Shown: piece after piece, positions 1-41,237 of the stretch | Layout: each line of letters starts with the position of its first letter | Position numbering within the stretch: the stretch's first letter is position 1 | DNA from: Alphaproteobacteria bacterium | GTDB taxonomy: Bacteria > Pseudomonadota > Alphaproteobacteria > UBA2966 | NCBI GenBank assembly: GCA_030740435.1 | Contig: JASLXG010000079.1 | Span: 1 to 41,237, forward strand | Direction of reading: 5' to 3' | DNA length: 41,237 bases | Made by a program: the position numbers and the translations under genes | The notes under the pieces: model-generated | Database searches by the model: none | Told to the model about the DNA's origin: nothing | The model's input: only the letters and a program-made list of their open reading frames with translations

Positions 1-123
1 CCCGAAGTCCGTCCCGTTTCGATTCACCCATCGGGTGTGCCATGCCAACCACTCCATCAACTCCTCAACATATTGATTCTTATAGCATAATCTCCATCTC
101 AGGGCATCGATTAACGAGTTCAT
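1..123 (-). CDS. Possible 5' end of an unidentified gene (partial)
   Basis: An ATG at 123-121 opens a minus-strand frame that stays open for 41 codons to the window edge. Its translation begins MNSLIDALRWRLCYKNQYVE and continues with an aromatic-rich stretch (EWLAWHTRW) that looks protein-like, but I do not recognise a family. A TTGACA hexamer lies at 148-143 on the same strand, although no good -10 follows it at normal spacing, and no strong ribosome site precedes the ATG. Base composition is lower in GC than the isc genes. It would be transcribed in the same direction as the isc operon. The call rests only on the open frame and residue composition, so it may be spurious. Confidence 0.3.
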   Translation of the reverse strand, partial: MNSLIDALRWRLCYKNQYVEELMEWLAWHTRWVNRNGTDFG

Positions 124-144
124 CTGGGAAATGGGGGTTAAATG

Positions 145-392
145 TCAACGGGTCCTAGAGCGTTTCAAGTTTTGTTGGAATCGCCCGGCCACCCGCTCCC
201 CCAGGTATTTTTCCGGGCTTCGGTTTCGTTCAAACCCTTGGCTTCGGCCTGAGCACTCAGGCGCTGGGGAAAATCTTCAAGTCCCAGGTCATTGTATTCC
301 CGCACTTGCCGCACAGTGAGCATGACGGTTTCCGCTACCAAGTCCTGCTTGCGTTCCGGCTCGGTTCGGGCCTTTTCCTGGGTTGCGATTCT
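145..392 (-). other. Coding-like tail directly after iscX (unidentified small ORF or gene remnant)
   Basis: This 270-base gap has no listed gene. On the minus strand the iscX frame continues open for 75 codons after the iscX TAG (395-393), ending at 165. It contains a charged, helix-prone stretch with residues VREYNDLGLEDFPQRL. A possible ATG sits at 323-321, preceded by a GGAAA, giving a 52-residue product. At the A5 run near 205-212 the next frame over continues in the same style (YLGERVAGRFQQNLKR) to a stop at 145, as if one base had been gained. No family was recognised. It may be a small unannotated gene, a frameshifted remnant, or chance. Confidence 0.25.
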
Positions 393-599
393 CTAATCGT
401 CGCGCTCATCCAGCCAAGTCATCTGGATGGCTTCGAGGGTTTTTTCGCTCGACGCTTCGGGGTCGTCGGCGAAGTCCGGCAGTTCGCAGACCCAGCGGTG
501 CAGGTCGGTGAAACGAACGCCCAGGATCTCGACCTCGGGATAGGTGTCTTCGAGCGCGATGGCGATATCGCGCACATCGGCCCATTTCATGGCAGGCAT
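393..599 (-). CDS. iscX: IscX, small iron-binding modulator of Fe-S assembly
   Basis: IscX is a small acidic protein that binds iron and IscS and tunes cluster assembly on IscU. The 68-residue product has the usual family length. It shows the family pattern: W5, the VRFTDLHRWVCELPDF core at about 28-43, and the DDPEASSEKTLEAI stretch followed by a C-terminal WLDERDD. The start overlaps the fdx stop by one base (TGATG at 601-597), so the two are translationally coupled. An alternative start at M4 would remove three residues. It is the last recognisable gene of the isc operon, its usual place in proteobacteria. Confidence 0.93.
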   Translation of the reverse strand: MPAMKWADVRDIAIALEDTYPEVEILGVRFTDLHRWVCELPDFADDPEASSEKTLEAIQMTWLDERDD

Positions 600-937
600 C
601 AGTCGCTGTCGACCATCATGTTGCGGGTGGCGGCGGGCAGCTTGACGACCAGGCCGTCGAGCTCCGGGCTGATGATGATCTGGCAGCCCAGGCGCGAGGT
701 ATGGGTCAGGCCGAAGGCCAGATCCAGCATGTCCTCTTCGTCCTCGCTGGCCTCGGGCAGCAGGTCGAAATACTTGTCATCGACGATGACGTGGCAGGTC
801 GAGCAGGCCAGCGCACCCTCGCAGGCACCTTCGAGATCGATGTCGTTCTTGTGCGCCAATTCCATCACGCTGAGCCCTTCCGGCGCCTCGACCTCGAGAC
901 GGCTGCCGTCGGGTTTGACAAAGGTCATTTTGGGCAT
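599..937 (-). CDS. fdx: ISC-type [2Fe-2S] ferredoxin
   Basis: This 112-residue ferredoxin supplies electrons for cluster formation on IscU. The four [2Fe-2S] ligands are visible as C39, C45, C48 and C85, with C39-x5-C45-x2-C48 in the [10 protein letters not shown] segment. That spacing is the adrenodoxin/Fdx type rather than the plant type. The ATG at 937 is preceded by an AGGAAAAAA ribosome site about nine bases away; M4 is a weaker alternative. It lies 32 bases after hscA and couples to iscX through a one-base overlap. The acidic helix ([10 protein letters not shown], about 62-71), used by this family for partner docking, is intact. Function is assigned confidently from motif and position. 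Confidence 0.96.
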
Positions 938-969
938 CGTGAAATTTTTTCCTATTACAAAATAGGGGC

Positions 970-2850
970 CTAGCCCCCATCCAGCGATTCCACCGCCACG
1001 CCCTGCAGGGCGCCACGGATGCCGCGGTCCATGCGACGTTCGGCAAAGGCCTCGCTGACCCTGTTGAGAGCGGCGATGGCAGCGTGAATGCGGTCGCGAT
1101 CGTCACCCGTCATGGCCTCGCTGAGCGCCTCGGCGTGGTGCTCGACCTCGGCCCGCTCAGCCGCGGCCAAGAGGTCGCCATCTGATTCCAAAGCCGACTT
1201 CAACGAGATCAGCATGCGATCGCCCTCGACCCGGGCCTCGCGCAAGAGCCGCGCCAGCATGTCTTCCTGGGCAAATTCCATGCTTTCCCGCAGCATGCGC
1301 GCCATCTCGTCTTCGTCGAGGCCGTAGCTCGGTTTGACCGCCACTTCCTGGACCACGCCCGTGGTCTCCTCCTGGGCGCTGACGGTAAGCAGGCCGTCGG
1401 CATCGACGGCGAAGGTGACGCGGATGCGGGCGGCGCCCGCGGTCAGGGCGGGAATGCCGTGCAGCTCGAAGCGCGCCAGCGAGCGGCACTGATCGACCAG
1501 TTCGCGCTCACCCTGCACCACATGCACCATCATGGCCGTCTGGCCGTCCTGATAGGTGGTGAAGTCCTGGGCTCGGGCCACCGGGATGAGAGTGTTGCGC
1601 GGGATCACCTTTTCCACCAGATCGCCCATGGTCTCGATGCCCAAACTGAGCGGGGTTACGTCGAGCAGCAGCGTCTCGGAGCCTTGGGTCAGGGCTTCGG
1701 CCTGCAGCGCCGCGCCCAGTGCCACCACCTCGTCGGGGTTGATATCGCTCAGCGGCCGGCGGCCGAAGAACTCGCCGACGCGCCGGCGCACCAGTGCAAG
1801 CCGCGTCGAGCCACCGACCAGCACCACGCCCTTGACCGCCTCGGCCGCCACCCCGGCATCGGCCAGGACGTCTGCGCAGATCCGCACGGTGCGTTCGACG
1901 AGATCGCCGATCAGGCCCTCGAGAGAAGCCACATCGAGGCTGTGCTCGGTGGTGCTGCCGGCCACATCGAGGCGCCAGGAGCCGCTTTCCGCCCGGCTCA
2001 GGCATTCCTTGGCCAGGCGTGCCGTGGCCAGCGCCAGGCGCGCCTCGGCGGCATCGCGGGGTGCGGCGCCGGCGGGGCGCTGGCTGAGGAAGTGATCGAC
2101 GATGGCGTGGTCGAAATCGTCACCGCCGAGCTGGGCGTCACCGCCCGTAGCCAAGACCTGGAAGACCCCCATCTCGAGACGCAACAGCGAAATATCGAAG
2201 GTCCCGCCGCCCAGGTCGTAAATGGCGTAGAGCCCCTCGACACCCTTGTCGAGGCCGTAGGCCAGCGCCGCCGCCGTGGGTTCGTTGATCAGGCGCAGCA
2301 CCTCCAGCCCGGCCAGCCGGGCGGCGTCCTTGGTGGCGGCGCGGGCGGCATCGTCGAAGTAGGCCGGCACCGTGATCACCGCCTTGTCGACCGCCGCGCC
2401 CAGGGCCCCTTCGGCCCGCGACTTGAGGGCGCGCAAAATATCGGCCGAGATCTCCACCGGCGTCAGCCGGCGCTGGCCGATGCGCAGCCGCGCCATGCCG
2501 CCCTCGGCGGCCTCGTCATCGATGTCGTAGGGCAGCGTGCCGGCCACCGATTTGATGTCGGCGACGCCCCGGCCCATCAGCCGCTTGATCGAGGTGACGA
2601 CGGATTCGGGTCTGTCCAGCAAGGCGCGGCGCGCCGCCTCGCCGACTGTCGCCTCTGTCGTTCCTTCATAGGCCACCACCGAAGGCACCAGACCGGCACC
2701 GTTGGGATCGGTGATGATCTCGGGCCGGTTATCGGCGGCCATGGCGACCAGGGAGTTGGTGGTGCCGAGATCAATGCCGACCGCGGCGCTACTTTCGGCA
2801 TGGGGCAGCGGCGTCTCGCCGGGCTCGTGGATTTGCAGCAGCTTGACCAT
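970..2850 (-). CDS. hscA: HscA, Hsp70-type chaperone for IscU
   Basis: HscA is the specialised Hsp70 that, with HscB, uses ATP to release clusters from IscU. The 626-residue length fits HscA (about 615-620) rather than DnaK. The nucleotide-binding domain shows the phosphate-1 loop GIDLGTTNS at 25-33, the [11 protein letters not shown] segment and the phosphate-2 loop [12 protein letters not shown]. The substrate-binding domain follows, containing [11 protein letters not shown], and then a shorter helical lid than DnaK. The start is ATG at 2850, 10 bases after the hscB stop; the ribosome site is weak. Its client motif LPPVK is present in the IscU encoded upstream, which supports a dedicated pair. 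No frameshift or missing motif was seen. Confidence 0.97.
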
Positions 2851-2860
2851 CAGGGAACCA

Positions 2861-3490
2861 TTAAGCCCGGGCCAGCTCGCCCTTGCGTCGCCGGATTTCC
2901 TCGTCCAGCTTGACCAGGAAGCGCAGCCGCAGGCAGTGCCGTTGGGCCGCCTCGAGGTCGTCGCCGGCGAAGGCCTCTGAGATCTTTTCGACGCAACCGG
3001 CGTTGGCTTCGCGGCTCTCGCTCTCGATGGCCTCGACTTCCTCGCGGCTGGCTGCCCCGGCCAGGGCCTCGCGGGCCGTCATGGCCTCCATCAGAAGCTC
3101 CGGATCGCGGTTGGCGGCACCCTCGTCTTCCAGCGCCGCGCCCTTCAGGGCGAGCAACGACTCGGCCCGGCTGAGCGGCGCCATGAGCACGCCGTAGGCT
3201 TCGTTGAGGTCGGTGGCGTGCTGCAAGGATAGCTGCTTTTCGCGGGCCGGCCGGGTGGCGAAGCGGTCAGGGTGGAAGTGGCGCTGAAAGGAAAAATAGT
3301 TGCGCTCGACCTGGTCGGTGTCGAGGTCGAAGGACTGGGCCAGGCCGAGTCGGGAAAAATGATCGACCGGCCGGGGCGGCTGAATGGTGCCGCAGCCGTG
3401 GCAGAACGAGGCACGCTGGTCGACCGAGCCATGGCACGACCAACAGGGCGCCAGAGCGGCTTGGCCGCTTGTTTGTTGCTCTTCTGTCAC
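2861..3490 (-). CDS. hscB: HscB, J-domain co-chaperone with N-terminal tetracysteine motif
   Basis: HscB recruits IscU to HscA and stimulates its ATPase. The 209-residue protein has a J-domain with the diagnostic HPD at 73-75 (FHPDRF), followed by a three-helix C-terminal domain that binds IscU in homologues. Unlike the E. coli protein, it has an N-terminal extension with C16-x2-C19 and C30-x2-C33, a probable zinc or other metal site resembling the one in mitochondrial HSC20/HSCB. The start is GTG at 3490, with GGAAAA about ten bases upstream; no ATG alternative keeps the cysteines. It is separated from iscA by 68 bases and from hscA by 10. Confidence 0.93.
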
Positions 3491-3558
3491 TGGGGCGGTT
3501 TTCCTGGACGAAGCCCGGTGGAAGAAGCCCTCCGAACGGGCATCACTATGAAAGAAAT

Positions 3559-3891
3559 CTAGACGTGGAAGGATTCGCCGCAGCCGCAGCGGCCTTTTTC
3601 GTTGGGATTGTTGAATACGAAGCCCGATTGCAGCTTTTCGCTGACGAAATCCATCTCGGTGCCGACGACGAACATCACCGCCTTGGGATCGACGAAGACG
3701 GTAACGCCGTTGTCCTCGACCACCTCGTCGAACTCGCCTTGCTCGTCGGCATATTCGAGGGTGTAGGAAAGTCCCGAACAGCCAGCCGTGCGCACGCCGA
3801 TGCGCACGTTGCCGGTTGCCTTGGCGCGTTTGCTGAGCAGCGCCTTGACCTGCTCGGCGGCGGCATCCGTGATCGTCATCACCTGTGGCAT
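3559..3891 (-). CDS. iscA: IscA, A-type Fe-S carrier
   Basis: A-type carriers accept clusters from the IscU scaffold and pass them to apoproteins. With the start I choose, the product is 110 residues with the three invariant cysteines C38 (TAGCSG), C102 and C104 (GRCGCGESF), typical of IscA/ErpA. The open frame extends upstream to 3930, but the ATG at 3891 has a GGAG about eight bases ahead and gives the normal IscA N-terminus (ITDAAAEQVK); the longer form would overlap the iscU end. Its place between iscU and hscB favours IscA over ErpA or SufA. Confidence 0.94.
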   Translation of the reverse strand: MPQVMTITDAAAEQVKALLSKRAKATGNVRIGVRTAGCSGLSYTLEYADEQGEFDEVVEDNGVTVFVDPKAVMFVVGTEMDFVSEKLQSGFVFNNPNEKGRCGCGESFHV

Positions 3892-3926
3892 GGCATCATC
3901 TCCAACCCGACCCCCGCCGGCCGCAC

Positions 3927-4349
3927 TCAAGCACTGTCTCTAATGTCATCATTGTCGTCGTCCACGTCAATACCGCGCTTCTGGCGGTAATCCTGGACGG
4001 CCGCCTTTATGGCATCCTCGGCCAGCACCGAACAGTGGATCTTGACCGGCGGCAGGGCCAGGTGCGAGGCGATATCGGTGTTCTTGATGGCCGCCGCCTC
4101 GTCCAGGGTCTTGCCCTTGACCCACTCGGTGACCAGGCTCGATGACGCAATGGCCGAGCCGCAGCCGAAGGTCTTGAACTTGGCATCCTCGATGATGCCG
4201 TCCTCGGCCACCTTGATCTGCAGGCGCATGACATCGCCACAGGCCGGCGCGCCCACCAGGCCGGTACCGATCTCGGCCTCGTCCTTGTCGAGCGTGCCGA
4301 TGTTGCGCGGGTTTTCGTAGTGGTCGATGAGTTCGTCGCTGTACGCCAT
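3927..4349 (-). CDS. iscU: IscU, Fe-S cluster scaffold
   Basis: IscU is the platform on which [2Fe-2S] clusters are built from IscS sulfur and iron. The 140-residue product carries the three scaffold cysteines C37 (APACGD), C63 (FGCGSA) and C106 (IHCS), and the D39 that favours cluster release. The LPPVK motif recognised by HscA is at 99-103, immediately before C106, as in E. coli. The C-terminus has an unusual acidic stretch (DVDDDNDD) beyond the standard end. The ATG at 4349 has a GGAGG nine bases upstream. It lies 28 bases after iscS. All residues needed for function are present. Confidence 0.97.
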   Translation of the reverse strand: MAYSDELIDHYENPRNIGTLDKDEAEIGTGLVGAPACGDVMRLQIKVAEDGIIEDAKFKTFGCGSAIASSSLVTEWVKGKTLDEAAAIKNTDIASHLALPPVKIHCSVLAEDAIKAAVQDYRQKRGIDVDDDNDDIRDSA

Positions 4350-4377
4350 TGGTAGCGTCCTCCAGATTCTCTAAATC

Positions 4378-5619
4378 CTAATGTCCCGACCATTCGATGC
4401 TCTTGAGGTCGATACCCTGCTGGGCCATTTCCCAGAGCGGGCTCATGTCCCGCAGTTTCTTGACCCGGTTGATCACCGTGGTCACGGCATAGTCGATCTC
4501 GGCCTCGTTGGTGAAGCGGCCGATGCCGAAGCGGATCGAGGTGTGGGCCAATTCGTCCTCGACACCGAGCGCGCGCAGCACGTAGCTCGGCTCGAGCGAG
4601 GCCGAGGTGCAGGCCGAACCCGAGGAAACCGCGAGATCAGGCATGCCCATCATCAGCGATTCGCCCTCGACGTAGGCGAAGCTCAGGTTGATATTGCCGG
4701 GGAAGCGCTGTTCGCGGTCACCGTTGAGGAAGGTATCGGGCAAGCTGTCCGCAATGCCCCGGTAGAAGCGGTCGGAAAGATAACGGATGCGCTCGGCTTC
4801 GGCCGCCATCTCACGCTCGGCGATACTTGCCGCCTCACCCAGGCCGACGCAAAGCATTGGCGCCAAGGTGCCGGACCGCATGCCGCGTTCCTGGCCACCG
4901 CCGTTGATCAGGGGACGCAAGCGTACCCGGGGCTTGCGCCTGACATAAAGCACGCCGATACCCTTGGGACCGTAGATCTTGTGGCCCGAGATGCTCATCA
5001 GGTCGATGTTCATGGCATCCACGTCGAGCGGGATCTTGCCCACCCCCTGGGCCGCGTCGGTGTGGAAGAAGGCGCCCTTTTCGCGGCACAGGCGTCCAAT
5101 CTCGGCCAACGGCTGGATGACGCCGATCTCGTTGTTCACGGCCATCACCGAAACCAGCACCGTGCGCTCGGTGATGGCGGCGGCCAATTCGTCCAGGTCG
5201 ACCAGGCCGTTCTCGGCCACCGGCAGGTAGGTGACCGAGATGCCGTCGTCCTGCTCCAGGTGGCGGCAGGTGTCGAGCACGCATTTGTGTTCGGTAACCA
5301 CGGTGACAATGTGGTCGCGCCGGTCACGGTAGAAACGTGCCACGCCCTGCAATGCCAGATTGTTCGATTCGGTGGCGCCCGAGGTGAAGACGATCTCCTT
5401 GGCAGTGGCACCGATCAGGCTGGCGACCTGGGCCCGGGCTGCTTCGACGGCTTCCTCGGCTTCCCAGCCGAAGGAATGGCTGCGCGAATGCGGGTTGCCG
5501 AATTTGGCGCCGAGATAGGGCATCATGGCTTCCAGCACCCGCGGATCCAGGGGTGTGGTGGCCTGGTAATCCATATAAATCGGCAGCTCGATATTGGCGC
5601 CGCTCTCTGCTTCAACCAT
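4378..5619 (-). CDS. iscS: IscS, main cysteine desulfurase
   Basis: This PLP enzyme converts cysteine to alanine and a protein-bound persulfide that feeds IscU. The 413-residue form starts at ATG 5619, chosen because GGAGG lies ten bases upstream; the open frame extends to 5691 but would overlap the preceding gene. The PLP lysine is K214 in [10 protein letters not shown], and the catalytic cysteine is C337 in [13 protein letters not shown], with 76 residues following it, exactly as in E. coli IscS. The long mobile loop of group I desulfurases is present. It follows a second, shorter desulfurase gene by 19 bases, so the operon encodes two such enzymes. Confidence 0.96.
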
Positions 5620-5638
5620 ACTCGACTTTCCTCCACCA

Positions 5639-6775
5639 TCAGGCGGCGCTGCGTTGCGCCGCCCCTTCCATGACCCGCAGGCGCAAGGCACTCCAGGCCT
5701 CGAGCAGACGATCTATGTCCGCTTCCCGGGTTTGCCAGCCCAGGCTGACGCGGATCGCCGCGGCAGCATCGGTGGGCTTTACGCCCATGGCCGCCAGCAC
5801 TTGGCTAGGCGCCAGCTTGCCCGAGGAACAGGCGGCACCGGCGCTGACGCAGATGCCCTCGAGATCGAGCGCCATGACCTGGACCTCGCTGGTCAGGCCG
5901 GCCAGACCGAAACAACTGGTGTTGCCAAGACGCGCGGCGGCGCCGCCATGGATGCGAATATCGGGGCTGATCGCCCGCAGGCGCTCTTCGAGGTGATCGC
6001 GCAGAGCGGCCAGGGCGCCGGCTGCCGCCAAGTCATCGGCCGCCAATTCGGCCGCCGCCCCGAAGCCGACGATACCGGGAAGATTTTCGCTACCGGCGCG
6101 GCGCCCCAGTTCCTGCCCGCCGCCGACGATTTGCGGCGCCAAGGCAAGGCCCCGGCGCACCATCAGGGCGCCCGAACCCATCGGGCCGCCCAGTTTGTGG
6201 GCCGACAGACTGAGCATGTCGACGCCAAGCTCGGTCACGTCGAACGCCAGTCGGCCCGGTGCCTGAATGGCGTCGCAATGCACCAGCGCCCCATGGCCAT
6301 GGGCCATCGCGGCGGCCTCGGCCACGGGCTGGATGACGCCAGTCTCGTTGTTGGCCAGCATCAGCGACAAGAGCGCCGGGCCCTCGTCACGAGACAACTC
6401 CGCCGCCAGTGCCTCGAGGTCGATCACGCCGTTCCCGTCGACGCCGATGACGGCAGCCTCGGGGCCGGCCGCCAGCCTTACCGAATCATGTTCGACGGCC
6501 GATACCAAGAGCCGGCGCCCGGCCGCCCGGGCGGCGCCCAGCGCCAGGTTGTTGGCCTCGCTGCCACCGCTGGTGAAGACGATTTCGTCGGCGCCGGCGC
6601 CGATCAGGCCGGCAACCTGGGCCCGCGCCTGTTCGACGGCCCGCCGCGCCGCCTGGCCAGGGCGGTGCAGCGACGAGGGATTGCCAGCCAGCCTCAGCGC
6701 CTGCGTCACGGCCTGGGCCACCGCCGGCTTGATCGGCGTGCTGGCGTTGTAGTCGAGGTAAGCGGTGGCGGACAT
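5639..6775 (-). CDS. Second cysteine desulfurase (IscS/NifS-like)
   Basis: A 378-residue class V aminotransferase-fold enzyme encoded between iscR and iscS. It has the PLP-binding lysine in [12 protein letters not shown] and a candidate catalytic cysteine C316 in [14 protein letters not shown], followed by 62 residues. This places it in the group I (IscS/NifS) desulfurases, but it is shorter and clearly divergent from the adjacent IscS. The N-terminus starts directly in the fold (YLDYNASTP). The ATG at 6775 is 15 bases after the iscR stop; its ribosome site is poor. It could supply sulfur to IscU, to tRNA thiolation or to another acceptor; the sequence alone does not decide. Some annotations would call it iscS or nifS. 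Confidence 0.88.
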
Positions 6776-6790
6776 GACGGTAACAGGATT

Positions 6791-7267
6791 CTATTGTGCG
6801 GCTTCGTGCAGCGACAGCGTCTGATCACCTAGCGGCTGCAGCCGGCTGGAGCCCAGCACCCGGCGGTGAATGACATCGTCGAGGCTGACCGATGAGAGGT
6901 AAAGCTGGATCTGGTTACCCAGCTCATTCCACAAATCGTGGGTAAGACATCGGTTCTTGCGGCTCTGGCAGCCGGTGGCGGCACCCGGCATGCAGCGCGT
7001 CGCGGTCAGCGGCTCGTCGACCGCGACGACGATGTCGGAGACCCTGACCTCTTCGGGCTCGCGGCCCAGCCGGTAGCCGCCGCCGGGCCCGCGTACGCTT
7101 TGCACCAGGCCACAGCGCCTGAGCTTGCCGAAGAGCTGCTCGAGGTAGCTGAGCGAGATTTCCTGGCGCAGGGCGATTTCCGCCAATGACACCGGCTTGC
7201 CGGCGCTGTGAATGGCGAGATCGGCCATGGCCATGACGGCATAGCGTCCTTTGGTGCTGAGCTTCAC
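6791..7267 (-). CDS. iscR: IscR, Fe-S-sensing Rrf2-family regulator
   Basis: IscR binds a [2Fe-2S] cluster and, in that form, represses its own isc operon at type-1 sites. The 158-residue product has the Rrf2 winged helix (KLSTKGRYAVMAM to GPGGGYRL, about 2-67) and the ligand set C92, C100, C107 and H110 (RCLTH). The cysteines are spaced slightly wider than in E. coli but the LTH end is conserved. The frame can start at GTG 7273, but I prefer GTG 7267 because GAGGGGG then sits about six bases upstream and the N-terminus matches the family. A matching operator lies ahead of cysE at 8139-8163, so autoregulation of the whole operon is likely. Confidence 0.95.
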   Translation of the reverse strand: MKLSTKGRYAVMAMADLAIHSAGKPVSLAEIALRQEISLSYLEQLFGKLRRCGLVQSVRGPGGGYRLGREPEEVRVSDIVVAVDEPLTATRCMPGAATGCQSRKNRCLTHDLWNELGNQIQLYLSSVSLDDVIHRRVLGSSRLQPLGDQTLSLHEAAQ

Positions 7268-7281
7268 GTTCACCCCCCTCG

Positions 7282-8025
7282 TTAAGCGTTGGTTCTCGGT
7301 CCCGGCCGCCGCCCCTTGGGCGCCGGCAGAGGCTCGGCCTGATGCTCGAGCCGGTTTTCCAATTCCTCGACGCGGTTGCTGAGCGCCTTGACCTGGTCGA
7401 CCAGGCTTTCGACATAGCGTGCCACCGGGTCGGGAATCTCGTCCGTGGGCGTGCCGTAGGCATCGAAGTGGTTGGGCTGCTGGGCCGGCGCCGGCAGACC
7501 CACCGGCTTGGCCGGAATGCCGACCATGGTGGCGCCCTTCGCCACATCCTTCAGCACCACCGAGTTGGCGCCCACCCGGGCGCCCTGGCCCACCGTGATG
7601 GGCCCCAGGATCTGGGTGCCGGAACCGACGATGACGTCGTCCTCGAGCGTCGGGTGGCGCTTGAGATCAACCTGGCTGGTGGAATCCTCGGCCGGCGAGA
7701 TGCCGCCCAGCGTGACGTCGTGATAGAGCGTCACACCGTCGCCCACCACCGAGGTCTCGCCGATCACCACGCCCATGCCGTGGTCGATGAAGAAACCGCT
7801 GCCGATGACGGCGCCGGGATGAATTTCGATACCGGTGAGAAAGCGGCCCAGAGCCGAAACGAAGCGGCCCAGCAGATACCAGCGCCGACGCCACAGCGCG
7901 TGGGCCAGGCGGTGTATGACCACGGCGTGAAAGCCGGGATAGCAGAGCGCGATTTCGAGCCGCGAGCGCACCGCCGGATCGCGACCGAAGGCAGCATCCA
8001 TGTCGCTGCGTATGATCTTGAACAT
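7282..8025 (-). CDS. cysE: CysE, serine O-acetyltransferase
   Basis: CysE makes O-acetylserine from serine and acetyl-CoA, the committed step of cysteine synthesis. The 247-residue protein is the short EpsC type. It has an N-terminal helical domain, then left-handed beta-helix hexapeptide repeats from about residue 68 ([18 protein letters not shown]) to about 170, including the [20 protein letters not shown] active-site region. A C-terminal tail of about residues 200-228 is predicted coiled coil ([17 protein letters not shown]). It is first in the isc operon, 14 bases before iscR, so its product directly feeds the desulfurases encoded downstream. A GAGG ribosome site precedes the ATG. A cysE gene heading an isc cluster is also known in Azotobacter. 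Confidence 0.95.
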
Positions 8026-8038
8026 TGGCGCCCTCGTT

Positions 8039-8086
8039 TATGATATGTTGCGGCGTCCGCCATATGATATGTTCCGCCGTCCGCCG
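8039..8086. repeat. 24-bp tandem repeat, two copies, in the cysE leader
   Basis: Two adjacent 24-bp units (8039-8062 and 8063-8086) match at 21 of 24 positions. Each begins TATGATATGTT on the plus strand and ends in CGTCCGCC. They lie only 13 bases upstream of the cysE start and downstream of the predicted transcription start, so they would be in the 5' untranslated RNA. Each copy contains TATCAT on the cysE strand, which could also serve as an extra -10 element. Whether it is a regulatory site or a simple duplication cannot be told from the sequence. Confidence 0.75.
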
Positions 8087-8130
8087 CGCGATGCCGCCCC
8101 ATGACCGGCGTCACATGGCACTCAAGAGAC

Positions 8131-8159
8131 CATATAGGTAATCCGACTATTTCAGTCAA
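8131..8159 (-). promoter_or_regulatory. Sigma70-type promoter of the cysE-isc operon
   Basis: On the minus strand TTGACT (8159-8154) is followed by exactly 17 bases and then TATATG (8136-8131). These match the -35 and -10 consensus at five and four of six positions, with ideal spacing. Transcription would start near 8124, leaving a leader of about 100 bases that includes the 24-bp tandem repeat. No comparable promoter was noticed between the isc genes, which supports transcription as one unit from here. Confidence 0.75.
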
Positions 8160-8163
8160 GTTT
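8139..8163 (-). promoter_or_regulatory. Probable IscR type-1 binding site overlapping the promoter
   Basis: The core GACT-GAAAT-AGTC (8157-8145, minus strand) is a perfect inverted repeat. It fits the E. coli type-1 core GACT-RWWWY-AGTC at every position. The left flank AAACTT matches five of six positions of ATASYY; the right flank matches less well. The site covers the -35 element and most of the spacer, the arrangement by which holo-IscR represses isc in E. coli. The operon encodes IscR, so a feedback loop is the natural reading. Confidence 0.7.
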
Positions 8164-8301
8164 TTCTCTGAAATTCGGCGCCCCCAGTGCGTCCATAACC
8201 ATAGGATGGGGTGGGTTTTGCCGAAGATAACCAACGCCACGCCGCTTCTCTTCGGTGCACAAGGCTGGTGAGTGGAATACAGAGAGGAATACAGAGGAAA
8301 C

Positions 8302-8973
8302 ATGCCGGAAGTTACGATCATAGGGCCCGACGGCCGGCTCGAGGGCCGCTATCACCAGAATGCCGACCGCGATACCTCGCCCATCGCGCTTGTGCTGCAC
8401 CCCCATCCGCAGCACGGCGGCACCATGAACAACAAGGTGGTCTACAACGTCTACCACTGCTTCGTCCGCTTGGGTTTTTCGGTGCTGCGCTTCAATTTCC
8501 GCGGCGTCGGCCGCAGCCAGGGCAATTACGACGACGGCCTGGGCGAGCTCAGCGATGCCGCTTCGGCACTGGACTGGATGCAAAGCTATCATCCCAACGC
8601 CCCGGCCTGCTGGATCGGCGGCTTTTCCTTCGGCGCCTGGATTTCCATGCAGCTGCTCATGCGCCGGCCCGAAATAGACGGTTTCATCACCATCGCGCCG
8701 CCGGCCAACGTCTATGATTTCGCCTTCCTGGCGCCCTGCCCCTCGTCCGGCCTGGTAGTCCAGGGCGCGGCCGATGACATCGTGCCCGAGGAAGAGGCCA
8801 GCAAACTTGTGGGCCGGCTGCAAAGCCAAAAGGCCATCACCATCGACTACCAGACCATCGGCGGCGCCAACCACTTCTTCGACGACCACATAACCGAGCT
8901 CAACAAGATCATCGACGGCTACCTGGGCAAGGCCGTGAAGAAAAAAACCAAGAAGAAGATCGCCGGCCGTTAG
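8302..8973 (+). CDS. Alpha/beta-fold hydrolase (COG2945-like)
   Basis: A cytoplasmic alpha/beta hydrolase of 223 residues. It has the oxyanion segment LHPHPQHGGTMNN, the nucleophile elbow GFSFGAW, an acidic residue in QGAADDIVPEE and the catalytic histidine in GANHFFDDH, so the triad is complete. The C-terminus is a lysine-rich tail (KKKTKKK). The ATG at 8302 has AGAGGAAAC immediately upstream; a GTG at 8272 is an in-frame alternative that would put the ribosome site inside the gene. It is divergent from cysE, and its own promoter would lie in 8160-8300, which also holds a 7-bp inverted repeat (CCGAAGA 8221-8227 and TCTTCGG 8249-8255). The substrate is unknown. Confidence 0.88.
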   Translation: MPEVTIIGPDGRLEGRYHQNADRDTSPIALVLHPHPQHGGTMNNKVVYNVYHCFVRLGFSVLRFNFRGVGRSQGNYDDGLGELSDAASALDWMQSYHPNAPACWIGGFSFGAWISMQLLMRRPEIDGFITIAPPANVYDFAFLAPCPSSGLVVQGAADDIVPEEEASKLVGRLQSQKAITIDYQTIGGANHFFDDHITELNKIIDGYLGKAVKKKTKKKIAGR

Positions 8974-9848
8974 CCCTTCAGTCCCGTGGTCGCGATGCCG
9001 CGCACGAAGTGTCGCTGGAAAAGCAGGAAGATCACGACCGGCGGCACGCTGGCCGCGACGGCGGCCGCCATCAGGGTGCCCCACTCCATCGATTCCCGGA
9101 ACGAGGCAACATAGTAGGTGAGGATCACCGGAACCGTCATCTTCTCCGGGTCGGTCATCACGATCAGCGGCCACAGGAAGTTGTTCCAGCTTAGCAGGAA
9201 GGTGAAAATGGCCAGGGTGGCCAGGCCGGGCTTCGACAGCGGCAGGATGATGGTGAACAGGATCCTCAGCCGGCTGCAGCCGTCGATCCGGGCGGCGTCC
9301 TCGAGGTCTCTGGGGATGGCCAGGAAAAACTGGCGCAACAGAAAAACCCCGAACGGACTGGCGGCGGCGGGCAGAATCAGCGCCTGATAGGTGCCCAGCC
9401 AACCGACCGAGTGAAACATCAAAAACAGGGTTACGAAGGTCACCTCGGTGGGAACCATGAGCCCAACCAGGACCAGCAGAAATATGCCCTTCTTGCCCCT
9501 GAACTCCATCCTCGCCAGGGGATAGGCGGCCAACGAATCGACCAGCAGCGTCAAGATCACGGTGGCGATCGCGACAATGGCGCTGTTGACCAGGGCGCTG
9601 CCCACCCCGGCGGTCCGCTGGGTCATGAAAACCTCGACATAATTCTCCAGGGTGACCTCGGCCGGCAGCCAGCGGGGCGGATACTCGAGTACCACGCTGT
9701 TCGGGGTAAGAGAGGAGGAGACCATCCAGACCACCGGCAGAAGGAAGAAAAAGACCGCGAAGAGGGTCAGGGATATCCACAATATCGACCTCTGCCAGTC
9801 CTTGGCTGTCCACTTTGCCTGCCTGAACGTCGAATGCCTGGGTTCCAT
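8970..9848 (-). CDS. Sugar ABC transporter permease (MalG/UgpE type)
   Basis: An inner-membrane permease of 292 residues with about six hydrophobic spans; the first is near residues 22-45. The cytoplasmic EAA loop, which docks to the ATPase, is recognisable as EDAARIDGCSRLRILFTIIL followed by PLSKPG. The C-terminus (HFVRGIATTGLKG) is typical of carbohydrate permease subunit 2. The frame is open far upstream, but the ATG at 9848 has GGAG eight bases ahead and gives the normal start, so the longer form is rejected. It stands alone: no partner permease or solute-binding protein is encoded nearby, and the only ATPase (13606-14628) is truncated. It overlaps the hydrolase gene tail by four bases, convergently. 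Confidence 0.88.
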   Translation of the reverse strand: MEPRHSTFRQAKWTAKDWQRSILWISLTLFAVFFFLLPVVWMVSSSLTPNSVVLEYPPRWLPAEVTLENYVEVFMTQRTAGVGSALVNSAIVAIATVILTLLVDSLAAYPLARMEFRGKKGIFLLVLVGLMVPTEVTFVTLFLMFHSVGWLGTYQALILPAAASPFGVFLLRQFFLAIPRDLEDAARIDGCSRLRILFTIILPLSKPGLATLAIFTFLLSWNNFLWPLIVMTDPEKMTVPVILTYYVASFRESMEWGTLMAAAVAASVPPVVIFLLFQRHFVRGIATTGLKG

Positions 9849-9872
9849 GAGCACGGCTCCATTCCCAACGCG

Positions 9873-10733
9873 ATGGCGGGAAGCCTGTCGTCGAAACGCA
9901 CTCGGGTGGTCGTCACCATCATACCAAGCGTCGCTAATTCGCTGTTTGCCGAAACCGTGCAGGGCGTATCCGAAGTCTTGGCAGAGGCGGGATACCAGAT
10001 GCTGATCGGCAATACCCACTACGATGGCGAGGAGGAAGAGAGCCTGGTGCGAACTCTTCTCAGCTGGCGGCCGGCCGGCCTCATCCTGGCCGGCGTCGAA
10101 TGTTCTGCGACCATCGCCGCGATGATTTCCCGGGCCAGCGTGCCGACGGTGGAACTCTGGGACTATGTCGGTCGGCCGCTGGATATGGTCGTCAGCTACT
10201 CCCAATATCGTATTGGCTGGGAGATGACGCGCCACCTTGCCGAGCGTGGCTATCGGCGGGTCGCTCTGGTCTGCGGTGTCTTCACCCACAGCGACGGGGC
10301 ACGGGCCAGAATCCGCGACCGCGAGCATGGCTACCGCGATGCGGTTCGGAAATTCGGCCTCGGGGAGCCGCTGATCCTGAGATCTGACGAGGGGCCTCTG
10401 GGCATGTCCGCGGGGGCCAGGGCGTTGGCTGTGGTCGTCGAACGTCACCCGGATGTCGATGCGGTTTTCTTTCTCAGCGACTTCCCGGCCGCCGGCGCCC
10501 TCTTCGAGTGCCGGCGGCGCGACCTGCCAGTGCCGGACGGCATAGCAATCGCCGGCTGGGGCGACTACGAGATAGCATCGCAAGTGGTACCGATGCTGAC
10601 CACGGTGCGCGTGCCACGCCTGGAAATCGGACGCAAGGCGGCCGAGATGCTGGTCCAAAGGCTGCGGGGAGAGGAGGTCGGGAGGGCGGCGGTGGAACTG
10701 GATATCGAGATCGTCCAGCGTGATAGCACATAG
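9873..10733 (+). CDS. LacI-type sugar-binding regulator lacking its DNA-binding domain (truncated)
   Basis: The encoded 286 residues match the periplasmic-binding-like core of LacI/GntR-type repressors: VVTIIPSVANSLFAETVQGV, GLILAG, the inter-lobe segments and the terminal RVPRLEIGRKAAEML helix. Homology begins at the end of the hinge (IPNAMAGSLSSKR, coded from 9861), which in intact members follows a helix-turn-helix of about 50 residues. That domain is absent: upstream bases are the antisense of the neighbouring permease gene, whose ribosome site ends at 9860. The ATG at 9873 is the first plausible start and has no good ribosome site. Without its DNA-binding part it cannot act as a normal repressor, so it is probably a pseudogene. 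Confidence 0.8.
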   Translation: MAGSLSSKRTRVVVTIIPSVANSLFAETVQGVSEVLAEAGYQMLIGNTHYDGEEEESLVRTLLSWRPAGLILAGVECSATIAAMISRASVPTVELWDYVGRPLDMVVSYSQYRIGWEMTRHLAERGYRRVALVCGVFTHSDGARARIRDREHGYRDAVRKFGLGEPLILRSDEGPLGMSAGARALAVVVERHPDVDAVFFLSDFPAAGALFECRRRDLPVPDGIAIAGWGDYEIASQVVPMLTTVRVPRLEIGRKAAEMLVQRLRGEEVGRAAVELDIEIVQRDST

Positions 10734-10792
10734 GTCGAAATCGAGGGCCGACACTCCAGTCCCGGGACCCAGGAAACCCACCTCGCCCACGT

Positions 10793-10821
10793 TTGACAGG
10801 CCCTTGCCAGCGCCATACCTT
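10793..10821 (+). promoter_or_regulatory. Candidate promoter of the sulfotransferase gene
   Basis: A perfect TTGACA (10793-10798) is followed by 17 bases and TACCTT (10816-10821), a poor -10 matching at three of six positions. It sits about 70 bases ahead of the chosen sulfotransferase start, in a spacer without a gene. The -35 is convincing, the -10 less so. Confidence 0.4.
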
Positions 10822-10891
10822 GAGGCAACTCTTCGACAAGGTTATCCGCTTCCCACATCCCCGTTTTGGAGTGGCATGGAAATCCATAGCG

Positions 10892-11827
10892 ATGGTCTCT
10901 TCCAAGGCGGTTTGTTTTATCGTTGGGTCTTATCGCTCGGGGACAACGTTTTTGGCCGAGGTTCTCGGCCGACACCCGCGGATTGCCCAATTCCATGAAC
11001 CCTATTTCGTGTGGGATCGCTATTTCGGCCCGGGCGAGGACGACGCGCGTATTGAAGCTCAGGCAACGCCAAGAGTGCAAAGATACGTCACCGCGGAATT
11101 CAACCGCTTCCTGAGGAAATCGGGCGCCGCTGTATTGGTCGAAAAAACGCCGATCAACAGTTACCGGATTCCGTTCATCAACCGAATGTTTCCTGAGGCC
11201 CGCTGGATCCATCTGCTGCGCGACGGGCGGGATGCCACTTTATCCATGCGTCACGCCTGGGAGCGGCGTCGCGAGGTGGTCGAAAGCGGCGACCCGCGGC
11301 GCATGGCACGGCTCGCTTGCAGCATGCTTCGACGCTATCCCTTCTGGCGCAACCGGTTTCAAGCGCTGCGCTTCGAATTGACGAACAACCTGTCGCTGCG
11401 CCCGCGTCGCTACATGAACAAGGCCCAGTGGAAAGGGCGCGCCGCCTGGGGGGCACGGTTTCCGGGATGGGAGAAGACGATCGATAAGGTCTCGGTCCTG
11501 GAGTTCAATGCCCTGCAGTGGCGACACACGGTCGAGGCGGCGCGCGAGGGATTGGCGAGCATCCCCAGCGATCGACAAGTCGAGGTTCGATACGAAGACT
11601 TCACGAGGGATTGCGAAACCGAGCTGCGACGCATCTTCGATCTCATCGGCCTCGACCCGGTGCCTGGACTGGCCGCGGACGTCAGTGGCCAGAGCGTCGG
11701 CCGCTGGCACGCCGGCTTTGCTGCGGCGGAGAAGGCGCTGGTTGGCGAGATTATCGGCGACTACCTCATCGCGCTCGGCTACGAACTTGACGATGCCTGG
11801 TATCGGCGACCGTCACCGGGCGCATAG
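10892..11827 (+). CDS. Sulfotransferase family protein (PAPS-dependent, predicted)
   Basis: A 311-residue sulfotransferase-fold protein. The 5'-phosphosulfate loop is VGSYRSGTTFLAEVL (about 9-23), and the 3'-phosphate-binding segment is IHLLRDGRDATLSMRHAW, both close to the start of the protein as expected. Residues such as ALQWRHTVEAAREGL and VRYEDFTRDCETELRRIF are typical of the family's C-terminal half. I choose ATG 10892, eight residues ahead of the loop; GTG 10871 and TTG 10793 are in-frame alternatives, and 10793 overlaps the candidate -35. The acceptor is unknown. The following gene, 17 bases on, is a membrane glycosyltransferase, so a sulfated cell-surface glycan is a reasonable guess. 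Confidence 0.83.
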   Translation: MVSSKAVCFIVGSYRSGTTFLAEVLGRHPRIAQFHEPYFVWDRYFGPGEDDARIEAQATPRVQRYVTAEFNRFLRKSGAAVLVEKTPINSYRIPFINRMFPEARWIHLLRDGRDATLSMRHAWERRREVVESGDPRRMARLACSMLRRYPFWRNRFQALRFELTNNLSLRPRRYMNKAQWKGRAAWGARFPGWEKTIDKVSVLEFNALQWRHTVEAAREGLASIPSDRQVEVRYEDFTRDCETELRRIFDLIGLDPVPGLAADVSGQSVGRWHAGFAAAEKALVGEIIGDYLIALGYELDDAWYRRPSPGA

Positions 11828-11844
11828 GCACGAAATCTTACCCC

Positions 11845-13593
11845 GTGCCCAGCCCGCATGACCATGGCCGCACCAACTCGAGCCGGCGCGGCGTCGACGA
11901 CCCTTCCCGGGGGCGCTCGGGCGCCGAGAGCGACGCCTTTCTCGCGTTCTTGGTTTCCTTGATGACGCTGACGGCGTTCCTCGCACTGTTCGTCTTCCGT
12001 GCCTTCGACGACAACTGGCTGACGAGTTGGCAGTGGGCCTTTGCCGGCGTCGACGTGGGCACGGTCTTTCTCATCCTGTTGACCGCCGTTTCCCTGGCCT
12101 ACCCGGTCTCCCGGCTCTCCCTCCCGGTGCGCAGCCACGCGGCGCTGCTCTTCGTCGCCTCGTTCGTCATCGCCGCGATCTTTTGGCGGGTGCCCGAGGT
12201 GAACGTCGACGCCGCGAAGTATTTCGCCCAGGCCAAGCATCTCGAACTGCACGGGGTCGGCAGCTTCCTGCGCCAGTGGGGGCGGGAAATCACGGCCTGG
12301 ACGGTCCTCCCCCTGGTGCCTTTTCTGCATGGCTTGATTTTCAGCGTCGTCGGTGAGACGAGGGCGGCCATCCAGGTGTTTACGACGCTGCTGTTCTCCG
12401 GAACCGTGGTCCTCACCTACCTGATCGGCAAGGCGCTATGGGACGAGAAGGTCGGGGGCTACGGGGCGGCGCTGCTCGCCGCCATGCCGTACCTGCTCAC
12501 GCAGGTGCCGCTGATGCTGGTCGACGTGCCGAGCATGTTTTTCCTTACGCTTGCCGTCTTCGCGACTATCGGTGCCGTGCGGCGCGGTGGCGCCGGACGA
12601 CTTGCCCTGGCTTCGCTGGCCATCGCGCTGGCGGCGCTGGCCAAGTACTCGACTTGGTTGATGCTCAGCGTTCTTCCCGTCATTGTCCTTTGCCACCTCG
12701 GCCACGGCAGGACCGCGGTCTTGCGGCGCGCCGGCCTCCTGGCGCTGGGCGCCGCGCTCCTGGCCGGGGCCGTGGTGTTCATGAAGTTCGATGTCGTCGC
12801 GGAGCAGTTGCGGATGCTCCAGAGCTATCAGCTGCCGGGTCTAAGGCGATGGGGGGAAAGCCACGCCTCGACGTTTCTATTCCAGACCCACCCGTTCATC
12901 GCCGCGGCGGCGCTGTATTCCGTTCTCGTCGCCGTCCGGAAAAGGGACCTCAGGTATGTGATCGTGGGCTGGATGTTGCTGCTGCTGGTGGTGGTTCTGG
13001 AGGTAGAGCGGAGCCGCTATGTCCTCGTGGCGTTCCCCATGCTCGCCCTGATGGCTGGCTACGGGCTGGCAGGGATGAGGAACGCGAGAATAAGCAAACA
13101 TGTTGTTTCGTGCACCGTCGCCTCGATGCTGGTGACCGCGATCTTCGTCTACCTTCCATTCCTGCAAGGGACCAGCGCGGTCAATATTCAGCGGGCGGGC
13201 GCCTATCTCGATTCAATCGATACGGAAATGGTCGAAGTGGTCACGCTGCCGCAGCCACGCTCCCGGGTGAACCCCTCGGTTGCTGTTCCGATTCTCGATA
13301 TTTTCACGCGCCAGAGGATCGCCTATCACCATGACATGACGCTTGCGCCGCGTCGCCAGGCGACAGAGACGTCGCCGGTCAGGTTCACCTGGGAAATCGA
13401 CCTTTCAACCTATCCCGCCGCCGGTACAGGGCCGCCACCGGGCGCGGTGGTGGTGATTACAGGCGAGCAAAACCCTACCCTGCCCGAGGCCCTGGCGCGG
13501 CGGATCGCCGATTACCGCCTGGCCCGGGAATTCGGCGAAACGGACCGGGTGTTCAGGTACAAGACGATGGTACGGGTTTACCGACCGTTGTAA
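11845..13593 (+). CDS. Polytopic membrane glycosyltransferase (PMT/ArnT-like)
   Basis: A 582-residue membrane protein with about ten hydrophobic spans between residues 33 and 435 and a soluble C-terminal part. The first large loop holds VNVDAAKYFAQAKHLELHG, matching the Asp-containing loop of GT39/GT83-type transferases that use polyprenyl-phosphate sugars. Another conserved region is the LLTQVPLMLVDVPSMFF segment. The start is GTG 11845; no ribosome site is clear and the hydrophilic first 30 residues may not be translated. It follows the sulfotransferase by 17 bases in the same direction and stops 12 bases before the truncated ATPase gene. Donor and acceptor cannot be told from sequence. Confidence 0.78.
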   Translation: MPSPHDHGRTNSSRRGVDDPSRGRSGAESDAFLAFLVSLMTLTAFLALFVFRAFDDNWLTSWQWAFAGVDVGTVFLILLTAVSLAYPVSRLSLPVRSHAALLFVASFVIAAIFWRVPEVNVDAAKYFAQAKHLELHGVGSFLRQWGREITAWTVLPLVPFLHGLIFSVVGETRAAIQVFTTLLFSGTVVLTYLIGKALWDEKVGGYGAALLAAMPYLLTQVPLMLVDVPSMFFLTLAVFATIGAVRRGGAGRLALASLAIALAALAKYSTWLMLSVLPVIVLCHLGHGRTAVLRRAGLLALGAALLAGAVVFMKFDVVAEQLRMLQSYQLPGLRRWGESHASTFLFQTHPFIAAAALYSVLVAVRKRDLRYVIVGWMLLLLVVVLEVERSRYVLVAFPMLALMAGYGLAGMRNARISKHVVSCTVASMLVTAIFVYLPFLQGTSAVNIQRAGAYLDSIDTEMVEVVTLPQPRSRVNPSVAVPILDIFTRQRIAYHHDMTLAPRRQATETSPVRFTWEIDLSTYPAAGTGPPPGAVVVITGEQNPTLPEALARRIADYRLAREFGETDRVFRYKTMVRVYRPL

Positions 13594-13605
13594 GTCATTT
13601 CGGGG

Positions 13606-14628
13606 ATGGCGGAGTTCCTGGTCCTGGTCGGGCCATCGGGGTGCGGCAAGACAACCACATTGCGGATGGTGGCGGGCCTGGAGGAGAGCACGGAGGGGGA
13701 GATATACATCGGCGACAATCTGGTCAACGACCTGGATCCCAAGGATCGAAACATCGCCATGGTCTTTCAGAACTATGCCCTTTATCCCCACATGACGGTG
13801 CACCAGAACATGGCCTTCGGTTTGAAGCTGCGTCGCATGCCAAGGGTGGAGATCGACCAGAGGGTGGACGAAGTGGCCCAGATCCTGGGGCTCGAGGAAC
13901 TTCTCGGGCGGACGCCAAAACAGCTCTCCGGGGGACAAAAGCAGCGCGTGGCGCTGGGCCGGGCGGTGGTCCGCCAGCCGGACGTTTTTCTCTTCGACGA
14001 GCCCTTGAGCAACCTGGACGCCAAGCTTCGTGTCGACATGCGCGAAGAGTTGGCCAAGCTGCATCGCAGACTCGACGCCACCATCATCTACGTCACCCAC
14101 GACCAGGTGGAAGCCATGACCCTGGGAGACCGGCTGGTGGTGATGAAGGATGGGCAGGTGCAGCAGGTGGGGAGCCCCCGGGAGGTCTATTACCATCCGG
14201 CCACCAGGTTCGTGGCCGGCTTTGTCGGTAGTCCGGCGATGAACTTCTTTCCCGGGAAGCTGATTGCCGAGGATTCCGGCTTCTGGTTGGACCTGGTGGG
14301 CATGAAACTGAAGCTGCCCGACGAGAAGTCTTCAACCTGCGCCAAGCACGCCGGCAAAGAGATCGTCATGGGTGTCCGGCCGGAGGATATTTCGGATGTT
14401 CCGCCGACAAGCGATACCGCCGAGACGGCGCAAAAGATAGTGGCCACGGTGGAGGTTCTCGAGACCCTGGGACCCGAGGTCATCCTGGGGCTCTCCCTGG
14501 AGGGCCAAACCCTCCGCGCTCGCGTGGGGCCCGATACCAGGGCCAAGGTCTACGACGATATCGAGCTCTTTTTTTCCCTGGAAAGAGCACATCTCTTCGA
14601 CGCGGAGACAGAGCAGGCCATCCGGTAG
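13606..14628 (+). CDS. MalK/UgpC-type sugar ABC ATPase, N-terminally truncated
   Basis: The ATPase of a carbohydrate importer. Walker A is GPSGCGKTT (9-17); Q-loop VFQNYALYPHMT, signature LSGGQKQR, Walker B VFLFDEP and H-loop YVTHDQ follow. A C-terminal TOBE-type domain occupies about residues 215-340. Members normally have about 28 residues before EFLVLVGPSGCGK, including the aromatic A-loop that stacks on adenine. Here the frame begins MAEFLVLVG, with an in-frame TAA (end of the glycosyltransferase gene) 15 bases upstream. The missing strand and A-loop make normal activity doubtful. A CGGGG just before the ATG might serve as ribosome site. The rest of the transporter is reduced to one permease at 8970-9848. 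Confidence 0.85.
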   Translation: MAEFLVLVGPSGCGKTTTLRMVAGLEESTEGEIYIGDNLVNDLDPKDRNIAMVFQNYALYPHMTVHQNMAFGLKLRRMPRVEIDQRVDEVAQILGLEELLGRTPKQLSGGQKQRVALGRAVVRQPDVFLFDEPLSNLDAKLRVDMREELAKLHRRLDATIIYVTHDQVEAMTLGDRLVVMKDGQVQQVGSPREVYYHPATRFVAGFVGSPAMNFFPGKLIAEDSGFWLDLVGMKLKLPDEKSSTCAKHAGKEIVMGVRPEDISDVPPTSDTAETAQKIVATVEVLETLGPEVILGLSLEGQTLRARVGPDTRAKVYDDIELFFSLERAHLFDAETEQAIR

Positions 14629-14665
14629 ATCCCCTGTCCGATCTGGAAACGGGAGAGGCACAGTT

Positions 14666-14719
14666 CCCTAATTTCCCTGTCTCACATTAGGGGTGCGGTC
14701 CATCCCTGTCCCCCTTTTT
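14666..14719. repeat. Palindromic intergenic repeat (possible REP/RAYT-type remnant)
   Basis: The 99-base gap between the truncated ATPase and anmK contains CCCTAAT (14666-14672) and its exact inverse ATTAGGG (14686-14692), spaced by 13 bases. This is followed by CCCTGTCCCCC and a T6 run ending at 14719. The GGGACAG-like words resemble repeats associated with REP-associated tyrosine transposases. It may also terminate transcription from the plus-strand gene. No transposase gene is present. Confidence 0.4.
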
Positions 14720-14727
14720 TAGCGCGG

Positions 14728-15816
14728 CTAGCCCGCCGCGCGAAACACCACGCCGCCCTTGAGCGGCCGGGGCACGCCGGTTGTCGTCGGCAGGCTCAAC
14801 GGCAGGCCGGCCAGCGAGCGGAGCGCCAGGTAAGCGAAGGCTTCTGCCTCCAAGGCGTCACCGCGCCAGCCCACCACCTCGACCGGCTCGACCGGGACCC
14901 CCAGCGCTTGGCCCAGCGCCTTCATGAGCTGCGGATTGTGGCGGCCGCCGCCGCAACATAGCCAGCGCCGCGCCGGAGCGGCAAAATGCCGGGCCGCCAG
15001 GGCCACCGCCCGGGCGCTGAAGGCGGTCAGCGTGGCGGCGCCGTCGGCGAGATTCAGGCCGGCCAGAGAATCAGACAAAAAATCGTTTCTATCCAATGAC
15101 TTGGGTGGTTTTCTCAAGAAATATTCGTGATCCAGCAGGCGCTCCAAGAGGGCCTCGTCCGGGCGCCCGGCAGCGGCCAGGCGACCGTCGCTATCCAGGG
15201 AATGACCGCTGTGCTGGTAAACCCAGTCGTCGATGAGGGCGTTGCCGGGACCGCTGTCGAAGGCCAGGATGGTGTCGCCTTCGCCCAGCCAGGTGACGTT
15301 GGCCACGCCGCCGATATTCAGCACCGCCAGTGGTTTCGCCAAGTCGCGGGCCAAGGCCGCGTGGTAAAGCGGCGCCAGCGGCGCGCCCTCGCCGCCTGCC
15401 GCCACGTCGGCACCGCGAAAATCACCGACCACGTCGATGCCGCTCTGTCGGGCCAGTTCCGCGCCGTCGCCGATCTGGCATGTGATGCGCTCAGCGGGAC
15501 GATGACTAACAGTATGTCCGTGAAAGCCAATAATTGTTATACCACTGGATGTTAAACCTGTTTTCTCAAGTAATTCATCAACAATATCTACGGCCGCTTC
15601 GGTAATCATCGCGCCAGCCGCATCCAAGTCACCGACACCGCCCAGCACCGATGCCAGCAGATCTCGCTGGCCCGCCGAATAGGGCCGCGTCAGCAGCGGT
15701 CCAAAAGCCTCGGCAACCTCGCCATCGCTGCGCACCAGCGCCGCATCCATGCCGTCCATGGAGGTGCCGCTCATCAATCCCAGCGCGGTGCAAATCCTGT
15801 TCCTGGCTTTCGGCAC
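14728..15816 (-). CDS. anmK: AnmK, anhydro-N-acetylmuramic acid kinase
   Basis: AnmK phosphorylates and opens 1,6-anhydro-MurNAc released during peptidoglycan turnover, giving MurNAc-6-phosphate. The 362-residue product has the family signature [16 protein letters not shown] near the N-terminus, the [11 protein letters not shown] segment, IGDGAELA, the [17 protein letters not shown] motif, NIGGVANVT and [13 protein letters not shown]. The start is GTG at 15816, the only one that keeps the signature; an AGGGCAG lies upstream. Two stretches inside the gene (15070-15130 and 15505-15595) are much richer in A+T and rare codons than the rest, which hints at patchwork recombination. It is divergent from tyrS, a neighbour pairing common in alphaproteobacteria. 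Confidence 0.94.
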
Positions 15817-15906
15817 GAACTTCTGCCCTTTGTTGTCGATCAGCGGCGTATATGTTACACGAGCGCCGCCCCGGCCACCGCCAAACTTCAGTCATTGGCC
15901 CAAGTC

Positions 15907-17160
15907 ATGACCAAGCTCCGCTCCGATTTCCTGCGCACCGTCAGCGAACGGCAGTACCTGCACCAGTGCACCGACCTGGAAGAGCTGGACGCGCTGGCCG
16001 CCAAGCAGATCGTGCCGGCCTACATCGGTTTCGATTGCACCGCGCCCAGCCTGCACGTCGGCAGCCTGGTACCGATCATGCTGCTGCGCGTGCTGCAGCA
16101 AACGGGCCACAAGCCCATCGTTTTGATGGGTGGTGGCACGACCAAGGTTGGCGACCCTTCGGGCAAGGACCAGACGCGCCAATTGCTGACTGCCGAAGAC
16201 ATCAACCGCAACATGGAGAGCATCAAGCAGGTGTTCTCCCGTTTCCTCAGCTTCGGCGACGGCCCCACCGACGCCATCATGCCGAACAACGCCGACTGGC
16301 TGGACGAGCTGCAATACATCCCCTTTCTCAGGGATTTCGGCCGCCATTTCTCGATCAACCGCATGCTGACCTTCGACAGCGTGCGCCTGAGGCTGGAGCG
16401 CGAGCACCACCTGACCTTCCTCGAATTCAACTACATGGTGCTGCAGGCCTACGATTTCCTGGAATTGTCGCGCCGCCACGACTGCCTCTTGCAGATGGGC
16501 GGCTCGGACCAATGGGGTAACATCGTCAACGGTGTCGAGCTCGGCCGCCGGGTCGACGAGCGCGGCCTCTATGGCCTTACCACGCCGCTCATCACCACGG
16601 CCTCGGGCGCCAAGATGGGCAAGACCGCCAAGGGTGCGGTCTGGCTCAATGAGGACCAGCTCTCGGCCTTTGATTACTGGCAGTACTGGCGCAACACCGA
16701 AGACGGCGACGTCGGCCGTTTCTTGAGATTGTTCACCGAGTTGCCGCTGGCCGAGGTTGAACGCCTGGAGGCGCTGGAGGGCCAGGAGCTCAACGAAGCC
16801 AAGAAGATCCTGGCCCACCAGGCGACCCGGTTGTGTCGGGGCGACGAGGCGGCAACCGAGGCCGGGGAAACCGCCCAGCGCACCTTCGAGGCCGGCGATG
16901 TGGGCGCCGGGCTGGCCACGGTGGAGGTGGAGCGTGCCGCCCTGGCCGCCGGCATCGGCGCCTTCGAGCTATTTCAGCTCGCCGGCCTAGCCGCCAGCGG
17001 CGGGGAAGCTAGGCGCCTGATCAAGGGCGGCGGTGGCCGCCTCAACGACAGCGTCATCGCCTCGGAAGTAGCGACCGTAAACCTCGACGACCTGCGGCCC
17101 GACGGCGTCATCAAGCTCTCGGCCGGCAAGAAGCGACACGCCTTAATCAAACCGGTTTGA
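15907..17160 (+). CDS. tyrS: Tyrosyl-tRNA synthetase
   Basis: TyrRS charges tRNA-Tyr. The 417-residue class I enzyme has the HIGH-equivalent LHVGS in [16 protein letters not shown] near residues 40-55, the tyrosine-specific [11 protein letters not shown] loop, and the KMSKS-equivalent KMGKT. An S4-like RNA-binding domain closes the protein ([16 protein letters not shown]). A TTG at 15895 is in frame, but the ATG at 15907 gives the typical start and is preferred. KMGKT in place of KMSKS is usual for this branch of TyrRS. The gene converges on the YhdP-like gene with one base between the two stops. Confidence 0.96.
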
Positions 17161-17161
17161 T

Positions 17162-20100
17162 TCAGTTGCAACCCGTGGCCGCCTCGGCAATCTGGCCCGA
17201 AACGATGCCGCGCAAGAAGCCCGGCGCCAGGGCCGACAGCGGGTTGACGGTGACCCGGGGGCCGCTGGCCGGGCCCTTGACGGAGAAGGTGGCGGCAAAA
17301 ACGCCTTCGCCCTGGCGGCCGACCAGCAGGGTGCCCAGGAGCGGTATCTTGCCCAGCACCGAATTGAACGTATAGGCCGGCACCAGCGTGCCGTTCATGT
17401 CGATGATCTGGCGCCGGCGATCGAAGACGCCGGTCAACGTGACGCCCAAGGCCGGCCCGAAGGTGCGCGCCCGATCGACCGTCAGGCGGCCCTCGCGCAG
17501 GCAGAACGGGGCATCGAAAAGGGCAAAGGAAATGCCCTCGCCGTTGAGCAACTCGGCCACCCCGGTGAGTGAGCCGATGGTCAGAATGCGGGCCAGCAGC
17601 GGTGCGTTGACGACGCGGTAATCCTTGATGCGCACGCGGCCCATCAGCGGCCGATCGGGCCGGTTTTCATCGATCACGGCGGTGATGTCGAGACGGCCGC
17701 CCAGGGCGTTGTCGAAAACCCCGATCGAGCGCGCGAAGGCGCCGGCATCGGGCGAGGTGATGGAAAGCTGGCGCTCGCTCGCTTTGCTCTCGAGATGGAG
17801 GCTGATCGGCGCCTGGCCGCTGAGTACGCCGGAAGCCTCGAGGGTACGCCACTGACCGGCCTCGTGAACCGCCCGGCCCGACATCTTGCTGAGCTCGTGC
17901 TGGTCGCCCAGAATCATGCGTCCCAGGCGGGCCGAGAGTCGCAGCGGCGGCAGCTCGGCGGCCTGGCCCGAGCCCAGCACGCGGGCCAGATAGGGCCGCA
18001 TGTCGAACGAAGCCCCTTCGAGGGCGGCGATGTAGCCTTTCGGCGCCAGCGGTCTGAGCGAGGCCGAGACGTCTGTTTGACCAAAGGCGAGGCGCGAGAA
18101 ATCGAGCCGCCGGAAGGAAAGATCGGGGCCCAACTCGGCCTGTCCCGTGGCCATCAGGCCGGCCGCGGAGAGCGCGAAGGAGTTTATCTGGATGGTGCCG
18201 TCGGACTCCAAACGCAGGGCGATCGTTGCCTCTCCCGGTTGGGCTGCCGGCTTCGACCAGACCAACTCGGGAATTGTCACTTCGGTGCCGGCCAGATCGA
18301 GCTCGATATCGCCCTCGAGCACCTGCCAGCCCTTCAGGTTAATGCGCGCCCGGGCCGCGACCGGACCCCGCAGGTAGGGTGCACCAGGCAGCGCCAAGGC
18401 TTGGCGCCCGGCATCGTCGAGGCGGGCACGAATGTCGACAGCGCCGGTGACCGAGCCCTGACTTCTAAAAAGGCGCCGCCAGGTCAATCCCACCGGCACG
18501 CCGTTAAGCTCTCCCGTGCCCGTCACCGTGAGCCCCGCGGCATCCACCTTGAGGGCCATCTGACCGGCCCTGAGAGGGAAGCCGCCAACCACTTCGGGCA
18601 GGCCGAATTCGACCAGATTGGCAGCCGCGACAAAGCTCACGTCGGCCACCTCGAGATCGCCCTTGAGGGGAAAGGCAAAATGCGCCCGCGCCGACATCTG
18701 GCCGCTGGCTGCCTTGGCATCGAGGTCGACGGCGGCACCGAAGCCGAGGGGCGGATGGCCGAGCACGCGTAAGGCCTCGGCTACCGGGCCACTGGCGACA
18801 AAGCCGATCTCGGCCCGCTGCAGCGGCTGGTCGAAACCCGTGATGTGCACCGTTCCTTCGCTCAGCGCCAAGGCGCCGACCCGGGCCGATCGCACGACCA
18901 GATCGATGCCGCCGGCCGTCAGCCGTGCCGAGCCTGTGGCCTGGGCCAGTTCAGGCATGGTGCGGAGGTAGCGCGCCCCAACACCCGCGAAGGAAAAGCG
19001 CAGATCCACCGCCTCGTCCGGCAAGCTGCCCGCCGCCAAATCGCCAGGTTTCAAATGGACCTTGATGGTGGCGGCGGGAACCTTGCCGCCGCGCACGTTG
19101 GTGGTCACCCAGTGGCGTGCCGCGGGCGCCAGTTGGGGCGGCCAAAAACGGTCGAGCTGGTCGACCGGCAGGTCGCTGAACTGACCATCGAGAATGAGGC
19201 CCAGTGCCGCCGGATCGCTACCCTTGTCGAAACTGACCAAGGCGCTGGCATTGACCACCGGTCCGCCGGTATCGAGAAATATCTCGTCGAGGCGAAGGGC
19301 AGTGAAGTTGTCAGTCAGGCGGCCCCGTAGCGCCGCTCCGGCAAGTGTGAGCCGGCGCTTGTAGGTGCCCGGCAGCTCCAGACTGCCGGCACCGGCACTG
19401 AGATCGAAGTCAAGGTCCGAAAATTTGCCGCCCAGACCCAACGAAAAGGTCAGGCTGCCGGTAAGCGGCAGATCGACCGTCGCCAGCGCCGACCAGGCCG
19501 CGCCCAGGGGCGCCAGCCAGGCCGGCTCGAAGCCGTTCAGGCCGAGCTTGACCTGCAGGCGCTGGCTCTCGGCGCGGTAGGCGGCATCGGCCGTGAGATG
19601 GTTGCTTTGACCGCCGATTTCGAGGTCGGCATCGAGATCGGCAACCACCCCGTCCGGCTCGCGCTTGAGGATGAGGTCGATCCGGGGGGCATGCCAGAGC
19701 GTGCCGCTGGGCCTGTCGTCGACCACCAGGTCGGCGCCGAGCACACTGATCCGCTTGAGGTAGCGAGCACTGCCGCCGCTGTTGTCGGCCGACAGCAACC
19801 GCGCCGCCAGCGCCCGTAGTATTCCGCTTTGCGGTCCTTGCAATCCCTGCTCGGCGACCGCCGGATCGGCCCCGAAGCCCAATTCGACGCGGCCCTCGGG
19901 GCGGCGCACCAGGCGCACCTCGGGGCCCAGAACGTCGAGCCGCGTGGGCGCCACCTCGCCCCGCAACAGGGCGGCGCCGCTGAGGCCCAGCGAAATTTCG
20001 GGAACCCGGGCCAGGACGCGGCCGCGGGAATCGAGCACCTTGACCTCGACGACACGGATGTCGAGGGCGCGCTCCCAACCGGCCCAGGTCAGGATGGTGT

Positions 20101-20347
20101 CGGCCAAGTCGACTGAGTATTCGCCCGCCTCCGGGTTCAGTGCCCTCTGGATATAGGGCGTCAGAAAGGCCAGCGAGATGGGCCCGGCCGAAACCAGCCA
20201 AGCCGCCACCGCCAGCACCATCGCCAGCCCGGCGGCCAAGCCCGCCACCAGCCTGAGAAACAGCTTGCCGGTCCTGATGATCACCGCCCGCCGTGATCCT
20301 TTTCCTGTCTGACTCTGTCGCCTCGCGGGGCCCTTGACCGGTGTCAC
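17162..20347 (-). CDS. YhdP/AsmA-like envelope protein (DUF3971)
   Basis: A 1061-residue protein with one N-terminal membrane span (about 27-53, FLRLVAGLAAGLAMVLAVAA) and a long periplasmic region. It has many short amphipathic beta repeats, with the AsmA-like C-terminal domain near the end (GRLDITAVIDENRPDRPLMG, LLARILTIGSLTGVAELL). This pattern fits the AsmA-like/YhdP group, implicated in moving phospholipid between the inner and outer membranes. The start is GTG at 20347; other starts inside the basic N-terminus are possible. It is divergent from glnE and its start region overlaps the upstream extension of that reading frame. No specific partner is encoded nearby. Confidence 0.83.
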   Translation of the reverse strand: MTPVKGPARRQSQTGKGSRRAVIIRTGKLFLRLVAGLAAGLAMVLAVAAWLVSAGPISLAFLTPYIQRALNPEAGEYSVDLADTILTWAGWERALDIRVVEVKVLDSRGRVLARVPEISLGLSGAALLRGEVAPTRLDVLGPEVRLVRRPEGRVELGFGADPAVAEQGLQGPQSGILRALAARLLSADNSGGSARYLKRISVLGADLVVDDRPSGTLWHAPRIDLILKREPDGVVADLDADLEIGGQSNHLTADAAYRAESQRLQVKLGLNGFEPAWLAPLGAAWSALATVDLPLTGSLTFSLGLGGKFSDLDFDLSAGAGSLELPGTYKRRLTLAGAALRGRLTDNFTALRLDEIFLDTGGPVVNASALVSFDKGSDPAALGLILDGQFSDLPVDQLDRFWPPQLAPAARHWVTTNVRGGKVPAATIKVHLKPGDLAAGSLPDEAVDLRFSFAGVGARYLRTMPELAQATGSARLTAGGIDLVVRSARVGALALSEGTVHITGFDQPLQRAEIGFVASGPVAEALRVLGHPPLGFGAAVDLDAKAASGQMSARAHFAFPLKGDLEVADVSFVAAANLVEFGLPEVVGGFPLRAGQMALKVDAAGLTVTGTGELNGVPVGLTWRRLFRSQGSVTGAVDIRARLDDAGRQALALPGAPYLRGPVAARARINLKGWQVLEGDIELDLAGTEVTIPELVWSKPAAQPGEATIALRLESDGTIQINSFALSAAGLMATGQAELGPDLSFRRLDFSRLAFGQTDVSASLRPLAPKGYIAALEGASFDMRPYLARVLGSGQAAELPPLRLSARLGRMILGDQHELSKMSGRAVHEAGQWRTLEASGVLSGQAPISLHLESKASERQLSITSPDAGAFARSIGVFDNALGGRLDITAVIDENRPDRPLMGRVRIKDYRVVNAPLLARILTIGSLTGVAELLNGEGISFALFDAPFCLREGRLTVDRARTFGPALGVTLTGVFDRRRQIIDMNGTLVPAYTFNSVLGKIPLLGTLLVGRQGEGVFAATFSVKGPASGPRVTVNPLSALAPGFLRGIVSGQIAEAATGCN

Positions 20348-20426
20348 CGCTTCGCGCAGTGTGCCCTATAGCACGGTGCGGCCAAACGCGGGGGCTTTCT
20401 TTGGCCGGAACTCTTTTCGGTACGCC

Positions 20427-23393
20427 ATGGCCAGCCAAATTCCCCAAGCTTTTGATGCCGACGCGGCAGCCAACGGCCTGGCCGATTGGCACCGCCGCGC
20501 CGCCGCCCTGGACGACCTCGAAGCGACTCGGCAGGCGGAGGTGCTGGCCGCACCGGGGCAGGGCCGGGAGTTGCTGGCCGCCATCTTCGGCAACAGCCCC
20601 TTCCTCAGCCGGGTGCTGCTGCGCGATCCAGCCTTCAGCGGCCGATTGGCCGTTGAGACGCCGGCCGAGCTCTTGGATGCCTGTCTCGAGCAGTTAAGCC
20701 GGCAAGCGGCGGCGGCAGACGACATAGCTGGCCTCATGACCTGCCTGCGCCGGGCCAAGGAACGCGTTGCCCTGCTGGTTGCCGTGGCCGATATCGGCGG
20801 TTACTGGCCTTTGTCCGAGATCGTCGGCCGGCTCAGCGCCTTTGCCGAACTGGCGCTCAGTCTGGCCGTCGACCACCTCTTGCAGGCGGCCGCCGCGGCC
20901 GGCGAGTTGCGCCTTGCCGACTGGGACCAGCCGTCCCAGGGCTCTGGCCTCTCGATCATTGCCATGGGCAAGCTGGGCGCGTCGGAGCTCAACTATTCCA
21001 GCGACATCGATCTGATCGTGCTCTTCGATCAAGATCTGATCGACTACACCGGCCCGGCGACGCCGCTCGATTGCTTTGTGCGCCTGACCCGCGGCCTGGT
21101 GCGCATCATGCAGGAACGCACCGGCGACGGTTACGTCTTCCGCACCGATTTGAGATTGCGTCCCGACACCGGCTCGACACCGCCCGCCATTTCGATGGCG
21201 GCGGCCGAGAGTTATTACGAAAGCGTCGGCCAGAACTGGGAGCGGGCGGCCCTGATCAAGGCCCGGCCGGTGGCCGGCGATATCGCTGCGGGCCAGGGTT
21301 TTCTCGAGCGCATAGCGCCCTTCATCTGGCGCAAGCACCTGGACTTCGCGGCCATTGAGGACATCCACTCGATCAAGCGCCAGATAAACAGCCGCCGCGG
21401 CCACAGCCAGGTCGCCGTGGCCGGGCACAACATCAAGCTAGGCCGCGGCGGCATCCGCGAGATCGAGTTTTTCGCCCAAACCCAGCAATTGATCGCCGGG
21501 GGCCGCGACCAGAGCCTCAGGGTGGCCGACACCCGCTCCGCGCTCCGCGCCCTGGCGGCCAACGGCAGCCTGGCCAGCGCCGTGGCCGAGGAGATGATCG
21601 CGGCCTACGAATTCCTGCGCCGCCTGGAGCACCGCATGCAAATGGTGGCTGACGAACAGACACAGGCGGTGCCGGCCGAGGCCGCCGGCCTGGTCCGCCT
21701 GGCCACCTTCCTGGGCTATGCCGAGAGCGCCGCCTTCGAGGCCGAGTTGCTCGGCCACCTGCGCCAGGTCGAGGGCCATTACGCCAAGCTTTTCGAGCAC
21801 TCACCCGAACTTGGCGACGTCGGCAACCTGGTCTTCACCGGCACAGACGACGATCCCGACACCATCGCCACGCTTCGCCAGTTGGGCTTTGGCGAGCCCG
21901 CCACCGCGGCCGCCCTGGTGCGAGGCTGGCATCACGGCAGCTATCGCGCCACCCGCAGCGTGCGGGCTCGCGAAATTCTCACCGAATTGATGCCGGCACT
22001 GCTCAAGGCGCTGGCCAACAGCGCCGTTCCCGACACGGCGATGATCCGCTTCGACGAGTTCCTCGGCCGACTGCCCACCGGCGTGCAGCTCTTTTCGCTT
22101 TTTCGCGCCCGCCCGGGGCTCTTGGAACTGGTGGCCGAGATCATGGGCAGCGCACCGCGCCTGGCCGAACGGCTGAGCCGTCATCCGACGCTCTTGGATG
22201 GCGTCATCGATGGCGATCCGGTGGAAAGCTGGCCCGGCCGCGCCGCACTTTCGGATGAGTTCTCCGGGCAGCTGGCGGCGGCCCGGGACTTCGAAGACGT
22301 GCTCGACATCGCCCGGCGCTGGGGCCAGAACCGCATGTTCCAGGTCGGCCTCGAGATGCTGCGCAACTCGATCGACGCCGGCAGCGCCGGCAGCGTGCTC
22401 TCCGACCTGGCCGAGGTACTCATTGGCGCCCTGATGAGGTGCGTCAGCGAAGAATTCGAGGCCCGCCACGGCGCCATCCCCGGCGGCAGCTTCGCCGTGC
22501 TCGGCCTGGGCAAGCTGGGGGCCCGCGAGATGACCCCGGAATCGGACCTCGATTTGATGTTCTGCTACGATTGCCCGGCCGCCAGCGACGGCTCCGATGG
22601 CGCCAAACCCTTAAGCGCATCCGAATACTACGCCCGCCTCAGCAAGCGCCTGATCAACGCGCTCACGGCACTCACCGGCGAAGGCCGGCTTTATGAGGTC
22701 GACATGCGCCTCAGACCGTCGGGTGCCAAGGGGCCGATTGCCGTGCACATCGAGGGTTTCGCGCGCTACCAGCGTGAAACCGCCTGGACCTGGGAGCACA
22801 TGGCGCTGATCCGCGGTCGGGTGATCTCGGGCCCGCCGGCCATCGCCGCCGCCATCGGCGACATCATCGCCAAAACCATCCGCAGGCCGCGCCAAAGCGC
22901 CAGCCTGATGGCCGAAGTCGTCGCCATGCGCCAGCGCATCGAACGCGAACACGGCACCGAGAACCCCTGGTCCGTCAAGCACGTGCGCGGCGGCATCGTC
23001 GACCTCGACTTCATCTGCCAGGCCTTGATCCTGGAACACGCGGCAGTGCGGCCGGAGATCGTCACGGGCAACACGGCCAGCGGATTCAGCCGCCTGGCCC
23101 AGGCCGGCTGCCTGGCCCAGAAGGCCGCCGACGAGTTGCTGGCGGCGGCCGAGTTTTTGCACAACGTGCAAAGTTTCCTGCGCCTCTCGCTGCGCCAGGC
23201 GGCTTTCGCCGAGGAACTTCCCGAGGGCCTCAAGGCAGCCTTGGCGAAGGCCGTGGGCGCCACCGACTTCGATGATCTCAGCGACCGCCTGTTGGCCGCC
23301 CAGAGGCAGGTGCGAAACCACTTCGAGGATCTGGTGGCGAGCCGTGCCGGGCCGCCACCGGAGACCCCGTCTGGGACCGGGCAGCGGGCTTGA
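20427..23393 (+). CDS. glnE: GlnE, glutamine synthetase adenylyltransferase/deadenylase
   Basis: GlnE attaches and removes AMP on glutamine synthetase according to nitrogen status signalled by PII proteins. The 988-residue product has both nucleotidyltransferase-like domains. The N-terminal adenylyl-removing domain shows MGKLGASELNYSSDIDLIV; the C-terminal adenylyl-transferase domain shows LGKLGAREMTPESDLDLMF. The metal-binding SDxDL pairs are intact in each, so both activities are expected. The frame opens at 20334, but the ATG at 20427 is preferred because the extra 31 residues would overlap the divergent YhdP-like start. Length is normal for alphaproteobacteria. No glnA or glnB is in the window. 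Confidence 0.96.
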   Translation: MASQIPQAFDADAAANGLADWHRRAAALDDLEATRQAEVLAAPGQGRELLAAIFGNSPFLSRVLLRDPAFSGRLAVETPAELLDACLEQLSRQAAAADDIAGLMTCLRRAKERVALLVAVADIGGYWPLSEIVGRLSAFAELALSLAVDHLLQAAAAAGELRLADWDQPSQGSGLSIIAMGKLGASELNYSSDIDLIVLFDQDLIDYTGPATPLDCFVRLTRGLVRIMQERTGDGYVFRTDLRLRPDTGSTPPAISMAAAESYYESVGQNWERAALIKARPVAGDIAAGQGFLERIAPFIWRKHLDFAAIEDIHSIKRQINSRRGHSQVAVAGHNIKLGRGGIREIEFFAQTQQLIAGGRDQSLRVADTRSALRALAANGSLASAVAEEMIAAYEFLRRLEHRMQMVADEQTQAVPAEAAGLVRLATFLGYAESAAFEAELLGHLRQVEGHYAKLFEHSPELGDVGNLVFTGTDDDPDTIATLRQLGFGEPATAAALVRGWHHGSYRATRSVRAREILTELMPALLKALANSAVPDTAMIRFDEFLGRLPTGVQLFSLFRARPGLLELVAEIMGSAPRLAERLSRHPTLLDGVIDGDPVESWPGRAALSDEFSGQLAAARDFEDVLDIARRWGQNRMFQVGLEMLRNSIDAGSAGSVLSDLAEVLIGALMRCVSEEFEARHGAIPGGSFAVLGLGKLGAREMTPESDLDLMFCYDCPAASDGSDGAKPLSASEYYARLSKRLINALTALTGEGRLYEVDMRLRPSGAKGPIAVHIEGFARYQRETAWTWEHMALIRGRVISGPPAIAAAIGDIIAKTIRRPRQSASLMAEVVAMRQRIEREHGTENPWSVKHVRGGIVDLDFICQALILEHAAVRPEIVTGNTASGFSRLAQAGCLAQKAADELLAAAEFLHNVQSFLRLSLRQAAFAEELPEGLKAALAKAVGATDFDDLSDRLLAAQRQVRNHFEDLVASRAGPPPETPSGTGQRA

Positions 23394-23464
23394 CGGTTGC
23401 CAAGGCGCCATTTGCCCTTTATCTAAGGTGAGGTGCGCGTTCTCGGGAGGCAAGGGGTGGGTTG

Positions 23465-24796
23465 ATGACATCGGAAGAGGGAAAAGACTGGGCCGGCCGC
23501 GCCCGTGCGTTGAGTGAACGGCTCTTTCCCGAACGCCAGTTCTATTATCGCAGCCGTGGAATCGTGCACTATCTGTCGCTCGGTAGGCGCACCCAGATTT
23601 TGCTCAGCATCCTGTTTCTGGCGGTCGTCGGCTGGACCGGCTTTGCCACCACCTATCTGGTCTTCAAGGACCAGATCATCGCCGCCAAGAACACCCGCAT
23701 CCATGAGATGGAGCTGGCCTACGAGCAGCTTTCCGACACCCTGCGGGAGACCCAGCTCCATTTCATGAAGCTGACGAACGAGCTCGAAGCCAAGCACAAA
23801 CGGCTGGTCGATCTGGTCAGCCTCAAGAGCCACCTGTTACAGGAGTTGGGTGACGCCACCCAGGAACTCGATTCGGTGTCGCGCCAGCGCGACCAGGCGC
23901 TGGCCATCAAACGCTCGCTCAGCCAGCGCCTGGCCAGCCTGGAGGGCTCCCTGGCCGTCACCGTCGACCATAACGACCAGCTCGACACCTCGCTGCGCCG
24001 CGCCGTCGATCAGGTGACCACCCTGACCCGTCAGCGTGACACCGCGCGGCGCACCCGCGACACCGTGATCGCCGAGGTCGAGACCCTCAACGGCCGCCTG
24101 GCCGGGCTCAAGATCTCGCAGCAGAATCTGGTCGAACGCATCCAGGAACGCACCGAGATCAGCCTCGGCGAAATGGAGACGATGATCACGCTGACCGGGC
24201 TCGAAATCGACGATTTGCTCAAGATCAGCGGCAAATCCCTGCCCCAGGGCACTGGCGGCCCGCTGCTGACGCTGGCGGCGCCCGATCGCGACGGCCTGAA
24301 GCTGGGCGACCGTTTCGAATCGAGCGTCTTCCGGCTGGAACAGCACCTCGGCCGCTGGGAAGGCCTGCAGGAAGTCCTCAGGCGCCTGCCGCTGTCGACA
24401 CCCGTCGACAACTACTATCTCTCGTCGGGCTTCGGCAAGCGCCGCGACCCCTTCACCAAGCGCTGGGCCATGCACGGCGGTCTGGATTTCGCCGGCGTCT
24501 TCCGCACACCGGTCTTCGCCACGGCGCCGGGGCGCGTCACCTTCACCGGACGGCGTGGTCCCTATGGCCGGACCATCGAAATAGATCATGGCATGGGACT
24601 CAAGACGCGCTATGGTCATCTGCACAGAATTGTCGTCAAGCGCGGGCAATCCATCGAATTCAGACAGAAAATCGGGCTCATGGGTAGTACCGGCCGAAGT
24701 ACTGGCTCTCACGTTCATTACGAGATACTATTCGCCGACAAACCACAGGATCCCGCAAAGTTTCTGAAGGCTGGAAAATATGTTTTCAAAGACTGA
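23465..24796 (+). CDS. Membrane-anchored M23 endopeptidase (LmdC-like)
   Basis: A 443-residue peptidoglycan hydrolase with a cytoplasmic N-terminus, one membrane span (about 45-67) and a long coiled coil (about 75-210). A C-terminal LytM/M23 domain carries the zinc ligands in MHGGLDF (HxxxD) and SHVHYEI (HxH), so it should be catalytically active. The ATG at 23465 follows GGGAGGCAAGGGG; TTG 23462 is in frame. The next gene, a bactofilin, starts inside its last 17 bases. This pairing of a bactofilin with an M23 membrane peptidase (BacA-LmdC) is known from stalked and budding alphaproteobacteria, where it shapes local cell wall. The last 200 bases have less biased codons than the rest. Confidence 0.9.
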   Translation: MTSEEGKDWAGRARALSERLFPERQFYYRSRGIVHYLSLGRRTQILLSILFLAVVGWTGFATTYLVFKDQIIAAKNTRIHEMELAYEQLSDTLRETQLHFMKLTNELEAKHKRLVDLVSLKSHLLQELGDATQELDSVSRQRDQALAIKRSLSQRLASLEGSLAVTVDHNDQLDTSLRRAVDQVTTLTRQRDTARRTRDTVIAEVETLNGRLAGLKISQQNLVERIQERTEISLGEMETMITLTGLEIDDLLKISGKSLPQGTGGPLLTLAAPDRDGLKLGDRFESSVFRLEQHLGRWEGLQEVLRRLPLSTPVDNYYLSSGFGKRRDPFTKRWAMHGGLDFAGVFRTPVFATAPGRVTFTGRRGPYGRTIEIDHGMGLKTRYGHLHRIVVKRGQSIEFRQKIGLMGSTGRSTGSHVHYEILFADKPQDPAKFLKAGKYVFKD

Positions 24797-25331
24797 CAAG
24801 GGCAAAGGGCGCCAGCCCAGCGAAGGTGCCAACGACGTCAAGACCGCACCGTCCATCATCAGTGCCAACCTGCACATCGTCGGCAATCTCAAGACCGAAG
24901 GCGAGATTCAGGTCGACGGCACCATCGAGGGCAACGTCTCCAGCCAGTCGCTGACGGTCGGCGAAAAGGCCAAGGTGATGGGCGAAATCGTCGCCGAGGA
25001 AGCCCACATCCACGGCGAGGTCAGTGGCAAGATCCGGGCTCGCGTGCTGCAGTTGGCGCGCACCGCCACGGTGGTCGGCGACATCTGGCACGAGGTCTTG
25101 GCCATCGAATCGGGAGCCTACATCGAAGGCCAGCTCAGGCGCTCCGACCGACCCCTGGAAGCCGAGGAAAAGAAATTGGGCCGCGTACCCGAGGCCAAGG
25201 GCCCGGCGCCCAAGCCGAAGGTCGCCGAGAGCAGCGCCGAAGGCAAGGCCGCGGCGAGCCCGGAAGCACCCGCGGCCACGCCCACCGCGGCGCCGGCGGA
25301 GCCGCCGGCCCGACGCGCCGCCGGCAGTTAG
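24780..25331 (+). CDS. Bactofilin
   Basis: Bactofilins form nucleotide-independent filaments that position cell-wall enzymes at the membrane. The 183-residue product has the beta-helical bactofilin domain at about residues 25-115, with the repeating pattern IVGNLKTEGEIQVDGTIEGN, KAKVMGEIVAEEAHIHGEV and TATVVGDIWHEVLAIESGA. A proline- and alanine-rich tail of about 55 residues follows. The gene overlaps the M23 peptidase gene by 17 bases, so translation is probably coupled and the proteins likely act together. It ends just before a CCCTA tandem repeat. The family call is secure; BacA-type function is inferred from the neighbour. Confidence 0.94.
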   Translation: MFSKTDKGKGRQPSEGANDVKTAPSIISANLHIVGNLKTEGEIQVDGTIEGNVSSQSLTVGEKAKVMGEIVAEEAHIHGEVSGKIRARVLQLARTATVVGDIWHEVLAIESGAYIEGQLRRSDRPLEAEEKKLGRVPEAKGPAPKPKVAESSAEGKAAASPEAPAATPTAAPAEPPARRAAGS

Positions 25332-25335
25332 TTCG

Positions 25336-25370
25336 CCCTACCCTACCCTACCCTACCCTACCCTGCCCTA
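25336..25370. repeat. CCCTA tandem repeat, seven 5-bp units
   Basis: Seven contiguous copies of CCCTA occupy 25336-25370, with a single variant (CCCTG, 25361-25365). The repeat starts four bases after the bactofilin stop and includes the stop codon of an antisense hydrolase fragment. A variable copy number through slippage is likely. It marks the edge of the decayed segment that follows. Confidence 0.9.
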
Positions 25371-25475
25371 ACCTACGGCCCCCTGCGGCTCGGCGCCGAA
25401 GCGGCCCTGTTGCAAAAATCGCACGGTCTTGGCGATGACTTGCGGGTGATCGCAGATGAAGGTGTGGTGGGCCTG
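25368..25475 (-). pseudogene. C-terminal fragment of an alpha/beta hydrolase gene
   Basis: On the minus strand, codons ending at a TAG (25370-25368) read HHTFICDHPQVIAKTVRFLQ and then QGRFG. This is the usual end of an alpha/beta hydrolase: the catalytic histidine loop followed by the last helix. Nothing upstream in this or the other frames continues the protein; from about 25470 the sequence instead codes, in the other direction, for an RDD-type protein. It is therefore a leftover tail. Too short to say which hydrolase. Confidence 0.5.
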
Positions 25476-25813
25476 CTGCTGGCGGCCTGGGGCACGACGC
25501 CGGGTAAATGGCTGTTGTGAATATGGCCGTCGAACGCCAGGACGGCACCGCCATCGACTTCGGCAGCGCCCTCAGGCGCAGTTTCGCCGTCTGGCTCCGG
25601 GGCCTGGGCGGCGGCCTGCCCGTGGTCAGCCTGAGATTGCCATGGTCCTGGCCTGGAACCGCCTGCGCGACGACGGACAGACGTCCTGGGACCGCGATGG
25701 AGGCTTCGTTGTGCGCCACGGCGAGGTCGGATTCTGGCGCGGCCTAGCCGCCTGTCGGGGCATTCCTGGCCATTGCCGCGGTCTGGCTGGCGCTCGAGAG
25801 AGCGCTAACGTGA
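25470..25813 (+). pseudogene. RDD-family membrane protein remnant with several frameshifts
   Basis: Reading the plus strand with frame changes gives an RDD-family protein in pieces. LLLAAWGTTPGKWLL is in one frame (to a TGA near 25520). VERQDGTAIDFGSALRRSFAVW to LPVVSL is in the next (to about 25635). AMVLAWNRLRDDGQTSWDRD to FWRGLAA is in a third (to about 25750), and a last hydrophobic helix FLAIAAVWLALERAL ends at TGA 25813. The order fits the C-terminal half of RDD proteins, whose membrane topology it shares. At least three frameshifts and a missing 5' part mark it as dead. It abuts a hydrolase tail in the opposite direction and slightly overlaps the next gene. Confidence 0.65.
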
Positions 25814-26707
25814 GCGGCAGACGAAAGGCCAGACGACGCGGCTGCCGGCCGGCACGATGCGGCCGTCGCTGGTTTTGTAGGGAATGGAAACCCGCTTCTC
25901 GGCCGCCGGCAGGCCGCTGAGTGTCGGCGAATCGAGCGGTGGCGACTTCTTGAACAGCGCCAGCGGATCGAGCCACTGGCCCTCGACCGGAACCAGCATG
26001 CGGCGGATCTTGAATTCGCCCAGCTTGCTGAAAAACGCCGTCAGGTGAAGGTGGGAAAAGCCCTGGGCACCGTAATGCCCGCCTTGCGTTCCGGTCTTGC
26101 CGGCCAGCGCGATCTTTTGGCCCATGGCCACGCGCTGGCCGATGTCGAGATCCGGCAACTCGCGCAAATGCTTGTATTCGGTGTAGGTCCAAACCCCGAG
26201 GCCGGTGTCAGCGGGCGCATGCTGCAGGATCAGCGCCAGGCCGCCGATGGAGGCACCCTCGTGGATGTGCACCACGGTGCCGTCGGCGATGGCCAAAAGC
26301 GGCGTGCCCTCGGCCGCCGGGATGTCGTAGCCGCCGTGCAGGCCCTGGTAGAAGCGCCGGCTGCGGCGGCTGCCGTCGCTTCGCGTCGGCGAGGCGAAGT
26401 CGGATGTGCCCTTTGGGCAGTCGGCATTTTCGGGATAGACCGCCACCAGGCCAGTGGCCATGAAGCCCCGGGCGCGCATCTGCTCAAGCTTCGCCATCAT
26501 GGGCGAAAAGGCGGCGACGGCTTCGGGATTGCTATCCTCCGAAACCTTCTCCTGGCTGGCCGGCGGCGGACTTTGCCGGCCTTTCATGCGACCCTTGCGG
26601 CCCTTCTTTTGACCCATATAGTTGCCTGCCTTCTGGGCCTCGGCCGGCGGCGTCAGGGCCAGCGCCAGAGCGGCAAGCAAGAGGGCGGCGAAGGGCAGTG
26701 TGTTCAT
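25805..26707 (-). CDS. Secreted M23 family peptidase
   Basis: A 300-residue exported protein with a clear signal peptide (1-24, cleavage near AEA-QK) and a basic, proline-containing linker. A LytM/M23 domain spans about residues 115-235. Zinc ligands are visible in LHGGYDIP (HxxxD) and SHLHLTAF (HxH), and the core TPLLAIADGTVVHIHEG is typical. It probably cuts peptidoglycan cross-links in the periplasm, or regulates another hydrolase. A C-terminal extension of about 60 residues, PVEGQWLDPLALF onward, is not part of the catalytic fold. It is unrelated in layout to the bactofilin-linked peptidase 1 kb away: no membrane span or coiled coil. The start is ATG 26707. Confidence 0.88.
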   Translation of the reverse strand: MNTLPFAALLLAALALALTPPAEAQKAGNYMGQKKGRKGRMKGRQSPPPASQEKVSEDSNPEAVAAFSPMMAKLEQMRARGFMATGLVAVYPENADCPKGTSDFASPTRSDGSRRSRRFYQGLHGGYDIPAAEGTPLLAIADGTVVHIHEGASIGGLALILQHAPADTGLGVWTYTEYKHLRELPDLDIGQRVAMGQKIALAGKTGTQGGHYGAQGFSHLHLTAFFSKLGEFKIRRMLVPVEGQWLDPLALFKKSPPLDSPTLSGLPAAEKRVSIPYKTSDGRIVPAGSRVVWPFVCRSR

Positions 26708-26824
26708 GGCGCTATCCTTGGCTACGAGGATATCGCCTCTCCTTCACCAGTGGAAGCCAAAGACGGCCTTGCGCCGGCCCGCCTCAACACCGATCATCGG
26801 CGCATCAGTGGCAGGGAGATTAAC

Positions 26825-28210
26825 GTGTCAGAGCTTTTCGATCGCCTCAAGGGTGCCGTCGGAGCGGCCGGGTTCGTTGCCGGCGAGGACGTCGGCCCGC
26901 GCTATTTCAGCGACGCCGCCGGCCACCAGGGCGCGCGCCCCAGCCTGGTGCTGCGCCCCGCCTCGACGACCGAGGTCTCGGCAATCCTGGCGCTGTGCCA
27001 GGCCACCGGCCAACCCCTGGTGCCCCAGGGCGGCATGACCGGACTGGTGGGTGCCGGCCTGCCGGCCGAAGGCGAGGTGGCGCTGTCGCTAGAACGCCTG
27101 AATGCCATCGAGGAGATCGACAGCGAATCGGGCACCATGACGGTGGGCGCCGGAGCGGTGCTGCAGACCATCCAAGAGGCGGCCCTGGCCAAGGGTTTCA
27201 GCTTTCCCCTCGATCTCGGCGCCCGCGGCTCCTGCACCATCGGCGGCAACCTCGCCACCAATGCCGGCGGCAACCGGGTCATCCGCTACGGCGTGGCGCG
27301 CGAGCTGGTGCTGGGGCTGGAGGCCGTGCTGGCCGACGGCAGCGTCGTCGGCGACCTCAACAAACTGATCAAGAACAACACCGGCTATGACCTGCGCCAG
27401 CTTTTCATCGGCTCCGAAGGGACGCTCGGCGTCATCACCCGGGTGACGCTCAGGCTCTACCCCAAGCCGGCCAGCCAGACCGTGGCGCTTTGCGGGCTCG
27501 ACGACTTTGCCCAGGTGATCCGCTTCCTGCGCCACATGCAGAACGCCTTCAGCGGCGGCATCAGCGCTTTCGAAGTGATGTGGCAGAGCTATTTCAGCGA
27601 AGCCCTGAAAGTCACCGGGCAGCGCCCACCGTTTGCCGATCCCCACCCCTTCTATGCCCTGACCGAGGTGTTGGGCGGCTCACCCGAACGCGACCGTGAG
27701 GCCTTCGAATATGCCCTCGCCTCGGCCTTTGACAGCGGCCTGATCAACGATGCCGTGGTTGCCAAATCGTTGGCCGAAGTGGTTGAGCTTTGGCAGCTCC
27801 GTGATGCCAGCTCCGAGGTCACGCGAAACCTTGCGCCGGTGCTGGGCTACGACGTCAGCATACCTGCGAGCCGCATGGTGGCCTTCGCCGAGGTCTTGAC
27901 AGCCAGCATCGACGAGCTTCACCCGGGCAACAAAACCGTGATCTTCGGCCACGTCGGCGACGGCAACCTGCACATCACGACAACCGCCGGAGCCTCGGAC
28001 CCCGAACAGTCCGATGCCGTCAACAACCTGGTCTTCAAACTCACGGCAGCCAACCAGGGCTCGATCTCGGCCGAACACGGCATCGGCATACTCAAACGCC
28101 CCTACCTTTCCTACAGCCGCTCCGAGGCCGACATCACCCTGATGCGCACCCTGAAGACCGCCCTGGACCCAAAGGGCATCCTCAGTCCGGGGCGAATTTT
28201 TGAGATTTAA
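26825..28210 (+). CDS. FAD-linked 2-hydroxyacid dehydrogenase (GlcD / D-2-hydroxyglutarate dehydrogenase type)
   Basis: A 461-residue flavoprotein of the vanillyl-alcohol-oxidase fold. The FAD-binding domain shows PLVPQGGMTGLVGAGLP, LGARGSCTIGGNLATNAGG and IGSEGTLGVITRVTLRLYP. The C-terminal cap has FGHVGDGNLHI and SAEHGIGILK, which hold the metal- and substrate-binding histidines in D-2-hydroxyglutarate and D-lactate dehydrogenases. The start is GTG 26825 with AGGGAGA seven bases upstream; the much longer open frame upstream is antisense to the peptidase gene and is rejected. Substrate is likely a D-2-hydroxyacid, with electrons passed to an acceptor such as ETF; the exact acid is not determined. 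Confidence 0.9.
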   Translation: MSELFDRLKGAVGAAGFVAGEDVGPRYFSDAAGHQGARPSLVLRPASTTEVSAILALCQATGQPLVPQGGMTGLVGAGLPAEGEVALSLERLNAIEEIDSESGTMTVGAGAVLQTIQEAALAKGFSFPLDLGARGSCTIGGNLATNAGGNRVIRYGVARELVLGLEAVLADGSVVGDLNKLIKNNTGYDLRQLFIGSEGTLGVITRVTLRLYPKPASQTVALCGLDDFAQVIRFLRHMQNAFSGGISAFEVMWQSYFSEALKVTGQRPPFADPHPFYALTEVLGGSPERDREAFEYALASAFDSGLINDAVVAKSLAEVVELWQLRDASSEVTRNLAPVLGYDVSIPASRMVAFAEVLTASIDELHPGNKTVIFGHVGDGNLHITTTAGASDPEQSDAVNNLVFKLTAANQGSISAEHGIGILKRPYLSYSRSEADITLMRTLKTALDPKGILSPGRIFEI

Positions 28211-28304
28211 GATTAAATATTCCATCTAGTATATTGTTTTCACCATATTTTTTCTCAAAAAAAATTTTGGTAAAAGATTCTTTGGCAAAATTTCCGTTGG
28301 CACC
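28211..28304. other. AT-rich spacer between convergent genes, possible terminator
   Basis: This 94-base spacer is far richer in A+T than the rest of the window. It contains CCATATTTTTT (28243-28253) facing AAAAAAAATTTTGG (28257-28270), an imperfect AT-rich hairpin with T or A runs in both directions. It lies between the ends of two convergent genes, so a bidirectional terminator is plausible. No ORF or RNA gene was seen. Confidence 0.4.
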
Positions 28305-29306
28305 CTACCCCACCTTGCGCCCAAAAACCCGCTGCAGCGTGCCCGCAACGAACACCTCGTCGCCAACCTCTTCAAACCCCGCCGCCTCGAAATAACCACG
28401 GCACTGACCAATCGTATGCGCCTTACCGGCGCCGCCGCTGAGGGCTTCGGCGAGGCCCCACATGGCGGCATCCAAAGGACCCGTGCGGTCGTCCGTGACC
28501 ATCTCGCCGACCAGGTGCATCTCGCCGCCGGGCTCCAGCGCCGCAAAGGCCTTGGCCACCACCTGGGCCACCACGGCCTCGTCGTAGATGGGGAGATTGG
28601 ACGCCATGACGACGACGTCGGCGGCGGGGAAATCGTCGGCCGTGAAGTCGGCGGCGAGTGTCGAAACGCGGTCACTGACACCATTCTCGGCCAGGTATTC
28701 CTTGGTCACCTCGACCACCGGCGGCAAATCGAGGACCACCGCCTCGAGGCCCGGGTAGGACTGCACGGCATTGATGCTGTAGGCGCCCGAGCCGCCGCCG
28801 AGATCGAGCAGCTTCTTGCGCCCCGCGAGATCGACGGTGCGGGCAAAGAGGCGCCCTGCCCCCATGCCGATGGAATAGGTGGCCGAGTGGTAGGCCCGGG
28901 CCTGCTCGACGGTCAAGTCGGCGTACATGCCCAGTACCGTGGGCTCGCGTTTGGCGGCCATGATCTCGCTCAGACGAAACCAGTCGCCCACGCCGGGCCG
29001 GGTGAAGGTCATCCAGGGTTCGGCGTAGCGCGCCTCGCCCTTGACCAGAAAACGCGCGGCATCGGGCGCGTTGACCAAGCGCCCGTCCCGCCATTCCAGC
29101 AGGCCCATTGCCAGGCAGGCGGTGACCAGGCGCTCGGCGTCCAGTTCCAGCACGTCCATGGCGCCGGCCAATTCGGCGACGCTGCCCACGCCGCCTTCGA
29201 CGTGGGTGAAAAGCTCGAAATCGAGCGCCGCGAAGAAAGTCGCCGATTCGGTATAGGCCCGGGCCAGTCGTTGCAGCCGCGTCGTATCGATGCCCGCTTT
29301 CGCCAT
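28305..29306 (-). CDS. SAM-dependent O-methyltransferase (Methyltransf_2 type)
   Basis: A 333-residue methyltransferase with an N-terminal winged-helix dimerisation domain (about 1-95, ESATFFAALDFELFTHVEGG). The Rossmann-like SAM domain has motif I LLDLGGGSGAYSI, then VVLDLPPVVEVTKEYL, and the late motif AFAALEPGGEMHLVGEM. This is the layout of small-molecule O-methyltransferases such as hydroxyneurosporene or hydroxyindole methyltransferase. It follows two tandem short-chain dehydrogenase genes on the same strand, 15 bases after the second, so all three may modify one substrate. The substrate is unknown. The start is ATG 29306. Confidence 0.88.
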   Translation of the reverse strand: MAKAGIDTTRLQRLARAYTESATFFAALDFELFTHVEGGVGSVAELAGAMDVLELDAERLVTACLAMGLLEWRDGRLVNAPDAARFLVKGEARYAEPWMTFTRPGVGDWFRLSEIMAAKREPTVLGMYADLTVEQARAYHSATYSIGMGAGRLFARTVDLAGRKKLLDLGGGSGAYSINAVQSYPGLEAVVLDLPPVVEVTKEYLAENGVSDRVSTLAADFTADDFPAADVVVMASNLPIYDEAVVAQVVAKAFAALEPGGEMHLVGEMVTDDRTGPLDAAMWGLAEALSGGAGKAHTIGQCRGYFEAAGFEEVGDEVFVAGTLQRVFGRKVG

Positions 29307-29321
29307 GTCTGCGCCCCTCGA

Positions 29322-30179
29322 TTAATAGTCGAAACGAAAATAGTCAGGCCGCCCCAGCGGCCAGAACTCGCCGAAATTTTCGGCCCCGCCGTCGACGTTG
29401 AGCACGGCGCCGTTGACGAAGTTGCCGGAAGGTCCGGCCAGGTAGACGCAGGCCTCGGCAATATCCTGCACCGAGCCGATACGGCGCTGGGGATTGTGCA
29501 CCATGCTGGGCAACGCTTCTTCGGGATAGTTGGCCAGGCCCGGACTGGCCACGGCACCCACCGCCACGGCGTTGACGCGAATGCCGTGCGGTCCCCATTC
29601 GACGCTGAGCGACCGGGTGGCCTGTATTTGGCCAGCCCGTGCCGCCATGGAGTGCACGATGCCGGGCATGCACATGCGCGGTATGGCGACCACGTTGACG
29701 ATGTTGCCGGCCTCTTCGTGCTCGACCCAGCCCTTGGCCGCCGCCTGCATCATGTACCAGGTGCCGTTGAGATTGAGGTCGACCACCGACTGCCAGCCGT
29801 TCGGGCTGATGTCGAGTGCCGGCGCCGCGAACTGGCCACCGGCGTTGTTGACCAGCACGTCGAGCCGGCCGAAGCGCTCGAAGACCTCATGGGTGAAATC
29901 GGCCACGGCCTCCGGATCGCGGATCGACAGGGGCCGGGTGAAGCAGGCGATACCCAGCTCACCCAGGGTTTCTTCCAGCCCCTGCATCTTCTCCGCCGTA
30001 CGGCTGCAGGAAACGATGGTGGCGCCGAGGCGCCCGAACAGGATGCTTGTCGCCAGGCCGATGCCGCCGGCACCGCCGGTCACCAGCACCACCTGGCCGG
30101 CGAAAAGATCGTCGCGGTAGACCGTGGGCAGTGCCGCCAGTTCCTCGGGCGATAGAGGTTTGCGAAATTCCTCGCTCAT
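29322..30179 (-). CDS. Short-chain dehydrogenase, PECR-like (copy 2)
   Basis: A 285-residue SDR with an N-terminal extension of about 27 residues, then the cofactor motif TGGAGGIG and NNAGGQFAAPALDIS. The usual catalytic YxxxK is not present; the aligned segment reads HSMAARAG. The same HSxAARAG pattern occurs in peroxisomal trans-2-enoyl-CoA reductase (PECR), so this is better seen as a family trait than as damage. The C-terminus has VNGAVLNVDGGAE. A role as an NADPH-dependent enoyl- or dienoyl-CoA reductase is inferred. The gene overlaps the upstream paralogue by four bases (ATGA), so the two are co-translated, and precedes the O-methyltransferase. Confidence 0.86.
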   Translation of the reverse strand: MSEEFRKPLSPEELAALPTVYRDDLFAGQVVLVTGGAGGIGLATSILFGRLGATIVSCSRTAEKMQGLEETLGELGIACFTRPLSIRDPEAVADFTHEVFERFGRLDVLVNNAGGQFAAPALDISPNGWQSVVDLNLNGTWYMMQAAAKGWVEHEEAGNIVNVVAIPRMCMPGIVHSMAARAGQIQATRSLSVEWGPHGIRVNAVAVGAVASPGLANYPEEALPSMVHNPQRRIGSVQDIAEACVYLAGPSGNFVNGAVLNVDGGAENFGEFWPLGRPDYFRFDY

Positions 30180-31057
30180 GGCCTTGCGCCTCCGTAATCG
30201 ACGTCGAAATAGTCCGGCCGGCCCAGCGGCCAGTACTCGCCCCAGACGTCGGCGCCGCCGTCGACGGTCAACACGATGCCGTTGACGAACGAGGCCGAGG
30301 GCGACGAGAGATAGGCGCTGGCCTCGGCGATGTCATGCACCGTGCCCAGCCGGCGCATGGGATTGTGGTCGAAGCTGGGCCTGGCGGTCGGGGGATAATT
30401 GACCAGGCCGGGGCTGGCGATGATGCCGATGGCGACGCAGTTGACGCGGATGCCCAGCGGCCCCCATTCGACGGCCAGGGAACGGCTGACCGCGATCTCG
30501 CCGGCCCGCGAGGCCACGGTGTGGGGAATGCCGGTGCTGCACATGCCGGGCACCGTCACCATGTTGACGATCGATGCGGCTTGGTCGCGCTCGGCCCACT
30601 CTCGCGCCGCCGCCTGCATCATCAGCCAAGCCCCGGTCAGGTTGGTGTCGACCACGGCCCGCCATCCCTTGGGGCTGATGTCCAGCGCCGGGGCCGCGAA
30701 CTGGCCGCCGGCGTTGTTGATCAGCACGTCGAGACGGCCATAGCGCTCGAAGGTGGCCGCGATCAAGTCGTCCACCTGATCGGCCTCGCGGATCGTCATG
30801 GCCTGGGTGAAGCATTCGATGCCCAACTCGCCCAGCGCCGCCTCCAGCCCGGCCATCTTCTCGGCCGTGCGGCCGCAGGAAACGATGGTCGCGCCCAAGC
30901 GCCCAAAGAGCACGCAAGTAGCCAGGCCGATGCCGCCGGCACCGCCGGAGATCAGCACCACCTGGCCGGCGAAGAGATCATCGTGAAAGGAGGTGGGCAG
31001 CGCCGCCAGTTCGGCCGCCGTCAGGGCTTGGTAATGGTCGGGGGTGTCGTCGGACAT
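30176..31057 (-). CDS. Short-chain dehydrogenase, PECR-like (copy 1)
   Basis: A 293-residue paralogue of the downstream SDR, sharing the N-terminal extension (ALTAAELAALPTSFHDDLFAG), SGGAGGIG, NNAGGQFAAPALDISPKGW and an identical domain order. Its active-site segment reads HTVASRAG in place of YxxxK, again PECR-like but not identical to copy 2. I take ATG 31057, which has GAGG seven bases upstream; the frame extends to 31090. The two are recent-looking duplicates in one operon with an O-methyltransferase. They may form a heteromer or act on related acyl-CoA or polyketide-like substrates; the sequence does not say which. Confidence 0.86.
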   Translation of the reverse strand: MSDDTPDHYQALTAAELAALPTSFHDDLFAGQVVLISGGAGGIGLATCVLFGRLGATIVSCGRTAEKMAGLEAALGELGIECFTQAMTIREADQVDDLIAATFERYGRLDVLINNAGGQFAAPALDISPKGWRAVVDTNLTGAWLMMQAAAREWAERDQAASIVNMVTVPGMCSTGIPHTVASRAGEIAVSRSLAVEWGPLGIRVNCVAIGIIASPGLVNYPPTARPSFDHNPMRRLGTVHDIAEASAYLSSPSASFVNGIVLTVDGGADVWGEYWPLGRPDYFDVDYGGARP

Positions 31058-31149
31058 TTTTTTCCTCAGCGTATCCAGATCGCGCCGCATGATGGGCCGG
31101 AGGCGCCCGACGGTCCAGAAGGAAGCGGCATTCTTTGTTTTCCGCTACC

Positions 31150-33333
31150 ATGACGGCCGCCTCCCAGGATCTTTCGGAATCCACCGCCGTGAACCGCGCC
31201 GAACGCCGCCGCCAGCTCAAAGCCCAGAAGAAGGCCGCCAAACGGGGTGGCGCCAGCGCTGCCGCGGCGCTTTACGACGAGGGCAACCGGCTCTGGGCGC
31301 TGGGCCGCCTGGCCGACGCGGAAGCCGCCTACCGCCAGGCCATCGCGGCCCGTCCGGAATTTCCCGAGGCGCTGAGCAACCTGGGCAGCGTGCTGCAGAG
31401 CACCGGCCGGCTCGGCGAGGCCGATGCGGTCTTCCGCCAGGCCCTGGCGCTGATGCCCGGCAACCCGCTGATCCTGACGAATTTGGGGGTGGTGTCGGAG
31501 GGCGGCGGCCGGAGGGACGAAGCCATCGCCTGCTTCCGCCAGGCCATCGCCGCCGAGGCCGGCCACCTGCCGGCCTACCGCAACCTGGTTGCGGTGCAGG
31601 CCGAAAGTGGCGACCGGGCCCGGCGCCATCGTCACCTTGCAACAATTGCTCTCGATCCAACCCGGCGACGCCCTGGCGCAGGCCGACTTGGGCAAGCTGC
31701 TGCGCCTTGAGGGCGAGTTTGATTCCGCCCACGCGGCACTCGGGCGCGCCCTCGATCTCGACCCCGGGCTGGCCCGGGCCCACAACGAAATGGGCAACCT
31801 CAAGGGCGACACGGGCGAGGGCGACGGCGCCCTCGCCGCCTACCAGCGTGCCGTCGAACTCGACCCCGCCTTCGACGAGGCCCACGCCAACCTGCTGCGC
31901 CTGGCGGCCGAAAGGGGCGATGCCGGATTGGCCCGCGCCTCGATCCGGCGCATGCTGGAGAAGAACCCCGATTTCGCTCCGGCCCACAACGAACTCGGCA
32001 ACGCGCTTTCGGCCGAGGGCGACATCGAGGGCGCCACCGTTGCCTACCACCGCGCCATCGAGATCGACCCGAACTTCGCCGGCGCCCACAACAACCTGGG
32101 CAATGCCCTGAAAGAAGCGCTGCGTTTCGACGAGGCGCTGGCCGCTTATGGCCGGGCGCTCGAGCTCAAGCCCGGCGACGCCACCATCCTCAAGAACCTG
32201 GGTATTGCAGAACGCTGTGCCGACCGGCCCTACCAGGCCATAGCGCGTTATCAAGAAGCCCTGGCCGCGGCGCCCGGCGACGGACAGCTGCTCTCGCTGC
32301 TGGCGGCAGCACAAATGCAGGTGGGCGATGCCCAGGCGGCGCTGGCGAGCTACGACGGCATTTTGAGGGGCGCACCCGACGACATCGAGGCGCTCTGCAA
32401 CCGTTCGGCACCGCTGCTCATGCTGGGGGACTTCGCCGCCGGCTATGCCGCCCAGGAGTACCGCTGGCGCAGCATCGAAAGCCGGGCGCTGGGCCAGGCT
32501 GAATGGGCCGGCGAGGACCTGGCCGGCCGCGGCATCCGGGTATGGAGCGAACAGGGCCTCGGCGACGTCGTGCTGTTCGCCTGCTGCCTGCCCGAGTTGG
32601 CGGCCCGGGGGCCGGGCGCGTGGTGCTCGAGGTCGAGCCCCGGCTGGTGGCGCTGTTCGCCCGCTCCTTCCCCGGCCTCGAGGTGGTGGTGCAGAGCGAT
32701 CCGCCGGAAACGGCTGCCCGTGGCACCGATTACCAGATCGCCATCGCCTCGTTGCCGCGCTGGCTGCGCCCGGACTTGGCGGCCTTCCCCCAGGACCGGG
32801 AATATCTGCGGGCCGATGCCGGCGCCCGGGCTCGCTGGCTCGAGCACCTGGCGGCGCTGGGCCCGGGCCTCAAGGTTGGCATCCTGTGGCGCAGCGCCCT
32901 GATCACCGCCGACCGCCAGCGCTACTATTCCCAGATCGCCGACTGGGGCCCGATTCTGCGGCTCCCCGGCATCCATTTCGTCAACCTGCAATATGGCGGC
33001 GGCGAGACCGACTTGGCCCGCCTCGATGCCGACCTCGCGGCGCGGGTCGAGAGTTTCCCCGACCTCGATCTGACCGCCGAGATCGACGATTCGACGGCGC
33101 TGGTGGCCGGCCTCGACCTGATCCTCTCGCCCTTCTCGACCACCGCCTGGCTGGCTGGCGCCCAGGGCATACCGACCTGGGTCATGAGCCAGCCCGGCGA
33201 TTGGCTGCAGCTCGGCACCGACGGCTTTCCCTGGCTGCCCAGCGTGCGCATATTCCTCAAGCCCATCGGCGAGGGCTGGCCGCGGGTGCTGGAGGACGTC
33301 GCCGCTGAGCTGGGTGAACTGGCGAAAGGCTGA
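31150..33333 (+). pseudogene. TPR protein with glycosyltransferase-like C-terminus, two frameshifts
   Basis: Three reading frames join into one protein of about 728 residues. Segment 1 runs from 31150 to about 31619, segment 2 from about 31622 to 32607, and segment 3 from about 32612 to 33333. It starts with a basic N-terminus (NRAERRRQLKAQKKAAKRGG), then about ten TPR repeats (for example AHNNLGNALKEALRFDEALA). A C-terminal domain with VRIW-like SEQGLGDVVLF, VEPRLVALFARSFPG and KVGILWRS follows, as in TPR/GT9-like proteins. Removing one C at 31619-31621 and adding one G to the G5 run at 32607-32611 restores a full frame. Sequencing error or real decay are both possible. GTG 31189 is an alternative start. 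Confidence 0.8.
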
Positions 33334-33336
33334 GTA

Positions 33337-34380
33337 ATGAAGGGACTGCTTCCACTGGCTGGCGGCTTTCTGCTGGCAGCAGCCATTGTCAACTCGCAGG
33401 CAAGCGCCAAATCCGCCTGGGTTCCCCTTCCCCAACTGGGGTCCGGGAGCGTCGAGTTGCGGCTGGCCCACGCCGTCAACCCGCGCCTGCCCGCGCTCGA
33501 GCGCAGCGAATTGGCGACACTGCTGGACGAGGCGCGCCAGGTGGTTCGGAAGCATTTCCACATCGATCTGAAATTCACCGAACCCGAGGAGGTATCGGTG
33601 GCGCAATTGCTGGCCGCCATTCCGGCAAAGGCCCTGCGGGCACGCCGCGGCGAGATCTATGATTTCAAGAAGGGAACGGGAGATCGCTCACGCCTGATCC
33701 AAGGTCTCGAGCGAACCCTTGAGGAAAGGGTTGTCGACCTCGGCGCAAGCATCGCCTACGCCCGGCCCCATCTCTTGGCCCCGCTAACGGAGCCGACCTT
33801 CGCGGCTTTCGCAAAGACCCTGGTGGATACCCATTTGCGGCGCCTGGGGCACTGGCACGGCTTGCGTAGCGCCACGGGTGAACGCGTCATCGACGCAAGC
33901 GGGGCCAACGAATGGATCGTCTGGGACCTTCTCGGCTATAGCGGTATGCCCTATGACGTCATCGTCACCAATCAGCTCGTGGCCAGCGCCGAATATGACG
34001 ATGCCGCCATAAATTCGTCACTGCGCGGCGGCGTCAGCGCGGGCGGCACCAGTTACAACAAATCGGGCCGCTACCGGACCTTTTCCTTTCTCAGCACCTT
34101 TCCCTTCAGCGAACACCAAGCCTTGCCCCGAGGCATGGGCGGCACCGCGGATCGCGCCCAGGCGGTGCGCCTGGCCGGCAAATACCTGGCCCATGAAATC
34201 GGCCACATGCTGCTGCTGTTGGCCCACCCCTACGGCAATCCGGCCTGCGTCATGCGGCCGGAGCCCTTGTTCGATTTCGCCGCCTGGGCACGCGGTTTGA
34301 ATGCCTCAAAATGCAAAATCGGCAGCAGCCCGGCCATGAAGCCGGGGGTAGCGAAGATCGGTTTCCGAACGGACTGGTAG
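33337..34380 (+). CDS. Secreted protein with zincin-like HExxH motif, function unknown
   Basis: A 347-residue exported protein with a signal peptide of about 24 residues (cleavage near ASA-KS). Near the C-terminus it has AHEIGHMLLLLAHPYGNP, giving H286-E287-x2-H290 and a third histidine at H297, followed by C304-V-M306. This resembles a metzincin site, but the third histidine is one residue later than in HExxHxxGxxH and the glycine is absent. The only two cysteines, C304 and C326, could form a disulfide around it. The rest is not recognised; it looks folded (GYSGMPYDVIVTNQLVAS). It follows the TPR gene by three bases. Predicted metalloprotease, unproven. Confidence 0.75.
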   Translation: MKGLLPLAGGFLLAAAIVNSQASAKSAWVPLPQLGSGSVELRLAHAVNPRLPALERSELATLLDEARQVVRKHFHIDLKFTEPEEVSVAQLLAAIPAKALRARRGEIYDFKKGTGDRSRLIQGLERTLEERVVDLGASIAYARPHLLAPLTEPTFAAFAKTLVDTHLRRLGHWHGLRSATGERVIDASGANEWIVWDLLGYSGMPYDVIVTNQLVASAEYDDAAINSSLRGGVSAGGTSYNKSGRYRTFSFLSTFPFSEHQALPRGMGGTADRAQAVRLAGKYLAHEIGHMLLLLAHPYGNPACVMRPEPLFDFAAWARGLNASKCKIGSSPAMKPGVAKIGFRTDW

Positions 34381-34381
34381 G

Positions 34382-35590
34382 CTACGCCGGAATGGCCAGG
34401 CGGTAGAGGCGGCCGGGAATCCAGCCCTGGCTTTCGTGGCGCAGGTCGATGGCCCGGCTTTCCGCGATCGTCATGGCGTGGCGCCCGGCGAGTTCGGCGA
34501 CATAGGCCTGGGAATGGCCGTAACGGCAGCTCGGGCGCAGCTCGAAGCCAGGGCCGGCGAACTCTTCGACGCTGAAGGCAAGTTCCGCTCCCACCGGCTC
34601 GGCGGCCCCGGCCACGGCGGCGAAAACCTCTTCCAGGTCGCCCACGTAGGTGAACACGTCGGTGGCCAAGAAAAGATCGAAACGTTCCCTGGCGCGGCGC
34701 AAAAAGGAAACGATGTCGGCACATTCCAGGTGATGGTAGATCTCCCGCCGGCCGGCCTCGGCGATCATCCGGGGGGCCAGGTCGATGCCGATCAGCCGTC
34801 CACAGAGATCGCCGAAAGCCGCCCCCGCCAGGCCCGTGCCGCAGCCCAGGTCGAGGGCATTGGCGAAGCGGGCGTCGTCGGGGTAAGAGGCGCGCAATTG
34901 CCGCGGCGCGCTGTATTCCAGGCGCTCGACGACGTGCGCCTCGAAATAGCCGGCGTAGTTGTCGAAAAGCTCGCCCACGTAGCTGGCCGGCGGCCGGGGC
35001 ACGGTCTCACCGGCCAGTGCCGCCCGGGCGAAAACCGCAACCTCGGCCAGCGCGCCCTTGGCTTGCGGCAGCAGCCGATCGTACTCGGCGATCGCTTCTT
35101 CGTGGCGGCCGAGCTGCTGCAGGGTCCGCGCCAAACCGTGGCGGGCCGGCAGGAAGTCGGCCTTGGCGGCCAGGATGCGCCGGTATTCTGCCTCGGCTTC
35201 GAGGTTCCGGCCCGTGTCCTCCCAGATCCGGACCCGGTTGTAACGCGGCTGGGGCAAGCCGGGCGACGCTTCGAGGGCCTGGCCGAAGAAATCCGCGGCC
35301 CTCTCGATGTCGCCCCGCAGACGCCAGACGTTTCCCAGGTTGGTCAGCACCTGAGCCGTTGCCACCACCCCAACGGCCCCACTTGCGGCCCGGGCACGAA
35401 TCCGTTCGAGGTGGCGCTCCGCCTGGTCCAGCTCGCCAAGCTCGGCATAGAAGGCGCCCAAAAGATTGTTGCCGTCGAAATCGTCCGGGTTGTCGGCCAG
35501 CACCCGGGCCAGCAGCTTGACCGCTCCCGCCACGTCCCCCCGGCGATGACGCCCCAGCGCCTTCTTCACCCGCTTGTCGACAACCGCCAT
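34382..35590 (-). CDS. TPR-containing SAM-dependent methyltransferase
   Basis: A 402-residue protein with about four TPR-like repeats in the first 185 residues (for example NLGNVWRLRGDIERAADFFG). A class I methyltransferase domain follows, with motif I ALDLGCGTGLAGAAFGDLC and a later LFLATDVFTYVGDLEEVF. A linker segment SYVGELFDNYAGYFEAHV precedes the catalytic domain, as in other bacterial TPR-methyltransferases of unknown substrate. The gene converges on the zincin-like gene with one base between stops. With the TPR gene upstream it makes a small group of TPR-linked envelope or glycan genes, though this is a positional inference. The start is ATG 35590. Confidence 0.85.
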   Translation of the reverse strand: MAVVDKRVKKALGRHRRGDVAGAVKLLARVLADNPDDFDGNNLLGAFYAELGELDQAERHLERIRARAASGAVGVVATAQVLTNLGNVWRLRGDIERAADFFGQALEASPGLPQPRYNRVRIWEDTGRNLEAEAEYRRILAAKADFLPARHGLARTLQQLGRHEEAIAEYDRLLPQAKGALAEVAVFARAALAGETVPRPPASYVGELFDNYAGYFEAHVVERLEYSAPRQLRASYPDDARFANALDLGCGTGLAGAAFGDLCGRLIGIDLAPRMIAEAGRREIYHHLECADIVSFLRRARERFDLFLATDVFTYVGDLEEVFAAVAGAAEPVGAELAFSVEEFAGPGFELRPSCRYGHSQAYVAELAGRHAMTIAESRAIDLRHESQGWIPGRLYRLAIPA

Positions 35591-35664
35591 GCCGCCATGC
35601 TATCGCAAAGCGCCGCCCCCGGTCACAGGCGGTGGTCCAGCCCGAGAAAAAAGGAAGCAAAAGC

Positions 35665-36459
35665 ATGAGCGATCTAGTGCGCAGCGACGAAAACGGCATC
35701 GCCACCCTGACCATGAACCGCCCCCAGGTGCGCAACGCCTTGAGCATGGAGATGCGCCAGGACCTCGACCGCCAATTGATGGCCATCGAGCACGATCCCA
35801 GCATCCGCTGTGTGGTGATGCGCGGCGAGGGCGAGCACTTCATGGCCGGCGGCGACGTCAAGAGCTTCATGGATTACGCCCGCATGCCGGCCGACGAGCG
35901 CCGCACCATGTTCCTGGCCCGGATACATGAGCTGCACACCATCATGTTCACCATCCAGCGCATGAGCCAGCCCATCATCGCCAGCGTGCGCGGCGCCGCG
36001 GCCGGGGCCGGCGTCTCCTTCGCGCTCATGTGCGACATGGTGATCGCCAGCGAGGACGCTTTCTTCACGCTGGCCTACAGCGCCATCGGCACCAGCCCCG
36101 ATGGCTCCTCCACCTACTTCCTGCCGCGTGCCGTGGGCACCAAGAAGGCCATGGAAATCGCCCTCTTGGGCGACCGCTTCACGGCCCAGGAGGCGCTGGA
36201 GATGGGGCTGATCAACCGCGTCGTGGCCACCGACGACCTGATCGACGAGACCGCCAAGCTGGCCGCCCGCCTGGCCCAGGGCCCGACCCGGGCCTATGGC
36301 AACACCAAGCGCCTGATCCGCAATTCCTTCGACCGCTCGCTGGAGGCCCAACTGCAGGCCGAGGCCGAAGGTTTCGCCGACAGCGCCATGGCCGACGACT
36401 GGGTCGAAGGCGTCACGGCCTTCAACGAAAAACGCAAACCCGAATTCAAGGGTTCATGA
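35665..36459 (+). CDS. Enoyl-CoA hydratase/isomerase family protein
   Basis: A 264-residue crotonase-fold protein. It has NRPQVRNALSMEM, the first oxyanion segment in HFMAGGDVKSFMDYA, and the second in VRGAAAGAGVSFALMCDMVIA. The position of the second catalytic glutamate of hydratases reads GTSPDGSSTYFLPRAVG, so an Asp sits where many hydratases have Glu, and the activity may be isomerase or other crotonase chemistry. The ATG at 35665 follows AAGGAAGC; the frame extends to 35632. It heads a run of acyl-CoA genes: ligase 34 bases on, then carboxyltransferase. The substrate acyl chain is not evident. Confidence 0.9.
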   Translation: MSDLVRSDENGIATLTMNRPQVRNALSMEMRQDLDRQLMAIEHDPSIRCVVMRGEGEHFMAGGDVKSFMDYARMPADERRTMFLARIHELHTIMFTIQRMSQPIIASVRGAAAGAGVSFALMCDMVIASEDAFFTLAYSAIGTSPDGSSTYFLPRAVGTKKAMEIALLGDRFTAQEALEMGLINRVVATDDLIDETAKLAARLAQGPTRAYGNTKRLIRNSFDRSLEAQLQAEAEGFADSAMADDWVEGVTAFNEKRKPEFKGS

Positions 36460-36493
36460 GAACGGCTTAGAGCGGGGAGCGAGGAGAAGAAGC

Positions 36494-38095
36494 ATGGTCT
36501 TCGATCCCCGCATGCCGGAACGCGAGGCCTGTGTTCTGGGCTATCAGCTGGAACGCTGGGCCCGGGAGAAACCAGACCAAACCGCCATCATCTTCCATGG
36601 CGGCGAAACCTGGACCTGGGGCGAGACCCTGGAACTGGTCCGCCGGGCGGCCAAGGGCCTCCAGGACATGGGGGTGAAAAAGGGCGAACACGTGCTCTCG
36701 TGGCAGCCCAACAACCGCGAAGCGGTTCTCACCTGGTTCGGCCTGAACTATCTCGGCGCCGTCTACGTGCCCATCAACACCGCCTACAAAGGCAATCTGC
36801 TGCGGCACCTGGTGGAGCTCTCGGACGCCAGCCTGATCGTCTCTCACGCCGATCTGGCGCCGCGTCTCGACAGCATCGGCAGGGGGCTGCTGAGCGACGC
36901 CATCATCACGGGCGGCGAGGCGGCACTTGAGCACCTCACCGTGCATCCCGAATCGGCGCTGCTGCCGAAACAGGGCTTGGCCGAGATGCCTGACCCGGTC
37001 GAGCCCTGGGACACCCAGTACATCATCTTCACGTCGGGCACGACCGGGCCCTCGAAGGCGGTGCTGTCGTCCTACGTTCAGGGCTATTCCATGGGGCCCG
37101 AGGCGCACCCCTACGTCGAGGAAAGCGACCGCTCATTGGTCAACCTGCCGCTCTTTCACGTTGGCGGCACCATCTACATGGTGATGACGCTTGGGAACGG
37201 CGGCTCGTGCTTCGTCGACACCCATTTCAAGACCGAAGAGTTCTGGGACACGGTTCGCACCTACGAGATCACCGCGAGCTGCCTGGTGGCGGCGATGATC
37301 CCCTTTCTACTGAAATTGCCGCCCAGCAACCAAGACCTCGACCATCCCATGAAAAAGGCGCTCTGCGTGCCCTGGAACGAGGACGCCATGGCGCTGGGCA
37401 AACGCCACGGCATCGACATGCGCACCACCTTCAACATGACGGAGATTTCGGCCTCCATGGTATCGGAATCCTATCCCCCGCAAAGCGGCACCTGCGGCCG
37501 TGTTCGGGCCGGCGTCGAAGCCCGGGTGGTGGACGAGAACGACTGCGAGGTGGCACCCGGCCAGACCGGCGAGCTGATCCTGCGCACCGACCGCCCCTGG
37601 GCCATGAACCACGGCTATTACAAGAACCCCGAAGCCACGGCGCGGGCCTGGCGCAACGGCTGGTTCCACACCGGCGACGGCTTCTATTACGACGACGAGG
37701 GGTATTTCTATTTCGTCGACCGCATCAAGGACGCCATCCGGCGCCGCGGCGAAAATATCTCGTCGTTCGAGGTGGAGAACGAGGTCACCGCCTTTGCCGC
37801 CGTCCGCGAGGCCGCCGCCATACCGGTGCCCAGCGAATTGGGCGAGGACGAGGTCATGGTGGTGGTGGCGCCGGTCGAAGGCAGCGAAATCGATCCCCTC
37901 GAGCTCTTCCGTTTCCTCGAGCCCCGCATGGCGCATTTCATGCTGCCTAGGTTCGTTCGCATCGTCGACGAATTGCCCAAGACGCCGACCCAGAAGGTGC
38001 AAAAGCACCTCTTGAAGGAGCGCGGCGTGACCAACAAGACCTGGGATCGCGAGGCGGCGGGGATCACCGTCAAGCGCGAAAAGATCGGCGCCTGA
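36494..38095 (+). CDS. Acyl-CoA synthetase/ligase (AMP-binding, CaiC-like)
   Basis: A 533-residue ANL-superfamily ligase that activates an organic acid to its CoA thioester through an acyl-AMP. The phosphate loop is FTSGTTGPSKAV (179-190). Later motifs are FNMTEISAS, FHTGDGFYYDDEGYFYFVDR and KDAIRRRGENISSFEVE, with the catalytic lysine expected in TPTQKVQK near the C-terminus. Overall it resembles CaiC-type carnitine/crotonobetaine or medium-chain ligases, but specificity cannot be read off. It is 34 bases after the crotonase gene and 16 before the carboxyltransferase, so an operon for catabolism of an acid by CoA activation is likely. Confidence 0.91.
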   Translation: MVFDPRMPEREACVLGYQLERWAREKPDQTAIIFHGGETWTWGETLELVRRAAKGLQDMGVKKGEHVLSWQPNNREAVLTWFGLNYLGAVYVPINTAYKGNLLRHLVELSDASLIVSHADLAPRLDSIGRGLLSDAIITGGEAALEHLTVHPESALLPKQGLAEMPDPVEPWDTQYIIFTSGTTGPSKAVLSSYVQGYSMGPEAHPYVEESDRSLVNLPLFHVGGTIYMVMTLGNGGSCFVDTHFKTEEFWDTVRTYEITASCLVAAMIPFLLKLPPSNQDLDHPMKKALCVPWNEDAMALGKRHGIDMRTTFNMTEISASMVSESYPPQSGTCGRVRAGVEARVVDENDCEVAPGQTGELILRTDRPWAMNHGYYKNPEATARAWRNGWFHTGDGFYYDDEGYFYFVDRIKDAIRRRGENISSFEVENEVTAFAAVREAAAIPVPSELGEDEVMVVVAPVEGSEIDPLELFRFLEPRMAHFMLPRFVRIVDELPKTPTQKVQKHLLKERGVTNKTWDREAAGITVKREKIGA

Positions 38096-38111
38096 GGCGA
38101 GAGGAAATACC

Positions 38112-39680
38112 GTGTCGGAGCCATCATCGCGCGATCTCCTGGAGAAAATTGAGGCGGCCAGGGCCCAGGTCATGGACGAGGCCCGGCCCGAGGCCGTGGC
38201 CAAGCGCCGCAGCCAGGGCCTGGCCACGGCCCGCGAACGCATCGCCGGCTTGGTGGATGCCGGCAGCTTTCGCGAGATCGGCTCCCTGGTCGAGCCCGAC
38301 CGCGACAACGAGCTCAACCGGGACCTGGTGGCCCCGGCCGACGGCGCCATCACCGGCAGGGGAATGCTGGAGGGCCGCGAGGCCTGCCTGGTGGCCCACG
38401 ACTACACCGTCCACGGCGGCTCCGTCGGCGGTGCCGGCGACCGCAAGATGCGGCGGCTGCTTTACTGGGCGGCCGACCGCGGCCTGCCGCTGGTGATGCT
38501 GCTGGAGGGCGGCGGGCACCGCATCCAGGACGGCATGAACTCGGCCCATTTCGCCGCCGCCTCGCCGGTCTTCAACGACCTGGCCCGGCTATCGGGCTGG
38601 GTGCCGAACGTCGCCGCCATCATGGGCCAGGGCTTCGCCGGCCCCACCAACTTTGCCGCACTGGCCGATTTCGTGGTCATGATCCGGGGCAAATCGACCA
38701 TGGGCATGGCCGGCCCGGCCCTGGTCAAGGCCGGCACGGGCGAGGAAATTTCCAAGGAAGACCTCGGCGGCGCCAAGCGCCAGGCCGACCAGCAGGGCAT
38801 CGCCGATCTGGCCGTCGAGACGGAAGAGGAGTGCTACGCGGCGATCCGGAATTTTCTTTCCTACCTGCCGCAAAACGCCACCCAGCCGCCGCCCATCCGC
38901 TCTTGCGACGACCCGGCGGAGCGCCGCGACGAGATTCTCCTCGACCTGGTTCCGGCCGACAGCCGCAAGGTCTACGACGTGCGCAAGGTGATCGAGGTCA
39001 TCGCCGACAGGGACAGCGTCTTCGAGATCAAACCCAAATACGCCCGCAACATCGTCACCTGCTTCGCCCGGCTGGCCGGCCGGCCGGTGGGATTCGTGGC
39101 CAACCAGCCCCTGCGCAAGGGCGGAATCTTGGACTCACCGGCGTCGGAGAAAGTGGCGCACTTCATAGCCGTATGCGACGCCTTCGGCCTGCCGCTGGTG
39201 TCGCTGATCGACATTCCGGGCTTCGCCATCGGCTCGCCGGCCGAACTCAGCGGGCTCGGCCGGCGCAGCGGACGGCTGATGTTCGAGATGGGCATCGCCA
39301 CGGTGCCGCTGGTCTCGATCGTGCTGCGCAAGGGCTACGGTGGCGGCTATTACGCCATGGCCGGCGGCCGGGCCTTCGACGCCGATGCCGCCTTCGCCTG
39401 GCCCACGGCCGAGATCTGCGCCATGTCGATAGAGGGCGCGGTGGACGTGGCCTACAAGCGCGACTACCAGGCCGCCGCCGACCCCGCCGCCGCCCGCCAG
39501 GCCATGATCGAGCGCATCAAAAGCCAGACCGGCGCCACCCTGGCGGCCCGCGATTTCGGCATCGACCAGGTCATCGATCCCCGCGACACGCGCCGCATCT
39601 TGATCGAAACCTTCGCATCGTGCCCGCCGCGGCGGCGCGACTCGGGCCCGCCGCGAGTGCGGCCGATTTCGCCGATTTAG
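38112..39680 (+). CDS. Acyl-CoA carboxylase, carboxyltransferase (beta) subunit
   Basis: A 522-residue carboxyltransferase of the propionyl/methylcrotonyl/geranyl-CoA carboxylase class. It has both crotonase-like halves: the N-terminal one with VMLLEGGGHRIQDGMNS and IMGQGFAGPTNFAALADF, and the C-terminal one with SLIDIPGFAIGSPAE and LRKGYGGGYYAMAG. The biotin-carrying alpha subunit is not encoded in the window, so the partner must be elsewhere. The start is GTG 38112 with GAGAGGAAA upstream. The last 20 residues (PPRRRDSGPPRVRPISPI) look unlike the family and may be a local extension. It ends just before a long inverted repeat. Confidence 0.9.
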   Translation: MSEPSSRDLLEKIEAARAQVMDEARPEAVAKRRSQGLATARERIAGLVDAGSFREIGSLVEPDRDNELNRDLVAPADGAITGRGMLEGREACLVAHDYTVHGGSVGGAGDRKMRRLLYWAADRGLPLVMLLEGGGHRIQDGMNSAHFAAASPVFNDLARLSGWVPNVAAIMGQGFAGPTNFAALADFVVMIRGKSTMGMAGPALVKAGTGEEISKEDLGGAKRQADQQGIADLAVETEEECYAAIRNFLSYLPQNATQPPPIRSCDDPAERRDEILLDLVPADSRKVYDVRKVIEVIADRDSVFEIKPKYARNIVTCFARLAGRPVGFVANQPLRKGGILDSPASEKVAHFIAVCDAFGLPLVSLIDIPGFAIGSPAELSGLGRRSGRLMFEMGIATVPLVSIVLRKGYGGGYYAMAGGRAFDADAAFAWPTAEICAMSIEGAVDVAYKRDYQAAADPAAARQAMIERIKSQTGATLAARDFGIDQVIDPRDTRRILIETFASCPPRRRDSGPPRVRPISPI

Positions 39681-39698
39681 GGGCGCGGCCCCCATTTT

Positions 39699-39812
39699 TG
39701 TCATTCTCGCGAAAGCGGGAACCCAGGTTTTGTGCCGTTTATTGCCATCTTCCGCCCACCGCTACCGGGAAAACCCAAACAAACCTGGGTCCCCGCTTTC
39801 GCGAGGATGACA
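39699..39812. repeat. Long inverted repeat of alphaproteobacterial type
   Basis: The 32-base arm 39699-39730 and the reverse complement of 39781-39812 differ at two positions; 50 bases separate them. Each arm also holds a small hairpin built on CGCGAAAGCGGG. The core word CGCGAAAGCGGGAA with flanking TGTCATT and CCAGG belongs to a dispersed intergenic repeat seen in many proteobacteria. Here it sits between convergent genes, and one hairpin on each strand could stop transcription. Confidence 0.85.
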
Positions 39813-39828
39813 CCAAGCAAACGAACCC

Positions 39829-40993
39829 CTACCCCAGCCGCTTGGCGATTTCCTCGATCATGACCTCGCTGGCACCGCCGCCGATGGACATGATGCGGGC
39901 GTCGCGCGAGAGGCGTTCGATGGGGCTTTCGCGCATGTAGCCCATGCCGCCGTGGAGCTGCACGCAGTCGTACATGACGCGATTGTTGAGCTCGGCCGCC
40001 AGCACCTTGACCATCGAGGTTTCCTTGACGCAATCGATGCCCTGTTCGTCCAGCCAGGCGGCGTGATACATCAACTGCCGCACGGCTTCCAACTCCGCCG
40101 CCAGCAGCGAAATCTTGTGGCGCACCACCTGCTGGTCCCAGAGCGTGCCGCCGAAAGCCTGGCGCTGCTTGACCCACTCCAGCGTCAACTCCAGCGCCTT
40201 GGCCGACTGCCCGGCGCCAGGTGGCGCCCATGACCAGGCGCTCGTTCTGGAAGTTGTCCATGATGGCGTAGAAGCCCCGGTTTTCCTCGCCCAACAGGTT
40301 CTCGGCCGGGATGCGGCAATCATCGAAGGAAAGCTCGGCCGTGTCGGAACAGAGCCAGCCGGTCTTGTCGAGCTTGCGGCTGACCTTGAGGCCCGGCGTT
40401 CCCGCCTCGACGATAAAGAGCGAAATACCGCGACTGCCCTTGGCGGACGCGTCGGTGCGGGCGGCGACGATGATGATGTCGCCGTAGACGCCGTTGGTGA
40501 TGAACATTTTTGCCCCATTGAGCACCCACTCGTCACCCTCGCGAACGGCCTTCGTCTTGAGCCCGGCCACGTCCGAGCCAGCGCCGGGTTCGGTCACGGC
40601 GATGGCGCAGACTTTTCGCCCGGCACAGAGGTCAGGCAGGTATTTCTGTTTTTGCGCCTCCGTGCCGCGGCGGCTGATGTGGGTGGCCGAGCAGTCCGTG
40701 TGCACGGTTACGGCGGCCGAAAAGCCGCCGAAAGTGGAACGTCCCAACTCTTCGGCCAGCACCATGCTACTCAGCGTTCCCAGCCCGGCGCCGCCGTGTT
40801 CCTCCGCATGACGCATGCCAAGAAGGCCAAGCTCGCCCATCTTGACGAAGACTTCGCGCGGTACCTTGCCCGCTTCTTCCCAGGCCGCACCTTCGGGTAC
40901 CACCTCGGTATCCACGAAGCGGCGCACCTGGTCGCGCAACAGACGGTGCTCAATGCTGATGAATTCGGGATCAAAGGACTGAATGGCACTCAT
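39829..40993 (-). pseudogene. Acyl-CoA dehydrogenase, one frameshift
   Basis: Two frames make one acyl-CoA dehydrogenase of about 387 residues: 40993 to about 40212, then about 40210 to 39829. The N-terminal part has AVTEPGAGSDVAGLKTKA and GAKMFITNG; the C-terminal part has VKQRQAFGGTLWDQQ and LHGGMGYMRESPIERL. Removing one C from the run at 40210-40212 restores the frame with the correct family spacing. The usual C-terminal catalytic Glu site reads IGGGASE, with Gly as in long-chain enzymes, so the base is probably the Glu of QNERLVMG, as in isovaleryl-CoA dehydrogenase. The start is ATG 40993; TTG 41002 is upstream in frame. It is likely functional if the frameshift is an error. Confidence 0.85.
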
Positions 40994-41096
40994 GGCAGGC
41001 AAGCTTTCGTTTGGCTGGGGGGAAAGGGGTCAAATATTCGGGCGACATGCAACACAGGTGAGTTAGTAGCACATAGGGCCGGACGAAAGGCCCCGC

Positions 41097-41169
41097 TCAC
41101 TCCCTCTCTTCGTCCTTCACGATTTCCTCGCCGACCAGCGCCAGCCGGCATTTCGGGCCGAGCCTGGTG
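41097..41169 (-). pseudogene. C-terminal gene fragment, family not recognised
   Basis: On the minus strand, RLGPKCRLALVGEEIVKDEE and then RE precede a TGA at 41099-41097, reading like the end of a real protein. The frame is cut at about 41169, where an IS3-like terminal sequence begins. I do not recognise the family. The intervening bases 41003-41096 hold no gene. Confidence 0.35.
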
Positions 41170-41237
41170 TGGCCTGCCCCCCGAAAACTGGTCCAGCCCG
41201 GATGTTAGGATTGGGTTGGCTTGAAGGAGGGCAAAAT
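41170..41237 (+). mobile_element. Probable left end of an IS3-type insertion sequence (partial)
   Basis: The sequence from 41170 begins TGGCCTGCCCCCCGAAAACT, which resembles IS3-family terminal inverted repeats (TG start, C6 block, then an AAAA run). About 40 bases on, AAGGAGG followed by GCAAAAT at the window edge looks like a ribosome site and the first two bases of an ATG for a transposase orfA. The element continues beyond the window, so neither the transposase nor the other end can be checked. Confidence 0.4.

Follow-up and report, generated by a model that had tools for sequence, protein, structure and literature searches.

Organization of the cysE-isc locus

The window, which is the whole stretch of 41,237 nucleotides that was analysed, contains a run of genes on the minus strand in the order cysE-iscR-nifS-like-iscS-iscU-iscA-hscB-hscA-fdx, of which cysE is the first. 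This run can be described as a co-directional isc operon, iscR-iscS-iscU-iscA-hscB-hscA-fdx, to which cysE is added at the head and a NifS-like gene after iscR. A hydrolase gene diverges from it on the plus strand. From the hydrolase down to the end of the run, the genes are as follows.

8302..8973, plus strand: alpha/beta hydrolase, divergent, beyond the operator as seen from cysE (PF12146, 46.3 bits)
7282..8025, minus strand: cysE, serine O-acetyltransferase of the short EpsC-like type (TIGR01172, 224.9 bits; NF041874, 219.8 bits; both over the cut-off)
7268..7281, minus strand: gap of 14 bp between the ends of cysE and iscR
6791..7267, minus strand: iscR, Rrf2-family Fe-S regulator with a GTG start (TIGR02010, 187.3 bits, the best of all models)
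5639..6775, minus strand: NifS-like cysteine desulfurase (TIGR03402, 350.4 bits, under the cut-off of 530.75)
4378..5619, minus strand: iscS (TIGR02006, 683.8 bits, over the cut-off)
3927..4349, minus strand: iscU (TIGR01999, 228 bits, over the cut-off)
3559..3891, minus strand: iscA-like gene, Fe-S_biosyn (PF01521, 78.5 bits over 3559-3882; start at 3891 from the ORF reading)
2861..3490, minus strand: hscB (TIGR00714, 82.8 bits, over the cut-off)
970..2850, minus strand: hscA (TIGR01991, 835.9 bits, over the cut-off)
599..937, minus strand: fdx, ISC ferredoxin (TIGR02007, 95.5 bits, under the cut-off of 132.1)

The gap between cysE and iscR is only 14 bp long and therefore leaves no space for a separate operator. 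The iscR product does not reach the curated TIGR02010 cut-off of 207.55, and it was named from the best model, its ligands and its operon context, not from the cut-off. The three cysteines and one histidine that are the cluster ligands of IscR (C92, C100, C107 and H110), together with E43 and R59 of the DNA-binding domain, are invariant in an alignment of 13 sequences that includes E. coli IscR. The NifS-like gene corresponds to a second desulfurase, and it falls under every curated desulfurase cut-off that was compared. The alpha/beta hydrolase is a conserved isc neighbour in the class (Alphaproteobacteria).

cysE encodes the enzyme that catalyses the first committed step toward cysteine. In the genome, which has 4.5 Mb and is 98.64% complete, no serine acetyltransferase gene other than cysE was found; the next-best match, with 34% identity and an E value of 5.8e-8, is a weak hexapeptide match. 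Such a gene is also present once (E up to 1e-25) in 27 of 31 cysE-headed relatives, the other four having two or three by hand tally. At its C-terminus (~7330-7430), outside the hexapeptide domain, CysE has an extension with many charged heptad-like residues that by eye has the look of a coiled coil.

The predicted operator and promoter ahead of cysE

About 115 bp upstream of cysE, an operator-like site overlaps promoter elements that face the run.

8139..8163, minus strand: IscR type I-like operator, 25 bp, 21 of 25 positions matching the consensus, kept in relatives
8145..8157, no strand: core palindrome GACT-N5-AGTC, GACTATTTCAGTC
8154..8159, minus strand: -35 element TTGACT, within the operator; 84 of 96 class sites have TTGA in this orientation
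8131..8136, minus strand: -10 element TATATG after a 17-nt spacer; in relatives the -10-like hexamer peaks at spacing 17
8124, minus strand: putative transcription start, deduced from the -10 position, giving a leader of ~99 nt before cysE

The site was scored with the pattern ATASYYGACTRWWWYAGTCRRSTAT, the 25-bp consensus published for E. coli IscR type I sites, in the form given by the available text of PMC3899308. Its score of 21 is the top type I match of the window, where the runner-up reaches 18. A score of at least 21 was found in 0 of 200 simulated windows, in which 0.1 type I matches are expected at a score of at least 19. The bare 13-mer GACT-N5-AGTC is expected 0.27 times per window and occurs at least once in 19 of 100 shuffles; by itself it is weak evidence, in contrast to the score over all 25 bp of the type I pattern, which is strong evidence. 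According to the accessible part of PMC8561392, type I sites are asymmetric, with TTGAC and CCGAC, and every known type I promoter is repressed. The half-sites found here have the same asymmetry, with TTGAC at 8159-8155 on the minus strand and CCGAC at 8143-8147 on the plus strand. With this asymmetry and its 25-bp match the site is type I-like; type II sites have CCxYA in both halves.

The initial annotation had reported a perfect GACT-N5-AGTC palindrome and an ideal promoter, TTGACT-17-TATATG. We find the palindrome at 8145-8157 and the promoter on the minus strand at 8159-8131, as claimed, but "ideal" is too strong a word for a -35 element that scores 5 of 6 and a -10 element that scores 4 of 6. 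A sigma-70-type scan does not list this promoter because it requires T at position 6 of the -10 element. The operator covers the -35 element and most of the 17-nt spacer, an overlap that is conserved in relatives. In the region 7200-8400, no leader RNA element was matched in Rfam at E values up to 1. The cysE leader contains an imperfect 23-bp direct repeat at 8039-8085, TATGATATGTTGCGGCGTCCGCC and TATGATATGTTCCGCCGTCCGCC on the plus strand, of which the congener L013 seems to hold one copy only.

In the whole genome, the asymmetric core ACTTGACYNNNNNAGTCGG has a match with 0 mismatches only at this site, and none with 1 mismatch is among the matches listed. Looser genomic matches to this core do not exceed the control (175/169 vs 210/220), and the bare palindrome is not enriched genome-wide, being found in 8 places vs 16 for the reversed control. 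As near matches are no commoner than in the control, no further target and no wider regulon in this genome is claimed. A second copy of the identical 13-mer (G000:C227:11459) lies within a long open frame and so is probably not regulatory.

Conservation within the class

The class set comprises 126 loci (30 + 96), which cover all 47 matches of one search and all 107 of another; it includes close relatives, and the loci are not independent. A site was counted as upstream when it lay within 450 bp before the head gene, with thresholds of 18, 19 and 20 of 25. cysE is directly upstream of iscR in 80 of the 126 loci and is not in the remaining 46. Among the 80 cysE-headed loci, a type I site of at least 18 lies ahead of cysE in 61, as compared with a shuffled mean of 3.35. 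The counts are 48 vs 0.6 at a score of at least 19, and 34 vs 0.05 at a score of at least 20. When the consensus itself was permuted, the mean over these loci was 3.3 and the largest count 15. Between cysE and iscR, sites were found in 1, 0 and 0 of the 80 at the three thresholds, respectively. Where no cysE is linked, a site of at least 18 stands ahead of iscR in 35 of 46 loci. The 19 cysE-headed loci that were missed score 15-17, and in many of them a TATAT-like -10 and CTTGA(C/T) can still be read by eye; one of these loci below 18, L132, belongs to the family of the source organism.

The promoter architecture is conserved as well. The best sites in the class (n = 96) turn TTGA toward the operon in 84 cases, CCGA in 9 and another sequence in 3. 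In 35 of the 84 TTGA-facing sites the best -10-like hexamer lies 17 nt after the -35, the next commonest spacing having 11; T, A and T occupy columns 28, 29 and 32, respectively, with frequencies of 71 to 77%. This orientation and the peak at 17 nt indicate that operator and -35 element coincide as a rule. Compared with the congener L013, a stretch that reaches from the A-tract beyond the -10 has 39 of 40 bases identical; the average identity of the whole upstream region is 81%. A second block kept with this congener lies in the gap between operator and hydrolase, at 8193-8219, and reads AAAACCCACC.CA...TATGG.TATGG on the minus strand; it is perhaps a hydrolase promoter.

The proposal of an IscR type-1-like operator over the promoter of a cysE-headed isc operon thus stands up in its score, 21 of 25, and in the conservation of the site upstream of orthologous operons, 61 of 80. 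Two of its details need rewording. The site had been placed ahead of cysE and not ahead of iscR; cysE does come first, but the site also precedes the operon that contains iscR. Furthermore, the arrangement had been attributed to this organism, where it is indeed present, but the layout is class-wide and not peculiar to it.

Operator position in other Pseudomonadota

The set outside the class consists of 60 of 63 places, one having been excluded as belonging to the same class and two left out. Here cysE is directly upstream of iscR in 30 loci, and in 27 of these a site of at least 19 lies between cysE and iscR. A site ahead of cysE was found in 4-5 of the 30 (4 at a score of at least 19), with both places occupied in 1-2; L259 has sites in both places at a score of at least 19. 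In L282, L290 and L304 the site is found solely upstream of cysE, the gap being short (71-72) as in the class; these three loci form one clade in the serine acetyltransferase (SAT) tree (100/97). In the 30 loci without a linked cysE, the site is ahead of iscR in 29. A further 80 named loci partly overlap the class set, and only names were taken from them: the site is between cysE and iscR in Shewanella, Thiotrichaceae, Nitrosomonadales and Burkholderiales, in both places in Azoarcus and Aromatoleum, and ahead of cysE in a Magnetococcales MAG.

The SAT tree was made from 34 of the 80 linked class genes, the 30 linked non-class genes, 20 hand-chosen unlinked class genes and E. coli CysE trimmed of its N-terminal 70 residues. 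Linked cysE genes from the class and from the other loci form one family, which is separate from the E. coli-type CysE (100/100) and includes 4 of the 20 unlinked class genes. The cysE-iscR pair is therefore probably old, and the position of the operator relative to it has changed; the tree speaks to family membership and not to the order in which these positions arose. By this comparison, the place of the operator relative to the probably old pair differs by lineage, and in the class cysE lies within the predicted IscR-controlled unit.

Proposed regulation and alternative explanations

We consider the site to be an autoregulatory IscR type I operator of an isc operon headed by cysE, through which holo-IscR would lower cysE together with isc, and we give this reading a probability of about 0.8. 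In the regulation that we infer from the sequence, IscR would bind at this site, transcription would start near the deduced position, and one transcript would carry cysE and the isc genes. When clusters are plentiful, [2Fe-2S]-IscR, the form that a type I site requires for binding, would bind 8163-8139 and cover the -35 element and most of the spacer. By analogy with known type I promoters and R. sphaeroides P2, holo-IscR would be expected to occlude the -35 element; RNA polymerase would be kept out, and cysE, iscR, the desulfurases and the scaffold genes would all be lowered. When clusters are short, as under iron limitation or with oxidants, apo-IscR would leave the operator, and O-acetylserine synthesis would rise alongside the machinery that consumes cysteine sulfur.

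The likeness of the site to an IscR operator is hardly an accident. The 13-mer alone is common enough to arise by chance, at the rate given above, but a chance palindrome is refuted by its conservation across the class and by the full 25-bp score, and its probability is negligible. It is also very improbable that the site is recognised by another Rrf2 regulator, instead of IscR or in addition to it. No protein of the genome passes the curated cut-off for RirA; one RirA-like Rrf2 protein, L311 (G000:C59:149-586), lies below it with 124.9 bits against 193, and the RirA box, an IRO-type motif of the form TGA-N9-TCA, resembles part of the operator. However, the same 25-bp pattern is present at the E. 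coli isc promoter, it adjoins iscR in nearly all of the non-class loci without a linked cysE (29 of 30), and IscR is encoded within the operon, as in autoregulation.

The operator could instead serve mainly the divergent alpha/beta hydrolase, or both directions equally. The hydrolase is divergent in 121 of the 126 class loci, 92 of these 121 have a site of at least 18 in the shared gap, and the site lies at a median distance of 107 bp from the hydrolase and 126 bp from the operon. In 84 of 96 sites, on the other hand, the -35-like half points toward the operon. Operators also exist among the 60 non-class loci, all of which lack the hydrolase at this place. We find this explanation rather improbable, and shared control of hydrolase and operon may exist. 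A weightier objection, though still an unlikely one, is that the operator governs iscR and isc while cysE answers chiefly to another promoter or to feedback inhibition, so that the Fe-S state barely affects cysteine supply. The leader measures ~100 nt, further promoters may exist, and the single serine acetyltransferase gene, the usual state in cysE-headed relatives, must stay on. Strong repression would bring cysteine starvation unless it were leaky or bypassed, since only one such gene was found; cysE is therefore hardly fully repressible, and either its turn-down is partial or other promoters exist. Against this objection, conservation falls on the site ahead of cysE, and the sigma-70-type scan of the minus strand from 8400 to 7200 gives no other promoter, although it covers one promoter type and misses the operator's own promoter as well.

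Under the preferred reading, an IscR operator acting on cysE and isc together, the consequences go beyond this locus. Fe-S clusters take their sulfur from cysteine, which in excess is toxic. The layout recurs across the class, and sulfur supply and cluster assembly are therefore probably governed together. More tentatively, and at somewhat below even odds in our estimate, the placing of the operator beyond the anciently linked cysE, class-wide and separately in the clade of L282, L290 and L304, may bring a usually single serine acetyltransferase into the Fe-S assembly regulon and make an Fe-S-to-cysteine homeostat, with the cluster sensor controlling how much sulfur donor is available to IscS. 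If true, one sensor would set both the supply and the use of cysteine sulfur. Lineages with the operator ahead of cysE can be set against those with it between the two genes as a natural experiment. Rodionov et al. 2006, a study of alphaproteobacterial iron regulons, reportedly predicted that R. sphaeroides and Caulobacter have an IscR box ahead of iscR. In the portions of the literature available to us, no statement was found of cysE as an IscR target in the class or of a class-wide operator before cysE, and Rodionov et al. 2006 may list cysE operons.

Comparison with known systems

In E. coli iscRSUA-hscBA-fdx, as here, type I sites lie over the isc promoter and the TTGAC half of the proximal site is turned toward the operon. 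In contrast to the window, E. coli has two sites ahead of iscR, and its cysE, which is of the long type, is apart from isc and adjoins gpsA and secB. The adjacency of cysE to isc genes is already known from P. aeruginosa, where the available text of PMC13256707 has a short cysE, PA3816, directly before the isc genes, an arrangement like the one described here. P. aeruginosa also has type I sites at its isc promoter, which the accessible text of PMC3899308 puts between -18 and -67 relative to the mapped iscR start; its cysE therefore appears to be outside the unit. Here, unlike in P. aeruginosa, the site precedes cysE, and 27 of the 30 cysE-headed non-class loci share the outside layout. The isc-suf promoter P2 of Rhodobacter sphaeroides resembles the window promoter in its IscR box, predicted at -36 to -19, and it shows stronger repression by holo-IscR, as far as the available part of PMC6956336 describes it. 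However, iscR heads the isc-suf operon in R. sphaeroides. Furthermore, R. sphaeroides IscR is said, in the accessible text of PMC4344238, to be without the cluster cysteines, whereas the IscR of the window has them.
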